A DNA stretch of 64,000 bases, from the NCBI RefSeq assembly GCF_900105615.1, contig NZ_LT630003.1:3980501-4044500 (forward strand), read 5' to 3'. The notes beneath the pieces are model-generated. The model had not been told where the DNA came from and did not search any database. It saw only the letters and a program-made list of their open reading frames with translations. Positions 1 through 64,000 of the stretch are shown here, one piece after another (position 1 is the stretch's first letter; each line of letters starts with the position of its first letter). This DNA comes from Lacrimispora sphenoides JCM 1415 (lineage in GTDB: Bacteria > Bacillota > Clostridia > Lachnospirales > Lachnospiraceae). The translations under genes were made by a program, and so were the position numbers.

Positions 1-1019
1 AAATGCATGGCATTTGATAAGGTCAGACCGTTAATACCTTCCACGCCTTCCGCAATAAGGGGCGTACCGTGAAGGATTCTGCCTGCAAATGCCTTTAAAA
101 CCCCAACATGCTGTTCATTCTCCCCGTCCGTTTCAACCTCTGTCACCGTGCATTCCGGAGTATCAAATCCGCCCTTTGCCGTTTTGCAGAAGGTACGCTC
201 GTTTTCAGCCAGCTTATGAAGCATGAGCTTGCCATTTTCGCAGACCAGTTTCCCCATCTCCAAAGTGATCTCAAACCGGTTTGTTCCCGGTGCATCTGCG
301 GTTGTGGTGACAAAAACACCCGTGGCCCCGTTTGGATATTCCAAATAAGCTGTTACATCATCTTCCACTTCAATATCATGCCATTTTCCGTTGTGGCAGA
401 ATGCCTGTACCTTGCTTGGCATTCCACAGATCCACTGGATTAAATCCATGTTGTGAGGACACTGGTTTAACAGTACGCCGCCGCCTTCTCCATCCCAGGT
501 GGCTCTCCAGCTTCCTGAGTCATAATAGGACTGGGTGCGGTACCAGTCCGTTACGATCCAGTTGACCCGCTTGATGGCTCCCAGTTCCCCGCCGGTTACA
601 AGTTCATGCATTTTCCGGTAAATACAGTTGGTCCTCTGGTTGAACATCATGCCAAAGACCCGGTCACATTTTTTAGCTGCCTCGTTCATTTCCCGTACCT
701 GCTTGGTGTAAACCCCCGCAGGTTTTTCACACATTACATGCAGTCCGTGGTTCATGGCATCAATGGTCAGTTCGGGATGCTGGTAATGAGGCACTGCAAT
801 CAAGACTCCGTCGCATACGCCTGCTGCGATTAAATCCTCTCCTTCTTCAAAAACAGCAACCGACTCCGGTAAATGCTCCTTTGCCCAAGCCCTTCTGCCT
901 TCCTGGCGGTCCGCTACCGCAGTCACTTCCATCTCCGGGACCTTTCCTTCCAGAATATTCTTTAAGTGGCCGCTTCCCATATTTCCAATTCCGATAATAC
1001 CAAGTCTTACCTTATCCAT
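1..1019 (-). CDS. Gfo/Idh/MocA family oxidoreductase, 3' end outside window
   Basis: An open frame runs from an ATG at 1019 to the window edge without a stop, so at least 339 residues are present and the C-terminus is missing. The N-terminus has a Rossmann dinucleotide motif (GIGNMG, about residues 10-15), and the family EKP motif is at residues 98-100. A GGGVLLNQCPHNMD segment matches the usual substrate-side His region of the family. These are NAD(P)-dependent dehydrogenases acting on sugars or inositols; the substrate cannot be told from sequence. It lies 3 nt downstream of a second member of the same family, so the two are probably co-transcribed and handle related sugars. Confidence 0.88.
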   Translation of the reverse strand, partial: MDKVRLGIIGIGNMGSGHLKNILEGKVPEMEVTAVADRQEGRRAWAKEHLPESVAVFEEGEDLIAAGVCDGVLIAVPHYQHPELTIDAMNHGLHVMCEKPAGVYTKQVREMNEAAKKCDRVFGMMFNQRTNCIYRKMHELVTGGELGAIKRVNWIVTDWYRTQSYYDSGSWRATWDGEGGGVLLNQCPHNMDLIQWICGMPSKVQAFCHNGKWHDIEVEDDVTAYLEYPNGATGVFVTTTADAPGTNRFEITLEMGKLVCENGKLMLHKLAENERTFCKTAKGGFDTPECTVTEVETDGENEQHVGVLKAFAGRILHGTPLIAEGVEGINGLTLSNAMH

Positions 1020-1022
1020 GTC

Positions 1023-2042
1023 CTATCTCCCCTCATTTCTTGCAGAATCATAAATATCCATCATGGTGTAAAATGTATTCTGAACCGAGTCAAGGTCATT
1101 GAAATAGGCCTTCCCGGTTTCTAGACAATCATAAAAATCTCTGATGCAGGCTTCGTGCCCGCTGCCCCAATAGGTCTTTCCCAGCAGAGAAGATTTTTTC
1201 GCCTGCCATACCACCGGCTCCTCCTGCTCTTTCATCTGATACCAGACAGAGTTTCCTTCCAGGCGGACAAACCCATTTTCACAGGCAATCTCTAAGAAAA
1301 CCGGTGCATCCATGGCGTAAGCCGTAGTGGCATAAAAGCTGGCGCTTACCGGATCCGTTCCTTCCGTAAAAGTCATATAGGCTTCCAGTGTATCCTCCAC
1401 CTCCACAATTCCTTTCAGATGGTGATTGCTCATGGAAGCTTCTGTTCTCACTGGTTTTCCGAGCCAGGAAAGTAGCAGATCCAGGGCGTGAATGGATTGG
1501 TTGATCAACGCACCACCGCCCTCTGTCTCAAGCTTTCCCCTCCAGCCGCTCTCTGTGTAATAGGGAGCATCCCTGTGCCAGGTAACAAAGGCCCTTCCGC
1601 CTTTTATCCTCCCGAGTATTCTCTGGGCCAAAAGTTCATTAACCTTTTTTGTTGTTTCATTATACCGGTTCTGAAAACAGATACCTAACCTGCCCCCGCT
1701 CTGGCCGGAAGCCTCCAAAAGCTCATCGAATTGCTCCCTGCTTATGGCGGGCGGCTTTTCCATAAATACATGAAGCCCTTTCTTTAGGGCCTTTACTGCC
1801 ATTGGCACATGGCAGTAGTGGGGCGTGCAGATATGGACCACGTCAAGTGCTTCCTTCTCAAGCATCTCCTCCATGGAATCATAAGCCTTCGCCTTTCCAT
1901 CCGTAAAACGGGCCGAGTATTCCTCTGCCCGTTCCAGGCGGATATCTGCCAGAGCGCAGAGCTTAACCTGTTTTATTTCATTCAGTACCATGGTGTGAAC
2001 TCCCCCGATGTTTCCGCAGCCGATTATCCCAACCCGAACCAT
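1023..2042 (-). CDS. Gfo/Idh/MocA family oxidoreductase
   Basis: The protein has 339 residues, a normal length for the family. It has a Rossmann motif GCGNIG at residues 8-13, EKP at 95-97, and a GGALINQSIHALD segment in the C-terminal alpha/beta domain where the catalytic His usually lies. The ATG at 2042 is preceded by AGGAGG at good spacing. It is the first gene of a pair with the partial oxidoreductase at 1-1019 (3-nt gap) and is divergent from an AraC regulator at 2165, which probably controls the pair. A cytosolic NAD(P)-dependent sugar or polyol dehydrogenase is the safe call; the substrate is unknown. Confidence 0.9.
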   Translation of the reverse strand: MVRVGIIGCGNIGGVHTMVLNEIKQVKLCALADIRLERAEEYSARFTDGKAKAYDSMEEMLEKEALDVVHICTPHYCHVPMAVKALKKGLHVFMEKPPAISREQFDELLEASGQSGGRLGICFQNRYNETTKKVNELLAQRILGRIKGGRAFVTWHRDAPYYTESGWRGKLETEGGGALINQSIHALDLLLSWLGKPVRTEASMSNHHLKGIVEVEDTLEAYMTFTEGTDPVSASFYATTAYAMDAPVFLEIACENGFVRLEGNSVWYQMKEQEEPVVWQAKKSSLLGKTYWGSGHEACIRDFYDCLETGKAYFNDLDSVQNTFYTMMDIYDSARNEGR

Positions 2043-2101
2043 GACTACCTCCTCTTTTCTTTTTCCTCTTTCTATGATAGATTTATTATATACTGTTCTT
2101 G

Positions 2102-2118
2102 ACGCAATTTGTTTGCGT
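2102..2118. promoter_or_regulatory. Inverted repeat in the AraC/oxidoreductase divergent region
   Basis: ACGCAA (2102-2107) and TTGCGT (2113-2118) form an inverted repeat with a 5-nt gap in the 122-bp divergent region. A TATAAT-like box for the minus-strand genes lies close by. It is a candidate operator for the AraC regulator at 2165, on position and symmetry only. Confidence 0.3.
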
Positions 2119-2164
2119 AGATTGACTAGAAGTATGCATAAATTGTCTATTTCAGGAGGAAGCC

Positions 2165-3010
2165 ATGAAAAAGGAGAGCCTTTACCATTACAGCGAATTT
2201 ACCGAGCCTTTCAGCTGTGATTTTACCACCAGCCAGATTGCAGGAAATGTGGATTTTCACATGCACAACAGCCATGAAATCTATCTGCTCATGGACGGCC
2301 ATATCCAGTATTTTGTGGAAAATGCATGCTATGATATGAACCCGGGAAATTTAATCCTGTTTTCCAACCGGGAGATCCACAAGGCCATCAACACCACTAG
2401 CGAAGCCTTCACCCGCCTGGTCATTCATGTAAACCCCGCCTTTATCCGCCCTTACTGTACCCCTGACACCAACCTGTTAGAATGTTTCCACCGGGAACCT
2501 GCCATAGGCAACCTGGTCCTGCTTTCAAAAGAGGAATACGAGAGCCTGATTTCCATGGCCCAGTGTCTTCACGAGGCAAAAAAAAATCGCTGCTCCTACG
2601 GCAGCGACTTAACAGCAATGACCACATTGCTCCAGATTCTTATTCTTATTAACAGGGCCTGGCAAAAGACAAGCCCCGGGGGAACAGCCCCTAAGCCCCA
2701 TAGGGCCCAGGCAATCATGAGTTATATTGACAAAAACTTAACAACGCCCATGACCCTGGATTCTATCTCCCAGGCTCTTTCCCTTGATAAATATTATATC
2801 AGCCACTTATTTAAATCTGAAACAGAAAGCAGCATATTCCAGTATATCGTGGTAAAGCGGGTGGCTCTGGCAAAGGAGCTGCTTTCCCAGGGACATACGG
2901 TTTTAGAAGCCTGCCATTTATCAGGCTTTCATGATTATTCCAACTTCATCCGCACCTTCCGCCAGACTACAGGTTATACGCCCGGACAGTTTAAGCGCCT
3001 TAGCCGGTAA
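2165..3010 (+). CDS. AraC family transcriptional regulator with cupin sensor domain
   Basis: The protein has 281 residues. The N-terminal part (about 1-150) looks like an AraC-type cupin (HMHNSHEIYLLMDG, then PGNLILFSNREIH), and the last 100 residues form the double helix-turn-helix domain, ending with the typical FIRTFRQTTGYTPGQFK signature. The start follows AGGAGG by 5 nt. It is divergent from two Gfo/Idh/MocA oxidoreductases and most likely activates them in response to a sugar or derivative. The ligand is not predictable from sequence. Confidence 0.92.
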   Translation: MKKESLYHYSEFTEPFSCDFTTSQIAGNVDFHMHNSHEIYLLMDGHIQYFVENACYDMNPGNLILFSNREIHKAINTTSEAFTRLVIHVNPAFIRPYCTPDTNLLECFHREPAIGNLVLLSKEEYESLISMAQCLHEAKKNRCSYGSDLTAMTTLLQILILINRAWQKTSPGGTAPKPHRAQAIMSYIDKNLTTPMTLDSISQALSLDKYYISHLFKSETESSIFQYIVVKRVALAKELLSQGHTVLEACHLSGFHDYSNFIRTFRQTTGYTPGQFKRLSR

Positions 3011-3012
3011 GC

Positions 3013-3771
3013 TTACCGCTGCTTATAGGCAGGATCTGCCGGGTATCCGCCACGCAGTTTTTGCATCCCACGCTGAACGGCGTCCTTTGACTGCTTCCAA
3101 TCCGCATCCTTGTTTAAATAATCAAATTTCTCAATGAACCAGTCGACATCACCGGATATCCGCTCCATATTTTGTTCCATGATCTGAAAAATGACAGGGT
3201 AAAATTCCTTCCGCTCCTTGTCATTTAAATATTTATCCGCTCCGCTGCACAGATCTGCAAAGTGGTGAAGGCAGAATCCCTTGCTTTTTTCAAGCTTTTC
3301 CCGAAAAACAGAATCCTTTTTATAAAGGTGGAAAAAGGTTGCCACATACCGCTCATAGCTTTCAGAAAACCGGTCGCAGATATAGCAGGTCTTTTCCTTC
3401 CCCTCGATCCAGGCAGCCATGGAATTTCCATTTCCTGTCTTTCCCGTAAGGCGGTCCTTTAAGGAGGTTTTTCCGGGAGCATACTCCTTAAATTCTTCCT
3501 TCATTTCCTTTATCAGTTTCTTATAATAGGTTTTTAAGATCCAGCCATTTCCCAAAGCATTGCCGTAATCAAACATTTTCTTTTGATGGATCCGGCAAAA
3601 GCCTGACCGGTCTGTGGCTTCTCTCGTATCGCTTTCCATATAGGAAGCGCAGGAACCTAATACAAAATCCATAAGCTCCTGCTCCGCTTTTCTCTCAAGA
3701 AAGCAGAACAGGCACTCTTCGTCTGCATCTATGGCATCATTTAACGGTATCTCGTATAATTTTTCCTTCAT
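3013..3771 (-). CDS. DUF6062 family protein
   Basis: A 252-residue cytosolic protein with no signal peptide or membrane segment. It has two CxxC pairs (CLFC near residue 21; CYIC near 131) and two Cys-His pairs (GFCRIH, GFCLHH), a repeated Cys/His pattern that suggests metal or Fe-S binding. I recognise the family as DUF6062, found mainly in Lachnospiraceae; its function is not known to me. It begins 2 nt after the response-regulator stop, so it is transcribed with the two-component system and may be part of its output or sensing. Confidence 0.75.
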   Translation of the reverse strand: MKEKLYEIPLNDAIDADEECLFCFLERKAEQELMDFVLGSCASYMESDTREATDRSGFCRIHQKKMFDYGNALGNGWILKTYYKKLIKEMKEEFKEYAPGKTSLKDRLTGKTGNGNSMAAWIEGKEKTCYICDRFSESYERYVATFFHLYKKDSVFREKLEKSKGFCLHHFADLCSGADKYLNDKERKEFYPVIFQIMEQNMERISGDVDWFIEKFDYLNKDADWKQSKDAVQRGMQKLRGGYPADPAYKQR

Positions 3772-3773
3772 TT

Positions 3774-4463
3774 TTATACCTTAAACCGGTAACCGACTCC
3801 CCAGATCGTCTCGATATACTGGGGCTTAGCCGTATTGAATTCGATTTTTTCCCTGATCTTTTTGATGTGGACGGTAACGGTAGCGATATCACCGATGGAT
3901 TCCATATCCCATATTTTATTAAACAGCTCTTCCTTCGTAAATACATGGTTTGGATTCTGGGCAAGGAAGGTTAATAAGTCAAATTCCTTTGTGGTAAAAT
4001 TCTTTTCCTCTCCATTGATCCATACCCGTCTGGCTGTCTTATCGACTTTAAGGCCCCTGATTTCAACGATCTCGTTGTCCGGTACTCCGCTTCCGATCAG
4101 CCTTTCATAACGGGCCAGATGGGCTTTTACACGGGCAACCATCTCACTAGGGCTAAAGGGTTTTGTGATGTAATCATCGGCTCCCAGCCCCAGGCCCCGG
4201 ATTTTATCAATGTCCTCTTTTTTAGCGGAAACCATGATGATCGGGGTGTTTTTTACTTCCCTGACCTTTCTGCATATTTCAAAGCCATCCACTCCCGGCA
4301 GCATCAGATCCAGGATCAGCAGATCAAAGTCCTCATGAAGGGCCTTATGAAGTCCTGCTTCCCCATTATTCTCAATCTCAACCTCAAATCCGCTCAGCTC
4401 CAGATAATCTTTCTCCAGCTCTGCAATGCTTTCTTCATCTTCTACTATCAGAATTCTGCTCAT
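3774..4463 (-). CDS. OmpR/PhoB family response regulator
   Basis: 229 residues: receiver domain at about 1-115 with acidic residues near 8-10, phospho-acceptor D52 (LDLMLPG) and the conserved Lys in VSAKK, followed by a winged-helix DNA-binding domain (about 130-229, ending in GVGYRFKV). The start overlaps the stop of the downstream-encoded kinase frame by 4 nt (ATGA), showing translational coupling with the histidine kinase at 4460-5974. Expected to regulate envelope-related or nutrient genes; the target is not evident, though the adjoining DUF6062 gene is in the same transcript. Confidence 0.95.
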   Translation of the reverse strand: MSRILIVEDEESIAELEKDYLELSGFEVEIENNGEAGLHKALHEDFDLLILDLMLPGVDGFEICRKVREVKNTPIIMVSAKKEDIDKIRGLGLGADDYITKPFSPSEMVARVKAHLARYERLIGSGVPDNEIVEIRGLKVDKTARRVWINGEEKNFTTKEFDLLTFLAQNPNHVFTKEELFNKIWDMESIGDIATVTVHIKKIREKIEFNTAKPQYIETIWGVGYRFKV

Positions 4464-5974
4464 TCCTGTATGACCTCCTGGTATTTTCTCAAAACAAAAT
4501 GTATCTCCGTTCCAATGCCTTCCTTGCTGGTAGCCCAGATCCGGCCTCCATGATCCTCAATGATCTTTTTAACAATGGACAGACCGATTCCGCTTCCGCC
4601 CTGAGAGGAATTCCTGGATGAATCCGTGCGGTAAAACCGGTCAAAAATACTGGGCAGATCCTTTGCTGGAATCCCTCTACCGTTGTCCTCAATTTCCACC
4701 TGGATAAAGTCTCCCACATCCTTAATTCGGATGTTGATGATTCCGCTCCTCTTATCCATATATTTTACAGAATTGCTGACAATATTATTAATGACCCGGC
4801 GCAGCTGCTCTGCGTCTGCGATGACCATCACATCCTCATCCACATAGTTAAAATATCCCAGCTCAATGCTGCGGTCTTCCATCTCAAGTCCCACTTCATC
4901 GACGCAGTCTCTGAAATAGCCGGCTACGTTGATCTTGGAAAAGGTATAAGGGATTTTATTGGTGTCAATTTTTGAATAGAAGGTCAATTCATCAATCAGC
5001 TTATCCATGTCATTGGCCTTGTTGTAGATAGTGCGGATATAACGGTCCAGCTTTTCCGGGGAGGAAGCAACCCCATCCATGATTCCCTCCACATACCCCT
5101 TAATGGCAGTAATGGGAGTCTTTAGATCATGGGAAATATTGCTGATCAGCTCTTTGTTTTCCTTATCATACTCCACCTTTTCTGCTGCAGATTCCTTAAG
5201 GCGGATCCTCATCTCCTCAAAATCCTGGCAAAGCTGTCCGATCTCATCGTCATTCTCCACCTCAAGAGAGAAATCCAGATTTCCATCCCGTATATTCTTG
5301 GTGGCTGTTTGGAGCCGCCCCAGGGGACTTACCACAGACCGGTATACCCACATCATAAGGATCGCATCAGTAAATACGATGATCATAATGATGGCCGTCA
5401 GCATTTCCGCCATCATGACCTTGATCTCCGGAAGAAGACCATTCACATTGGAAACAATGAATACGCTCCCCTTGTTCCCATCAGGATACATAAAATCCAT
5501 CTGCTTTACCAGATGCTGTGTCTCTCCATCCAGATAAATGGCACCATCAACGTTACTGTCTATTTCCTCATATTTAGGAAGCTGGTCATAAAGGCCCTGG
5601 GTGATATGGCTGTTCCCGTCAAAAATCAGAGAATCTCCCTTTCGGACGATCATATAGGCATACTTTGTTGCCAGATTCTCATTAATCTTTACCAAAAAAT
5701 CCGTATCCTGAAACTGCCCTGGGTCACTTTGTAAGATCTGGCCGATTTCCCTTTGTTCCGACCGGGTCAGGCGGTTAAATAACTGCAGGGAATTGCTTGA
5801 CAGAAGATCGATCTGCTCCGTTAAATCATAGGCTTTGCGGAACGCCTTCATCTGGTAATTGCCAAGCCCTGCCACCACTGCAAAGATCAGGATCAGGGGG
5901 ATCACCGTTATAATCAAAAATGCTACAACAAGACGGGTTCTCAATCTTAATTTCACTATTCTCGTCTCTCCCAT
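4460..5974 (-). CDS. Membrane sensor histidine kinase
   Basis: 504 residues. Two membrane segments (about 14-37 and 191-211) flank an extracytoplasmic sensor domain of about 150 residues. A HAMP linker (about 212-262) precedes HisKA with the phospho-acceptor H282 (SNISHDLKTP). The ATPase domain has the N box (NNIVSNSVKYMD), the DNGRGI box and the GGSGIGLSIVKK G2 box. It is the partner of the response regulator at 3774-4463 with a 4-nt overlap. The sensed signal is unknown. Confidence 0.95.
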   Translation of the reverse strand: MGETRIVKLRLRTRLVVAFLIITVIPLILIFAVVAGLGNYQMKAFRKAYDLTEQIDLLSSNSLQLFNRLTRSEQREIGQILQSDPGQFQDTDFLVKINENLATKYAYMIVRKGDSLIFDGNSHITQGLYDQLPKYEEIDSNVDGAIYLDGETQHLVKQMDFMYPDGNKGSVFIVSNVNGLLPEIKVMMAEMLTAIIMIIVFTDAILMMWVYRSVVSPLGRLQTATKNIRDGNLDFSLEVENDDEIGQLCQDFEEMRIRLKESAAEKVEYDKENKELISNISHDLKTPITAIKGYVEGIMDGVASSPEKLDRYIRTIYNKANDMDKLIDELTFYSKIDTNKIPYTFSKINVAGYFRDCVDEVGLEMEDRSIELGYFNYVDEDVMVIADAEQLRRVINNIVSNSVKYMDKRSGIINIRIKDVGDFIQVEIEDNGRGIPAKDLPSIFDRFYRTDSSRNSSQGGSGIGLSIVKKIIEDHGGRIWATSKEGIGTEIHFVLRKYQEVIQE

Positions 5975-6163
5975 GCTCTGAAACTTTATTTATAACGAAA
6001 AATTAATATTTCTTAGGGTATTATAACACACATGGACAAGAGAATTTATAAAACAATTCTAAAATTTACGGCATTATTGCATAATTTCCGAAATTTACCA
6101 GGGAACAAAGACATCCGGGTGATAAAAAAAGGATAACTCTAATTCTGCCATTTCCTTACAGCT

Positions 6164-6207
6164 GATTAAAAATGCTGTATCCCTCTTATAAATGGAAGGA
6201 TACAGCA
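6164..6207 (-). terminator. Rho-independent terminator of the PTS dehydrogenase gene
   Basis: A perfect 10-bp stem, TGCTGTATCC (6173-6182) with GGATACAGCA (6198-6207), is followed on the minus strand by a T-rich tract. It lies just beyond the stop at 6236 and ends the EIIA-kinase-dehydrogenase transcript. The remaining interval 5975-6163 shows no gene. Confidence 0.8.
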
Positions 6208-6235
6208 TACAAGATCTTTATTCTTTATTTAAATT

Positions 6236-7510
6236 TTACAATTCCTTTGGATCTATTCCAAAATGATCAAATAGAATCTTTTCCGCTTCCCAATTCCATA
6301 ATCCCTTATGCGCCTTACAGGAATCGCTTAGTTTCTTAAACAGCGGATCAGTGCTGCCCAGCTCTTCAAAGTCTTCAATGGCTGTCAAAGGCATATCAAA
6401 TTGTGTATAGGCAAGCTTCTTTCCACCAGGAATGGAAGGCAGATTCTTCGTTGCTTCTGCAATGCTGTCAATCCCTCCTACATGGGTGACCATAACTGCC
6501 GCTTCTATGGCTCCTTCTGCCGAGAGCTTATTGGCCTCGATCAGATCATCTGTATTACCGCCGGTGGTTCCCATGATATGAGTACTTGTATAGTGGCAGT
6601 TATAAAGATTGATTTCTGCCTTAAACTGGCTGTCTGATGGACCGGCAAAGAAGTTCATACAACCGTCAAAGGCCAGAAGCTTATCTCCCATCTCTGCAAC
6701 CTCTTTCACAGGAACATATACAAACACGTCATCATAGCCCTGGCCGCCTGTAATAGCCAATAAATCAGAAATGGGATCCTCCATCTTATCAGTATTTACA
6801 TAAAGTAGTTCGATCCCTCTCTCCTTTGCGGATTCTTCTGAAATCACTTCCCTGGCCCGGGCGATCCGCTCATCGCTGATATCCGTAACGACTATCCTCT
6901 TCGGCTTATTTTCAAACTGAAGGCCATAGCTGACTGCTCCCAGACCCATCGGTCCGCAGCCTCCCATGATCAGGATACTTCCATCCGCTTTGGTCCCCAT
7001 GGCATGATCATAATTCCGTTTGTTGGTATGATAGTTGGCATGAAATCCGCCTATGATACAGCTCATTGGTTCCCCTAAAGATGCCTCAAAAAAACTATCT
7101 CCCGTGTAGTCCAGCAGGCAGCCCAGTTCCATAACCTCGTTTGGCATGATGCAGTATGTACAGGCACCTCCGCAGAATTCATATGAATATCCCGGCGAAT
7201 CCAGTTTTCCCATGTAATTTAAAGCAGGCTGCAGTGAAAATTTTTGTCCCGGCTGAAACTGTTCCTGCCACTTCTTTCCCACTTCTACAATCAGTCCTGA
7301 ACATTCATGACCAACGATAACCGGATTGGTATCTATATTCTGGGGAGCCCTTTTATGCTTTTTCCCCTGTTTTACCAGTTTATAAGTCGACATGCAGATG
7401 CTGTCACTCATGATTTTTACAAGAATCTCATTTTCAGCTATCTTCGGAAGTTCAAACTCTTCTAACCTTAAATCATCTGTGCCATACATTCTTACCGCTT
7501 TTGTTTTCAT
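6236..7510 (-). CDS. Zinc-dependent medium-chain dehydrogenase (sorbitol/sorbose-phosphate type)
   Basis: 424 residues. The N-terminal GroES-like domain includes GHECSG (Zn-site segment) and the Rossmann domain has GGCGPMG. The long insertion around residues 110-160 with scattered Cys resembles sugar-phosphate dehydrogenases such as L-sorbose-1-phosphate reductase (SorE). The ATG at 7510 has GGAGG 8 nt upstream; a TTG 15 nt further up lies within that ribosome site and is rejected. It is the last gene of the EIIA - PfkB kinase - dehydrogenase unit, so it probably interconverts a polyol phosphate and a ketose phosphate delivered by the PTS. The exact substrate is inferred only by context. Confidence 0.85.
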   Translation of the reverse strand: MKTKAVRMYGTDDLRLEEFELPKIAENEILVKIMSDSICMSTYKLVKQGKKHKRAPQNIDTNPVIVGHECSGLIVEVGKKWQEQFQPGQKFSLQPALNYMGKLDSPGYSYEFCGGACTYCIMPNEVMELGCLLDYTGDSFFEASLGEPMSCIIGGFHANYHTNKRNYDHAMGTKADGSILIMGGCGPMGLGAVSYGLQFENKPKRIVVTDISDERIARAREVISEESAKERGIELLYVNTDKMEDPISDLLAITGGQGYDDVFVYVPVKEVAEMGDKLLAFDGCMNFFAGPSDSQFKAEINLYNCHYTSTHIMGTTGGNTDDLIEANKLSAEGAIEAAVMVTHVGGIDSIAEATKNLPSIPGGKKLAYTQFDMPLTAIEDFEELGSTDPLFKKLSDSCKAHKGLWNWEAEKILFDHFGIDPKEL

Positions 7511-7538
7511 ATTTCTATCCTCCAACCATATTTATCAT

Positions 7539-8474
7539 TTACTTCTGGATCTCCAGCAATTCTGCCTGCTGCATCAGTTCATCTACCAGACGGCGCTTAG
7601 GCGGCTTAGTCCCTATACTTGTAACCGCACCTGCCGAGGCTCCCATGCATAATCTGATGCAAATTTCAAGAGGAAGCTTCTCATTCCAGGCGTAAGCCAT
7701 GGCACCTACCAGGGCATCTCCGGCTCCCACGGTTGAATGGGCTTTCACGCGAAGCCCGGGGCACCGGTACCGTTTATCCCCTGTTAAAAATAAAGCGCCC
7801 ATCTGACCTAGGGAAATCGCTACCATACCGGTTCCATGATCCAGCAGCTTTTCTCCCATGGAAACCAACTCCTGTTCCGATGCCCGGTAATCCATCTGGT
7901 AATAACGCTCCAACTCGGAACGGTTAGGCTTTAGCATATCCGGTGCTGCTTTTAAGGATTCGGCAAACAGCAGGCCATCTGCATCCAGCAGCACCTTTGC
8001 TCCTTTCCGGTGAACCTCTTCCGTGATCCTCCGGTATATATCCGTTGGTATGCCTGCCGGTATGCTTCCTGCCAGTACAAACAACGTATCAGGGGCTGCA
8101 TAACCATTCAGCCTTTCCAGAAGATCCTCTAACTGCTCCTTTGACACCTCAGGTCCGGGTTCATTAAGCTCTGTTACTTCTCCATTTTCCTCCACCACCT
8201 TCAGATTCGTTCTCGTCTCCCCTTTTACTTCCACGAAATCTGTCTGAATGCCCTGGTCAGCCAGCACATGTCTGATGATGGTGCCGCTGGTTCCTCCTAA
8301 AAACCCCATAGCAATGCTTTCTCCGCCTAATTCCTTAATGGTCTTGGAAACATTGATGCCTTTGCCTCCGGCATCTAACTCCACACGTTTTATTCTGTTT
8401 AAATCTCCCCGCTCAAACCGGTCAATATCTACGGTTTTATCAATAGCCGGATTCATCGTGACTGTAACGATCAT
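7539..8474 (-). CDS. PfkB-family sugar-phosphate kinase (1-phosphofructokinase / tagatose-6-phosphate kinase type)
   Basis: 311 residues. It opens with the MIVTVTMNPAID signature of the FruK/LacC branch, followed by GGKGINVS, and has the C-terminal GAGDALVGAMAYA motif with the catalytic Asp. The start at 8474 overlaps the EIIA stop by 4 nt (ATGA), which excludes the longer frame starting at 8525. It would phosphorylate a ketose phosphate to a 1,6-bisphosphate. With a dehydrogenase following it, a path of polyol phosphate to ketose phosphate to bisphosphate is likely; sequence does not separate fructose-1-P from tagatose-6-P specificity. Confidence 0.9.
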   Translation of the reverse strand: MIVTVTMNPAIDKTVDIDRFERGDLNRIKRVELDAGGKGINVSKTIKELGGESIAMGFLGGTSGTIIRHVLADQGIQTDFVEVKGETRTNLKVVEENGEVTELNEPGPEVSKEQLEDLLERLNGYAAPDTLFVLAGSIPAGIPTDIYRRITEEVHRKGAKVLLDADGLLFAESLKAAPDMLKPNRSELERYYQMDYRASEQELVSMGEKLLDHGTGMVAISLGQMGALFLTGDKRYRCPGLRVKAHSTVGAGDALVGAMAYAWNEKLPLEICIRLCMGASAGAVTSIGTKPPKRRLVDELMQQAELLEIQK

Positions 8475-8941
8475 TGCGGACACCTCTTTCCTGTAAACAT
8501 GGTATGGATTTCTTCTGCACTGCACCCGGTGATCCGTTCCACATCGGCCGGATCGGCCAGGCAGTCTGCGATGATCGAGAGTATTTCCAAATGCTCCTCT
8601 CCTGCCCCTGCAATCCCTATGACCAGTTTTACCATTTCTCCCCCCCAGTCTGTTCCCTCAGGGAATACCATAACTGCAATGCCGGAGCGCTTAACCGATT
8701 TTTTAGCTGCCTCTACGCCATGGGGAAGTGCAATTCCATTGCCGATATTTGTGGAAAACGTCAGTTCACGCTGAAGCATTGCTTCTATGTAGGATTCTTC
8801 TACACAGCCGCACTGATAAAGCAGCTGCCCTACCTCCCTTATTACCGCCTCCTTTTCCCCGGGTTTACAATTTAAACGGATATTCCCAAGTTCCAGAAGC
8901 TCTGCACTCTTCTCTACATTCTTTTTCCCGTAGCCAAACAC
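8471..8941 (-). CDS. PTS EIIA component, mannitol/fructose type
   Basis: 156 residues with a single EIIA-2 domain; the phospho-accepting His is H74 in GIALPHG. The start is GTG at 8941 with AGGAGGG 8 nt upstream. It would pass phosphate from HPr to the EIIB domains of the membrane components encoded at 11197-14175, neither of which carries its own EIIA. It heads a second transcript of the locus under its own operator-bearing promoter (8976-9046). Confidence 0.93.
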   Translation of the reverse strand: MFGYGKKNVEKSAELLELGNIRLNCKPGEKEAVIREVGQLLYQCGCVEESYIEAMLQRELTFSTNIGNGIALPHGVEAAKKSVKRSGIAVMVFPEGTDWGGEMVKLVIGIAGAGEEHLEILSIIADCLADPADVERITGCSAEEIHTMFTGKRCPQ

Positions 8942-8975
8942 GTTTCTTGCCCTCCTGTGTTAACTTTCTAACTAA

Positions 8976-9046
8976 ATTATAGGGGTGTTATCTCCTCCTT
9001 TTCAATGAAAACAAAATGGCATTTGGCGCCATCTGATAACGCCAAA
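8976..9046 (-). promoter_or_regulatory. EIIA operon promoter with upstream palindromic operator
   Basis: On the minus strand the -35 is TTGAAA (9000-9005) and the -10 is TATAAT (8976-8981), 18 bp apart. Sixteen bp upstream of the -35 is a palindrome TTTGGCG...CGCCAAA (9022-9046). The same operator, gap, -35, spacer and -10 occur in front of the EIICB gene (14262-14331). An operator just upstream of the -35 fits activation by the PRD regulator encoded at 9105-11210. Confidence 0.7.
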
Positions 9047-9057
9047 TCTGAAATCAA

Positions 9058-9090
9058 CAGAAAAGCCGGACCCTTTCGGGCCCGGCTTTC
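9058..9090 (-). terminator. Terminator of the PRD regulator gene
   Basis: AAAGCCGG (from 9062) pairs with CCGGCTTT (to 9089) around a GC-rich stem and TTTC loop; a TTTT run follows on the minus strand. It lies directly after the stop at 9105 and separates the regulator transcript from the EIIA promoter. Confidence 0.75.
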
Positions 9091-9104
9091 ACCTTGCTTT
9101 TATA

Positions 9105-11210
9105 TTATATCTTATCCAGATAATGTTTGAAATATTGGTTTAAATACTGGGAAACCAAAGCTCTTATCTCCTCTTTTCCCCCATGTCTCACCGCTTCTAA
9201 AAACTCTTCCTCCTCGATCAGCCGCTCACTTAACACACCCAGGATATCACTGTTTTCTACCTCATGATCACCCTTTGGTACCAGCATGATTAATACAACG
9301 CATACCCCCCTAAAATAAGGGTCGCTGAATGGCTCTCCATCCTTTGTCTGGCACACCGAAAACACCGGCTTTACCACTCCTTCCGTCCTGGCATGGAGCA
9401 GGGCAAAGCTTAAGTCCGGAAATATCTGGCTGCACAGCCGTTCTCTCCTCATTAGATCCTCTTGAATGATGCTCTGCCGTTCCGGATAGGCAGCCAGCTT
9501 CTCGCTGACAGCAATCAGCAGTTCCTCAAAGGTAATCCCATTATTTACCCTCTGGTATTCCATAAGTCGGATGACATTTTTTATCTGAACGGCAATAAAA
9601 TTCACCTGGTCTAATTGAATGGTAAACTCCTTGTTATCCTGTTTTTTAGGCATAAATTCACACCGGCGTACCTTTCCTGCAATCTGCTCCATATCCTCAG
9701 CAGGAAGCAGGGGGCTTACATACAGGATATCAGCCTCCTCCTTAATGGGTATGGTGGATACAAAGAAATCCGTCTTGCTCAGCACGTAGGGAGATAGATC
9801 CGTCATTCCATAGACCGATAACTCCACCCTGTCTGCAAAATCCCTGGCAACCTTGGAAGACATAAGCCGTGAGATTCCGATCCCGCTGGCGCAGACGATC
9901 CCTATATTCACCTTTCTCCGGCTTTCCTTCCTGCTTTCCATCCGAACCTCTGCCGCACCGAAATGAATGGCAAGAAACCCAATCTCTGATTCCGGCACTT
10001 CATATCCATACCGCCCTTCGATTACCTTCGCAACGGTTCTGCACCGTTCAAATATGACCGGATAATCCTGCTTAATCTGTTCCAGCAAGGGATTCTGGAT
10101 CTTCATGCCATTGGTTAAGCGGACCAGAGTCGGTTTAAGATGGGCAATCAAGCCCTGGATTACAAATTCCTCATCCTGCTTTAGCAGATAGGCAATGCTG
10201 TCGTCATAGCAGTCGATCATCTCATTGACCACATCCCACAGTTCTCTGGATTCCTCTATTTCACTTCTTGACTTCTCATCAATATTCAGCTGCTGGATTT
10301 TGGAACCTTTAATATGCAGACAAATATAGGCACACTCAATTTCCGGGATCTGAATCTGAAATTCAGCTTCCAGGGATTGGGTGATTCTCTTTGCCAGATC
10401 ATAATCCTGATCATTTTGCAAACTGTCCGTCATGAGGGGGTTTTCCTCAATGATCTCCTGCCTTCGGATCCGGTTCACAGCAATTGCCACATGGATCACC
10501 AGTCCAAGATAAGAATCCTGGGTTAAATTGAGAATGCGTTTATCCCGGATTCTTAAGATGCAGGCTGTCACCCTTTTTACAATATCGTCATCTAAGATCC
10601 GGTAGATGTTACGCTCACTTTTATTCTGAATCACATTTAATACGGACTGGTTCCTGTCTTCATACATCTCCTGTATGATCTCCGTATGGATGTTTTCATC
10701 AATAAACACGCGCAGGGCACGGCGGAAATCCCGTTCGCTGCCCTCAATAAATACACCATATCCAGGTTTTCTCTTAATCTCCAGATGATACTTGTGAAAC
10801 CACTCTTTTACCACCTCTAAATCCGAACTGACGGTGGCCTCGCTGACTCCAAATAAATCGCTGTAGTAATACAGCTTTTTTAAGGTCTTATCCTTGAGAA
10901 TCTCAAGAGTCAGACGCTTCTGGCGTTCGATCCGGTCAGAAACATCAAGAGCATCATCCTCTTCCAGTTCAGCCTTTAGGGCTTCCATCTGATCTTTATC
11001 TCCCTCCAGCCAGATTCCGGTTCCCGTTTTTGAGCAAAAGGTGAGTCCGTATTTTTTTAACACTCTGGGAATATACTCCAGCTCCCTTTGTACCGTTCTT
11101 TTGCTGATGTGGATCTGATCCGCGAGCTGCTTAACGGGAACGGGTCCGTCCTCATTAAGAAGGGCCAGGACGATCTGCTGCATCCTGGGTGTAAAATCAT
11201 GAACTGCCAT
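9105..11210 (-). CDS. PRD-containing transcriptional activator with EIIB- and EIIA-like domains (MtlR/LicR type)
   Basis: 701 residues. Domain order: DeoR-like HTH (about 1-70) and a second HTH, two PTS regulation domains (about 200-310 and 325-430), an EIIB-like domain with Cys in VCASGIG, and a C-terminal EIIA-2-like domain with His in LLHAR. Phosphorylation of these His and Cys residues by the PTS would set activity, as in MtlR. The ATG at 11210 has GGGAGG 8 nt upstream and overlaps the EIIBC gene by 14 nt; a GTG three codons earlier lies inside that ribosome site. Its probable targets are the twin operators at 9022-9046 and 14308-14331. Confidence 0.92.
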   Translation of the reverse strand: MAVHDFTPRMQQIVLALLNEDGPVPVKQLADQIHISKRTVQRELEYIPRVLKKYGLTFCSKTGTGIWLEGDKDQMEALKAELEEDDALDVSDRIERQKRLTLEILKDKTLKKLYYYSDLFGVSEATVSSDLEVVKEWFHKYHLEIKRKPGYGVFIEGSERDFRRALRVFIDENIHTEIIQEMYEDRNQSVLNVIQNKSERNIYRILDDDIVKRVTACILRIRDKRILNLTQDSYLGLVIHVAIAVNRIRRQEIIEENPLMTDSLQNDQDYDLAKRITQSLEAEFQIQIPEIECAYICLHIKGSKIQQLNIDEKSRSEIEESRELWDVVNEMIDCYDDSIAYLLKQDEEFVIQGLIAHLKPTLVRLTNGMKIQNPLLEQIKQDYPVIFERCRTVAKVIEGRYGYEVPESEIGFLAIHFGAAEVRMESRKESRRKVNIGIVCASGIGISRLMSSKVARDFADRVELSVYGMTDLSPYVLSKTDFFVSTIPIKEEADILYVSPLLPAEDMEQIAGKVRRCEFMPKKQDNKEFTIQLDQVNFIAVQIKNVIRLMEYQRVNNGITFEELLIAVSEKLAAYPERQSIIQEDLMRRERLCSQIFPDLSFALLHARTEGVVKPVFSVCQTKDGEPFSDPYFRGVCVVLIMLVPKGDHEVENSDILGVLSERLIEEEEFLEAVRHGGKEEIRALVSQYLNQYFKHYLDKI

Positions 11211-12543
11211 CTTCTCCACCTCCCATTAACCAGTTCAGGAGTTCCTTATAGCCAGACATATCCGTGAGATTATTGACTGTAAAGCATGGTTTATCAAGTC
11301 CTGACAGGGAACGGGCAAAATCCTTTTGACATACAATCGCATCCGCATCAGGCGGAATGCGGTCAGCCGATACATGAAATACTTCAATACCTGTTAAGCC
11401 TTCTAACTTCAGCCTTTTCTTAAACAGCGCGCTGGCCATGGCACTGGAGCCCATGCCAACATCGCAAACAAAATAGATTTTGGCATGTTCCATTTTCTTC
11501 ATTGGCATCCCTTCATCTTTCTGTAGTATTTCTTCTTCGGCAATAGTTTTTAGTTTCTTTCCAGACATAATCAGGCAGGACAGGAGGCAAGTTACCCCGG
11601 CAGATACAAATATCCCCATAAGGATTCCAAGCCAATGCTTTTTGTCTGCCATAATCATGATCGTGATGATACTTCCGGGAGAAGCCGGTCCCAGAAGCCC
11701 GCTTCCAGTAACCATGAAACAGTAATTTCCCGCAATGCTGCCGGCTATGGCAGCAGCTAATAACCGGATATCTGACAGCACATAAGGAAAGTAAACCTCA
11801 TGGATGCCGCCCAGGGACTGAATAATAAGGCTGGAAAGCATTTGCTTTCTCATATTCCGGTAAACCAGGGCATAGGCAAGGAGAATTCCAAATCCCGGAC
11901 CCGGATTGGTCTCTAAGAGAAATAGGATGGAGCTTCCCTGCGTTTTCATCTGCTCCAATCCCAGGGGAAGGAAAAAGCCGTGATTGATCCAGTTATTAAA
12001 GAAAATGATTTTTAATGGTTCTACCACAAAGCTGATGAAAGGGATGACTCCCTTTGCGATCATTAGTGATAAGCCGTTTCCCAGAAAGGTGAGCAGCCAT
12101 GCGGCCACTGGTACCAGCGTGTAATGGGTAAGTGCTCCGGCTAATAATCCAAGCCCTGATATATATAGGTTGCTAAAGAGCATCTCAAACCCGGACGGTA
12201 TCCGGTGCTTGATCCGGTCCAGACCCCTCCGGGATAAAAAACCGGCGGTGCTGCCTGCTATGGCTGATAAAATCATGGCTGAAGCAGGTTCTGCCATGAC
12301 AACAGCAGAAGCGGCAAGGGTGCCCGCTAAACCGCCGACATCCCCGCCGCACATCGTGCCTGCTTTGTATCCCATAAATATTGGAATTACCAGAAAAGAT
12401 AATATATTAGACATTTCAGGCAGGTATTTATTCTGGAATATCACTGCCGATAAGACTGACAGCAGCCCGGCTGTCACAAACAAAGGTATGCACTCGGCAA
12501 TTACTCTGCTGTAATATTTCAGTATTCTCCCCGCAAACTTCAT
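11197..12543 (-). CDS. PTS EIIC-EIIB protein, mannitol family, diverged copy
   Basis: 448 residues. About eight hydrophobic segments form the EIIC part, with the family motifs NNWINHG, NPGPG and GGIHEVYFPYVL. A linker leads to an EIIB domain with phospho-Cys C360 in CDVGMGSSAM. It is a paralogue of the upstream EIICB (12784-14175) but shorter and diverged. It lacks a fused EIIA and must use the separate EIIA at 8471. The gene overlaps the activator gene by 14 nt. Whether it transports, senses or pairs with the other EIIC is open. Confidence 0.88.
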   Translation of the reverse strand: MKFAGRILKYYSRVIAECIPLFVTAGLLSVLSAVIFQNKYLPEMSNILSFLVIPIFMGYKAGTMCGGDVGGLAGTLAASAVVMAEPASAMILSAIAGSTAGFLSRRGLDRIKHRIPSGFEMLFSNLYISGLGLLAGALTHYTLVPVAAWLLTFLGNGLSLMIAKGVIPFISFVVEPLKIIFFNNWINHGFFLPLGLEQMKTQGSSILFLLETNPGPGFGILLAYALVYRNMRKQMLSSLIIQSLGGIHEVYFPYVLSDIRLLAAAIAGSIAGNYCFMVTGSGLLGPASPGSIITIMIMADKKHWLGILMGIFVSAGVTCLLSCLIMSGKKLKTIAEEEILQKDEGMPMKKMEHAKIYFVCDVGMGSSAMASALFKKRLKLEGLTGIEVFHVSADRIPPDADAIVCQKDFARSLSGLDKPCFTVNNLTDMSGYKELLNWLMGGGEDGSS

Positions 12544-12598
12544 TGATATAATTCCCCTTTTGAATCCGTATACAGTAGTTTATTGTACCGTAAGTCCA

Positions 12599-12722
12599 CA
12601 GTGCAGCTGGTAAAACCGTAGGTTTTACCAGCTCACGGGCATTCGCCCTATGAAATAAGGCAGATATAAGATTTCTTATGTGCAGGCACAACGAAATTTT
12701 ATACCTGTCTTATTTCGCACTG
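12599..12722. repeat. Palindrome-rich element able to fold as a four-way junction
   Basis: The gap between the two EIIC genes holds nested inverted repeats. CAGTGC (12599-12604) pairs with GCACTG (12717-12722) and encloses three hairpins: an 11-bp perfect stem (12606-12616 with 12622-12632), GGGC/GCCC (12637-12640 with 12645-12648), and a 24-bp near-perfect stem (12652-12675 with 12693-12716). No T-run follows on either strand, so it is not a simple terminator. It could be a MITE-like repeat or a structured RNA within the PTS transcript. No coding capacity was seen here. Confidence 0.55.
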
Positions 12723-12783
12723 CTCATTGCTTTCGTGTACATTATACCATGATTCACAATCGGATACCAGGAAGGGTGTCTAT

Positions 12784-14175
12784 TTAATCTGTTTGTTTAT
12801 TTTTTAACGTTTCTACCAGTTCATCATATTCCGGTGCCGCCATAAAATTAGTGATTAAAATCAGTTCCGCCTCAGGATTGCTGCGGGACGCGCGCTCTTT
12901 CAGTTCTTTATGAGTTACCACAATCTGAGCATCCTTAGGAATGGAAGATACGGGTGAATGCACCACCTCAATATCCCCGAATCCTGCTGCCGCCAGCTTT
13001 TTCTTTAATATGGTAGCGCCCATAGCGCTGGAGCCCATGCCTGCATCACAGGCAAACACAATTTTTTTAATGGGTCCGGCTGGCATAACTTTTTTCTCTT
13101 GAGTCTGATTTCCTTTAGACTCCTGCTTCATTTGTTTCACTTTTTCCGTTGACTCTTCCAAATCCCCGCCTTTTCCTGAAAACCGCAGCAAGGGAAGTGC
13201 GACCAGGAAGGAAACCACAGCTGCCACCGTAACACCGGCTAATACTCCAAAGTATCCGCCTCTTGGTGTCATTGCAAGAACAGCAAGGATGCTTCCAGGA
13301 GATGCGGGTGAAGTCAGTCCAACACCAAGGAGCTGGAATACGAAGATTCCGCTGGCTCCGCCTGATACCACCGCCAGAAGTAAAAGGGGATTCATCAGTA
13401 TGTATGGGAAATAGATCTCGTGGATTCCGCCTAAAAAGTGAATGATAATTGCGCCGGGAGCTGAGCTTTTTGCTGATCCTTTTCCTGCAAGGCAGTAAGC
13501 CAGTAAAACACCAAGTCCTGGACCCGGATTCGCCTCAAGAAGAAAGAATATGGATTTTCCGATTTCCTCCACCTGCTGGATTCCCATAGGAGACAGGATT
13601 CCATGGTTAATGGCATTGTTAAGGAACAGGATCTTGGCAGGTTCAATAAAAACGCTTGCCAGCGGAAGCAGCCTGTGATCCACAAAGAAACCAACTCCGG
13701 ACTCCATCACCCGGTTCATCACCTCAACAAAAGGAGCAACTCCCTTTAAGGCGATCGCCGCCAGGATGGCACCGATGATGCCGAGGGAAAAGTTATTTAC
13801 CAGCATCTCAAATCCGGCAGGGATCTTGCTCTCGATCTTTCGGTCAAACTGCTTGATCACCCAGGCACTGACAGGTCCTACGATCATTGCCCCCATAAAC
13901 ATAGGAATACTGGAGCCAACAATCACGCCCATGGCTGTGATTGCACCGATGACGCCGCCACGTTGTCCGTAGACTACTGAACCGCCTGTATAAGCAATAA
14001 GCAGCGGCAGCAGCATGGAAACCATAGGGGAGACCAGGGCACCAATTGCTTCATTTGGATACCAGCCGGTCGGAATAAACAATGCCGTAATCAGTCCCCA
14101 TGCAATAAATGCACCGATGTTCGGCATTACCATACCGCTTAAAAAGCGGCCAAATACTTGTACCTTCTCTTTCAT
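12784..14175 (-). CDS. PTS EIIC-EIIB protein, mannitol family
   Basis: 463 residues. The EIIC part has the family motifs NNAINHG, NPGPG and GGIHEIYFPYIL; the EIIB domain has phospho-Cys C376 in CDAGMGSSAM. The ATG at 14175 has GAGGG upstream; a GTG at 14190 is part of that ribosome site. It is the first gene after the operator-bearing promoter at 14262-14331, followed by the diverged EIIC-EIIB and the PRD activator. It would import and phosphorylate a hexitol or related sugar with the EIIA at 8471. Confidence 0.92.
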   Translation of the reverse strand: MKEKVQVFGRFLSGMVMPNIGAFIAWGLITALFIPTGWYPNEAIGALVSPMVSMLLPLLIAYTGGSVVYGQRGGVIGAITAMGVIVGSSIPMFMGAMIVGPVSAWVIKQFDRKIESKIPAGFEMLVNNFSLGIIGAILAAIALKGVAPFVEVMNRVMESGVGFFVDHRLLPLASVFIEPAKILFLNNAINHGILSPMGIQQVEEIGKSIFFLLEANPGPGLGVLLAYCLAGKGSAKSSAPGAIIIHFLGGIHEIYFPYILMNPLLLLAVVSGGASGIFVFQLLGVGLTSPASPGSILAVLAMTPRGGYFGVLAGVTVAAVVSFLVALPLLRFSGKGGDLEESTEKVKQMKQESKGNQTQEKKVMPAGPIKKIVFACDAGMGSSAMGATILKKKLAAAGFGDIEVVHSPVSSIPKDAQIVVTHKELKERASRSNPEAELILITNFMAAPEYDELVETLKNKQTD

Positions 14176-14261
14176 ATTACATACCCTCACTTATTTATAT
14201 AGTATTTGCTGCATGATCCGTGTCAGGTATGATTGGCCAATCAATTCCTTTCGATAGCCTT

Positions 14262-14331
14262 ATTATAATCAATGTCAACTTCAGATTTCAACCGGAAGAA
14301 ACAAGGATTTGGCGCTAGTTTTAGTGCCAAA
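14262..14331 (-). promoter_or_regulatory. EIICB operon promoter with upstream palindromic operator
   Basis: Minus strand: -35 TTGAAA (14286-14291), 18-bp spacer, -10 TATAAT (14262-14267). The palindrome TTTGGCGCTA-GTTT-TAGTGCCAAA (14308-14331) ends 16 bp upstream of the -35, the same arrangement as at 8976-9046. It is the likely binding site of the locus activator. Confidence 0.72.
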
Positions 14332-14430
14332 CCTTAAAAAGCCTGAATCCCCTGTCCCATTGTTTCCTCAGATTCTCTGCAATCAGCAAAAACATTGCCC
14401 TGAGAATCAGTCTGACTGTAGATACCAATA

Positions 14431-14479
14431 GAAAAAAAGATGCCGCAAGGCAGCTGTAACCAGCTGATCTTGCGGCATC
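14431..14479 (-). terminator. metK terminator
   Basis: An 11-bp stem, GATGCCGCAAG (14439-14449) with CTTGCGGCATC (14469-14479), is followed on the minus strand by seven Ts. It lies just past the metK stop at 14497. Confidence 0.88.
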
Positions 14480-14496
14480 TATCTTATACATGAAGA

Positions 14497-15684
14497 TTAT
14501 AAATATTTTTTTAAAAGTGAAACTTTATCAAGCTTCTCCCATGGAAGGTCTAAGTCATTTCTACCAAAATGTCCGTAAGCTGCCGTCTGTTTGTAGATCG
14601 GGCGGCGTAAATCCAGCATCTTGATGATTCCTGCGGGACGCAGGTCAAAGTTTTCCCTGATGATCTCCACAAGCTTTTCATTGCTTAATTTTCCGCTTCC
14701 GAAAGTATCCACCATAACGGAAGTAGGATGTGCCACACCGATGGCATAGGAAAGCTGGATCTCACACTTGTCAGCCAGCCCTGCTGCTACGATGTTCTTT
14801 GCTACATAACGTGCCGCATAAGCAGCGGAACGGTCTACCTTGGTGCAGTCCTTACCGGAGAATGCTCCGCCGCCGTGGCGTGCATAGCCGCCGTAGGTAT
14901 CTACGATGATCTTACGTCCGGTTAGGCCGCTGTCTCCGTGAGGTCCGCCGATTACAAAGCGTCCGGTAGGATTAATGAAGAAATTGGTCTTCTCATCCAC
15001 CAGCTCTGCAGGCAGAACTTCATCAAATACATATTTTTTAATATCCGTGTGAATCTGCTCCTGGCTCACGTTCTCATCATGCTGAGTGGATAAAACCACC
15101 GCATCCAAGCGGAGAGGATTGCCGTTCTCATCATATTCCACGGTTACCTGGGTCTTTCCGTCGGGACGGAGGTAAGTAAGGGTTCCATCCTTGCGTACCT
15201 TGGTAAGCCGAAGGGCCAGCTTGTGAGCAAGGGCGATGGGGTATGGCATATACTCCTCGGTTTCATTGCTGGCAAAGCCAAACATCATCCCCTGGTCTCC
15301 TGCTCCGATGGCATCGATCTCTTCATCAGACATCTTATGTTCCTTTGCTTCCAGGGCCCGGTCAACGCCTAAGGCAATGTCAGCGGACTGCTCGTCCAAA
15401 GCTACGATCACTCCGCAGGTATCGCAGTCAAACCCGTATTTTGCACGGTCATAGCCGATTTCCCTTACGGTCTCTCGTACTACTTTCTGTATGTCTACGT
15501 AGGCATGGGTCGTTATTTCTCCCATAACCATAACAAGACCTGTAGTACAGCAGGTTTCACAAGCCACACGGCTCATGGGATCCTGCTTTAACATCTCGTC
15601 TAAAATCGCATCAGAGATCTGGTCACACATTTTATCCGGATGTCCTTCTGTAACGGACTCGGATGTAAATAATAATTTTTCCAT
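14497..15684 (-). CDS. metK: S-adenosylmethionine synthetase
   Basis: 395 residues, the normal length. It makes SAM from methionine and ATP in the cytosol. Signature segments present: [16 protein letters not shown] near the N-terminus, [12 protein letters not shown] (ATP-binding hexapeptide region) and [19 protein letters not shown]. The leader carries a SAM-I riboswitch and its terminator, so expression is shut off when SAM is abundant. It is a single-gene unit with promoter, riboswitch and terminator all visible. Confidence 0.98.
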
Positions 15685-15720
15685 GTTGTCATTTCCTCCT
15701 TGATATCACATGGGGGAATA

Positions 15721-15752
15721 ACAAAAAGAAAAGTCCGCAGCAACGCGGACTT
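15721..15752 (-). terminator. Riboswitch-controlled terminator of metK
   Basis: AAGTCCGC (15731-15738) pairs with GCGGACTT (15745-15752) and is followed by a TTTTCTTTTT tract on the minus strand. It sits between the SAM aptamer and metK and is the expression platform. Confidence 0.88.
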
Positions 15753-15772
15753 GATTCAACAATGTATCAAAT

Positions 15773-15903
15773 CCTCTTATTGCTCGATTTCTCGCTCAGG
15801 TTGGCACCTTCCAACCGCTCATTTCTGGCCTAGGCCATCATTTTCGGTCGGGGTTGCCGTGACTTCACAGATCCTTTGTATCTCCATCACTCTGAATAAG
15901 GGA
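15773..15903 (-). promoter_or_regulatory. SAM-I (S-box) riboswitch
   Basis: On the minus strand the P1 strands CTTATT and AATAAG enclose S-box landmarks: CAGAGTGATGGAG, GTGAAGTCACGGCAACC, GGAAGGTGCCAACCTG and GAGCGAG. The order and spacing match the S-box family, which binds SAM and forces termination. Location upstream of metK agrees. Confidence 0.95.
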
Positions 15904-15957
15904 TATTACGTACTTTTCATTTGTTATTCAATTGTAAGCTGTTTCTAGTGCATGTAT

Positions 15958-15986
15958 ATTTTAACGTATTTAAAAACGGCTGTCAA
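15958..15986 (-). promoter_or_regulatory. metK promoter
   Basis: Minus strand TTGACA (15981-15986), 17-bp spacer, TAAAAT (15958-15963), about 50 nt upstream of the riboswitch aptamer. Confidence 0.75.
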
Positions 15987-16021
15987 GGGAATTCTATTCA
16001 TTGCATCCATGGATAAAGTTC

Positions 16022-16050
16022 TTGCAAAAATTTTATCCATAATGTATAAT
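16022..16050 (+). promoter_or_regulatory. Promoter of the glycine riboswitch / symporter transcript
   Basis: TTGCAA (16022-16027), 17-bp spacer, TATAAT (16045-16050), upstream of the glycine aptamer. Confidence 0.75.
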
Positions 16051-16123
16051 GACGCTATTCTTTAAATGTTCGCCAAATGAAATCTGTGGAATGCGCTCAG
16101 CGCAGACCGTGGACGGATGGCAC

Positions 16124-16200
16124 TCTGGAGACATCTGCAGCTATGCAGGGGCCGAAGGGGCAAGCGCTTAGGCGCGAAACTCTCAGGCAAAAGGACAGAG
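16124..16200 (+). promoter_or_regulatory. Glycine riboswitch (gcvT type), apparently a single aptamer
   Basis: The conserved core is present: CTCTGGAGA, then GGGGCCGAAGGGGCAAGC, GCGAAACTCTCAGGCAAAAGGACAGAG. CTCTG (16124-16128) and CAGAG (16196-16200) form P1. The stretch 16080-16120 does not show a second aptamer core and may be the ghost stem seen in single-aptamer types. The gene behind it is an AGCS symporter, a known partner of this riboswitch. Confidence 0.92.
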
Positions 16201-16280
16201 GCGATTTTTTCCCTTTCTTTTTGGAATATCGCATGATCTCTGTTTTTTTGTGAGCGGGAGTATATCCTGCTCTTTTTTTT
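16195..16280 (+). terminator. Two tandem terminators forming the glycine riboswitch expression platform
   Basis: First hairpin: ACAGAGGCGAT (16195-16205) can pair with ATCGC (16228-16232) and CTCTGT (16238-16243), then seven Ts (16243-16249); it uses the 3' strand of aptamer P1, so the two are exclusive. Second hairpin: GAGCGGGA (16252-16259) pairs with TCCTGCTC (16265-16272), followed by eight Ts. Confidence 0.75.
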
Positions 16281-16315
16281 ATCAAAAAACATGAAGGAAG
16301 GGAAGTAAAAAACCA

Positions 16316-17701
16316 ATGCAAGCAATTAATGAATTTTTCAACAAGCTGGACTCAGCCATTTGGGGGTTACCCATGATTGTGTTGCTGTTTGGCACTCACT
16401 TATTTTTGACCGTACGCACAGGCTTTATCCAGCGCAAAACCTTTACAGCCATTAAGTTGTCTGTAACAAAAGACCCTGATTCACCAGGTGAGGTCAGCCA
16501 GTTTCAGGCGCTGACTACTGCCCTTGCTTCTACCATCGGTACCGGCAATATTGTGGGAGTTGGCACGGCGGTGTTCTTAGGCGGCCCGGGTGCTGTTCTC
16601 TGGTGCTGGCTCACAGGTGTATTCGGCATTGCTACCAAATATTCAGAATCCCTGATCGCAGTTAAATATCGTGTGCAGACAAAGGATGGACGAATGCAGG
16701 GAGGTGCCATGTATGCACTGGAGCGCGCACTGGGCTTAAAGTGTCTGGGCGTACTCTTTGCACTGTTCGCCCTGTTTGCTTCCTTTGGTATTGGAAGCGG
16801 GACTCAGATCAATGCCATCGCTGAGATTATTGAAAACAACGTGCCGCTGCCGATCCCGCGCATTGCAATCGGTCTTGTCTTCGGTGTGATTACTGCTGTG
16901 GTTATTATCGGCGGCATCAAGTCCATCGCAACGGTGTGTGAGAAGCTTGTACCATTTATGGCGGCTTTCTATGTGGCAGGCTGTCTGATCATTCTTAGTA
17001 TCAATGCTGATTTCATCCTTCCTGCACTGAAGGCAATTGTGACCCTGGCCTTTAAACCCGGTGCGGTTGCAGGCGGTCTGGTTGGCCGGGGTATTATGCT
17101 TGCCATGCAGTACGGCATTGCCCGCGGCTTATTTTCCAATGAGTCCGGTATGGGTTCCGCGCCGTTAGTCGCTTCGGCTGCGCAGACACGTAATCCGGTG
17201 CGTCAGGCGCTGGTTTCCTCAACCGGAACCTTCTGGGATACGGTTGTTGTCTGCCTTATGACTGGTCTGGTCCTTGTTACGACCATAATGAAAAACCCGG
17301 ACATCAACATGGATATGATACAAAACGGCGGACAGATGACAACCGCTGCATTCAGTCAGATTCCTGTGCTTGGGCCGGTGATCCTGGTAGTTGGAATCAT
17401 TACTTTTGCTTATTCCACCATTCTAGGCTGGTCTTATTACGGGGAACGATGCTGCGAGTACTTATTCGGCGCCAAGGGAATGCTACCTTATAAAATTATC
17501 TTCGTGTCAATCGTAGTTGTCGGTCCTGTACTGTCTTTGGATCTGGTATGGACGATTTCAGACATCCTAAACGCACTGATGGCGATTCCCAATCTTGTGG
17601 CTGTTCTGCTTTTATCGGGCGTTGTGGCAAAGGATACAAAGTACTATCTGAGCCACTTAGATGAAAGGGACGAAACACCGATTCCGGTCATAGATAAATA
17701 A
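16316..17701 (+). CDS. AGCS family sodium:alanine/glycine symporter
   Basis: 461 residues with about ten or eleven hydrophobic segments. Family signatures present: GTGNIVGVGTAVFLGGPGAVLWCW and NESGMGSAPLVASAAQT (in parts). It co-transports a small amino acid with Na+ across the plasma membrane. The upstream glycine riboswitch points to glycine as physiological substrate or signal. The ATG at 16316 follows GGAAGGGAAG. It is a single-gene transcript closed by the hairpin at 17707-17797. Confidence 0.94.
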   Translation: MQAINEFFNKLDSAIWGLPMIVLLFGTHLFLTVRTGFIQRKTFTAIKLSVTKDPDSPGEVSQFQALTTALASTIGTGNIVGVGTAVFLGGPGAVLWCWLTGVFGIATKYSESLIAVKYRVQTKDGRMQGGAMYALERALGLKCLGVLFALFALFASFGIGSGTQINAIAEIIENNVPLPIPRIAIGLVFGVITAVVIIGGIKSIATVCEKLVPFMAAFYVAGCLIILSINADFILPALKAIVTLAFKPGAVAGGLVGRGIMLAMQYGIARGLFSNESGMGSAPLVASAAQTRNPVRQALVSSTGTFWDTVVVCLMTGLVLVTTIMKNPDINMDMIQNGGQMTTAAFSQIPVLGPVILVVGIITFAYSTILGWSYYGERCCEYLFGAKGMLPYKIIFVSIVVVGPVLSLDLVWTISDILNALMAIPNLVAVLLLSGVVAKDTKYYLSHLDERDETPIPVIDK

Positions 17702-17706
17702 CAACT

Positions 17707-17797
17707 AAAAACCTCCTGCCTTTTCGGGGCTGCTAAAAAATAATTCTTCTATAATAAATGAATTATCTTGCAGTCCGCGTAAAGCAGGAGGTTTTTT
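17707..17797. terminator. Bidirectional terminator between the symporter and ABC operons
   Basis: AAAAACCTCCTGC (17707-17719) is the inverse of GCAGGAGGTTTTT (17784-17796), enclosing about 64 nt. A-rich and T-rich ends suit both strands, ending the converging symporter and ABC permease transcripts. Confidence 0.75.
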
Positions 17798-17819
17798 ATT
17801 ATCTTTTCCAGCAAAGCCA

Positions 17820-18695
17820 TTAACCTTTGACTCCGCCCCCGGTAATACCAGCAATGATCTTCTCCGACAAAAAGATATAAAGAATAAAGGTAGGAAGAAA
17901 TACGATGATAACGGATGCGAACATTCCTGACCAGTCTCCCGTATATTTCATGGAATTGATCATGGAATATAGCCCTACCGCAACCGGACGTACCCTGTCG
18001 GAGTTGGCAAAAATCAGGGAAATGAAATACTCATTCCATATATTAATAAAATTGAAAATAGTAACCGTTATGATCCCGGACTGAGCCATGGGAAACATGA
18101 TCAGCCAGAAAGCCCTCATAGGCGGACAGCCGTCAATAGCCGCCGCTTCCTCGTAGGCTCTGGAGATATTGGCAAAAAATGTGAGAAGAAATATTGTTGT
18201 ATAAGGAACATTGATCCCCACATAAAGAAATATCAGCACCGCTTTGTTTGCAATGTAGTTGTTTAACACGTTCATACCGGCGATCAGGCTGAACAGGGGA
18301 AGAACGATCATGACCACAGGCACTCCCATGGCAGACACAAGGCTCGTCTGGATCATCTTATTCCCTGCAAAGCGAAAGCGGGACAATACGTACGCGGCAG
18401 GCGCACAGATCAAAACAAGAAGCGTACATGAAATAACGGAATACATCAGGGAATTAAAGAAAATAGCGGACACATTGGAATTGGTCCAGGCCTTTGCATA
18501 GTTTTCAAAATGAATTCCCTGGGACAAAACATGGCCTGAAAAGATGGCCTTTGTCGTAGAAAAGCTGGCGGCTACCACCCAGCCCAGCAATACAATGGTA
18601 AATAATATCCAAACACTAAGGAGCAGATATCCCGGAAAAAGCTTAAGCTCTCTTTTCCAGTTAAATGGCTCCATAAACCCTTTCTTTTTAGCCAT
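17820..18695 (-). CDS. ABC sugar transporter permease (MalG type)
   Basis: 291 residues with six membrane segments and the inner-membrane permease EAA loop (EEAAAIDGCPPMRAFWLIMFPMA). It is the carbohydrate uptake family 1 partner of the permease at 18708. It is the last gene of a binding protein - permease - permease operon. No ATPase gene is nearby, so a shared MsmK/UgpC-type ATPase encoded elsewhere must energise it. Confidence 0.95.
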   Translation of the reverse strand: MAKKKGFMEPFNWKRELKLFPGYLLLSVWILFTIVLLGWVVAASFSTTKAIFSGHVLSQGIHFENYAKAWTNSNVSAIFFNSLMYSVISCTLLVLICAPAAYVLSRFRFAGNKMIQTSLVSAMGVPVVMIVLPLFSLIAGMNVLNNYIANKAVLIFLYVGINVPYTTIFLLTFFANISRAYEEAAAIDGCPPMRAFWLIMFPMAQSGIITVTIFNFINIWNEYFISLIFANSDRVRPVAVGLYSMINSMKYTGDWSGMFASVIIVFLPTFILYIFLSEKIIAGITGGGVKG

Positions 18696-18707
18696 AGATC
18701 CCCCTCC

Positions 18708-19613
18708 TTAGAATTCCAGATCATCCTCTTTTATCAGTTTATTGCACAGCAGGAATACCGCAACCACACAGATGCTCAAAAGGACACCGATTGCCGCACC
18801 CAGGCCTGCATTCCGCTCGGTCATGCTGTTGCCTGCACCAAAAATCATCATATACATATAAACCATGGGGGTAATGGTCTGGGTATCCGCTGTAACCGTT
18901 GAAAACAGCTGGGACCAGACGAAAAAGCCCACCGATGTAACGCTCCACATGGTGATATTGGTTTTAAATACCCCCTTTAAAAGAGGAAGGGTGATATAGC
19001 GGAACTGGTTTACCTTATTTGCTCCATCCAGAGTGGCTGCCTCATAGTAGTCCTCTCCGATCCGCTCGATCCCGCTTGCAAATATCAGCATGTGATATCC
19101 AACCATGCCAAAACAGTAGGCAACCAGCAGGGCCATGAATTTATGGTCATTATCAAGCCACTGGACTTTGGATAAGTATTTAAGCCCCATGGCGGAAAAT
19201 ACATTTTTAAGGAGACCGAACTTAGGGCTGTATACATACTGAAGCCACATGGTCGCAAGGGCGACCGCACTGACTACGTTGGGAAGATAGATCATTGCCC
19301 TGAAAAAGCTTTTAAAGCGTATCCCGCTGGTAAGGATCACCGCAAACAAAAGAGCGAGAGACATAACAACCAGTCCGCCTATTAACCAGATGCGGAACAG
19401 ATTCCACATGGAAATGCGGAATAAGCTGGTCGACGCAAGCTTGCTGTAATTGGCAAATCCGGTAAACTGCCACTTGGTCATAGAGTCCGTGATTCCTTCA
19501 ATTTTAAAGAAGCTCATTAAAATTGTCCTAAAAATAGGATAAAGGAATACAAGGACAAACATTAATACTGCCGGTGTTAGAAATACGGCAATCATTGTCT
19601 TATTCTTCTTCAC
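18708..19613 (-). CDS. ABC sugar transporter permease (MalF/UgpA type)
   Basis: 301 residues, six membrane segments, EAA loop YYEAATLDGANKVNQFRYITLPLL. The start is GTG at 19613 with GGAGG about 8 nt upstream. It forms a heterodimer with the permease at 17820. It is the middle gene of the operon, 12 nt before the next start. Confidence 0.95.
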   Translation of the reverse strand: MKKNKTMIAVFLTPAVLMFVLVFLYPIFRTILMSFFKIEGITDSMTKWQFTGFANYSKLASTSLFRISMWNLFRIWLIGGLVVMSLALLFAVILTSGIRFKSFFRAMIYLPNVVSAVALATMWLQYVYSPKFGLLKNVFSAMGLKYLSKVQWLDNDHKFMALLVAYCFGMVGYHMLIFASGIERIGEDYYEAATLDGANKVNQFRYITLPLLKGVFKTNITMWSVTSVGFFVWSQLFSTVTADTQTITPMVYMYMMIFGAGNSMTERNAGLGAAIGVLLSICVVAVFLLCNKLIKEDDLEF

Positions 19614-19694
19614 GTTAAATACCTCCCCCGGCTTTCCTTAATTACAGGGTGACACCGCCGAAGCGGTGCCACCATAAAATTCTATTGATCCGGA

Positions 19695-21005
19695 TTATTT
19701 GCCTGCTGCTTTAAGAGCATCCACGAACCCGGTCGCTGTAATGGAACCTCCGCAAAGCTTCATAAAGTTCTCTTTGATAATCGGTGTTAAGTCAGCATTG
19801 GCTTCCGCTCCGGCTGCCCAGGGATAACGCACGCTTAAGCTCTCCATAACCGGCATCACACTGGCAAGCTGTGCCGGCCATTCTGCATTTCTGGAATCTG
19901 CCGGAATACCCATTGACAGTTCGGACATCTTCTTGTCAAATTCTCCCTGAGTGATGTATTCAATCAGCTTAAATGCATTTTCTCCATTTTGGGAATTCTT
20001 GTTGATCGCCAAAACCTGAGCACCGTAGTTGGAGGCATTGGTACCATCTTTTCCGCCTTCCACTGCCGGATAGCTGAAGCAGCCCCATTTAAAGTCTTCT
20101 CCTGCCATATCCTTTACTTCATTTGGAAGCCAGGAGCCGTTCAAATACATGGCTGCTGTACCAAGTGCAAGTTCCTGGTTCTGTCCGGCAGGCCATACGT
20201 TGGAAGCAATTGTTTCTGAAAAATACCCTTTCTGTGCAAAGTCTTCATAAGCCTGAGCTGTTTTAAGAACTGCCGGGTCATCCCACTTGCCTTCCTTTAC
20301 AACAGCCTCTGTTCCCGGTTCGCCTAAAAGTCTGGACATATGATAGCCAAACATGGCTGTTATGTAAGCGTCATCACAGGTAATGGGAGTGTAGCCTGCA
20401 TCCTTGATCTTCTGGCACGCTGCGTCAAGCGCTTCCCAGGTCTTTGGCACTTCCTTGATTCCTGCCTCATCGAAAATAGTCTGATTATAGAAAAATGCAA
20501 ATACATTGGGCTGGTAAGGAATGGATTTTAATGTTCCATCTCCCACTTCCCGGCAAGCACTCATTAAGCCTGCATTGGCGTTGGCTTCATAGCCGGAAGT
20601 CTTTACTAAATCCTCCAGATCCATTAAATACTGTCCCCATGTGGTATTTACACGGTCAATGTCCTCGTCAAATACGTCAATGTTGGTTCCCGCATCCAAA
20701 GCCGGCTGCAGACCTTCACGGATTCCCGTACGTCCCTTAAACTGAACATCAACCTTCACTCCTGTATCTGCAGTGAATTTGTCAATTGCCATCTGGATCG
20801 CCTGGCCCTGAGGCTCTGTTGCTTCCCACATGGACCAGTAAATAAGCCCTTCCCCGCCGCCTGCAGCCGTTTCCTTCGGTGCATCCGTGGCCGCTCCGCC
20901 AGCCGCAGCAGCTGTGGTAGCAGTGGTGGTCTCACCTGCACATCCTGCCAGAAGACCGGCAGCCATGACCGCACTTAGCATAATACCCATAAAACGTCTT
21001 TTCAT
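19695..21005 (-). CDS. ABC transporter extracellular sugar-binding lipoprotein
   Basis: 436 residues. A type II signal peptide ends at a lipobox LLAGC with lipidated C22, followed by a low-complexity Thr/Ala linker and a family 1 solute-binding fold (EDIDRVNTTWGQYLMDL, AAMYLNGSW). Anchored outside the membrane, it delivers a sugar or oligosaccharide to the two permeases. It is the first gene of the operon, divergent from the AraC regulator at 21242. The ligand is not predictable; a small hairpin follows in 19620-19690. Confidence 0.95.
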   Translation of the reverse strand: MKRRFMGIMLSAVMAAGLLAGCAGETTTATTAAAAGGAATDAPKETAAGGGEGLIYWSMWEATEPQGQAIQMAIDKFTADTGVKVDVQFKGRTGIREGLQPALDAGTNIDVFDEDIDRVNTTWGQYLMDLEDLVKTSGYEANANAGLMSACREVGDGTLKSIPYQPNVFAFFYNQTIFDEAGIKEVPKTWEALDAACQKIKDAGYTPITCDDAYITAMFGYHMSRLLGEPGTEAVVKEGKWDDPAVLKTAQAYEDFAQKGYFSETIASNVWPAGQNQELALGTAAMYLNGSWLPNEVKDMAGEDFKWGCFSYPAVEGGKDGTNASNYGAQVLAINKNSQNGENAFKLIEYITQGEFDKKMSELSMGIPADSRNAEWPAQLASVMPVMESLSVRYPWAAGAEANADLTPIIKENFMKLCGGSITATGFVDALKAAGK

Positions 21006-21178
21006 AATTTTACCTCCCTATGTTATCTGACTTATCTGTCAGATGTTCTTGGTGAATCTATATTATTATACTTTTGGGCAAAATGCTTTGTACAAAAGGT
21101 CATCATTTTTAACAATTTAGGTTTTTATCATTTGCTTTTTTCATAATTAGAAGTTAAAATACAGGTAAATTATATACT

Positions 21179-21201
21179 ATTTGCACAATATTTCATTTGT
21201 A
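21179..21201. promoter_or_regulatory. Candidate AraC operator ATTTGCAC in the ABC divergent region
   Basis: ATTTGCAC (21179-21186) and ATTTGTA (21195-21201) lie upstream of the AraC gene, with another ATTTGC at 21130. The same ATTTGCAC occurs upstream of the paralogous AraC gene (29374-29381). The rest of 21006-21241 shows no gene. Confidence 0.4.
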
Positions 21202-21241
21202 AAGGCAGAAGCATTTAGTCTATGAATCCAGGGGGAAAAGT

Positions 21242-22150
21242 ATGAAATATAAGTATACGGAATTAACAGAAGAGGTGACCATACACCGGATCATCAGCAT
21301 CCATTATTTTGAATATATGAGCGACTTCACGTTTGCGGGGGAATCTCATAACTTTTGGGAGCTGCTTTGTGTTGATAAGGGAGAAGTGGATGTGGTGGCT
21401 GATCATGAACGGCTGACGCTTCAAAAAGGAGAGGTCATTTTCCATCAGCCTAATGAATTCCACAGGGTTCTAGCCAATGGGGTCATTGCTCCCAACCTTG
21501 TGGTCATTGGATTTGACTGCCAATCGCCTCATATGGCCTTTTTTAAGGAGCAGATACTAAAGGTTGGGCAAGAGGAGCAGGAGCTTCTGGCACGGATCAT
21601 TGCAGAAGCACGATTGTGCTTTGAAGGAAGGCTTGACGATCCTTATCAGGAAGTACTGGTACGAAAGGACCACGGGCCCTTTGCGGCAGAGCAGATGATA
21701 AAGATTTATCTGGAGCAGTTCCTGATCCAAATGTACCGCCATTCCTTTTCAGCCAGACAGGCTCCCGCCCTCCTTAAGGAAACCCCTTCTGCAGAAGACA
21801 TCTATGAAACCATCCTATGTTATTTCGAAAAGAACATCTGCAGCCAGCTGACCATTGATCAGATCAGCCGGGATAATTTAATCAGCACTTCCCAGTTAAA
21901 AAAACTTTTCTCAGAAAAGGGGAACACCGGCGTCATTGAATATTTTAACAGTATGAAAATCGATGCGGCCAAGCAGCTCATCCGGAACCGGCAGCTTAAT
22001 TTTACCCAGATCGCCAATCAGCTAGGATATACCTCGGTACACTATTTTTCCAGGCAATTCAAGCATTTGACCGGAATGAACCCTTCGGAGTATGCCACCT
22101 CCATAAAAAAGCTGTCTGAGAAAAATATACTGCGTGAAACAAGCCATTAG
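21242..22150 (+). CDS. AraC family transcriptional regulator
   Basis: 302 residues: cupin sensor (GESHNFWELLCVDKG, then KGEVIFHQPNEFH) and a C-terminal double HTH (YTSVHYFSRQFKHLTGMNPSEYA). The ATG at 21242 follows AGGGGGAAAAGT. Closely similar in length and sequence to the AraC protein at 29485-30393. Divergent from the sugar ABC operon and probably its activator. Confidence 0.93.
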   Translation: MKYKYTELTEEVTIHRIISIHYFEYMSDFTFAGESHNFWELLCVDKGEVDVVADHERLTLQKGEVIFHQPNEFHRVLANGVIAPNLVVIGFDCQSPHMAFFKEQILKVGQEEQELLARIIAEARLCFEGRLDDPYQEVLVRKDHGPFAAEQMIKIYLEQFLIQMYRHSFSARQAPALLKETPSAEDIYETILCYFEKNICSQLTIDQISRDNLISTSQLKKLFSEKGNTGVIEYFNSMKIDAAKQLIRNRQLNFTQIANQLGYTSVHYFSRQFKHLTGMNPSEYATSIKKLSEKNILRETSH

Positions 22151-22304
22151 GCCCATACCTGTATTCTTTGGGAACATTACTGGCCAGTTTGTCTTATTGC
22201 GGCAGTATGTGTCATAGTTTTTTTCTATAGGTATCTATAAATATTTTGTATTACGCAATAACCACATTCCTGTGTTATTATTTGTTGTAAAATAAATGGA
22301 AGGT

Positions 22305-22376
22305 ACTTTGCTGCAAGGACAGAGGCCGGGCCTAAACCCAGTCTAGAAAACATGGTTCAGGCAGCAAGGCGGTTAA
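22305..22376 (+). promoter_or_regulatory. Possible structured leader of metF
   Basis: GCTGC (22310-22314) and GCAGC (22361-22365) can close a stem around GGG-CCTAAA-CCC, just ahead of the metF ribosome site AAGGCGG. It does not fit the S-box, THF or cobalamin patterns I know. Weak evidence; it may be chance. Confidence 0.2.
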
Positions 22377-22379
22377 GAA

Positions 22380-23243
22380 ATGAAACTATCTAATATCTTA
22401 AAAAATAAGGCGACGTTATCTTTTGAAATTTTTCCACCCAAAAGAACCGATTCTATCCAGACAATTTACAATACACTTAATGCTTTGCATGAACTGAATC
22501 CCGACTTTATCAGCGTAACCTATGGAGCAGGCGGCAATGGCAACGATCAAACAACCTGTGAAATTGCATCCACGATTAAGAATCAATACAATATTGAAAG
22601 TTTGGCCCATTTAACCTGTGCCGGTCTTTCGAAAGAAGATTTGCTTTCTCAACTGGAGAATTTTAAGCAAAATGGAATTGAAAATATCCTTGCGCTCCGT
22701 GGAGATATTTTAGATTCCAATCAGCCCAAAGGTGACTTTTCCTATGCCAGCGATATGATTTCATTTATTAAGGAACATGGAGATTTTGACATAACAGCGG
22801 CTTGCTATCCTGAAGGGCATACGGAATCAAAGGATCTCATTGAAGACATCCACAATTTGAAGAGAAAGGTGGATTCTGGAGCGGATCAGTTAATTACACA
22901 GCTTTTCTTTCATAATGACTATCTTTATCGATTTCAGGAACGCTGTTCCCTTGCGGGGATCCATGTTCCGATAGAAGCAGGCATTATGCCGGTAATCAAT
23001 AAGAAGCAGATCGAACGTATGGTATCACTCTGCCATGTAGAACTGCCCTCGAAATTCATTGCGATGATGAACCGGTACGAAAATAATCCGGATGCAATGC
23101 GTGATGCAGGCATTGCTTATGCAATTGATCAAATTGTTGATCTTGTTGTGCACGGCGTCAATGGCATTCATCTTTATACAATGAACAATCCTTACATAGC
23201 AAAAAAAATACATGAAGCGGTTCACCAGCTGATTCGGGTGTAA
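22380..23243 (+). CDS. metF: Methylenetetrahydrofolate reductase
   Basis: 287 residues, normal MetF length. It reduces 5,10-methylene-THF to 5-methyl-THF for methionine synthesis, with FAD. Motifs: FEIFPPKR at the N-terminus, SVTYGAGG (flavin region), ALRGD, and AACYPEGH with the following DQLITQLFF. More AT-rich than its neighbours. It stands alone between an AraC gene and a bidirectional terminator. Confidence 0.93.
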   Translation: MKLSNILKNKATLSFEIFPPKRTDSIQTIYNTLNALHELNPDFISVTYGAGGNGNDQTTCEIASTIKNQYNIESLAHLTCAGLSKEDLLSQLENFKQNGIENILALRGDILDSNQPKGDFSYASDMISFIKEHGDFDITAACYPEGHTESKDLIEDIHNLKRKVDSGADQLITQLFFHNDYLYRFQERCSLAGIHVPIEAGIMPVINKKQIERMVSLCHVELPSKFIAMMNRYENNPDAMRDAGIAYAIDQIVDLVVHGVNGIHLYTMNNPYIAKKIHEAVHQLIRV

Positions 23244-23244
23244 T

Positions 23245-23285
23245 AAAACAAAGACTTCACCGGTATGTGGTGAAGTCTTTGTTTT
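23245..23285. terminator. Bidirectional terminator between metF and the PP2C gene
   Basis: A perfect 17-bp stem: AAAACAAAGACTTCACC (23245-23261) with its inverse (23269-23285) around a 7-nt loop; it ends both converging genes. Confidence 0.88.
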
Positions 23286-23308
23286 GCTTACTTGTCCGCC
23301 TTATATCT

Positions 23309-24127
23309 TTATATCACAAATTTTATATAAGTCCTGTCATCAATAGCGGTTTTTCCGTTTGTGAAACCTGACCCAGCTTTATAATTTTCAATGCACAACG
23401 GATCATGCTCCTTAAGTTCCTTTAAATACAACTCGCTTTCATACAATGATGATTCTAATCTGGGGTACCCGTCAGATGCTAATATGACCGTATCCCCCTC
23501 TTCCACATCACGGATAATTATCTTTGAGAAATCATCACAAAAACCATCCAATACATTAAATCCATACTTGCCGCCTTTATCACAGTTGGAAAAGTACAGC
23601 TGATTTTTTATGACAGGATAGATAATTTCTTGTGATGGGTCCGAAATACATAGTTCTTCTACTGATTTTCCGCTGATAAGCTCTGATTGAAGATATACTG
23701 ATCTTACTTCCGCAAGCAATAGATCGATTTCCATTTCTTCTTGAAACACTTGCCCGTTAATGCTGAATTGGCAATCTCCAAAGCACCAAATCTGCTGATA
23801 CCTGCGGCTGTAAATCACAATGGTAGACCGTATTCTCTCCGCTGTATTTTTAAGAAAAAAATCATCGTTGCCATTGTATTGCTTATGAAGCTGGGAATTT
23901 AAATATTCCAATACCTGAACCGCACTTTCACTTCCGTTTAATTGTTCCATAGCGTTCAACAAAGTTTCCTTCGCGTGAAATCCGCTGGTCTTATTGTTCC
24001 ATAAAATATCCCCTTTGGCAGTGACTCCATCCATTACAGCAATAAATTTATCATTGATAAATAACCCATCCTCACACAAAGCATCATCACCATACTTTGA
24101 CGCTATGAATTGTTCAATAATTTGCAT
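23309..24127 (-). CDS. PP2C-like protein phosphatase
   Basis: 272 residues from the ATG at 24127 (an ATG two codons earlier at 24133 is equally possible). Metal-binding Asp motifs of the PP2C fold are present: AVMDGVT near the N-terminus, ILASDGYPRLES, and a C-terminal DDRTY. It would remove phosphate from Ser/Thr residues or act on a small regulatory target. No membrane segment. The IS element ends only about 30 bp upstream, so the native ribosome site and promoter are on the other side of the insertion. The frame stays open into the IS end but has no plausible start there. Confidence 0.78.
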   Translation of the reverse strand: MQIIEQFIASKYGDDALCEDGLFINDKFIAVMDGVTAKGDILWNNKTSGFHAKETLLNAMEQLNGSESAVQVLEYLNSQLHKQYNGNDDFFLKNTAERIRSTIVIYSRRYQQIWCFGDCQFSINGQVFQEEMEIDLLLAEVRSVYLQSELISGKSVEELCISDPSQEIIYPVIKNQLYFSNCDKGGKYGFNVLDGFCDDFSKIIIRDVEEGDTVILASDGYPRLESSLYESELYLKELKEHDPLCIENYKAGSGFTNGKTAIDDRTYIKFVI

Positions 24128-24155
24128 TCTCATTATGTATGCAGTATACAGACAT

Positions 24156-25520
24156 AGATAAGGTATAATTAATTTCGCAAATTCAATTTCATAATAAATA
24201 GACATGGTCTATAGCCGTTTGGTAGAATTAAGTTACCACACAAAACCCATCAAAGGAGGCTATAGAACATGTCTGATAACATTATACAATTAAATCAGGA
24301 ACTTATCCATAATGAATTGAAAGATTTAGTACGCAACAGCGTTGAGGAAACCCTCAATGCTTTGCTCGATCATGAAGCAGATGAACTCGTCAATGCTGAA
24401 AAATATGAGCGCTCGGGTGATCGCAAAGGGTATCGTTCCGGCCATTACAACCGAAACTTTCAGACCACATCTGGCGAGGTCAACCTAAAGATGCCCAAGC
24501 TAAAGGGGGTTCAGTTTGAAACCGCCATCATCGAACGCTATCGTCGCAGAGAATGCTCTGTAGAAGAAGCACTCATTGAAATGTATCTTGCGGGTGTTTC
24601 TGTTCGCCGTGTTGAGGACATCACCGAGGCATTATGGGGAACCAAAGTTTCTCCTGGAACAATAAGTAACCTAAATAAGAAAGCTTATGAGCACATTGAA
24701 ACATGGCGAAGCCGCAAACTTACCAGTTCTTATCCATATGTCTATGTTGATGGTGTCTACCTAAAGCGAAGTTGGGGAGGTGAGATCCAGAACGTCTCAA
24801 TCCTGGTCGCCATCGGCGTCAATGAAGATGGTTGTCGCGAAATCATAGGTGCTGCTGAAGGAATGAAAGAAGATCGAGAAAGCTGGAAGACATTCTTTAT
24901 ATGGCTAAAAGAACGTGGGCTTTCAGGAGTTCGCCTCATTGTCGGCGACAAGTGCCTTGGAATGCTGGAATCCATTCCAGAAGTATTTCCAGAAGCTATG
25001 TATCAACGGTGTACCGTTCACTTCTACCGTAATATTTTTTCCGTAACACCCCGGAACAAAATGAAGGAAGTATCTATGATGCTAAAAGCCATTCATTCCC
25101 AGGAATGTAAATCATCTGCTCGCGAAAAAGCTGCACAGGTAGCAGAAAAACTACGTAAAATGAAGCTAACATCAGCTGCCAAAAAAGTTGAAGATGGTAT
25201 TGAAGAAACCCTGTCTTATATGGATTTCCCATTTCAGCACTGGACAAGAATCAGAACTAATAACACGATCGAACGTCTCAATCGTGAGATCAAACGAAGG
25301 ACAAGAGCGATCGGGGCTTTTCCCGATGGTCAGAGTGCCTTAATGCTAGTATGTGCCAGGCTCCGTCACGTAGCGGGAACCCAGTGGGGAATCAAACGCT
25401 ATATGAATATGAACCATCTCCGAGAAATGGATATCCAGAAAAAGTCTGATATCATAGCCGGTTAACTACCGGCTACCTAACGGCAAAAAAAGAATTTGCG
25501 AAAAATATTTGACACTACCC
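24156..25520 (+). mobile_element. IS256-family insertion sequence
   Basis: About 1.37 kb. Imperfect terminal inverted repeats of 29 bp (20 matches) lie at 24156-24184 and 25492-25520, sharing TTTCGCAAATTC at their inner ends. The flanks carry AGACAT directly on both sides (24150-24155 and 25521-25526; a shift of the left border by 2 bp would give 7 of 8 matching), consistent with the 8-9 bp target duplication of the family. One intact transposase gene inside. Confidence 0.85.
24269..25465 (+). CDS. IS256-family transposase
   Basis: 398 residues, typical length, intact. The DDE residues fit: Asp in YVYVDGVYLK, Asp in LIVGDKCLGM, Glu in NTIERLNREIKRRTR, with the C-x-H segment (QRCTVHFYRN) before the last helix. 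AAAGGAGG lies about 10 nt before the ATG. It probably remains active, as both ends and the frame are preserved. Confidence 0.96.
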   Translation: MSDNIIQLNQELIHNELKDLVRNSVEETLNALLDHEADELVNAEKYERSGDRKGYRSGHYNRNFQTTSGEVNLKMPKLKGVQFETAIIERYRRRECSVEEALIEMYLAGVSVRRVEDITEALWGTKVSPGTISNLNKKAYEHIETWRSRKLTSSYPYVYVDGVYLKRSWGGEIQNVSILVAIGVNEDGCREIIGAAEGMKEDRESWKTFFIWLKERGLSGVRLIVGDKCLGMLESIPEVFPEAMYQRCTVHFYRNIFSVTPRNKMKEVSMMLKAIHSQECKSSAREKAAQVAEKLRKMKLTSAAKKVEDGIEETLSYMDFPFQHWTRIRTNNTIERLNREIKRRTRAIGAFPDGQSALMLVCARLRHVAGTQWGIKRYMNMNHLREMDIQKKSDIIAG

Positions 25521-25589
25521 AGACATACGTTCCTTTCTAAATTCTTACTACTAAAATTGATGTAATCCTTTTGTAATTGACAGCCAAAC

Positions 25590-25641
25590 AAAAGAAAAAA
25601 GTATCCGTCCATGGAATGAAAATCCTAAGGATAGATACTTT
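25590..25641 (-). terminator. Acylphosphatase terminator
   Basis: AAAGTATC (25598-25605) pairs with GATACTTT (25634-25641); the minus strand continues into TTTTTTCTTTT. It lies about 50 bp past the stop at 25692. Confidence 0.65.
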
Positions 25642-25691
25642 GACAACGGAAACTATCAGTTTTAATTATCACGATAGTAAATAACTTGTAA

Positions 25692-26051
25692 TTAAATTAT
25701 TTTAAACTCTTCTTCCTGGTTTAAAACAGTTCTTATATCTTTTTGCATTTGGCTTATTTTAATACGTTTCAGCGAATTCATAAACTCCAATAAGTAGTCT
25801 ATTTTATTTTTCATTCCCTGAATTTCCATTTCTACATTTCCGCTCTCAAGGTTCTTTATCCATCCAGTTAATTTTAATCTTAATGCAAGCTGCTCTATTT
25901 CCAGGCGAAAACCAACGCGCTGTACTCTTCCAGAAAAAATAATATGATACCGCATGATCTTATCCGGTTCAAATTCTGGAATATTAATTTTTCTCACCTG
26001 TTCAATGACATAATTATTCCTGATCTGTTTCAACATCTTTTTTATCTTCAT
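25692..26051 (-). CDS. Acylphosphatase
   Basis: 119 residues. The acylphosphatase fold spans about residues 33-119 with the catalytic signature FSGRVQRVGFR (substrate-binding Arg) and the GWIKNLESGNVEMEIQG strand containing the conserved Asn. It hydrolyses acyl phosphates in the cytosol. The roughly 30-residue N-terminal extension, rich in Lys and Ile, is longer than in the usual 90-residue enzyme. Ribosome site GAGGTAAAG. Single gene. Confidence 0.88.
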   Translation of the reverse strand: MKIKKMLKQIRNNYVIEQVRKINIPEFEPDKIMRYHIIFSGRVQRVGFRLEIEQLALRLKLTGWIKNLESGNVEMEIQGMKNKIDYLLEFMNSLKRIKISQMQKDIRTVLNQEEEFKII

Positions 26052-26149
26052 CTTTACCTCAAAATAAATTCATATTTTATCAGTATTAAAGTTCAACGGT
26101 AATCTGAAATAACAGCTGTTTTCGAAAAGATTCATAGAGCAATCTGCTC

Positions 26150-26177
26150 CCGGCTGGCCACCATTAAGACCAGCCGG
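26150..26177. repeat. Hairpin downstream of galE
   Basis: CCGGCTGG (26150-26157) and CCAGCCGG (26170-26177) form a perfect 8-bp stem after the galE stop. No T-run follows on the minus strand, so termination is uncertain. Confidence 0.5.
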
Positions 26178-26208
26178 TGCATCATGCAGGGCAAAGGCCC
26201 CTTAGCCT

Positions 26209-27225
26209 TTACCTGTATCCGTCAGGATTCCCGGACTGCCATCTCCAGGAGTCCTCACACATCTCGTCAATTCCGCGTTTTGCTTCCCAGCCAAGCTCCT
26301 TTTTAGCCAGAGCTGCATCTGCGTAGCACTCTGCAATATCGCCTGGGCGGCGGGGCTTAATGGAATATGGGATATTTTTTCCGCATGCCTTAGAAAATGC
26401 TTCGATCATCTGAAGCACGCTAAAGCCCTGCCCGGTTCCCAGATTATAGATACGTACCAATGGCTCTGAGGAGGCCATCTTTTCAAGGGCTTTTACATGC
26501 CCAAGGGCCAGATCTACCACATGGATATAATCCCTGACTCCGGTTCCATCAGGTGTGTCATAGTCATTTCCAAATACTCCGACTTCCTTCAGCTTGCCGA
26601 CTGCAACCTGGGTAATGTAGGGTGTTAAGTTATTGGGAATTCCCGCAGGATCTTCTCCGATTAAACCGCTCTTATGAGCGCCAACAGGATTGAAATAGCG
26701 GAGAATGATCACACTCCATTCCGGATCAGCGGTATGAAGGTCTGTGAGGATCTGCTCCAGCATGCCTTTTGTCTGCCCGTAAGGATTGGTAATGGCACCT
26801 TTGGGGCATTCTTCTGTGATCGGCACAAAAGCCGGATCTCCGTATACGGTTGCTGAGGAGCTGAATATGATGTTCTTTACCTTATGCTCCCTCATAACAT
26901 CACACAGAATCAGAGTCCCGGTGATGTTATTGTGGTAATATTCCAAAGGTTTGGCAACGGACTCTCCCACAGCCTTTAATCCGGCAAAATGGATCACAGC
27001 ATCGATTTTCTCATTATCAAATATCTCATCTAATGCAGCCCGGTCCAAAAGGTCTGCTTCATAGAAGGTCACCGTTTTCCCGGTAATGCCTTCTACACGC
27101 TCCAGGGACACCCTGGAGGAGTTACAAAGGTTATCCACTACAACAACTTCATGACCTTGTTCCAAAAGCTCAATGCATGTATGGCTGCCGATATATCCGG
27201 CGCCTCCGGTTACCAATATTCTCAT
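26209..27225 (-). CDS. galE: UDP-glucose 4-epimerase
   Basis: 338 residues. Rossmann motif GGAGYIGSH (7-15) for NAD+, catalytic Ser/Tyr-Lys region with SSSATVYG and Y149xxxK153. It interconverts UDP-glucose and UDP-galactose (some members also the N-acetyl forms). It is the last gene of a group with a NahK-like sugar kinase and a nucleotidyltransferase, a set that resembles the Leloir-like part of the galacto-N-biose/lacto-N-biose pathway. Confidence 0.95.
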   Translation of the reverse strand: MRILVTGGAGYIGSHTCIELLEQGHEVVVVDNLCNSSRVSLERVEGITGKTVTFYEADLLDRAALDEIFDNEKIDAVIHFAGLKAVGESVAKPLEYYHNNITGTLILCDVMREHKVKNIIFSSSATVYGDPAFVPITEECPKGAITNPYGQTKGMLEQILTDLHTADPEWSVIILRYFNPVGAHKSGLIGEDPAGIPNNLTPYITQVAVGKLKEVGVFGNDYDTPDGTGVRDYIHVVDLALGHVKALEKMASSEPLVRIYNLGTGQGFSVLQMIEAFSKACGKNIPYSIKPRRPGDIAECYADAALAKKELGWEAKRGIDEMCEDSWRWQSGNPDGYR

Positions 27226-27275
27226 ATTTTCTCCTCTTTCTTTTTCATATTTTGTTTACGAATGACTCAAGTGAA

Positions 27276-28388
27276 TTATGTTTCACTCTTGCGGACAATT
27301 TCTTCCATTTCTTTCCACTTCTTTTCCATGTCGGCTACAAGAGCAAACTGGGTTCTGGTACGGTCCAGATTGTGATTTTCTCTGCTTGTATGGAAATAAG
27401 TATCTCCCTGAAGGAAATCTGTAAGGAAGCGGACGCCGCACTCAAAGGTCATCAGCTTTGCTCCCATAGGAAGCATCTCCTTTTCCTCTGTCGTCAGACT
27501 TCCCTTGCACCCCTCTAAATATCCTCTGGTATAGGTCTCAAACAGAGGAAGGGACAAGGATACCTTGCTCACATCAGGCTCATCCTCTTCTGCCGTATTG
27601 GCCCCAAAACGGATGGAATCGCCAAAATCAAAGATGGACAGGCCTGGCATAATCGTATCCAGGTCAATCACGCACAGGGCTTCCCCGGTTTCATCATCGA
27701 TCATGATGTTATTAAGCTTAGTATCATTGTGGGTAACACAGAGAGGGAGTCTGCCTTCCTTTAACATATCCATGGCAATGGCTGCCTCTTTCTCCCGGTC
27801 AAGGGCGAATTTTATTTCAGCCTCTACCAGATGGGCACGGCCGCAGATATCGGCTTTTACAGCCGCCTTAAAGGTTTCCATGCGAACCGGGGTGTTGTGG
27901 AAATTGGGAATGGTTTCCGCCAGTTCATCTGCCGGATATTCTGCCAGCAGGCGTTTAAACCGCCCGAACGCCTTGCCGCTCCGGTAGAAATCCTCCGGCT
28001 GTCTTACCTTATCATAGGTGGTGGCCCCTCCAATAAAAAGATAGCCTCTCCAATAATTTCCGTCACTGTCCTGACAGTAATCCTTACCATCTTTTGCTTT
28101 TACAATATTAAGCGTCTCCCTGGCCGGATCTCCGCCCTGGGCCTGGATCCGTTCCCGCAAAAAGGAAGTGACGCCTGCAATGTTTCTCATGAGAGAAACC
28201 GGATCCTTAAAGACTTCATGGTTGATTCTCTGGATGATGTAGTGTTTTTCCCCTTCTTCTGTCTTGCAGATCAGACGAAATGTATCATTAATATGACCGC
28301 TTCCATAGCGGTTCCATGAAACCGGCTCTCCCTCAAAGGTCAGAAGCCCGATGGCCTCTCTGATTTTTCCGCACTGTGCGTCTCCCAT
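27276..28388 (-). CDS. NahK-like sugar 1-kinase (aminoglycoside phosphotransferase fold)
   Basis: 370 residues. The fold of aminoglycoside phosphotransferases is shown by CVTHNDTKLNNIMID (catalytic loop with Asp) and VIDLDTIMPG (metal Asp). The N-terminal YGSGHINDTFR and QRINHEVFKDP match N-acetylhexosamine 1-kinases. It would phosphorylate GlcNAc, GalNAc or a related hexose at C1. The ATG at 28388 has GGAGG 7 nt upstream and overlaps the preceding stop by 1 nt (TAATG), so the longer frame from 28403 is rejected. Confidence 0.82.
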   Translation of the reverse strand: MGDAQCGKIREAIGLLTFEGEPVSWNRYGSGHINDTFRLICKTEEGEKHYIIQRINHEVFKDPVSLMRNIAGVTSFLRERIQAQGGDPARETLNIVKAKDGKDYCQDSDGNYWRGYLFIGGATTYDKVRQPEDFYRSGKAFGRFKRLLAEYPADELAETIPNFHNTPVRMETFKAAVKADICGRAHLVEAEIKFALDREKEAAIAMDMLKEGRLPLCVTHNDTKLNNIMIDDETGEALCVIDLDTIMPGLSIFDFGDSIRFGANTAEEDEPDVSKVSLSLPLFETYTRGYLEGCKGSLTTEEKEMLPMGAKLMTFECGVRFLTDFLQGDTYFHTSRENHNLDRTRTQFALVADMEKKWKEMEEIVRKSET

Positions 28389-29317
28389 TACTTTTCCTCC
28401 CATAGCTTTTCCGGATACAGGCCGGCTTCTTTCAGTTCTTTGATGGCACTTACCACCGTCTCTTTGTCTTCTTTGTAAGTGACTCCGTACCAGCGGTCCA
28501 CGCTCTTAAGTACTGAAACCTCTGCCTTGTCTTCCTTTAACAGCTCATCAACCACAAAGGGAAGGAAGTATTCACACTTCAACGGATTTACAGGAAGCTC
28601 TCTGTCTAAAAATGCGGCAAACCGTTCCTCAAGCTCCTTTAATATGCTGCTTGTGAATCCCCACATGTTCATGGACACGATGGTGTCCTCTCCAAGTTCT
28701 GTCCAGGTTTTCCCGTCATCTTCTGTAAATTCCGCCATGTCGCCATGCTTTTCGATCCTGGTCCGCTCATGAATGTCAACGAGCATTCCTGCTTCATCGG
28801 TGCTGCACACGCCTCTTGCCACATGACCGTTTTCCGTCAGGGTGTTGTAAAGCTGGTAGCCGACCATGGTGTACTGGTATTTCTCCCCGTCAGAAACCAT
28901 GTTAAGCTGGTTATAAATGGAAACAAAGGCACTTCTTCCATAGTAATCATCTGCATTAATAACCGCAAAAGGTCCGTCTACCACGTCCTTGCAGCATAAA
29001 ATTGCATGTCCTGTTCCCCAGGGCTTTACTCTTCCCTCCGGTATCTCATAACCTTTTGGAAGCTTATCAAGCTCCTGATATACGTATTCTACCTGCACAT
29101 GAGCCGCCATGCGGTTCCCGATGTTTTCTTTAAATTCCTGTTCAATGTCTTTTTTAATGATAAAGACAACCTTTTCAAATCCAGCCCAAACCGCATCATA
29201 GATAGAAAAATCAATGATCTTGTTTCCATGGGCATCTACAGGATCAATCTGCTTTAAGCCACCGTAGCGGCTTCCCATACCTGCTGCCATAATTACCAGA
29301 ACCGGTTTCTTGTTCAT
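28388..29317 (-). CDS. Sugar-phosphate nucleotidyltransferase
   Basis: 309 residues. N-terminal nucleotide-binding motif MAAGMGSRYGGLKQIDPV and the metal-binding INADDYYG segment. Similar to UTP-glucose-1-phosphate uridylyltransferase-type proteins and to the paralogue at 35744-36673 in this window. With the NahK-like kinase and GalE it could make UDP-HexNAc or UDP-hexose from the 1-phosphate. First gene of the transcript; AGGAGG before the ATG. Divergent from the AraC gene at 29485. Confidence 0.85.
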   Translation of the reverse strand: MNKKPVLVIMAAGMGSRYGGLKQIDPVDAHGNKIIDFSIYDAVWAGFEKVVFIIKKDIEQEFKENIGNRMAAHVQVEYVYQELDKLPKGYEIPEGRVKPWGTGHAILCCKDVVDGPFAVINADDYYGRSAFVSIYNQLNMVSDGEKYQYTMVGYQLYNTLTENGHVARGVCSTDEAGMLVDIHERTRIEKHGDMAEFTEDDGKTWTELGEDTIVSMNMWGFTSSILKELEERFAAFLDRELPVNPLKCEYFLPFVVDELLKEDKAEVSVLKSVDRWYGVTYKEDKETVVSAIKELKEAGLYPEKLWEEK

Positions 29318-29373
29318 CGATGTTACCTCCTAAATTCTATTAACCTCAGTATAATGAATGCAGGCCAAAAGAT

Positions 29374-29401
29374 ATTTGCACTATTTATTATTTAATTTGC
29401 A
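29374..29401. promoter_or_regulatory. Direct repeats ATTTGCA(C), candidate AraC operator
   Basis: ATTTGCAC (29374-29381) and ATTTGCA (29395-29401) are direct repeats 21 bp apart, two helical turns, in the divergent region between the nucleotidyltransferase and AraC genes. The motif also occurs at 21179 near the paralogous AraC gene. Confidence 0.45.
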
Positions 29402-29484
29402 TTATCGTTCTCTTCTCACCATTTTACCATGGAATGTGGTATACTGTCTATAACACATTCACATCTGTAGGGAAGGAGGTTTCC

Positions 29485-30393
29485 ATGGCATATAAAAGCA
29501 CCCAGCTGCGTTCCTCAGCGATTGTAAAAAAGGTTATAACCATTCATTATTTTGAATACATGAGCGATTTCTCCTTTCCAGGGGAAAGCCATGACTTCTG
29601 GGAGTTCGTGTGCGTTGACAAGGGGGTCATCGATGTAATGGCCGGAGAAAAGCGGATTCCTTTAAAACGGGGAAACATCATCTTCCACAAGCCCGGGGAG
29701 TTTCACAATATCCTGACCAACGGAACCGTTGCACCCAATCTGGTGGTGGTAAGCTTTGAATGCAACTCTCCCTTCATGAAATCCTTTGAGGGAGAAGTCC
29801 TGTCCGTACAGGAGACGGAGATGGCTCTGCTGGCGCAAATCATCATTGAGGCGAGGAATGCCTTTTCAGGAAGGCTTGACGACCCCTACCAGGAGGAACT
29901 GGTACGAAGGCAGCCTTCCCTGTCCTTTGGAGCAGAGCAGCTGATCGGAAATTATTTGGAAGAGCTGATCATCCATCTTTACCGCAGATACTTTTCAAAT
30001 CCGGAACAGATTTCTACGGGACGGGTCACCGCAAGTCCCATGCACGGAGATGCACACAACCGCATCATCCGATATATGGAGGAGCATATCGGGGAACACC
30101 TTACCATTGAAACCATCTGCCGGGATAATCTAACCGGACGGTCGCAGCTGCAGAAGATTTTCCATAAAGCATATGGCTGCGGGGTCATCGATTTCTTTAC
30201 CGGCATGAAAATCGACGCAGCCAAGCAGTTAATCCGCAGCAACCAATTGAACTTTACTGAAATTGCAGACCGTTTGGGTTATACCTCTGTCCACTATTTT
30301 TCCAGGCAGTTCAAAAAGCTGACCGGGATGACGCCGTCGGAATATGCCACCTCCATACGGTCTCTTTCGGAAAAGGGTATGGAAAAACAATAG
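29485..30393 (+). CDS. AraC family transcriptional regulator
   Basis: 302 residues from the ATG at 29485 (AAGGAGG 5-6 nt upstream); the frame extends 51 nt further up without a ribosome site. Cupin sensor (GESHDFWEFVCVDKG, HKPGEFH) and double HTH (YTSVHYFSRQFKKLTGMTPSEYA). A clear paralogue of the regulator at 21242, with near-identical HTH ends. Divergent from the NahK/galE cluster, its probable target. Confidence 0.93.
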   Translation: MAYKSTQLRSSAIVKKVITIHYFEYMSDFSFPGESHDFWEFVCVDKGVIDVMAGEKRIPLKRGNIIFHKPGEFHNILTNGTVAPNLVVVSFECNSPFMKSFEGEVLSVQETEMALLAQIIIEARNAFSGRLDDPYQEELVRRQPSLSFGAEQLIGNYLEELIIHLYRRYFSNPEQISTGRVTASPMHGDAHNRIIRYMEEHIGEHLTIETICRDNLTGRSQLQKIFHKAYGCGVIDFFTGMKIDAAKQLIRSNQLNFTEIADRLGYTSVHYFSRQFKKLTGMTPSEYATSIRSLSEKGMEKQ

Positions 30394-30414
30394 CCCTGGA
30401 AATCAAACGATAGG

Positions 30415-30438
30415 AAAAGGCGGGAAATATCCCCGCCT
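30415..30438 (-). terminator. murA terminator
   Basis: AGGCGGG (to 30424) pairs with CCCGCCT (30432-30438); on the minus strand TTTT follows. The hairpin overlaps the murA stop codon. Confidence 0.65.
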
Positions 30439-31729
30439 AGCCTACTTTTAATTTAAATTTCTTTACTTCATGTTCAGAATCTACCTTTTCAATCATGGCA
30501 CCAAGGCCCTGAAGCTTTTCTTCAAAGCATTCATAGCCCCTCTGGATATATCCGATCTCATCCACAACCGTATATCCATCCGCAGCTAATCCGGCAATCA
30601 CCAGCGCTGCGCCTGCACGGAGATCAGGAGCGTTGACAAACGCCCCGGTAAAGCCTTCGACACCGTCAATAACGGCTACATTTCCTTCTACTTTGACATT
30701 TGCTCCCATACGGGAAAGCTCATCTACATAGCGGAAACGGTTTTCAAAAATACTCTCTGTAACTACGCTGGTGCCTTTTGCAAGGGCCAGGGTCACTGTC
30801 ATCTGAGGCTGCATATCCGTTGGAAATCCCGGATATGGAAGTGTCTTGATATCGGTATGTTTCTGATAGGACTTCCCTACTACACGGACCGCATCATCGA
30901 ATTCTACAACCTCACATCCCATCTCCAAAAGCTTTGCAGAAATGGCCTCTAAATGCTTAGGGATGACATTTTTTACCATAACATCTCCACGGGTGATGGC
31001 AGCAGCACACATAAAGGTACCTGCTTCAATCTGGTCGGGAATGATGGAGTATTCGGTTCCATGGAGCTTTCTCACCCCACGGATACGGATGGTATCCGTG
31101 CCGGCGCCTTTGATGTTGGCACCCATACTGTTTAAAAAGTTTGCCACATCAACTACGTGGGGCTCTTTTGCCACGTTTTCCAGTATCGTTTGTCCCTCTG
31201 CAAGGGTGGCAGCCATCATGACGTTGATGGTAGCCCCAACGCTTACCACATCCAGATAGATATGGCTTGCCACCAGATCAATGGCATGGGCGATCACGGC
31301 CCCCCGTTCAATCCTCACATCAGCTCCAAGAGCGCGAAATCCTTTTAAGTGCTGGTCAATGGGCCTGCTTCCGATGTTGCAGCCCCCCGGAAGGGGAACC
31401 TGGGCGCTTTTGTATTTGCCAAGCATGGCTCCTATAAAATAATAGGAAGCCCTGATCTTACGGATATAATCATCATCTACCGAAACTTCCCGGATGGTCT
31501 TTCCATTGATACGGACCGTATGTCTGTCAATCCGCTCTACCTTGGCACCGATCTCCTCTATAGCCTCCAGCAACACATTTATATCTCTGACATCAGGTAA
31601 ATTATCGATCAGAACATCCTCATCTGTCATGATCGCTGCTGCCAGAATTCCTAAAGCGGCATTCTTTGCTCCGCCAATGGTCACTTCACCGACCAGGGGA
31701 TTTCCGCCCTTCATAATATACTGCTCCAT
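30437..31729 (-). CDS. murA: UDP-N-acetylglucosamine 1-carboxyvinyltransferase
   Basis: 430 residues. It transfers enolpyruvate from PEP to UDP-GlcNAc, the first committed step of peptidoglycan synthesis. The active-site loop PLPGGCNIGSRP carries the catalytic Cys C117 (the fosfomycin target). The N-terminal GGAKNAALGILAA motif is also present. Whether it is the only MurA copy of the genome cannot be told. Confidence 0.95.
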   Translation of the reverse strand: MEQYIMKGGNPLVGEVTIGGAKNAALGILAAAIMTDEDVLIDNLPDVRDINVLLEAIEEIGAKVERIDRHTVRINGKTIREVSVDDDYIRKIRASYYFIGAMLGKYKSAQVPLPGGCNIGSRPIDQHLKGFRALGADVRIERGAVIAHAIDLVASHIYLDVVSVGATINVMMAATLAEGQTILENVAKEPHVVDVANFLNSMGANIKGAGTDTIRIRGVRKLHGTEYSIIPDQIEAGTFMCAAAITRGDVMVKNVIPKHLEAISAKLLEMGCEVVEFDDAVRVVGKSYQKHTDIKTLPYPGFPTDMQPQMTVTLALAKGTSVVTESIFENRFRYVDELSRMGANVKVEGNVAVIDGVEGFTGAFVNAPDLRAGAALVIAGLAADGYTVVDEIGYIQRGYECFEEKLQGLGAMIEKVDSEHEVKKFKLKVG

Positions 31730-31837
31730 TTCACACCTCTGATTATCATGTTATCTATTACAAATTTCTTAAAATTTTTTCCATTAGTCTTTAATGATTA
31801 TAACATATCTTATGAATTTGTAAAGAGAACGCATTTT

Positions 31838-34315
31838 CTATTCCGTAAATACTCCGCAGACAAAGTCATTCCCCTGGCCGGCAAAGTATGCAGAGGCATC
31901 ATTTAAGCCCATCTTCTGGCTCTCTCCGGTTCCTGGATTGTATACCGTTACATTATAGGAATCATATCCGGAAATGAGCACATAGCTGCCCTGAATAGTA
32001 TAGGCTGCCACCGGACAGCCATGGCCGATGAAATACAATACCTGGCTTAACGTGCAGCCCCTGGCATCTAACATAAGGACTCCATCCCCATAGAAGCTGT
32101 TATCAGTAAACCCTTCTAAGTTCCGCAGAAAGGCTGCTCCTGTTTTTAGAGGCTCCTTCATATTGCGGACCGGCGGACGGTTCACCCGGCTCCATATGAT
32201 TTCCTGATTCTTATCGGTCACAACTCCCATCTTGTCATAGGCAAGGGCGAGGGCATCCGTAAAGCTTCGGCTGCCTCCGAGATAATGGCCTCCCCCATAG
32301 GCATAAAACCGGTTTTCCTGGTTTCTGGCATTCCCCTTTAGCTCCACCACTTCCGTGGTTTCATAGGCTACCTTTTTGGGAACTGTAATTTTTACTTCCC
32401 GGCTTACCGCTTCTTTTTCCAGCTGGACAAAATAAAGCTTTCTCCTGTCCTCTGAGGCATACCAGCCAATGCCTTCCATCTCTCCGTCTGCAAGTTCCTG
32501 GTTACAGACAATGGTATCCTGTTTAAAAGCTACATAAGACTGATCACCGGATTTTGATACCTGAGTCAGATGGATCCGGCTGTTATCCACGGACACATCT
32601 GCGATATAAACATTCTCATGTTCATATTCCTTAACGATCTTTCCGCTTTGGTCCATGATCTCGATCCGGTACATGGGAGCATCCTTTGTCCTTCCGTTTT
32701 GCACCCACACATCACCTTTTCGGGCAATTCCGTAAATGAAATCATCCCCTACAAATCCAAGGGGCCTGTAAATATTATCCTCGCCGCCGGTTATCTCCCT
32801 CTTCACTCCGGTATCCAGATCCATGAGATGAACCACTCCGGCTCCATAAAGGTCACTGCTTTCCTGCCAGGCAAAACGGCTCGACCTGCTGTTGACCGCA
32901 TATCCGCCCTCAACCAGGGAGTCCGCCAGGACCATATATTCATTGCTGTTTAAATCAATACCGTAAACCGCCCGGTCCGACATCAGATAAAGCATCCCAT
33001 TGGTTCCCACATGAGCCAGCTGGTCGATGTCTTCCTTAAGTACCTCAAAGGACAGGGTCACAGGAGTAAAGAAACGCTCCGTGGTGGCGTTGTCCTGACT
33101 GCTGTACTGATACATGGCGACACCTAAGCTTCCCTCGTGAATCCCACGGTTCATATATCCATAAACCAGAAAATCCACATCCCCGTTATCTTTGACCGAC
33201 AATATCTTAATATCATGCTGGTTGTAGCCGCTGCGCAGCCCATCGTCTTCGCCGCTTCGGAAGGAGAACACCTTTACCGCATGCTCACGGTTCTGGTCAA
33301 AGGCCCAGAGATCCCGGTTTACCACATAGGCCAGGCAATCTCCTGACGGGCTTTTAGCCGTTCGTATTTCATCCGGGTTTGTAATCCCAAGCATAATCCG
33401 TTTACCGGAGAACAATCCTTTCTGGCCGGAAAACACCTGATTGGTATCCCGTTCAAAATCCATAAGGTAGATACGCCTGCTGTCCCATTTCATAGTAAAA
33501 CTGTCTTCCACCTCATAAAGCTCCTGAATGTCATCTTCTCCGGTCCTGGTCACCTCATAGTCCAGTTTCACGCTGCACATGATTCCATCTAAGTCTTTCA
33601 GAGTCACCCTTATGTCTCCTGCCGGTTTCACGGAAAGCCCTCCCCATGTGAGCTGGGAAAAGCTGGAGCGAATGGTCACATGGCCAAGGGAGCTGTTATC
33701 CTCTCCCTCGCTGGTTTCCAGATATGTGGTAAGCTGCCGGGCCTGATCATAATCAAAGGTCCGGGTCGTAAAATCAACTGCAAAATCGATCATATCCTTT
33801 GCATTGGTGCTGTCCGTCCACATGATACGGGTATAATAAAGCAGCTTCCCATTCCCGGAGGTATCCAGTGTCAGGATGAGAAGGTATTCCTTATCCTTTG
33901 TTAAAAGGTTCTGGATCGGAAGCGTGGCCGTGACACCCCCCTCTCCCTCGTTCCATGTATCTACCTCTGTCCGTTCCACCAGACGTCCCAGATCCATACT
34001 ACGGACTTCATACTCAATCCCCTGGATGCTGCCTTTATAATCCGAGATCTGTATGTTCATAGACCTGTCTGCAGGAAGGACGGTAAGGGCTTCCCTGGAA
34101 ACAGCCTGCTTCATATCCTGGGTGTATCCGTGGAGAAGGTTCATCTTTCTTCCGTACATATCGGAATATACCACAGGCAAAGCCGCCTCCTCCATGGAGG
34201 TATATACCATAACATCACTTTTTTCTGTATCTTTCTGATTCCATATAAAATAAACTGCGATTGCCGCTATAAAAACCGCAGATAAGATTCCTATCTTTTT
34301 AACTAATCGATTCAT
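31838..34315 (-). CDS. Membrane-anchored envelope protein with propeller-like region and C39-like end
   Basis: 825 residues from the ATG at 34315 (AGAGGAAA upstream); the frame extends to a TTG at 34366 with no ribosome site. One N-terminal membrane segment (about 7-27) orients the rest outside the cell. The middle (about 300-640) alternates beta strands with Asp-Gly turns, like a WD/PQQ-type propeller. The last 130 residues (GCTLSQVLYFIGHGCPVAAY, then YVLISGYDSYNVTVYNPGTG) look like a peptidase C39-like fold, but the usual HW before the GYD strand is replaced by SY, so activity is doubtful. I do not recognise a named family. Confidence 0.65.
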   Translation of the reverse strand: MNRLVKKIGILSAVFIAAIAVYFIWNQKDTEKSDVMVYTSMEEAALPVVYSDMYGRKMNLLHGYTQDMKQAVSREALTVLPADRSMNIQISDYKGSIQGIEYEVRSMDLGRLVERTEVDTWNEGEGGVTATLPIQNLLTKDKEYLLILTLDTSGNGKLLYYTRIMWTDSTNAKDMIDFAVDFTTRTFDYDQARQLTTYLETSEGEDNSSLGHVTIRSSFSQLTWGGLSVKPAGDIRVTLKDLDGIMCSVKLDYEVTRTGEDDIQELYEVEDSFTMKWDSRRIYLMDFERDTNQVFSGQKGLFSGKRIMLGITNPDEIRTAKSPSGDCLAYVVNRDLWAFDQNREHAVKVFSFRSGEDDGLRSGYNQHDIKILSVKDNGDVDFLVYGYMNRGIHEGSLGVAMYQYSSQDNATTERFFTPVTLSFEVLKEDIDQLAHVGTNGMLYLMSDRAVYGIDLNSNEYMVLADSLVEGGYAVNSRSSRFAWQESSDLYGAGVVHLMDLDTGVKREITGGEDNIYRPLGFVGDDFIYGIARKGDVWVQNGRTKDAPMYRIEIMDQSGKIVKEYEHENVYIADVSVDNSRIHLTQVSKSGDQSYVAFKQDTIVCNQELADGEMEGIGWYASEDRRKLYFVQLEKEAVSREVKITVPKKVAYETTEVVELKGNARNQENRFYAYGGGHYLGGSRSFTDALALAYDKMGVVTDKNQEIIWSRVNRPPVRNMKEPLKTGAAFLRNLEGFTDNSFYGDGVLMLDARGCTLSQVLYFIGHGCPVAAYTIQGSYVLISGYDSYNVTVYNPGTGESQKMGLNDASAYFAGQGNDFVCGVFTE

Positions 34316-34555
34316 CCTGAATTTCCTCTGTTTTTTCTTCAACCTTGTCTTCTTTATTGTATACAATAATATCCAAAACTACAATGAAAAATTTCTTAAA
34401 CATTCGTTAAACGCGCCGGGCATCCAGTGCTGCAAGTCATAGATAGGAGGTAATGCATACTCTCGGGAATTGTGGCTAATGAAAAAAATTACGTTTAGGA
34501 ATAAAAAAAGCGCGATAATTACGACTATATTTCGTTAAAATGTTGTCGTGGTATA

Positions 34556-34726
34556 ATGTTAGTGCGAATTATTGGTAGTGCAATTATTCTAGCAATAATT
34601 ATTGCAGAAAAAGTCAAAACCAATGTTTCTTGGTTAAATATTATAAAATCTGAATTTGGAACTATTTTTCTAGTTATTTTGATTGGAATTATTGTTGAGG
34701 TATTGATAACTATTTTTAAGGATTAG
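34556..34726 (+). CDS. Possible small membrane protein, 56 residues
   Basis: ATG at 34556 (or GTG at 34562) to TAG at 34724. Two hydrophobic segments (about residues 4-17 and 36-53) separated by a charged Lys/Asn stretch give a hairpin topology. No clear ribosome site; a TATAAT overlaps the ATG, so a leaderless or spurious frame are both possible. Base composition is more AT-rich than neighbours. No family recognised. Confidence 0.3.
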   Translation: MLVRIIGSAIILAIIIAEKVKTNVSWLNIIKSEFGTIFLVILIGIIVEVLITIFKD

Positions 34727-34806
34727 TTTGATAACAAAAAGAAAGATTTAAGCCAGGGGGATCCGGTATGAATAAAGCAGATTTTTGATCTGTCTTATTC
34801 AGATGC

Positions 34807-34849
34807 AAAAAACAGTTGAAAGAACTAGATAAATTCTTTCAACTGTTTT
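34807..34849. terminator. Bidirectional terminator
   Basis: A perfect 16-bp stem, AAAACAGTTGAAAGAA (34809-34824) with its inverse (34834-34849) around a 9-nt loop, A-rich before and T-rich after. It can end the collagen-like gene transcript on the minus strand and anything from 34556 on the plus strand. Confidence 0.85.
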
Positions 34850-34918
34850 GTAAATTATTACGATGTTGATTTTTAGCTTAACTTACTGACATTAATTTAG
34901 CTGCTGCCTTTCTTCTCC

Positions 34919-35623
34919 CTATGTGCAAAGCCCGCTGCGGCATCTCCTGCGGTGCATTTCATTAAGCAGAAGTACATTAACAACGCCATCTAACCAACCA
35001 TCATCGAGACTCTGGGCCCAAGGTCCTCTCGGTCCCCATGGCCCCCACGGTCCCCACGGTCCTCTCGGTCCACATGGCCCCCATGGTCCGCACGGTCCCC
35101 ATGGCCCCCACGGCCCTCTTGGACCTCTTGGACCTCTTGGGCCTCTCGGACCTCTTGGCCCCCACGGTCGATCCCATGACGAATCACGGTCCTGGGACAA
35201 CAGATCCGATTCATCCATCTCGTCTGCTCCCCACTCCATTTGTTCTGCACGTTCCTGCTCTGCAGCCGACTGTTCTGTGTCTACTGGTTCTGCTGCCATT
35301 TCATCAATCAGGATACCATCCCTGCGTATTTGGTCACAGATGGAATCGCAGACCTGGTTGATCATCAAACGATCCGGATATTCGTCATACATGGGACTGT
35401 TTTTATAATCCAGATGATCGCACGCTGAAACTACGTATTCCTGCAAACGTTTCATATGTCCTGGGTACATTCCTTGTAAATATTCCAAATCCTGTACAAT
35501 GGAATCTTTTCTTTCAAAGGAACGCTCTGCGGCACTCCTATCGCCATAAAGCATATATGGCTCCAGTTCCTGAAATCTGTTTCCATAAGTATAATCCGGG
35601 TTAATCGGCACGGCTGTTATCAC
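34919..35623 (-). CDS. Collagen-like GPX-repeat protein
   Basis: 234 residues, GTG start at 35623 (a GTG four codons later fits the AGGGAG site equally well). Residues 1-150 are a hydrophilic helical part with scattered Cys and an acidic Glu/Gln/Asp stretch. Residues 155-202 are sixteen perfect Gly-Pro-X triplets with X only Arg, Trp or Cys. A hydrophobic helix ([10 protein letters not shown]) and a Cys/Arg-rich tail follow. No signal peptide. Lachnospiraceae spore or surface proteins often carry collagen-like tracts, but the function here is unknown. Confidence 0.7.
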
Positions 35624-35697
35624 TCCCTGCTTTCTGCTTATACAACACTATAATATGCAAAGCAAAAAGGGAAAGTGCAAAATCCCCTTAAATGAAA

Positions 35698-35736
35698 ATA
35701 CGGTTTTCTGATAGACAACCGATCAGAAAACCGTTT
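35698..35736. terminator. Terminator of the second nucleotidyltransferase gene
   Basis: ACGGTTTTCTGAT (35700-35712) pairs with ATCAGAAAACCGT (35722-35734); T-rich ends on both strands. It lies 10 bp past the stop at 35744. Confidence 0.8.
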
Positions 35737-35743
35737 ATTATTA

Positions 35744-36673
35744 TTACCTCACATCGAACAGGCGCTCCGGATATACACCTTCCGAAACCAGGTTTCGGAT
35801 AGCCGCCGCCACAGCGGGCTTGTCCTCTTTATAGGTCACGCCAAACCACCGGTCTCTTGTTTCAAGCACCGTTACCTGCGCTTTCTGGGCCTGAACAAGC
35901 TTATCGATGATCTTAGGAAGCAGATATTCCGTTTTCACATCCCCTTCTTTTAAACCGTCCAAAAATCCCGGAAATCCTCTCTCCAGCTCCTCAAGAAACG
36001 CAGGGGAAAGCCCCCACATATTCATGGAAACATTCTGGTTCAAGGGGATCCTCACCGGGGTTCCTTCCTCACTGCGGCCTTCCGCCCAGTCATCGCATTG
36101 TCTGATCTCGTACGTCTCTGTAACCCCTTTTAAGATTCCTCTTTCATCCACCTGGCATACTCCACGGGTCACTCCTCCATTTTCGCTTAAGGTATTGCCA
36201 AGAACAAATCCTCCCATGCAGATATCAAAAGGCTTTGACATTGGATCCATCTCATTCACCAGGTATTCATGAATCTTTATAAAACCTTCTTTTCCATAAT
36301 AATCATCCGCATTGATGACGACAAAAGGTTCATGAATCACCGTTTTGGCACATAAAAGTGCCTGGCCGGTTCCCCATGGTTTTGTTCTGTCGTCCGGCTT
36401 TGTATAACCTTTTGGAAGGTCATCCAGTTCCTGATAAGCGTACTCCACATGAGCAATCTTTTCGATCCTCTTTCCTATGATCTCCTTAAAATCCTGTTCC
36501 AGATCCTTTCTTATGATGAACACAACTTTGTCAAATCCGGCATTCAGTGCATCGTATATGGAATAGTCCATGATAATCTCACCGCTTGGTCCTACCGGTT
36601 CCAGCTGTTTGATTCCTCCGCCAAACCGGCTTCCAATGCCCGCCGCCATAATCACTAATGATGTTTTCTTCAT
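35744..36673 (-). CDS. Sugar-phosphate nucleotidyltransferase (paralogue)
   Basis: 309 residues, the same length and layout as the protein at 28388-29317: MAAGIGSRFGGGIKQLEPV at the N-terminus, INADDYYG, and a C-terminal DRWFGVTYKEDKPAV segment nearly matching DRWYGVTYKEDKETV of the paralogue. It would transfer a nucleotide to a sugar 1-phosphate. Stands alone, with its own terminator and a 170-bp gap to the ATP synthase operon, so it probably serves another sugar pool. Confidence 0.85.
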   Translation of the reverse strand: MKKTSLVIMAAGIGSRFGGGIKQLEPVGPSGEIIMDYSIYDALNAGFDKVVFIIRKDLEQDFKEIIGKRIEKIAHVEYAYQELDDLPKGYTKPDDRTKPWGTGQALLCAKTVIHEPFVVINADDYYGKEGFIKIHEYLVNEMDPMSKPFDICMGGFVLGNTLSENGGVTRGVCQVDERGILKGVTETYEIRQCDDWAEGRSEEGTPVRIPLNQNVSMNMWGLSPAFLEELERGFPGFLDGLKEGDVKTEYLLPKIIDKLVQAQKAQVTVLETRDRWFGVTYKEDKPAVAAAIRNLVSEGVYPERLFDVR

Positions 36674-36800
36674 AATTTATCCCCCTGTTTGTATAATCTG
36701 CCTAATAGTATACCACAAAAAAAAGGTTTAATCCATAAATGCCGGATTATCCCAAATTCCTGAGGTTTTAACTGTACCATAACACTTCCCTGCAGGTCAA

Positions 36801-36840
36801 TAAAAAAGGATTTGAACCTGTTTTAATAGATTCAAATCCC
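36801..36840 (-). terminator. ATP synthase operon terminator
   Basis: GGATTTGAA (36808-36816) pairs with TTCAAATCC (36831-36839), followed by TTTTTTATT on the minus strand, just past the atpC stop at 36847. Confidence 0.85.
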
Positions 36841-36846
36841 TTTTCG

Positions 36847-37245
36847 TTACTTTGTAAGTGAAAGCCTTATAAGAGCTCTTCTCAGAGCAGCTTCCGCTCT
36901 TGCATTATCAGTTTTTCCGCTCTGTTCTTTTAAGCGGCGCTCTGCACGGATCTTAGCCTCCTCTGCACGGCTTGTATCGATTTCTTCCGGCCATTCCACA
37001 ACTTCCGCCATAATGACGATCTTCTCCGGTAAAATCTCAATAAAACCAGACATCAGGGCCGCATTCTTCACTCCGCCCTCCTCGTGAATCTTTAAGACTC
37101 CCGGGGCAGCAATGGCAGTCATGGGGATATGATTCCGGTATACGCCGATATCCCCTTCCGTAGTCGTAAGCTCCACCATGGAAGCCTCTCCCTCGTAAAA
37201 CTTCCGTTCCGGAGTAATGATCTGCAGTTTGAATAAATCAGCCAT
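36847..37245 (-). CDS. atpC: ATP synthase F1 epsilon subunit
   Basis: 132 residues: N-terminal beta sandwich (LQIITPERKFYEGEASMVELTTTEGDIGVYRNH in parts) and a C-terminal helical hairpin (RAEEAKIRAERRLKE). It belongs to the central stalk with gamma and modulates ATP hydrolysis. Last gene of the operon, 11 nt after atpD. Confidence 0.97.
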   Translation of the reverse strand: MADLFKLQIITPERKFYEGEASMVELTTTEGDIGVYRNHIPMTAIAAPGVLKIHEEGGVKNAALMSGFIEILPEKIVIMAEVVEWPEEIDTSRAEEAKIRAERRLKEQSGKTDNARAEAALRRALIRLSLTK

Positions 37246-37256
37246 ATTCCCACCCC

Positions 37257-38687
<1,431 letters not shown>

Positions 38688-38709
38688 CTAAAATGAAGTT
38701 CGATTCGCC

Positions 38710-39564
38710 TTATGAAATCGCATTGGCTCCGGCTATGATCTCGGTAAGCTCCTGGGTAATGGACCCCTGTCTTGCCCGGTTATATGCCAGTCCAAGTTCT
38801 TCTATCATCTCTTCCGCATTATTGGTCGCAGAGTCCATGGCCGCCATTCTGGCTCCGTTTTCACTTGCAACGGCTTCCAGCAAAGCACCATAGATCATGC
38901 TGCTCATATACTTAGGAATAATGGAATCCAATACCTGATCCTCATCCGGCTCATAGTTCATTAAAGTCAGATCCGTTTTTTCGCTTCCCTTTTCCATTTC
39001 AACCGGGAGAAGCTTTTTAAGAGTCGGTATTTGGGTCATAGTATTCTTAAAAGATGTATAAGCCAGATAAATTTCACCTATCCGGTTCTGTCCAAATGCA
39101 TCCAGAAGCTCCATGGTAATATCGGCCGCATCGCGGTAGATCGGTTCATTGATCACCTCAGAATAATCCTTGGCGATCGTATATCCCTTTCTTGCCAGTG
39201 CTTCCTTCCCTTTCCTCCCAATGGCATAAACATCCGTAAGTTCCGGCGTAAGCCTCTCATCTCCATGAACCATCTTGGCAATGTTGCTGTTATAGCCTCC
39301 TGCCAGTCCACGGTTTGATGTGATGACAATGACTGCCTTTCTCTTAGAATCTCCTGCCTTTAAATACTTATGGTCTATGCTGCCGGACTTGCGCAGCATG
39401 GAGCCTATGGTATCATACATCATTTCGTAATAGGGTTTGGATTCCTCTGCCTTAGCTTTGGACTTCTGCAGCTTAACGGTAGATATGAGCTTCATGGCTT
39501 TCGTAATCTGTTCGGTACTGGAAATACTGTCTCTTCTTCGTTTGATATCCCTAATGGATGCCAT
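38710..39564 (-). CDS. atpG: ATP synthase F1 gamma subunit
   Basis: 284 residues. N-terminal helix RDIKRRRDSISSTEQITKAMKLIS and C-terminal NRARQGSITQELTEIIAGANAI, the two ends of the coiled coil that rotates within the alpha/beta hexamer. The GLAGGYNSN segment is also typical. Confidence 0.97.
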   Translation of the reverse strand: MASIRDIKRRRDSISSTEQITKAMKLISTVKLQKSKAKAEESKPYYEMMYDTIGSMLRKSGSIDHKYLKAGDSKRKAVIVITSNRGLAGGYNSNIAKMVHGDERLTPELTDVYAIGRKGKEALARKGYTIAKDYSEVINEPIYRDAADITMELLDAFGQNRIGEIYLAYTSFKNTMTQIPTLKKLLPVEMEKGSEKTDLTLMNYEPDEDQVLDSIIPKYMSSMIYGALLEAVASENGARMAAMDSATNNAEEMIEELGLAYNRARQGSITQELTEIIAGANAIS

Positions 39565-39580
39565 GATTGTTCACCTGCCT

Positions 39581-41128
<1,548 letters not shown>

Positions 41129-41205
41129 CTAACGGCTCTCCGGACAACTGATTTCCTAAACTCAGGCTTACCTTCATGTAAAAAACATGAACAGTAAAGT
41201 GGAAA

Positions 41206-41754
41206 TCAGGTCAATTGCAGCTTTAACAGGCTGCGGCGCAGTTCGTAAATCTGCGTTTTAATGCTGGAATCCACCACCCGGTCTCCGATCCTGATTACCA
41301 TACCGCCAATGATTGACGGGTCCACCTGATAATCCATCTCAAAATCTACGTACTGAGTTGTATTTAACAGCTTTTCTACCAGCCGGGCCTTCTGCCCTTC
41401 ATTTAATTCAACAGCGCTGGCCACATGTGCCACGCCGATCTTCTTATATTCCTTGACAGCGTTAATGAAGTATTCACAGATTGCCGGAATCTCCTTCTGC
41501 CTGCCTTTGTCGACAATGACTGCCAGAAAACCCATCAGGTCATCCGATACGCGTCCGCCGAAAATATTCTTAATAATGCCGATTTTATCTTCCTTTACAA
41601 TCTTCGGATTATTAAGAAGCTCCGCCAATGACTGATTCTCGTGCCAGATCACCTGCAGGCTCTTCACTTCCTCAAACAAAGCGTCCACTTCCTGCTTATT
41701 AAGAGCTTCCTCAAACAATGCATCGCCGTATACCTTTGATACTAGCTTTGCCAT
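41206..41754 (-). CDS. atpH: ATP synthase F1 delta subunit
   Basis: 182 residues. N-terminal helical bundle (KLVSKVYGDALFEEA) and C-terminal GGMVIRIGDRVVDSSIKTQI signature of the OSCP/delta family. It links F1 to the b stalk. Its start overlaps the atpF stop by 13 nt. Confidence 0.97.
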   Translation of the reverse strand: MAKLVSKVYGDALFEEALNKQEVDALFEEVKSLQVIWHENQSLAELLNNPKIVKEDKIGIIKNIFGGRVSDDLMGFLAVIVDKGRQKEIPAICEYFINAVKEYKKIGVAHVASAVELNEGQKARLVEKLLNTTQYVDFEMDYQVDPSIIGGMVIRIGDRVVDSSIKTQIYELRRSLLKLQLT

Positions 41755-42257
41755 GTGCTTTCACCCATCTCTTTCAAAGTCTCGTCAATCAGGGCATCCT
41801 GCACCGTAGTGTCAATGGAAGCAGCTACGACCTTGCCGGCCATAACAGAAGCGATGGATATGATCTGTTCCTTCATATCATCAAGCGCTTTCTTTCTCTC
41901 CAGTTCCACCTCGCGGCTGCCCCGCGTAACAATGCGGTCCGCTTCTTCCCTGGCTTCTGTAATAATCTCTGCCTCACGCTGTTTCGCTCTTTTTCTGGCA
42001 TCCTCTAAGATTCCTTCTGCCTCTTTCTTAACTTCAAGAAGTCTGGCTTCATATTCTTCCTTCATTGCCCTCGCAGCTTCCTTATCGTCGGCAGCGTTCT
42101 TTAATTCTCCCGCAATCCTCTGTTTTCTCTTTTCCAGCACTTCCCGTACCGGATTGAACAGCATATAGGATAACGCAAAAAACAGGATGAATACGTTGAT
42201 GCCTGTTATAAATGAATCGAAAAGCAGCTGCGGGTCAAATCCCAATAATCGATCCAA
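41742..42257 (-). CDS. atpF: ATP synthase Fo b subunit
   Basis: 171 residues: one N-terminal membrane helix (about 11-31) and a long charged coiled coil of the peripheral stalk. The start is TTG at 42257, fixed by AGGAGG 7 nt upstream (GGAGGCGAAACC-TTG). The operon order c-b-delta is standard. Confidence 0.96.
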   Translation of the reverse strand: MDRLLGFDPQLLFDSFITGINVFILFFALSYMLFNPVREVLEKRKQRIAGELKNAADDKEAARAMKEEYEARLLEVKKEAEGILEDARKRAKQREAEIITEAREEADRIVTRGSREVELERKKALDDMKEQIISIASVMAGKVVAASIDTTVQDALIDETLKEMGESTWQS

Positions 42258-42330
42258 GGTTTCGCCTCCTTTCGCTCTTTATTCTTTCCCCATTCTGAGG
42301 GCAGGCTTATGCCTCCCGCCACTCTGCTCT

Positions 42331-43325
<995 letters not shown>

Positions 43326-43373
43326 ACGCTTAAGCCTCCTTTCTTAAGAGATCCCACTTGACCGCAAAGGAGA

Positions 43374-43775
43374 TTACTCTCCCTTTGTCCTGTTGGCCAC
43401 GATCTTGTGGATAATAGGCTGAGAAAATGCTCCAACCTTGAGTCCGAGGACTCCGATTACTACTGCGACCGGATTGAACCAGTTCGAAAACCGGACAATA
43501 ACTGCCACCAGTATGACAATAAGCAGCAGATAGCGAAGGACTGAACTAATAATACTCTGCTTCTGAACAGCCTTTGGATCTTCGGTCTTCATAGAACGTT
43601 CAAGTACCATAGCCATGGATAAAAACATGGCCAGAGCTAACACCATTCCCAAAATCAGTCCTGCAAAAACAGCACGACTTGGATACATAAATAATGCCCC
43701 TAGCATAGCCACTGCCGTGAAAATAACAATTCCGGCAGAAACCTCAAGCATCAGATTCTTTGTTTCCTTCCCCAT
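43374..43775 (-). CDS. atpI: ATP synthase subunit I family protein
   Basis: 133 residues with four membrane segments, the typical position and size of AtpI ahead of atpB. The family helps assemble the c ring. AGGAGG precedes the ATG. Confidence 0.82.
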   Translation of the reverse strand: MGKETKNLMLEVSAGIVIFTAVAMLGALFMYPSRAVFAGLILGMVLALAMFLSMAMVLERSMKTEDPKAVQKQSIISSVLRYLLLIVILVAVIVRFSNWFNPVAVVIGVLGLKVGAFSQPIIHKIVANRTKGE

Positions 43776-43790
43776 TACAAATCCTCCTGT

Positions 43791-44126
43791 CTACGAAAGT
43801 TTCTCATCATCATGTCCTTTCACGCGGCTTGGCTGCTTCGGTTTATGTACCTTGGGTCCAGCCTCCACTTGCCGCTCCACGCGCTCCTTCTGATCCTCAA
43901 CCCACTCCTCCCTTTCATTCATGGCCAGTGTAGCCTTTGCCAGCTTATAAGCATTGGATCCCCCAGCCAGAAACCCCAGAACCATAAATAATAATATCAG
44001 CTTTGTCCCAGCATACCGGTCAATATAGTAACCGGCAAGAATACAGACAAATACAGGTACCATGACACTGATCCCCAGTTGGATCACCATCATGAAACTT
44101 CTCATTACGCTCTTTTTATGCCGCAT
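43791..44126 (-). CDS. AtpZ/AtpI-like membrane protein
   Basis: 111 residues from the ATG at 44126 (AGGTG 6 nt upstream); two membrane segments (about 13-35 and 41-62) with the GYYIDRYAGT loop typical of AtpZ-like proteins, then a long charged cytosolic tail. AtpZ-type proteins form a complex with AtpI in other bacteria and are linked to Mg2+ or c-ring assembly. First gene of the ATP synthase operon. Confidence 0.78.
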   Translation of the reverse strand: MRHKKSVMRSFMMVIQLGISVMVPVFVCILAGYYIDRYAGTKLILLFMVLGFLAGGSNAYKLAKATLAMNEREEWVEDQKERVERQVEAGPKVHKPKQPSRVKGHDDEKLS

Positions 44127-44165
44127 AATTACACCTGCTTTCTGCATCCTGCACATATAACTGGT

Positions 44166-44194
44166 ATTATACCTAAAAAAACATATTTTGTCTA
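44166..44194 (-). promoter_or_regulatory. ATP synthase operon promoter
   Basis: Minus strand TAGACA (44189-44194), 17-bp spacer, TATAAT (44166-44171), about 40 nt before the first gene. Confidence 0.72.
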
Positions 44195-44262
44195 TTATTT
44201 ACGGAAATTTAACTTGACACACCAATAAACTTTTTATTTTTGTACATTTTTGAAAAAAATGT

Positions 44263-44311
44263 TAAAAAAAGGTCTGTTTTTTGCAGGAAGAACCCGTAAA
44301 AAACAGACCTT
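44263..44311 (-). terminator. Terminator of the choline microcompartment operon
   Basis: A 14-bp perfect stem AAGGTCTGTTTTTT (44269-44282) with AAAAAACAGACCTT (44298-44311); the minus strand runs into seven Ts. It lies right after the last shell gene (stop 44325). Confidence 0.88.
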
Positions 44312-44324
44312 ATCAAATTATTAA

Positions 44325-44609
44325 TTATGCTTCTTTTGTACCTGGAAGAATTGTTTCAACTTCTGCATGTGGACGTGGGATTACATGTACAGATACAAGC
44401 TCACCAACACGCTGAGCTGCTGCTGCACCTGCATCGGTAGCTGCCTTAACAGCACCTACATCGCCTCTTACCATAACAGTAACAAGACCTCCGCCTACAA
44501 ATTCTTTACCGATCAGGGTAACGTTTGCTGCCTTTACCATAGCATCTGCTGCTTCAACGGATCCAATTAAACCTTTTGTTTCAATCATTCCTAATGCATC
44601 ATATTTCAT
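44325..44609 (-). CDS. BMC-H hexameric shell protein (last gene of the cut operon)
   Basis: 94 residues, one BMC domain of the PduA/EutM type: [45 protein letters not shown] and VIPRPH. It tiles into hexamers forming the facets, with a central pore for substrate. It differs from the shell protein at 59188 by only four residues in the first 89; the C-terminal tails differ. AGGAGG before the ATG. Confidence 0.97.
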
Positions 44610-44651
44610 TTTTAAATCCTCCTGATTTATAATAAATTTTTAATGGTTCAC

Positions 44652-45287
44652 TTATTTTACAATGGTTACGCCAGAAGAACTGCCAAGTCCCATGGCATTT
44701 GCTTCTTCCGTATCAAGATGGCATTCCAGGCTTGATGTTTCGGTTACGCGGATTGCCGTATGATGAAAAATACCGCCGCGGATCCCCTCTGTCTGAATGC
44801 TAACTGTCTGACCGTCATGAACGCCAAACTTCAAAGCATCCTGAGGAGTCATATGAATGTGTCTCTGGGCGATGATTAAGCCCTCTTTTGTTTGAACGGA
44901 ACCTTTTGGTCCCACCAGGGTGATCCCTGGCGTTCCGGTTAATTCACCGGACATTTTAGGCTCAGATTTCTTTCCAAGCTTAAAACAGTCTGCTGCCAGA
45001 ACCTCAACCTGAGTCTGTTTTCTGACCGGACCTAATATACGGACCTTCTCAATGGCTCCCTTTGGGCCGCATACGGTAACCGTTTCCTTGCATGCATACT
45101 GACCCGGCTGGGATAACTCCTTCATCTTGGTCAGTTCGTATCCCTTACCGAAAAGAGCATCCAAGTCTTCCTGGGACAAATGTACATGGCGATTGGAAAC
45201 GCCAACTGGTATTCGAAACTCATCTGTTCCGGATTCCGTTTTCACGGCTTCCATTAAGAGTTTGATTACCGCTTCATACTTATCCAT
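44652..45287 (-). CDS. pduL: PduL-type phosphotransacylase
   Basis: 211 residues. Zn-binding His motifs GVSNRHVHLSQEDL and QRHIHMTPQDALKFGVHDG identify the PduL family. It converts acetyl-CoA and phosphate to acetyl phosphate in the shell lumen, recycling CoA for the aldehyde dehydrogenase. The first 20 residues (MDKYEAVIKLLMEAVK) form an amphipathic helix separate from the core, a likely encapsulation peptide. It follows the aldehyde dehydrogenase by 24 nt. Confidence 0.95.
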   Translation of the reverse strand: MDKYEAVIKLLMEAVKTESGTDEFRIPVGVSNRHVHLSQEDLDALFGKGYELTKMKELSQPGQYACKETVTVCGPKGAIEKVRILGPVRKQTQVEVLAADCFKLGKKSEPKMSGELTGTPGITLVGPKGSVQTKEGLIIAQRHIHMTPQDALKFGVHDGQTVSIQTEGIRGGIFHHTAIRVTETSSLECHLDTEEANAMGLGSSSGVTIVK

Positions 45288-45311
45288 TCCTGTTCTCCTT
45301 CCTTGCTGTTT

Positions 45312-46859
45312 TTACTGGCCTTTCATGGCCAGTACGATCTCTTTTACAAGAGCTGCCAGCTTCTCATTGTCATCGTTTCCTCCCTGGCAGGCAGAAGAGG
45401 TCACACCTTCTTTTTTATCAAAAGAAGCTACGAAATCAGCAGGGCTAAAGGAAGCAGCCTGGGTTTTGTCTTTCCAGGTAAAGGTTGGATCATCTGCTGC
45501 GATAGTAGAGCAATCTTTCATACCAAAAGCAACCTTTTTCACATTAAGGAGATGTTTCGGGCTCACGTTTTCGGAAACAGAGCTTCCTCCGCAGGTTCCG
45601 CATCCTAATGTAAAGGAAATCGGAAGGCCTGTACTGATTCCGGTTCCACCCTGGCTTCCGCCTGTATTTACAAGGATTCTGGAAGCAGGCTTTGCAGCGA
45701 ACTTAAGAACCATATCCCTGTCCTGGGTATGAATGCTCATGGTATGTCCGATTCCGTTCTGTAAAAGGCGGATGCTTAAGCCGCAGGCCTCTTCCCAGTT
45801 CTTTACTGTGTAGAAACCAAGTACGGTTGTCAGCTTTTCGTAGGATAATGGATATCCCTCTCCGACACCTTCCTGTTTTCCGATGAGGATCTTGGCCCCT
45901 TCCGGAATCTGGATTCCGGCTGCCTGGGCAATCACCTGAGGAGAACGGCCGACAAATTTGGCATTCATGTTATGGCCGTTTTTAAATAACAGGGCACAGA
46001 CTTTATCGGTTTCTTCCTTTGTCATAAAGTATCCGCCCTGGCTTTTTAACTCTGCTACAACTTCTGCATGATTGCTCTCCTCACAGATAATGGACTGCTC
46101 GGAAGCACAGATGGTACCATAGTCAAACGTCTTGCTGGCAAGGATTGTCTTTACTGCCTGCTTCACATCTGCCGTCTTTTCTATGTAAGCCGGTGAGTTT
46201 CCTGCACCTACGCCGATGGCTGGCTTTCCTGCGCTGTATGCAGCTTTTACCATACCCGGGCCGCCGGTTGCAATGATAACGGAGACTTCCTTACACTTCA
46301 TCAGTTCATTGGTAGACCCCATGGAAGGCATGGATACACAGCCGATGATTCCCTCCGGCGCTCCTGCTGCAATTGCAGCGTCCCTCATAACCTCCGCAGC
46401 CTTCAGAGTGCATTTTGCAGCAGAAGGATGGGGAGAAAATACGATTGCGTTTCCGGATTTAATGGCGATCATGGATTTAAAAAATACGGTTGAGGTTGGA
46501 TTTGTAGATGGAACGATACCCATTACAAGTCCTACCGGTTCTGCCACATCAATGGTCTTATTCACGGTATCCTCTGCTAGGATTCCTCTTGTCTTCATAT
46601 CTTTTATTTCTTCATATAAAAGAGTGGAAGCAGCATGGTTCTTATATGCCTTGTCCATGACCTTTCCAAAGCCTGTCTCTTCTACAGCCATCTCTGCAAG
46701 ACAAAGAGCGTGTTCCTCTCCTGCCTTTGCCATACTCTTAAGAATGGTGTCAATTTGTTCTGCCGTAAATCCGGCAATTTTTTTTGCGGCTGCTTCACCG
46801 CATCTGGCTAAATCCCTTGCTTCCTGGATGGAACGTAAATCAAAATCAAAATTTTCCAT
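45312..46859 (-). CDS. CoA-acylating acetaldehyde dehydrogenase, microcompartment type
   Basis: 515 residues. Catalytic Cys C251 in FDYGTICASEQS, oxyanion Asn N120 in PSTNPTS and the Rossmann segment IKSGN; the EutE/PduP family, CutF in choline loci. It oxidises acetaldehyde with NAD+ and CoA to acetyl-CoA. The C-terminal 20 residues (EKLAALVKEIVLAMKG) form an amphipathic helix after a linker, an encapsulation peptide. It is the active counterpart of the Cys-less homologue at 55734-57230. Confidence 0.95.
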   Translation of the reverse strand: MENFDFDLRSIQEARDLARCGEAAAKKIAGFTAEQIDTILKSMAKAGEEHALCLAEMAVEETGFGKVMDKAYKNHAASTLLYEEIKDMKTRGILAEDTVNKTIDVAEPVGLVMGIVPSTNPTSTVFFKSMIAIKSGNAIVFSPHPSAAKCTLKAAEVMRDAAIAAGAPEGIIGCVSMPSMGSTNELMKCKEVSVIIATGGPGMVKAAYSAGKPAIGVGAGNSPAYIEKTADVKQAVKTILASKTFDYGTICASEQSIICEESNHAEVVAELKSQGGYFMTKEETDKVCALLFKNGHNMNAKFVGRSPQVIAQAAGIQIPEGAKILIGKQEGVGEGYPLSYEKLTTVLGFYTVKNWEEACGLSIRLLQNGIGHTMSIHTQDRDMVLKFAAKPASRILVNTGGSQGGTGISTGLPISFTLGCGTCGGSSVSENVSPKHLLNVKKVAFGMKDCSTIAADDPTFTWKDKTQAASFSPADFVASFDKKEGVTSSACQGGNDDNEKLAALVKEIVLAMKGQ

Positions 46860-46885
46860 GTTCCCGTTCTCCCTTTCTAAAAATA

Positions 46886-47491
46886 TTAATCATTCTGTCC
46901 ATAATACTTCCCGAATTCTTCCAGCAGCAGGGTTTTATTTGCCTTTGAAATCTCTCGTCCAGCTATACTGAATTCCGGATATTCTCTGGCAAGTGTCCTA
47001 AGCTCTGTTACCTTCATATCTTCAAGTATCTTCATGGTCTCTTCCAGACCGTCCTGCTTCATCCACAAGTCCACGGTTTCCCGCTTTATGGTATCCACCG
47101 TTTCCGGTTCATTGGAAGATTCTTCGACTGGTTCTTCTGCCGGTATCTCTTCAAGTACCTCAGCTGCTGGTTCTTCTGCGGTTTCCGGAACTGGTTCTTT
47201 TTCCGGTTCGTCAGGAGTACCTCCGCCGATTACAGCCGTCAGCTCATCATGAGGCCTGGCGATAACATGGCGTGTTACTAAAGCAGCATCGTTTATGCGT
47301 TCTACCGCTGCTGCTCCGGCGTCCACCGCTGCCTTCACTGCCGCCACATCGCCGGTCACCGTAACAGCGACGAGACCTCCGCCGACTTTGGTCTTTTCCA
47401 GAAGAGACACGTCTGCCGCCTTTAACATGGCATCTGCCGCCTCAATAGCCACCAGCACGCCTTTTGTTTCTATAAAGCCAAGTGCCTGCAT
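46886..47491 (-). CDS. BMC-H shell protein with C-terminal extension
   Basis: 201 residues. Residues 1-90 form a standard BMC domain (GFIETKGVLVAIEAADAMLKAA, HVIARPH). An acidic Pro/Glu-rich linker (about 95-140) leads to a helical end domain (MKILEDMKVTELRTLAREYPEF, then SKANKTLLLEEF) that resembles a SAP or Rho-N-like helix-loop-helix. The extension would protrude from the facet and might bind a cargo enzyme or nucleic acid; that is inference. Similar extended BMC proteins occur in other loci (PduK, EutK) with unrelated tails. Confidence 0.9.
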   Translation of the reverse strand: MQALGFIETKGVLVAIEAADAMLKAADVSLLEKTKVGGGLVAVTVTGDVAAVKAAVDAGAAAVERINDAALVTRHVIARPHDELTAVIGGGTPDEPEKEPVPETAEEPAAEVLEEIPAEEPVEESSNEPETVDTIKRETVDLWMKQDGLEETMKILEDMKVTELRTLAREYPEFSIAGREISKANKTLLLEEFGKYYGQND

Positions 47492-47502
47492 TGTTTACCT
47501 CC

Positions 47503-48132
47503 TTAAACCAAATCAGCCCAGTTTGCCGGATACGTTGCGTAAAATACTCTTGCTTTATCTGGGGAACCCCAGATTACCTTGGAGCCTGACGGTACAAAGA
47601 GCACATCTCCGGCTTTTGCCGTATAGGTCTTTCCGTCAATGGTAACGGTTAAGGTTCCTTCGATTACATAGTCGATCTCTTCATAGGTCAATTCCCATTC
47701 AAAACTGGAATGGTCGATCACAAGGAAACCTGCACTGATATGGGATTCCTCTTTGCTTACCAGCTCCTGGTAGTAAGCTTTAACAGATGGATCGCCTGTA
47801 TCAAATACATCCATTTTCACAGAACTTCCACGAACCACTTTGAGACCGTTTCCATGGCTTTCAGACTCGTAGGGTTTTAAAATATCATTTAATAAACCCT
47901 TTTCCATTAAAGTCTTCAGTACCATATAAATTTTCTCGCTGTCCATATCCATGGCTGCGAAAGCAGCCGGAGCCTGTGTCTGCTCTTCTGCCTTATCACA
48001 GAATTTGATGCCGAATGAATCTGCTGCATCCTTTGCAGACGGAGTGATGATACTTCCGGTTTCCACGTAAAATACCTTTTTTCCCTCAGCATTTAACTTT
48101 TCTACATCTTTTGCACAAATCAACTGCTTCAT
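47503..48132 (-). CDS. EutQ-like cupin protein
   Basis: 209 residues. The N-terminal segment (LICAKDVEKLNAEGKKVFYVETGSIITPSAKDAA, in parts) and the C-terminal cupin (YEEIDYVIEGTLTVTIDGKTYTAKAGDVLFVPSGS, in parts) match EutQ. EutQ of Salmonella is needed for anaerobic ethanolamine growth and has reported acetate-kinase-like activity. Here it could make ATP from acetyl phosphate or help shell assembly. It sits between EutN and extended BMC genes. Confidence 0.88.
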   Translation of the reverse strand: MKQLICAKDVEKLNAEGKKVFYVETGSIITPSAKDAADSFGIKFCDKAEEQTQAPAAFAAMDMDSEKIYMVLKTLMEKGLLNDILKPYESESHGNGLKVVRGSSVKMDVFDTGDPSVKAYYQELVSKEESHISAGFLVIDHSSFEWELTYEEIDYVIEGTLTVTIDGKTYTAKAGDVLFVPSGSKVIWGSPDKARVFYATYPANWADLV

Positions 48133-48147
48133 ATGATCACTTCCCTT

Positions 48148-48411
48148 CTATATAAATTGGCAATCTTCATCAATGATCCCAATTACTACGGCATCGACTG
48201 GAATCTCATCGCTTCCCAGCATCCGCCTGGCAGAAGAGCCTGTGGAAATGATCACACGGTCACCGATTCCCGCGCTGATGATATCTGCTACGATCAGCCG
48301 CTCGCCTTCCCGCGTGCCTCCAATGATCTCGGCAAGCATAAATTTATACCCATTTAAGGACTCCGCTTTTCTGGTGGCCCATATGTTATCAATCAATCTG
48401 GCCGCTACCAT
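48148..48411 (-). CDS. eutN: EutN/CcmL pentameric vertex protein
   Basis: 87 residues, one BMC-P domain: LIDNIWATRKAESLNGYKFMLAEI, AGIGDRVIISTGSSARRM and VDAVVIGIID. Pentamers cap the icosahedral vertices of the shell. It is the only BMC-P gene in the locus. It overlaps the next upstream gene by 7 nt. Confidence 0.95.
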   Translation of the reverse strand: MVAARLIDNIWATRKAESLNGYKFMLAEIIGGTREGERLIVADIISAGIGDRVIISTGSSARRMLGSDEIPVDAVVIGIIDEDCQFI

Positions 48412-48710
48412 TCTTCCACCCCTCTCTTCTCTCTTTGCTTAATTTCATCCATAGCTGCCTCTACCGATGCCGTATCTCCAAAAATCGCAAGCATGATCAT
48501 GTTCTGCGGGCAGCTTCCTCTGATGTCTTCTACCGTAACACCTACTGCTTTTTCTGCCACATCTGCGGCGCAAACCATTTCGATGATTCTGCCTTGTACT
48601 AGCCCCACTGCATCCACTGGTCCTATGGGTGAGGAAGTACCGGAGCCCTTCCTGCGGTTTAAGATATCGATGGTTCCCTGTGACGGTGATTTAATTATAC
48701 GGTATTCCAT
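48405..48710 (-). CDS. CutR/GrpU-type permuted BMC-H shell protein
   Basis: 101 residues from the ATG at 48710 (AAAGGA 10 nt upstream; a GTG three codons earlier is too close to it). The fold is a BMC domain (GPVDAVGLVQGRIIEMVCAADVAEKA, NMIMLAIFGDTASVEAAM) with an N-terminal strand pair. The GSCPQN motif matches the Fe-S-binding GSCP loop of GrpU and CutR proteins of glycyl-radical microcompartments. It may place a cluster or redox site at the hexamer pore. Confidence 0.85.
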   Translation of the reverse strand: MEYRIIKSPSQGTIDILNRRKGSGTSSPIGPVDAVGLVQGRIIEMVCAADVAEKAVGVTVEDIRGSCPQNMIMLAIFGDTASVEAAMDEIKQREKRGVEEW

Positions 48711-48724
48711 ATTGTCCACATCCT

Positions 48725-49570
48725 TTATGCCAGCTCTTCCTGCGTACAGGAAAATGCGATTCCAAGAGGAGTTACAAACATTGGGTTCTCAGGCTTTCTC
48801 GTCCTGATCCCCGTCTGTTTTTCAATGATTGCCTCAATTCCAGTCAGGCAGCAGGTTCCGCCTACCAAGTAGATTTCCTGAACATCGTGCCCTTCAATAT
48901 GGCGTTTTATGATGGAAGCCACCTTCTCCACAACCGGTTTTAAAACCGGCAGCAGTTCTTTATGGTGTTCTTCTTTCCTCTTATAAACCTCTGCCTCCTG
49001 AAAGGACATTTGATAAGCACCGGAAACCACCAGGGAAAAATGAGTTCCTCCTGTTGGTTCATCCGCTACATACACCACCTTTCCATCTTTTAATATGGAG
49101 ATTCCGGTGGTGCCGCCTCCGATATCCACGACTGCACCATTCTTAATTTTTAATACTGCGTTTGCCGCCGTAGGCTCATCGAGTAGGGCCGTTATTTCAA
49201 ATCCAGCTCCCTGAACCACGTTTTTAATCGCTCCGCCATCCAGGGAATCAGTACCCGGAGGAATAGCTGCAGCCGAATAAATCAATTCTGTGCCCAGCTT
49301 TTCCTCCAGTTCTTCCTTAAGCTCCCGAACAATCCGGATCGCACCGATGTAATCCACGACCATTCCATCCCGGACCACATCCGCATACCGGTAAGCGCCT
49401 GCCACAGGTTTGTAGTTCTCATCTAAAACAGCCAGTACCACACACGCCGTTCCCAGATCGACTCCGGTATAGTAAACAGAGGAGCTTCCCTTAACGGGCT
49501 GCTTAACAACTGCTTCAAACTGGCTCACCAGCTCATTGCAGCCATCAAATGTTATTACTTCCTTTGACAT
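48725..49570 (-). CDS. eutJ: EutJ-like Hsp70-fold protein
   Basis: 281 residues from the ATG at 49570 (GGAGG 7 nt upstream). Actin/Hsp70 ATPase motifs: YYTGVDLGTACVVLAVLD (phosphate 1), AVVDIGGGTTGISI (phosphate 2), and IYLVGGTCCLTGIE (adenosine). It lacks the substrate-binding domain of DnaK, as EutJ does. Presumed chaperone or activator for cargo in the locus. It overlaps the gene upstream by 16 nt. Confidence 0.92.
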   Translation of the reverse strand: MSKEVITFDGCNELVSQFEAVVKQPVKGSSSVYYTGVDLGTACVVLAVLDENYKPVAGAYRYADVVRDGMVVDYIGAIRIVRELKEELEEKLGTELIYSAAAIPPGTDSLDGGAIKNVVQGAGFEITALLDEPTAANAVLKIKNGAVVDIGGGTTGISILKDGKVVYVADEPTGGTHFSLVVSGAYQMSFQEAEVYKRKEEHHKELLPVLKPVVEKVASIIKRHIEGHDVQEIYLVGGTCCLTGIEAIIEKQTGIRTRKPENPMFVTPLGIAFSCTQEELA

Positions 49571-50169
49571 GTTTTTCCTCCATATTCCAGACATATCATC
49601 TGTGATAAGCGGTTGATGAACGGGTTAAGACCTGCATTCTCTGTTTCCGCTGCCAGCTCTCTTACGCTGCAGCGCAGGCGGTGCAGAAGAACGATTTCTT
49701 TTCCCTTTTCAGACTGTGCATGAAAACCTGTGATCTCAAAGCAATCGTCGGAAGGCTTGTTAAAGTTTTCCTTATGAAATCCGGTGCAGGGTTCAAATCC
49801 GAATTCCACTTCACGGCCTTCTTTCCCCAGATCAGAAAGTTTACGTTCCAGGGCAAATATCTGCTCTGCTAACAATACATCCCGATTTAACAGTTCAAGA
49901 CCTGTTTCCAGAAACTGAGCCTGAAGCGTTTTCTTTTTTAACAAGAAACGATCCCGGCAGAACTCTTTTTCCGGTGCTTCTTCTTTTTTCTCAGCAGGTT
50001 TCTCATTTTTTCGTTTTACCATCATGGGATCGTCACTTATGGGGATCTTCTTATCCACCAGGAATTGGCGCGCTCCGGGTGTCAGTCTGGTTCCGGCAGG
50101 GAGATCATAAGCAGTAAAGGGTTCTCTTCTGAATAAAATCCTCAAATCGTCTTCCGTGATGAATTTCAT
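49555..50169 (-). CDS. EutT-like cobalamin adenosyltransferase homologue
   Basis: 204 residues. The N-terminus (MKFITEDDLR, LPAGTRLTPGARQFLVDKKIPI) resembles EutT, and the C-terminal LLHRLRCSVRELAAE helix resembles the EutT region RLRTxVRExE. A charged linker separates them. CutC needs no B12, so the adenosyltransferase role is doubtful; a structural or scaffold role is possible. Stop overlaps the EutJ start region, directly after the alcohol dehydrogenase. Confidence 0.65.
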   Translation of the reverse strand: MKFITEDDLRILFRREPFTAYDLPAGTRLTPGARQFLVDKKIPISDDPMMVKRKNEKPAEKKEEAPEKEFCRDRFLLKKKTLQAQFLETGLELLNRDVLLAEQIFALERKLSDLGKEGREVEFGFEPCTGFHKENFNKPSDDCFEITGFHAQSEKGKEIVLLHRLRCSVRELAAETENAGLNPFINRLSQMICLEYGGKTCQRK

Positions 50170-51305
50170 TAATAGCCCCCCTTACACAGTTTCCGATAGA
50201 TGGTTTCAATCTCTTCTACCGTAGGCACCCTTGGGTTGGTCAATGTGCAGTTATCAGCCAGGGCTTTTTCCGCCATTTCCCGTACGGCCTGCTCAAATTC
50301 GTCTTTATCAATCTTTAAGTCTGTAATCTGCTGCGGTATTTTAATCTTATTCATCAGATTTTTGATGTGACGCACCAGGCCGTGTACCGTGGCCTTATCT
50401 GTTCCTGCTGCGATTCCAAGCATATTGGCAATTGCCACATACCTGCCGCAGGCTATCTGTTCGCCGGCGTCTTCCAGACCGGCATTGTAGCTGATGACAT
50501 GAGGAAGCAGGATCGCATTGCTTCTTCCGTGCGGAATGTGAAAGCGCGCTCCCAGAGCATGAGCCATGCTGTGGCAAAGCCCTAAGGAAGCTCCGTTAAA
50601 CGCAACTCCAGCCAGACAGGAAGCATTGTGCATGTGAGTTCTGGCTTCCATGTCGCTTCCTTCTTCCACGGTACGTGTCAGGTAGTTCCACACCAGTCTC
50701 ACCGCTTTTTCCGCGCAGGCATCGGTAAAATCACCTGCATTGGTTGAAACATAGGCTTCCAGGGCATGGGTTAACACATCCATTCCCGTATCTGCCGTAA
50801 TGTGAGGCGGAACCGACACCGTAAAGCGGGGATCAAGAAATGCTGCATCCGGCACCATACTATCGGAACGCAGCGGATATTTCGCCTGGGCCTGTGGGTC
50901 GGATATAACAGAAAAATTAGTTACTTCACTACCGGTACCGCTGGTTGTTGGAACCGCGATTAAGAACAGTCTCTTATTTCCCATCTGACTGTAGATGTGG
51001 CTGGCCGCCTTTGCCGTATCAATGGCAGAGCCGCCGCCAAGGGCGATTACTGCATCCGGACCAAAGCACTTCATTCCGCCTATGGCTTTTGAAACGACTT
51101 CAATGGTCGGATCGGGCACTACCTCAGAAAATACTTCATAGCTGCTTCCCTTCTCCTGCAAAAGCTCTGTAATCCAGTTCACCTTTCCGGACTGGGCCAT
51201 AAAGGGGTCACAGATAATATAAGCCTTTGTTACAGGAAGATCCTTTAACTTATCCAGACAGGAAGATCCCATATATACTTTTGTGTTCATTACAAATTGC
51301 TCCAC
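50169..51305 (-). CDS. Iron-containing alcohol dehydrogenase (EutG/PduQ type)
   Basis: 378 residues. GGGSAID NAD+ motif, TTSGTGSEVT, and the metal-binding His cluster HSMAHALGARFHIPHG of iron ADHs. It reduces acetaldehyde to ethanol with NADH, regenerating NAD+ for the aldehyde dehydrogenase (CutO in other choline loci). The start is GTG at 51305 with GGAGG about 10 nt upstream. Confidence 0.94.
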   Translation of the reverse strand: MEQFVMNTKVYMGSSCLDKLKDLPVTKAYIICDPFMAQSGKVNWITELLQEKGSSYEVFSEVVPDPTIEVVSKAIGGMKCFGPDAVIALGGGSAIDTAKAASHIYSQMGNKRLFLIAVPTTSGTGSEVTNFSVISDPQAQAKYPLRSDSMVPDAAFLDPRFTVSVPPHITADTGMDVLTHALEAYVSTNAGDFTDACAEKAVRLVWNYLTRTVEEGSDMEARTHMHNASCLAGVAFNGASLGLCHSMAHALGARFHIPHGRSNAILLPHVISYNAGLEDAGEQIACGRYVAIANMLGIAAGTDKATVHGLVRHIKNLMNKIKIPQQITDLKIDKDEFEQAVREMAEKALADNCTLTNPRVPTVEEIETIYRKLCKGGY

Positions 51306-51327
51306 GTTACATTTCCCTCCTTTCCTT

Positions 51328-51759
51328 TTATTTTAATGCCTCCATTAATTCCTGAAGGCCTGTCCGTTCAGACAGATTAATATGATAATAAGGCTCCCGA
51401 ACCCCTGCCTTTTTTAACTGACGGATACACCAGCCGTCATGTTCCGGTTTTTCTCCGCTTCCCGTAATCACACCGATGACAGGAATCCGGAACACTTTTG
51501 CAAATCCAGGCGGGTAACTTTCCCGGCATGAGGACTGGTCTACCAGCATCAGTACATGGGAGGCATCCTGTGCCGCCGCAATGATATGCTTATGCATCCA
51601 GGGACTTTCTAAGTAAACCCCCGGCACATCTAAGGTTTTTTCCCCATACACCATGTTCTGGGTTCTTCTGGCCGGACCGTTAAAACCGTTTATGACATGA
51701 GCCAGGGAAGTCTTTCCACTGCCGCCGGGGCCGATGATCATGATTCTTTTCTTTCTCAT
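51328..51759 (-). CDS. eutP: EutP/PduV family GTPase-like protein
   Basis: 143 residues; the start at 51759 overlaps the EutS stop by 4 nt (ATGA). P-loop GPGGSGKTS is near the N-terminus, and the small Ras-like fold ends with NLSERTGLQELMEAL. EutP is reported to have acetate kinase activity in Salmonella, and PduV to link shells to filaments. Both roles are possible here. Confidence 0.9.
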   Translation of the reverse strand: MRKKRIMIIGPGGSGKTSLAHVINGFNGPARRTQNMVYGEKTLDVPGVYLESPWMHKHIIAAAQDASHVLMLVDQSSCRESYPPGFAKVFRIPVIGVITGSGEKPEHDGWCIRQLKKAGVREPYYHINLSERTGLQELMEALK

Positions 51760-52094
51760 GTTTTGGTTACCGCAGGCACCATATAACCCAGCCCGCGTTT
51801 TAAGGTATCGCATACCGCAGTCAATGCGGTTTCCACACTATCCACATCGCCGGCAATGATCACAGAGCCTGTGAAGCGGTCTAAAAAGCCCACCTGCACA
51901 TCTGCTGCCTTTGCTGCAATATCCGCCGCAATGATAGAGGTTTCAAAAGGGGACAGGGTGAGGATTCCGATGGCTCCCATTTCATCGATGCCGAGGCATT
52001 CATACACCTCCGGAATGGGAGATGCGATCACATGGGCGATGGTCACCTGTTTACCAGGAACGGATTCTTCTATGACACGCTGCATCTCAATCAT
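51756..52094 (-). CDS. eutS: EutS/PduU-type permuted BMC shell protein
   Basis: 112 residues. The circularly permuted BMC fold is recognised by VPGKQVTIAHVIASP, IGILTLSPFETSIIAADIA and VGFLDRFTGSVIIAGDV. The N-terminal strand forms the beta-barrel cap over the pore. Directly downstream of cutD. Confidence 0.95.
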   Translation of the reverse strand: MIEMQRVIEESVPGKQVTIAHVIASPIPEVYECLGIDEMGAIGILTLSPFETSIIAADIAAKAADVQVGFLDRFTGSVIIAGDVDSVETALTAVCDTLKRGLGYMVPAVTKT

Positions 52095-52110
52095 GGCCTT
52101 TTCCCCTTTC

Positions 52111-53064
52111 TTAGTGCTTCACCACTGTAACCGGAAATTGATATTCCTTCATCCAGCCTTCTATGCGGTCTAAATCCTCCGGGCTTAAGCTAGGATCACC
52201 TTCAATGGGATATTTCATATCAAGCTGATTGTATTTGTTAACACCCAGCTTATGATACGGAAGTAGATCAATTCCTTTAAAATTTTTGTAGTCACGGAAG
52301 GGCATTAAGAACTTAATGACCTCATCGATCTCTTCCCGGCTGTCATTGATGCCCTTTAACATAGGCATGCGGACTTTCACATTAAAACGGTGGTGAAGCA
52401 GTTCCTTTAAATTGGTAAGGATCTGTTCGTTGTTCACACCCACCAGTTCATTGTGGCGGACAGGATCCATATGTTTGATATCAAACAGGAATAAGTCCAC
52501 ATACTCTGCAATTTTTAAAATCGTTTCCGTATTTGTATAACCGCAGGTCTCAATAGCCGTATTGATCCCTTCCTGCTTGCAGGCCATTAACAGATTTAAT
52601 GCTGCTTCCGGCTGGGCAGTCACTTCACCGCCGCCAAGAGTTACGCCGCCGCCTGAAATATCATAAAAGGCAGAATCCTCTTCCACGATTTTAAGCAGTT
52701 CTGAAATGGTTTTAACTTCTCCGGCAATGGTCAGCGCTGCATTGGGGCAGACATTCTTGCATTTCATGCATCCGATGCAATCCTTTTCCCGCTGGATTTC
52801 ATGTTTTCCCGTCTCTTTGGATATCACATGGATTCTTACGGGGCACACATCAGCGCACGCCCCGCAGTTCACACAGGAATTTTGCTTATACATCACCTGG
52901 AATTTCCGCACCATTCCTTCTGGATTGGAGCACCACTTACACCGGAGCGGACAGCCTTTAAAGAATACCAGGGTTCTGATTCCCGGCCCGTCATACATGT
53001 TGTACTTCTGCACGTTAAAGATAAACGCTTTACGCTCAATCTCTCCTGTCGTTCCATGGTCCAT
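52111..53064 (-). CDS. cutD: Choline TMA-lyase activating enzyme (glycyl-radical activase)
   Basis: 317 residues from the ATG at 53064; a TTG five codons earlier (53079) is an alternative. Radical SAM motif C38xxxC42xxC45 (GCPLRCKWC), followed by two 4Fe-4S ferredoxin clusters (CVNCGACADVCP and CIGCMKCKNVCP). It installs the glycyl radical on CutC using SAM. It starts 22 nt after the cutC stop, as in other choline loci. Confidence 0.95.
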   Translation of the reverse strand: MDHGTTGEIERKAFIFNVQKYNMYDGPGIRTLVFFKGCPLRCKWCSNPEGMVRKFQVMYKQNSCVNCGACADVCPVRIHVISKETGKHEIQREKDCIGCMKCKNVCPNAALTIAGEVKTISELLKIVEEDSAFYDISGGGVTLGGGEVTAQPEAALNLLMACKQEGINTAIETCGYTNTETILKIAEYVDLFLFDIKHMDPVRHNELVGVNNEQILTNLKELLHHRFNVKVRMPMLKGINDSREEIDEVIKFLMPFRDYKNFKGIDLLPYHKLGVNKYNQLDMKYPIEGDPSLSPEDLDRIEGWMKEYQFPVTVVKH

Positions 53065-53086
53065 TGTGATCGATCTCAACTTTCTT

Positions 53087-55630
53087 TTAGAAATGTGTCA
53101 GCATGGTTCTGCTTATGATTTCATCCTGTACATCCTTGCATAACTCTACGAAGAATGCGCTATAGCCGGCTACACGGACGATTAAGTCACGGTACAGCTC
53201 CGGATGCTTCTGAGCCTCAACTAAGGTATTGTTATCCAGATAGTTGAACTGCATCTCGCCGTTTCCTAACATGCAGGCCGTACGGAGAAGGGTGATAAGG
53301 CTTTCTTCCCCTTCCTGAGTATCCAAAAGGCCGGCCATGATCTTAAAGTTATGAACCATACCGATGTTCATGCTGTCATTGGACATCTTGGATACGGACT
53401 TGATGATTGCAGTCGGGCCCTTGAAGTCTGCGCCCTGGGTTGGGCTAATTCCGTCGGAAAGAGGCAGCCATGCATTACGGCCGTTGGCAGAAGCGCCTGT
53501 CATCTGTCCGAATGGAGTGTTATTGGAAATGGATAAGGTACCATGGCTTAATACAGAGTATAAGGTCTTATATTTTCTGTGTTCATGCTCTGTAAAGTCA
53601 ACCAGGTCAGCAGCAATTAAATCTGCATAATCATCATCATTTCCGTATTTTGGAGCATTAAGGCAGTCGGTGCGGATCTGGTCATATCCCACAAAGTCAG
53701 CTTTTAACGCTTCATTTATCTGCTCTAATGTATATTTTTTCTCTTCGAATACAAGCTTCTTGATCGCTGCCATGGAGTCTGCATAGGTAGCGAGTCCGGA
53801 CCATACCACACCAGGTCCGAAGTTGTACATCGCACCGCCTGCGGATACATCCTTGGCTTTTTCCATACAGCCTTCGTACATGATGGACATGAGCGGCTTT
53901 GGAGCTAAGTCCCTGTGAACGCGCTGGGAAATTACGGTAGCAACATCGGTCCACTTTGTAATGTATTTGATTTCTTCTTTTACAGCTGCTTCAAACTCTT
54001 CATAAGTTTTGAAGTTGCTTAAGTCACCCATATCCGGGCAAACCTGCTTGCCATACCATAAAGGAGTTCCGTGGTTTAAAACAAGCTCGATACAGATCGG
54101 CCACTGGGTATAAGCAGTGGATGTCCACTGATAGAGACGTCCTGACTTCTGAGGCTCCACACAGCCCATCAGACAGTAATCACGTGCATCTTCGATGGAT
54201 ACGCCTTTTGCAAGCATCATCTTGATGTGGGCATCGTCAAAATGGCAGGCTGGGAATCCCATACCGGAACGAACCACATCTACGATCTTTTTCATGTACT
54301 TTTTCGGGGACTTGTTGTGGATACGGCATGCAAGTGATGGCTGGTAAATCTTTACATGACGAACTGCATCCATAAGTAAGTAAGTTAAATCATTGGTGGC
54401 ATCGTGTCCGCTGCGGGTCACACCGCCTACGCACATGTTTACGAATGGCTGGTAGCCTGCAAAGAATTTGGAACCGCCTTCGCTGGTGATCCACATCATC
54501 TCAGACATCTTGATCAGCATACAGCCGGCAAGCTCAAATGCCTGGTAATCATTCATACGTCCGGATTCGATATCATCTTTGTAGAATGGATACATATACT
54601 GATCCACACGTCCGATGGACATACCGGTCTGGTTCTCTTCCACTACGAGCAGGGATTCGATGGTCCATACTGCCTGGATTGCCTCCCAGAAGGTTCTTGG
54701 CTTGTGAGCAGGAACGTAAGCATTTACTTCAGAGATCTTTAACAGTTCTTCCTTACGCTTTGGATTGGTTTCCTTGGCCGCAAGCTCTGCTGCATACTCG
54801 GAAAGTCTCTTTGCGTAGATCATAACGCCTTCTGTGGTATCGATAATGGATTTGTAAAAATAAATCTTCTCAATATCATCAGGATTCTCATAATCCAGTT
54901 CTTTTAAATGATCCTTGGCTTCCTGCTGAATATCCAGCATGCCCTTCTTCATAAGGATTACATCATAGCCGGGGTTTGAGTCTCCGCCACCGTTGATGGC
55001 ATGGTAGGAGCAGTCAGATACAAAGGATTCTCCGGATAATTCCCAAACGCCTGCTTCACGGTACTGATCTTCACAATACTCATCAACCGATTTGCCGGAC
55101 CAGTATGGGAACAGCTCTTCTTTCATGATTTTCTTGTCTTCTTCGGAAATATAGAATGGATCCTGAGGACGTGTTCCGATGGTATCGATTTCATCTACCA
55201 TCCATCTCCATGCGATATCCGGAGAGAATGCACCTGCACGGGGAGCGCCGCAGGGAGCACCTACGATGAGCTCGTTGTCCTGAATAACAAGGGGAGCTGT
55301 TTCGCAGCAGTAACGGAAACATTTTGCACGAAGCATGATCTTTGGCATACCAGGATTCTCTTTTGCGATCTTGGTAATGGCCCGTGCACGGTATGTTGTA
55401 ATTGATGGTTTATGCTTTAAATAATTTTCCTTTAAATTCTGGAGTCTGGGAGTAATGCCATCCGGTATCTCTGTTCCTCCCTCAAAGCTTACTGCCGCCT
55501 GGGAAGCAGGCTCTTTTTTGTTGATTTCATCGGAAACAGTTTCAAACATTTTCATCAGAGAAGCTCTTTCTTCTGGTGTCATGTTCTTCGTTGCTTCTAC
55601 AAATTTATTTGAAAATTCACGAATATCCAA
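53087..55630 (-). CDS. cutC: Choline trimethylamine-lyase (glycyl radical enzyme)
   Basis: 847 residues from a TTG at 55630 (AGAGGG 8 nt upstream); a second TTG at 55651 with AGGTGG is the alternative. It cleaves choline to trimethylamine and acetaldehyde. The choline-site residues known from Desulfovibrio alaskensis CutC all occur, shifted by one: Y209, D217, F396, thiyl C490 and base E492 (MGCVEPQ), T503 and Y507. The glycyl radical is G822 in RVAGYSAFF. The residues separate it from propanediol and glycerol dehydratases. The first 40 residues are an amphipathic extension, probably an encapsulation signal. Confidence 0.97.
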
Positions 55631-55733
55631 TCTGGTTTCCCTCTCTTTCAATTAATTGCCACCTAATGAATCAAGCGGATATGCTTGCATATCCAGTTGA
55701 TTCACAAATTCAAGGTTGAAAGACGCTTTTCTT

Positions 55734-57230
55734 TCAACACTTATCATCAAGCTCCCTGGACAAGGTTTCTAAAATCTGTTTCAGGAGCGCTTTTGCATCT
55801 TCGCTTCCTCCTTTTGTCTCAGGAGCTATTCCATGTCCGCCCGAAACGTTTCCTGTAACCCCAAGGAATTCTTTCGCATCCCGGACTCCATATCCCACGT
55901 TCCGGATATAGATGAAATTCATGGGTGAAACATTGTCAGCCGTAATTCCGGCGCCTGTCGTAATGCTTCCAAGGGTCATGGCCGGAAACAGGTTCGTGGT
56001 CGCTCCCATGCTGCCCAGGGTGGCAGGTGTATTGACAAGGATCCTGCCCACCGGCTTCTTTAAGGCGAACTGGCGTATTACTTCTTCATCCCTGGAGTGG
56101 ATTACCAGGGTGTGTCCATGGCTTTCGTTAACCAGAAGACTCATGCATTTCTCGCAGGCGTGCATCCAGTCATTTTCGATGTAATAAGCCAGTACGGGAC
56201 ACAGAAGCTCTTTTGCAAACGGATTCCTGTCAGAAATATATTTCTGTTCGGATACCAGTACTGTTGTGGAATCAGGCACCGTAAATCCTGCTCTGACTGC
56301 AAGTTCTATTGCAGGTCTTCCCATGATTTCCGTATCTGCCTTCCCGCTTTCCAGGCAAAGGAGGTCAATTAACTTTTTCTCCTCTTCCCCATTCATAAAG
56401 TAGGCGCCGTTCTTAAGCATTTCGGCTTTTACTTCTGCTGCAATGAGGCTGTCTACCACCATATACTGCTCGGCTGCAGACACGATCCCGTAATCAAAGG
56501 TACGGCTTGCAATGATATCCTCTACCGCCTGTCTTACATCGGCAGTCCGTTCCACAAAGACCGGTCCGTTTCCGGTACCGCCGTAAATATAAGGTTTTCC
56601 GCTTTCTGCTGCCTCACGGCACAGCTCCGGCACTCCGGTGTTGACTACCATGGCTGCTGCCGGGTGGCGGATCAGCTCCAGGGTTCCTGCCCTTGTCACC
56701 GTCTTTAGATACCCAATGGCTCCTTCCGGAAGCCCGCAGCATTTTCCTGCTTCCATCAGCCGGTCAATCAGCCTGCCGGTTACCTTCCTTGCCCTTTCAT
56801 GAGGCGCGATCACGATGGGATTGCCGGACTTAACAGCGATTAAAATGTTATAAATCGCGGTAGAAACCGGGCTCACTGCCGGCGTCAGGGCGGCAATTAC
56901 ACCCACCGGAACGCCTACTGCCATGGTTTTAAGCCTTGGGTCTTCTTCTAAGATGCCGACACACCTCATATCTTTTAGGCGTTCCGGCAGGAAATTGCAG
57001 ACAAAGGTGTTCTTCACGTACTTGTCCTGGAAACGTCCATATCCGGTTTCTTCCGCGGACATGACCGCCAGTTCCTCCGCCAGTTCCTTTGCTGCCGCAG
57101 CCAGGGTGCCCGTAATGAGATCAAGCTTTTCCTGGGGGAAGGTAAGCATGGTCTCTCTGGCTTCCCGTGCACTTTCCATTAAAATCCTTGCCTCCTGTAT
57201 GGAGAGCAGGTCTTTATCTACAAAATTCAT
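55734..57230 (-). CDS. Aldehyde dehydrogenase homologue lacking the catalytic Cys (CutB position)
   Basis: 498 residues from the ATG at 57230 (GGGAG upstream). It aligns without gaps around the core of the acylating dehydrogenase at 45312, but residue 251 is Ser (FDYGIVSAAEQ versus FDYGTICASEQ), and the oxyanion Asn 120 is also Ser (PAVSPVS versus PSTNPTS). The IKSGN cofactor-side segment is kept. It ends in an amphipathic helix (AKALLKQILETLSRE), a possible encapsulation peptide. It is probably a structural or NAD+-binding pseudoenzyme. Directly upstream of cutC. Confidence 0.9.
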   Translation of the reverse strand: MNFVDKDLLSIQEARILMESAREARETMLTFPQEKLDLITGTLAAAAKELAEELAVMSAEETGYGRFQDKYVKNTFVCNFLPERLKDMRCVGILEEDPRLKTMAVGVPVGVIAALTPAVSPVSTAIYNILIAVKSGNPIVIAPHERARKVTGRLIDRLMEAGKCCGLPEGAIGYLKTVTRAGTLELIRHPAAAMVVNTGVPELCREAAESGKPYIYGGTGNGPVFVERTADVRQAVEDIIASRTFDYGIVSAAEQYMVVDSLIAAEVKAEMLKNGAYFMNGEEEKKLIDLLCLESGKADTEIMGRPAIELAVRAGFTVPDSTTVLVSEQKYISDRNPFAKELLCPVLAYYIENDWMHACEKCMSLLVNESHGHTLVIHSRDEEVIRQFALKKPVGRILVNTPATLGSMGATTNLFPAMTLGSITTGAGITADNVSPMNFIYIRNVGYGVRDAKEFLGVTGNVSGGHGIAPETKGGSEDAKALLKQILETLSRELDDKC

Positions 57231-57260
57231 TTTCGATTCTCCCTTCATCCGGGATGCCTG

Positions 57261-57569
57261 CTATTCCTGTTCAGGAGCAACACTTAAGGCATATCGTCTG
57301 ATGATTTTTTCAAGATGGGGATGAGGTCTTGGAATGATTACGGAACTGTAAACATCCGCTCCCATATCCTTCACTGCCTTAATTCCAGCTTCTACAGCCG
57401 TCTTGCAGGCCCCCACATCTCCCCGTACCAAAACAGAAATATAACCGGAAGCTACATTTTCATAGCCGATGAGTTCCACATCTGCCGCCTTGCACATTGC
57501 ATCCGCCGCTTCGAGAACAAATACCAGACCAAATGTTTCTATTGAGCCTATGGCTTCATATCTTTCCAT
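57261..57569 (-). CDS. BMC-H hexameric shell protein
   Basis: 102 residues. BMC motifs GSIETFGLVFVLEAADAMCKAADVELIG (in parts), VRGDVGACKTAVEAG and VIIPRPHPHL. The C-terminal 15 residues are charged and unlike the other shell proteins. It is the third in the row of shell genes before the dehydrogenase homologue. Confidence 0.95.
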   Translation of the reverse strand: MERYEAIGSIETFGLVFVLEAADAMCKAADVELIGYENVASGYISVLVRGDVGACKTAVEAGIKAVKDMGADVYSSVIIPRPHPHLEKIIRRYALSVAPEQE

Positions 57570-57586
57570 ATACTGTTTTCCTTTCT

Positions 57587-57883
57587 CTATGCGTCTATAT
57601 CGTGTACGGATACAATGTCTCCGACCTCTTTAATCGGCCTTGGCATTACGTTCTTTGCTGTCAGCTTGCCGATTGCTGCTGCCGCTTCTGCACCTGCCTC
57701 TACGGAGGAGCGTACCGCTGCCACATCACCCTTTACCATAATGGTCACCAGGGTGGAACCTACGTTTTCATAAGAAATCAATTCTACATCTGCTGCCTTA
57801 AGCATCTTGTCTGCTGCTTCCAGTGCAGGAACCAGTCCAACGGTCTCTACCAGGCCTAAAGCTTCTTCGCCGTAATATCTCAC
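57587..57883 (-). CDS. BMC-H hexameric shell protein
   Basis: 98 residues; start GTG at 57883 with GGAGG about 9 nt upstream. BMC motifs GLVETVGLVPALEAADKMLKAADVELI (in parts), VKGDVAAVRSSVEAG and VMPRP. It diverges more from the paralogues at 44325 and 59188, suggesting a different pore residue set. Confidence 0.95.
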   Translation of the reverse strand: MRYYGEEALGLVETVGLVPALEAADKMLKAADVELISYENVGSTLVTIMVKGDVAAVRSSVEAGAEAAAAIGKLTAKNVMPRPIKEVGDIVSVHDIDA

Positions 57884-57903
57884 CTTTGTAAACCTCCTCT
57901 ATG

Positions 57904-58185
57904 CTATTTGCGGTATTTCTTATCCACATATTTGTCAACTGCGCTTCTTCCGTCATCATTGATTTCGTAGCGCATGCGCAGCTCCCCGTTCTGATCCAGG
58001 TCATAGCTGCATAAATTGACCATACCGTTTGCTTCCAAAGACATGACATGATCCATGTAACGATCTTTGGTAAACTGGCGTTCTCCGCCGTAAAGCGGCT
58101 TTAAAGCCTCCATGATCTGGGCAATATCCGCATTTTCTACTCCATATAAATAATTTAAAACCGCTGTTCTTGCAGGTAATAACAT
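57904..58185 (-). CDS. Small winged-helix-like protein of the cut operon
   Basis: 93 residues. The predicted layout is three helices (ARTAVLNYLYGVENADIAQI, FTKDRYMDHVMSLEANG) followed by a beta wing (LCSYDLDQNGELRMRYEI), the pattern of a winged-helix domain. No catalytic motif is seen. It lies between a transporter and two shell genes with AAAGGGG before the ATG. I do not recognise a named family; it may be a regulator, an adaptor or a cargo binder. Confidence 0.6.
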   Translation of the reverse strand: MLLPARTAVLNYLYGVENADIAQIMEALKPLYGGERQFTKDRYMDHVMSLEANGMVNLCSYDLDQNGELRMRYEINDDGRSAVDKYVDKKYRK

Positions 58186-58189
58186 TTTC

Positions 58190-59188
58190 TTATTCCCCTT
58201 TCCTGAATAAATCCAGTGGATTCATGGTTACCAGAATCGCACCAAATACGATTACAAAAGAACCGATTACAATCGTAGGTGTCACTGCCTGTCCCAAAAA
58301 CAGGATACAGAAGAAAACTCCCCAGAACGCATAGGTTACATTTAAGGACATTCCCACAGCACATCCAACGGTGGAATTACTCTTATACCAGCAAAGGAAA
58401 GACACTGCGGCACTTAAGCCGGATACTACAAGCCAGATGGCTGGTATTCCTGCCATAAGTGTTCCGCCAAGAAGCCCCAGGCCTCCAACGATAGGAAGGA
58501 TCACGAATAAGTCTACAACACCGGAAATCAGCTGGCGTAAGTTTACTGCAACATCGGTATCGATCATGGCTCCGCCGTAAGTGGCAAATACACCTTCCAG
58601 GGCCCAGCAGATTGCTGCAACAAAGGAGAAGATAATTCCCAGTGTAAAGTTATCGCTGCCTTCCGGCTTCGTCCAGTTGATGATGATGGCACCGGCCACA
58701 CATACCAACATACCCATCATGACTCTCTTAGTGATTTTCTGTTTTAAGAAGATCCATGCAAAAATTGCTCCGAATAAACTGCATAATGCGGAAATCGGAA
58801 TCGCATAGGCACCGGCCATGGCAAGACCTACCAGATAAGCGCCATTGGCAATGGGGCCTCCGAGAATGGATCCGATGACAATCATTTTACCAGGGAATGT
58901 ATTAAGGCTTCTTCCCATCTCGCGGATACGGCCGCTTTTTGCATTATAAGCAGTCAGCCAGATTCCTGCGAAAAGATCGTTTAAGCCGGAGCACACATAT
59001 GGTCCTGCTAAAAGTCCTGCCGCACTGACAAGAGGTTCATAATATCCGGCCACCAGTACAAGTACGGTATAGATCCCGTATGTCAGTCCGGATAATGCAC
59101 CGGTTGTCATACCGGTTGTCCTGAATTTTTTATTGACTGCCGCCATTTTTGCATCCGCGGATACAGATGTCATTCCTTGGTTACTCAT
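58190..59188 (-). CDS. DMT/EamA family transporter (candidate choline importer)
   Basis: 332 residues with ten membrane segments and the two EamA repeats. It starts at the stop of the shell gene at 59188 (TAATG overlap). It is a close paralogue of the transporter at 59468. In choline loci of other bacteria a small cation transporter is present; a quaternary-amine importer is the simplest role, but efflux of trimethylamine cannot be excluded. Confidence 0.85.
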   Translation of the reverse strand: MSNQGMTSVSADAKMAAVNKKFRTTGMTTGALSGLTYGIYTVLVLVAGYYEPLVSAAGLLAGPYVCSGLNDLFAGIWLTAYNAKSGRIREMGRSLNTFPGKMIVIGSILGGPIANGAYLVGLAMAGAYAIPISALCSLFGAIFAWIFLKQKITKRVMMGMLVCVAGAIIINWTKPEGSDNFTLGIIFSFVAAICWALEGVFATYGGAMIDTDVAVNLRQLISGVVDLFVILPIVGGLGLLGGTLMAGIPAIWLVVSGLSAAVSFLCWYKSNSTVGCAVGMSLNVTYAFWGVFFCILFLGQAVTPTIVIGSFVIVFGAILVTMNPLDLFRKGE

Positions 59189-59478
59189 TATTTACACTCC
59201 TTTTTCTCTTTCGGAAGAATGGTTTCAACCTCAGCGTGAGGACGAGGAATTACGTGAACGGAAACCAGTTCTCCAACTCTCTGGGCTGCAGCCGCACCTG
59301 CATCGGTGGCTGCCTTTACCGCACCGACATCACCTCTTACCATAATGGTAACTAGACCGCCGCCGACAAATTCTTTTCCAACCAGAGTAACATTTGCTGC
59401 CTTTACCATTGCATCTGCAGCTTCGATAGAACCGATCAGGCCCTTTGTCTCAATCATTCCTAATGCATCAAATTTCAT
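59188..59478 (-). CDS. BMC-H hexameric shell protein
   Basis: 96 residues, the PduA/EutM type, nearly identical to the protein at 44325-44609 over the first 89 residues (differences F3, I18, V33, I45). The tail (PKEKKECK) differs and carries Lys and Cys. It overlaps the flanking transporter genes by 11 and 1 nt, so translation of the three is coupled. Confidence 0.97.
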
Positions 59479-60442
59479 TGCTTACTTCCTCCTTTTTCAT
59501 GAGCAATTCAAATGGGTCTACGGATACTAAAACCGCCCCCAAAATGATAATAATGGAACCAATGATAATAGTCGGGGTCAATGGCTGTTTTAAAAACAGG
59601 ATACAAAACAGCACACCCCAGAACGCGTAGGTAATATTCAGTGACATTCCCATGGCGCAGCCTATTGTGCTGTTGGATTTATACCAGCACAAATAGGATA
59701 TTGCAGCGCAAAGTCCGGAAACCAGCAGCCACATAACCGGCGGTAATGAGAACAGGGTGCCTTTTAAAAGTCCCATGCCTCCCACCATCGGCAAAATAAC
59801 AATCAGATCCACAATACCGGATAATAGCTGGCGTATGTTGATTACCACATCGGTATCCAGCATGGCACTTCCGTAAGCTGCGAATACACCTTCCAAAGCC
59901 CAGCCGATGGCCGCAACAAACGCGCAGATGATCCCAAGGGTAAAATTAGTGCTGCCTTCCGGCTTTACCCAGTTGATGACAATCGCTCCAACCACACAGA
60001 TCACCATTCCAATGCCTACTCTGGGCACGATTTTCTGCTTTAGGAAAATCCTTGCAAACAATGCTCCAAAGAGTATGTACATGGCGGAAATCGGTATTGC
60101 GTAAGCTCCTGCCATGGCAAGTCCCATGAGGTATGCTCCACTTGCTATGGGTCCGCCAACCAGAGAGCCTATTAGAATAATTTTTCCTGGGAACAGGCGT
60201 AAGCTTCTTCCGATTTCCCGGATTCTTCCGGTCTTTACGTTATAAGCGGTCAGCCAGATGCCTGCAAACAAATCATTCAGGCCCGAGGTTACATAGGGAG
60301 CAGCAAACAACCCAACCGCTCCGGCAAGAGGCTTGTAATAACCGGCGATCAAAACGAATGTGGTATATAACCCATACATAAGACCGGATATCAAGCCTGT
60401 TGTAACGCCAATTGCTTTAAATTTTTTTCGTGCTTCCGTCAT
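59468..60442 (-). CDS. DMT/EamA family transporter (first gene of the cut operon)
   Basis: 324 residues, ten membrane segments in two EamA repeats. Strongly similar along its length to the transporter at 58190 (for example both have [15 protein letters not shown] and the CWYKSNST segment). It is the first gene after the MerR-type promoter, preceded by GGGGAAGG. A tandem duplication around the shell gene at 59188. Confidence 0.85.
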
Positions 60443-60519
60443 TTAAGTTTTCCTTCCCCAATTGGTGCTGCACAAAATTCAAGTTAGCATGTTTCTCTGC
60501 TTTTTTCTTCACGTTCAGC

Positions 60520-60533
60520 TGAAAACGTTTAGA
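60520..60533. promoter_or_regulatory. Catabolite-responsive element (cre) in the cut leader
   Basis: TGAAAACGTTTAGA matches the CcpA consensus TGWAARCGYTWNCW at 13 of 14 positions. It lies about 58-71 nt downstream of the expected transcription start, where bound CcpA could act as a roadblock. The remainder of 60443-60597 is an AT-rich leader with no gene. Confidence 0.65.
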
Positions 60534-60597
60534 AAACACATCACGCCTGTTAATGTTACTAATTTTACGGAGTCGCTTTGTGTTTTTCTATGCATTT

Positions 60598-60629
60598 AGT
60601 ATAAATCTTCCCCCTAGGGGAAATGTCAA
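60598..60629 (-). promoter_or_regulatory. cut operon promoter, MerR type with 20-bp spacer
   Basis: Minus strand -35 TTGACA (60624-60629) and -10 TATACT (60598-60603) are 20 bp apart, longer than normal. The spacer holds the dyad TTCCCCTAGGGGGAA. Long spacers with a dyad are the mark of MerR-activated promoters. A near copy lies before the merR gene at 61684-61715. Confidence 0.82.
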
Positions 60630-60689
60630 CAGGTTTTTAAACTTTTTTATGCTCCAAATATTGGGAGAATCGGTACCAGCCCGGAAAAC

Positions 60690-60738
60690 AAAAAAGGGCC
60701 CCCCTGGTACAGCATCTTTCTGAATACTGTATCCAGGG
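60690..60738 (-). terminator. merR terminator
   Basis: CCCTGG and TACAG arms (60702-60712 with the inverse ending at 60738, one-base bulge) form a hairpin; the minus strand continues into TTTTTT. Located between the merR stop (60764) and the cut promoter. Confidence 0.65.
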
Positions 60739-60763
60739 AAGCCAACTGCTAAAACATGCTCCC

Positions 60764-61597
60764 TTATTCCCTGTATATCGGAACAATGATCTCTGAAACA
60801 AACTCATCCCGGCTTCTGGTGGTCCAGTAATCCACAACATACCGTTCGAAGCTTTCTTTTCCGCACTTATAGCCCCTTTTAGCCGCCCATTTAAGTATTT
60901 TCTCATATTCTTCATCAATCGTTTCATGCTTTCCGATATGATAAACCGACGCAGCCATAAATCCTCCAAAGACCTGCCGGTTCAAACAGTTCCTGCATGG
61001 ATGAATGGCCTGCTGCATGATTCTGGTGCGGCTGCATTTGCCTGCCATCTTTTCCTCAAATGAATCAAATTTTAAAATTACCGGTCCTGTGATCTCATTC
61101 TCTTCATGCTCTAAGTGATTGGTCCATTCTATATTGATAATGGATTCCATGTAATTGTAGTCAAAGTCCTGCTCCATGCCGCAATAGGTCGCCGGCTGTA
61201 TATATTTTACGGCAACATCATGAACATCATTTTGAAGCACCAGTTTGGCTTCCTGTATCAGCTCATACCAGTCCTTAACCGCAATATAGCTGTTATGGAT
61301 CTGCTGCTCCTGAAGGCATAACTGGTCAATCTTGTTCCTGAAATTCTGTTCCAGGTAATAATAAGTATTTCCTTCGACCAACCCCTGCATCTCTTCCAGT
61401 TTAAATCCCATTTGCTTGTAGTATTTCACCACCGGAACAGTCAGAAGGGACTCTTTGTTATAATACCGATAGCTGTTTTCCTTGCAGATCATATCCGGAG
61501 ATATGATACCGATCTTATCATAAAACCTCAAAGCTTTTGTAGAAATGTTGCAGATCTTACTCACTTCCCCAATTGAGTACAATTTTTTTTCTTTCAT
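60764..61597 (-). CDS. MerR family transcriptional regulator of the cut operon
   Basis: 277 residues from the ATG at 61597 (GGGGG upstream). N-terminal MerR winged helix (YSIGEVSKICNISTKALRFYDKIG), a coiled-coil dimerisation helix (about 80-115), and a C-terminal GyrI-like effector domain with a CxxC pair (PCRNC). It sits upstream of the cut operon on the same strand with its own terminator. The matching 20-bp-spacer promoters suggest that it activates the operon and its own gene, perhaps in response to choline; the ligand is inferred. Confidence 0.9.
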   Translation of the reverse strand: MKEKKLYSIGEVSKICNISTKALRFYDKIGIISPDMICKENSYRYYNKESLLTVPVVKYYKQMGFKLEEMQGLVEGNTYYYLEQNFRNKIDQLCLQEQQIHNSYIAVKDWYELIQEAKLVLQNDVHDVAVKYIQPATYCGMEQDFDYNYMESIINIEWTNHLEHEENEITGPVILKFDSFEEKMAGKCSRTRIMQQAIHPCRNCLNRQVFGGFMAASVYHIGKHETIDEEYEKILKWAAKRGYKCGKESFERYVVDYWTTRSRDEFVSEIIVPIYRE

Positions 61598-61683
61598 TGA
61601 AACCCCCATAAGCATAAGCCTTGTCTATGTGTTCATTAATAGTTTCCCTCTTCAATTACGAGTTTATTTGTACTGATTAACTT

Positions 61684-61715
61684 AGTATAATCCTTCCTGT
61701 ATAGGGGAATGTCAA
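61684..61715 (-). promoter_or_regulatory. merR promoter, MerR type with 20-bp spacer
   Basis: TTGACA (61710-61715), a 20-bp spacer with TTCCCCTA and AGGAAGG arms, TATACT (61684-61689). Hexamers, spacer length and the CCCCTA half-site match the cut promoter at 60598-60629, which suggests autoregulation. Confidence 0.78.
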
Positions 61716-61776
61716 TAACTACTTATGTTATCTATTTTATACGAAAAAGCTGTCAACCGGAAGCAGTAAAAAACTG

Positions 61777-61826
61777 TAAAAAAAGACCACCAGATGTTCC
61801 GGTTAACCGGAAGACCCGTGGCCTTT
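61777..61826 (-). terminator. trxA terminator
   Basis: AAAGGCCAC / GTGGTCTTT arms (near 61781 and 61818-61826) with the inner palindrome CCGGTTAACCGG; seven Ts follow on the minus strand just after the trxA stop. Confidence 0.7.
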
Positions 61827-61833
61827 GCTGTAT

Positions 61834-62154
61834 TTATCTTAATTTCTCGATCATTTCAAGGACTTCTTTCTTGGATTTCACTCCCACGGAAGTGACTGCC
61901 GCCTTACCATCCTTAAAGATTACAAGGGTAGGAATACTCATAACCCTAAACTGTCCGGCTAAGTCCGGCTGCTGATCAACATCCACCTTGCCTACCTTAA
62001 CGCCGGGAAGATTCCCTTCAGCAATTTCGTCTATCACCGGTGCAAACATCTTACAGGGTCCGCACCAGGTCGCCCAAAAGTCCACCAGCACAATGCCGCT
62101 GTTATCTGCCACTTCTGTTTGAAAATTCTCCTGTGTTAATGTTAAAACTGCCAT
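61834..62154 (-). CDS. trxA: Thioredoxin
   Basis: 106 residues, the usual length. Active site WCGPC (WATWCGPCKMFAPV) and the cis-Pro segment MSIPTLVIFKDG. It reduces protein disulfides in the cytosol with thioredoxin reductase. Single gene with its own promoter, palindromic operator region and terminator. Confidence 0.97.
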   Translation of the reverse strand: MAVLTLTQENFQTEVADNSGIVLVDFWATWCGPCKMFAPVIDEIAEGNLPGVKVGKVDVDQQPDLAGQFRVMSIPTLVIFKDGKAAVTSVGVKSKKEVLEMIEKLR

Positions 62155-62364
62155 ATCATGTTCCTCCTTCTTGACTTGCTTTTTGTGTATTCACGAAAAG
62201 CGCCTTTTATTCATAATTATCTACATTACTCCGAAACCGGGAATGCGCCGATCATATAATGAACAGTACATCCTTTGCAATGTTTTCCAGCCAACGGTGC
62301 TCTTTTTTATAGTTTTATCATAATTATCTTAAATATCCCCGCTTTTTGGATTATTGCCCGGGAT

Positions 62365-62429
62365 AACTGTAACTTTGTGAGTTTCAGTATCTTTACTGTT
62401 ATTATAAAAGTTACAGTTGTATTTGTCAA
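62365..62429 (-). promoter_or_regulatory. trxA promoter within an inverted repeat
   Basis: Minus strand TTGACA (62424-62429), 17-bp spacer, TATAAT (62401-62406): a consensus sigma-A promoter. AACTGTAACTTT (62365-62376) and AAAGTTACAGTT (62407-62418) are a perfect 12-bp inverted repeat, one arm in the promoter spacer. TACAGTTGTA (62412-62421) also fits the TACAnnTGTA operator of BlaI/CopY repressors. The leader 62155-62364 shows no gene. Confidence 0.7.
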
Positions 62430-62443
62430 TAGATTTTTTTCAT

Positions 62444-63589
62444 TTACTTATAAAAGTCAAGGCCTAATTGCCCGCTTCTCTTTAAAAACTCGTCCTTGAC
62501 CTTCTGCAATCCGTCACCGGAGGATTCCTCACCTGTCTCAGACAATTTCCCATATTCCAGAGCATCAGAAGAGATCTTACCACCTTCATATCCTCCGCTC
62601 AGCTTCAGTCCAAGCTCAAATCTTTCATTATGATATGTAATATTAAACTCAGGGATCTGGAATGCCCTTTTCCCTTCCTGCCCATTGCCAAAATAGACCT
62701 TTGCGCTCATATCAAGCTTCCGTTCGCGGAGCATGATATTTCCTGCCACTGACAGCCCTCCATTAGACTCCAGTAAAAGGCTCATATCAGTCAGACCCTC
62801 CACTTTTATATCCGTAATATGCAGCCCCTTGTCAATGGTAAAGAATATGTCCTGAGTCTCTCCCTGGGTCTTCCGTTCCTCTAACATCTGTCCCCATTCT
62901 TTCATATCCTTTCCGGGCCCCTCCTTAAGCAGTTCTCCTACCTTACTCAAATAGGTATCAAAGAGACCGGAAGGGACTGATGCCTTAATGGTTACGCCAC
63001 TCTTATCCCTACTGACAAATTCCATATGGCTCTGGTTCATCATGTGGATGGTATCCTTTTTTAAGGTTTCAAGCTGATCCCTTAAATGGTCTCTCTCTTC
63101 CGGGACAATGGAAAAACCAATAACCTCTTTTAATGTATCCTGGCTGGTTCTTATGGTCGGTCCTATAATCCCAGGTATGGATATTAAGGCATTATCTCTG
63201 TCAGCCCAATAATGGACTCCGTCCCTTATGGCCCCAAGAAAATACACGTCAAGGCTTCCCTGGGAAAAGGTATGTTTTTCATCCCTTTGCTCCTTCCAGT
63301 TGATGCCAAACCCTCCCGGAAGTATCAGCACAGAGCGGCCATTCCAATCCACTTCATCCGCTATGAGCTTCAGGGAATCTTCTTCTGCCCCTTCTCCTTC
63401 TTTGTCTTTGCCCCATAGATCCATTAACCGCCCCCTGGTTTGCAATGCCGATCGGGTCAGGTAAAATCTTGCATAATGGATCGGAAGATAGTTCCATACC
63501 CAGACACCAAGAACTATTAAAAGCAGTACCACCCCGCCGGTCCAGGCCAGCCGCCGTCTGATTCCCGGCGGCTTTTTTTCCTTTCCCAT
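62444..63589 (-). CDS. Membrane-anchored protein of unknown function
   Basis: 381 residues from the ATG at 63589 (AGGGATC upstream). A Lys/Arg-rich N-terminus precedes one membrane segment (about 14-34). The rest is soluble and probably outside, with many beta strands (SGVTIKASVPSGLFDTYL, DIFFTIDKGLHITDIKVEG, in parts) and no Cys motif. No family recognised. It begins 1 nt after the YhgE/Pip-type gene stop, so the two are co-transcribed and may act together at the cell surface. Confidence 0.65.
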   Translation of the reverse strand: MGKEKKPPGIRRRLAWTGGVVLLLIVLGVWVWNYLPIHYARFYLTRSALQTRGRLMDLWGKDKEGEGAEEDSLKLIADEVDWNGRSVLILPGGFGINWKEQRDEKHTFSQGSLDVYFLGAIRDGVHYWADRDNALISIPGIIGPTIRTSQDTLKEVIGFSIVPEERDHLRDQLETLKKDTIHMMNQSHMEFVSRDKSGVTIKASVPSGLFDTYLSKVGELLKEGPGKDMKEWGQMLEERKTQGETQDIFFTIDKGLHITDIKVEGLTDMSLLLESNGGLSVAGNIMLRERKLDMSAKVYFGNGQEGKRAFQIPEFNITYHNERFELGLKLSGGYEGGKISSDALEYGKLSETGEESSGDGLQKVKDEFLKRSGQLGLDFYK

Positions 63590-63590
63590 C

Positions 63591-64000
63591 TTACATGATC
63601 CCTGTTTGGCTGAGTTTTTCTTCAAAAAATTCATTCAGTTTTAACACCTTCTTCCGCAATACGATTCCAACCAACAGTGATATAGGAATATAGACCAGCA
63701 CATTTCGTATATCTTTCCAATAATCATTCCCATAAGTACCTCCCACACACTCTCTCATTGCATTGATGAGATGAGTAAATGGAAGCAATGGGTTCACCAT
63801 CTGGAAAAACCGGGGAGTTACCTGTATGGGAAACGTACCGCCGGAGCCTGCCACCTGAATGACCATAAAGACTACTACAATCGCTTTGCCCACGTCCCCA
63901 AAGGAAACCGTCATGGAATAAATGATATTGGTGAATATAATACTGGCTGCCACAGCTGCCAGCACAAATTTCCCCGGATAAAGGCACTGGATCTTTAACA
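63591..64000 (-). CDS. YhgE/Pip-type membrane protein, C-terminal part
   Basis: The frame is open to the window edge, so only about the last 136 residues are seen. Four membrane segments with the VFMVIQVAGSGGTFPIQVTPRFFQ and LLPFTHLINAMRE segments (in parts) match the C-terminal ABC-2-like domain of YhgE/Pip proteins (phage infection protein, type VII secretion-related families). The N-terminal part lies outside. It shares a transcript with the unknown protein at 62444. Confidence 0.82.
   Translation of the reverse strand, partial: LKIQCLYPGKFVLAAVAASIIFTNIIYSMTVSFGDVGKAIVVVFMVIQVAGSGGTFPIQVTPRFFQMVNPLLPFTHLINAMRECVGGTYGNDYWKDIRNVLVYIPISLLVGIVLRKKVLKLNEFFEEKLSQTGIM

Follow-up and report, generated by a model that had tools for sequence, protein, structure and literature searches.

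A conserved aldehyde dehydrogenase homologue without catalytic cysteine encoded beside cutC in a type I choline cluster of Lacrimispora sphenoides

The choline cluster and its two aldehyde dehydrogenases

Gut bacteria break down choline to trimethylamine, and in the loci considered here this takes place inside a protein shell. The window, that is the whole stretch of 64,000 nucleotides of Lacrimispora sphenoides JCM 1415 that was analysed, carries such a choline cluster of type I (GRM1) on its minus strand (Table 1). The closest named locus is that of Lacrimispora celerecrescens, with 99.5% identity in CutC and 95% in the aldehyde dehydrogenase (AldDh) homologue encoded next to it. By synteny comparison the gene order is the same as in the annotated choline cluster of Enterococcus raffinosus. 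The cluster starts with a regulator gene, followed by shell and transporter genes, two shell genes, the first AldDh gene, cutC and cutD. The middle part comprises a shell gene, a PduV-like gene, the alcohol dehydrogenase gene, a gene for a protein with a weak EutT match, a EutJ gene and further shell genes; the last part consists of a cupin gene, a gene for a long shell protein, the second AldDh gene, the gene of the PduL-type enzyme and a shell gene. For genes of type I loci the names cutB and cutF are presumably in use. The small conserved protein encoded in the first part had no match in a search with the NCBIfam profiles. The BMC-H shell proteins encoded at 44325-44609 and 59188-59478, one at each end of the cluster, are nearly identical. 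Directly downstream of the cluster and on the same strand lies an operon (38710-44156) which we take to encode an F-type ATP synthase.

Table 1. Features of the choline cluster discussed in the text (window coordinates)
Feature	Coordinates	Strand	Basis
Cys-less EutE/CutF-type AldDh (pseudo-AldDh)	55734..57230, alternative start 57248	-	Ser at catalytic Cys and oxyanion Asn positions; trees
Predicted encapsulation-peptide-like C-terminal helix of pseudo-AldDh	55743..55805	-	residues 482-502 of 504-aa form; AlphaFold, hydrophobic moment, tails of relatives
cutC, choline TMA-lyase, short 854 aa form without GRM2 N-terminal extension	53087..55651	-	TIGR04394 1690.9 bits, cut-off 1050
cutD, CutC activating enzyme	52111..53079	-	TIGR04395 568 bits, cut-off 360
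Catalytically complete acetaldehyde dehydrogenase (Cys, Asn, Glu, His present)	45312..46859	-	TIGR02518 744.1 bits, cut-off 620.1
PduL-type phosphotransacylase	44652..45287	-	synteny with annotated E. raffinosus locus
Iron alcohol dehydrogenase (CutO/PduQ-like)	50169..51305	-	below cut-offs of specific families; synteny
Two BMC-H shell genes upstream of pseudo-AldDh	57261-57569, 57587-57883	-	sequence; synteny
Small conserved protein upstream of pseudo-AldDh	57904-58185	-	synteny
MerR-type choline-utilisation activator homologue, cluster start	60764..61615	-	NF053782 348.8 bits, below cut-off 450; synteny

The open reading frame of the AldDh homologue beside cutC, called pseudo-AldDh in the following, comprises 504 codons (55734-57248). 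An in-frame ATG at 57230 is preceded by AAGGGAG and is therefore the likelier start, as chosen in the initial annotation; the protein then has 498 aa. In this numbering serine is encoded both at the position of the oxyanion asparagine (Ser120, AGC) and at that of the catalytic cysteine (Ser251, TCT), corresponding to residues 126 and 257 of the 504-aa form, and the paralogue of the same operon has N120 and C251. Both codons had been read in the same way before, and the position-by-position alignment of the two proteins claimed at that time extends without change of offset to beyond residue 360. The two proteins are 38% identical. The active-site Glu and His are retained in pseudo-AldDh, which reaches 483.3 bits with TIGR02518 and so stays under the curated cut-off that its paralogue passes.

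The structure of pseudo-AldDh was predicted with AlphaFold from an alignment of 17 rows, 13 of them Cys-less and four active. The model (pLDDT 84.6, pTM 0.83) has a predicted AldDh fold with TM scores of 0.86/0.95 to 3k9d; the sequence identity to the EutE-type structures 3k9d and 5j78 is 42% and 39%, respectively. Pseudo-AldDh thus matches the EutE-type enzymes in its predicted fold but lacks their catalytic Cys and falls below the cut-off of their family profile. Encapsulation peptides are helices set off by a disordered linker. In the model a disordered linker precedes a helix at the C-terminal end of the protein, and the hydrophobic moment of this helix (0.53) was reached by 57 out of 5000 shuffled sequences. 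The amphipathic C-terminal helix described in the initial annotation is accordingly present as a predicted helix of the encapsulation type.

In a related AldDh the exchanges C269A or H387A abolished the activity and left the structure essentially unchanged (PMC4762007, excerpts), and the exchange of Cys by Ser or Ala in such enzymes has been reported to be inactivating (PMC5311937, excerpts). By analogy to these mutants pseudo-AldDh probably has no dehydrogenase activity. In C. ljungdahlii the AldDh gene adjoining the choline lyase gene, a counterpart by position alone, is induced 2^7.2-fold on choline (PMC12016505, excerpts), and hence a gene at the cutC-adjacent position is expressed.

Distribution of the cysteine-less copy and state of the cysteine position

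CutC was chosen as bait for a survey of choline loci, so that the sample is independent of pseudo-AldDh itself. CutC was found in 14 of 398 genomes of the phylum and in 7 of 397 genomes of the family, together 20 different genomes of one phylum, and the neighbourhood of cutC was read in all of them. Seventeen have an AldDh gene upstream of cutC, 13 of them directly and four at a distance of about 1.2 kb. The Cys position of these 17 copies is occupied by Ser (11), Pro (4) or Ala (2) and in no case by Cys, and at the Asn position Asn is kept in 13 copies and replaced by Ser in four. Since three different residues occur at the Cys site and Asn is mostly retained, the combination Ser/Ser is not fixed together with CutC, a possibility the initial annotation had raised; it is a lineage state and not a fixed signature.

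In three of the 20 genomes (G056, G095 and G481) no AldDh gene was found beside cutC; the absence refers to this place, as the genome searches scored at most three candidates per genome above fixed thresholds. In G056 and G095 the genes immediately preceding cutC encode shell proteins; the locus of G481 is reduced and contains no AldDh in the stretch read. Consequently, not every locus of this kind requires the gene, and a strict rule that a short CutC requires a Cys-less AldDh is broken. The full-length GRM1 CutCs read have open frames of 846-867 codons.

Several of these loci show further peculiarities. The locus of G481 (L123) contains only genes which we take to encode a regulator, a transporter, a small protein and a tandem-fused shell protein of 185 aa, followed by CutC and CutD; neither an AldDh nor an alcohol dehydrogenase was recognised in the stretch read. 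The cutC-adjacent AldDh of G581 (L124:12990-14357) has eroded and retains 36% identity; its Cys position is occupied by Pro, its N-terminus is short and the terminal helix-like tail is missing. A presumed iron alcohol dehydrogenase gene (L075:3941-5077) lies between the Cys-less AldDh gene and cutC in G119, and in G033, G151 and G203 the gap between the two genes is of similar size. A 21st genome (G228), in which CutC is cut by the contig end, has two copies with Ser.

A search with pseudo-AldDh as query gave 20 loci, among them 18 relatives of at least 47% identity, including one broken copy; the 18 relatives have Ser (17) or Pro (1) at the Cys position. In one MAG the Cys-less AldDh is broken (L018:10001-11376), and in one assembly of Lacrimispora xylanisolvens the active AldDh has a frame break near residue 51 (L007:20368-21466); both may be sequence errors or real changes. 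In an alignment of 104 homologues Cys is absent in all 37 members of the Cys-less lineage and present in all 67 others. Among the 37, the contig of L084 is short and has no cutC, and a contig end truncates the CutC beside L083; the loci from a Desulfobacteraceae member (L016) and Cetobacterium (L020) were found by the Cys-less protein itself, and that of E. raffinosus (L067) came from a CutC search of a plasmid collection, where one of five E. raffinosus records was read. Members of the lineage occur in records of Bacillota, Thermodesulfobacteriota and Fusobacteriota.

Descent and selection

A first tree contained 30 of the 37 Cys-less rows (seven near-copies dropped) and 55 active rows. It was rooted at the midpoint and has long Cys-less branches; Cys-less and active rows lie on opposite sides of one branch with a support of 100. 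For trees rooted with an AdhE-type outgroup, 18 of the 37 rows were used, the long rows L124, L073, L067, L020 and L019 and seven more near-copies being left out; the careful version also omits two far outgroup rows. The 18 rows form a clade (support 100/100) which is the sister of GRM2 CutF (three rows, support 100/98). Because of the dropped rows the sister relation rests on these 18 and three sequences. Two changes, V to G and S to G, are shared by the Cys-less rows (35/37 and 36/37) and GRM2 CutF (3/3 each) and occur in none of 65 others. The Cys-less clade therefore has a single origin and is the sister of GRM2 CutF. On the first tree at least seven letter changes are required at the Cys site, the loss of Cys included.

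The natural assumption would be that the Cys-less copy is a duplicate of the active AldDh of its own operon. The active GRM1 AldDh is placed in another part of the tree, and a tree constrained to unite both kinds of GRM1 copy in a single clade is worse by 93.9 log-likelihood units (p-AU 5.8e-7). The Cys-less copy is thus not a duplicate of the active copy of the present operon. Seven sites that seemed to be gained in the Cys-less clade (G112, G223, L316, C350, P351, G434 and R449) are common to GRM2 CutF and hence are not gains of this clade. In the simplest history the Cys-less copy and GRM2 CutF would go back to one ancestral choline AldDh, whose catalytic function was preserved in the GRM2 line and given up in the GRM1 line, an order of events which we infer from the tree.

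The ratio dN/dS was estimated by a simple pairwise count, with most pairs saturated. Against L003 it is 0.095 for the Cys-less copy (dS 0.25) and 0.018 for the active copy (dS 0.29), and against L004 0.075 (dS 0.61) and 0.027 (dS 1.25), respectively. Five further Lacrimispora-type pairs gave 0.060-0.078 at dS above 1, the pairs with L015 and L125 are saturated, and the pair with L019 gave 0.24 at dS 1.8. The pseudo-AldDh gene is under purifying selection. Together with the Cys pattern in the alignment, the low ratios bear out the earlier conclusion that selection on the gene acts on a function different from that of an acylating dehydrogenase.

A comparison of 21 Cys-less copies, each matched with the active copy of its own locus, gave mean pairwise identities of 0.541 among the Cys-less and 0.657 among the active proteins; the Cys-less pair is the less identical one in 192 of 210 comparisons. 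With domain limits carried over from PMC4762007 (excerpts), the entropy difference between Cys-less and active copies is 0.60 in the nucleotide-binding domain, 0.32 in the catalytic domain and 0.18 in the oligomerisation segments. The latter are less relaxed than the core (0.18 versus 0.43), a weak difference reached in 400 of 10000 random-site samples. Of 428 contiguous blocks of 20 sites, block 201-220 shows the strongest relaxation; residues 366-400 and 7-30 are less variable in the Cys-less than in the active copy.

Active-site positions (N138, A235, E357 and H387 in the numbering of Cphy1178) were taken from PMC4762007 (excerpts) and transferred by equal spacing to Cys (N138, A235) and by conservation, not by a computed alignment. 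At the A235 position so transferred, Gly is found in 35 of the 37 Cys-less rows, near-copies included, and in all three GRM2 CutFs, and Val in all 65 others; the preceding residue is Tyr in 35 of 37, Ser in the three CutFs and Gly in 64 of 65.

Possible role of the cysteine-less copy

According to the available text of Axen 2014 (PMC4207490), every GRM1 locus with two AldDHs has one in which Cys is replaced by Ser or Pro, and a role as scaffold or regulator was suggested for the dead second AldDH. In the excerpts of Sutter 2021 (PMC8217296) a putatively inactive second copy is marked in GRM1A and GRM1B. The locus described here is of this same two-AldDH type, with a short CutC, a complete AldDh and a second copy in which Cys is replaced. 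The observation and its general interpretation are therefore already in print: pseudo-AldDh is a real conserved pseudoenzyme of a class described before. Compared with the text of the two papers available to us, Ala as third replacement, the partial loss of Asn and the sister relation to GRM2 CutF are new, the last being the main addition. Among the titles and beginnings of abstracts searched, with most subscription papers outside the search, none indicated a functional test of the Cys-less copy.

Four GRM2 loci were read for comparison: one of the two Klebsiella records listed with more than 60% identity, one of the two Proteus records listed and two of 327 matching E. coli genomes. In all four CutF is the sole AldDh, unlike in the GRM1 locus with its two. 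Like pseudo-AldDh, GRM2 CutF is encoded in a choline locus and has a C-terminal tail resembling an encapsulation peptide (PMC6971018, excerpts); unlike pseudo-AldDh it keeps Cys and Asn in the three loci checked (L134 left out). In the Klebsiella locus no gene is listed at the place expected for CutF (L068:8859-10537), and the open frame that was read lacks the part before the equivalent of residue 104; an error, gaps in the gene table or disruption of the gene may be the cause. A further difference is that GRM2 CutC carries an N-terminal extension which GRM1 CutC lacks. This extension is stated to be a degenerate CutC copy (PMC6971018, excerpts); residues 1-345 of GRM2 CutC (L068, L069) indeed align to CutC in segments with 24-35% identity, the best at E 3e-31. 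The same excerpts report that CutF interacts with CutC and moves full-length CutC, but not CutC without the extension, into larger complexes, and that CutC takes CutF along only with its extension. CutF was proposed as a cross-linker, the authors conceding that encapsulation with CutF is uncertain.

As fold, oligomerisation segments, terminal helix and the place beside cutC are kept, we consider pseudo-AldDh to be most likely a non-catalytic structural subunit of the GRM1 enzyme core, which perhaps links CutC to the active AldDh. The predicted fold, the terminal helix and the gene position are consistent with such a role; the presence in the core, the type of oligomer and the binding partners we infer. 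Pseudo-AldDh shares its AldDh lineage with GRM2 CutF, the AldDh partner of CutC in Enterobacterales. The GRM1 copy would have lost the catalytic Cys once, after which the position drifted among Ser, Pro and Ala, and catalysis would lie with the second AldDh, of another EutE branch and encoded further down the operon. By way of its C-terminal helix and its AldDh-type oligomer surfaces pseudo-AldDh may be taken into the core and there help to keep CutC and the active AldDh together. If a dead enzyme is indeed retained for assembly, it would reveal the construction of the core and could serve as a component of designed compartments. The tree also narrows the suggestion of 2014 to a specific question, namely whether proteins of the CutF lineage hold CutC regardless of whether they are catalytic themselves.

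Several observations count against a structural role. CutF acts on CutC via the N-terminal extension, which is missing in GRM1 CutC; three of the 20 loci are without the gene, and in G581 it is eroded and has lost its tail. Moreover, distance matrices gave no sign of co-evolution specific to CutC (partial correlation -0.05 given the active AldDh). For the scaffold taking CutC into the shell, one of the possibilities named in the initial annotation, the interaction of the sister protein CutF with CutC in GRM2 speaks in favour and the missing co-evolution against.

A short CutC with a non-catalytic CutF relative encoded next to it suggests that GRM1 and GRM2 might have solved the same assembly problem as mirror images. 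To link CutC with its AldDh, GRM2 would use a degenerate CutC fused to CutC, and GRM1 a degenerate AldDh descended from the ancestral CutC partner CutF, after catalysis had moved to the EutE AldDh of the other branch. We put this forward tentatively as a doubtful extension, against which stand the three loci without the gene and the missing correlation with CutC.

We considered four alternatives to a structural subunit. First, pseudo-AldDh could be a regulatory subunit, forming mixed tetramers that tune the activity, stability or solubility of the active AldDh without contact to CutC. The predicted AldDh fold and the lesser relaxation of the oligomerisation segments would suit this, as would the distance correlation with the active AldDh (0.61; 0.51 given CutC). 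However, the correlation with CutD given CutC is equal or stronger (0.69, above the 0.51 of the active AldDh), so that the distance correlations are not specific to one partner. The gene adjoins cutC and not the active AldDh gene, and mixing of subunits is not assured, as the two proteins belong to different EutE branches and share little more than a third of their residues. We regard a regulatory subunit as unlikely.

Second, the protein could bind NAD+, CoA or acetaldehyde within the shell as a sensor or buffer, the NAD+ buffer having been named in the initial annotation together with a preserved cofactor-side motif. The motif is preserved in part. Of the 21 matched Cys-less rows, 18 keep the Pro and 17 the His of the cofactor pocket, and the active-site Glu and His are kept in 17 and 20. 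But relaxation is strongest in the nucleotide-binding domain and, among the blocks, in 201-220, and a bulky Tyr stands before the GxGN loop in 20 of 21 rows where all 21 partner AldDhs have Gly. These findings speak against the NAD+ buffer and make any such ligand-binding role quite improbable.

Third, a serine-based enzyme of another reaction (hydrolase, esterase or transacylase) might be supposed, as Ser is the commonest replacement and the His is nearly always kept; since Pro and Ala also occur (6 of 17 CutC-found genomes, 8 of 37 rows) and the site changed repeatedly on the tree, we reject a serine nucleophile as extremely improbable. Last, a decaying duplicate without function would explain the loci without the gene, the eroded copy of G581 and the broken copy in the MAG, but is largely refuted, and to us scarcely credible, in view of the purifying selection seen in the pairs with dS below 1 and of a single origin with members in three phyla.
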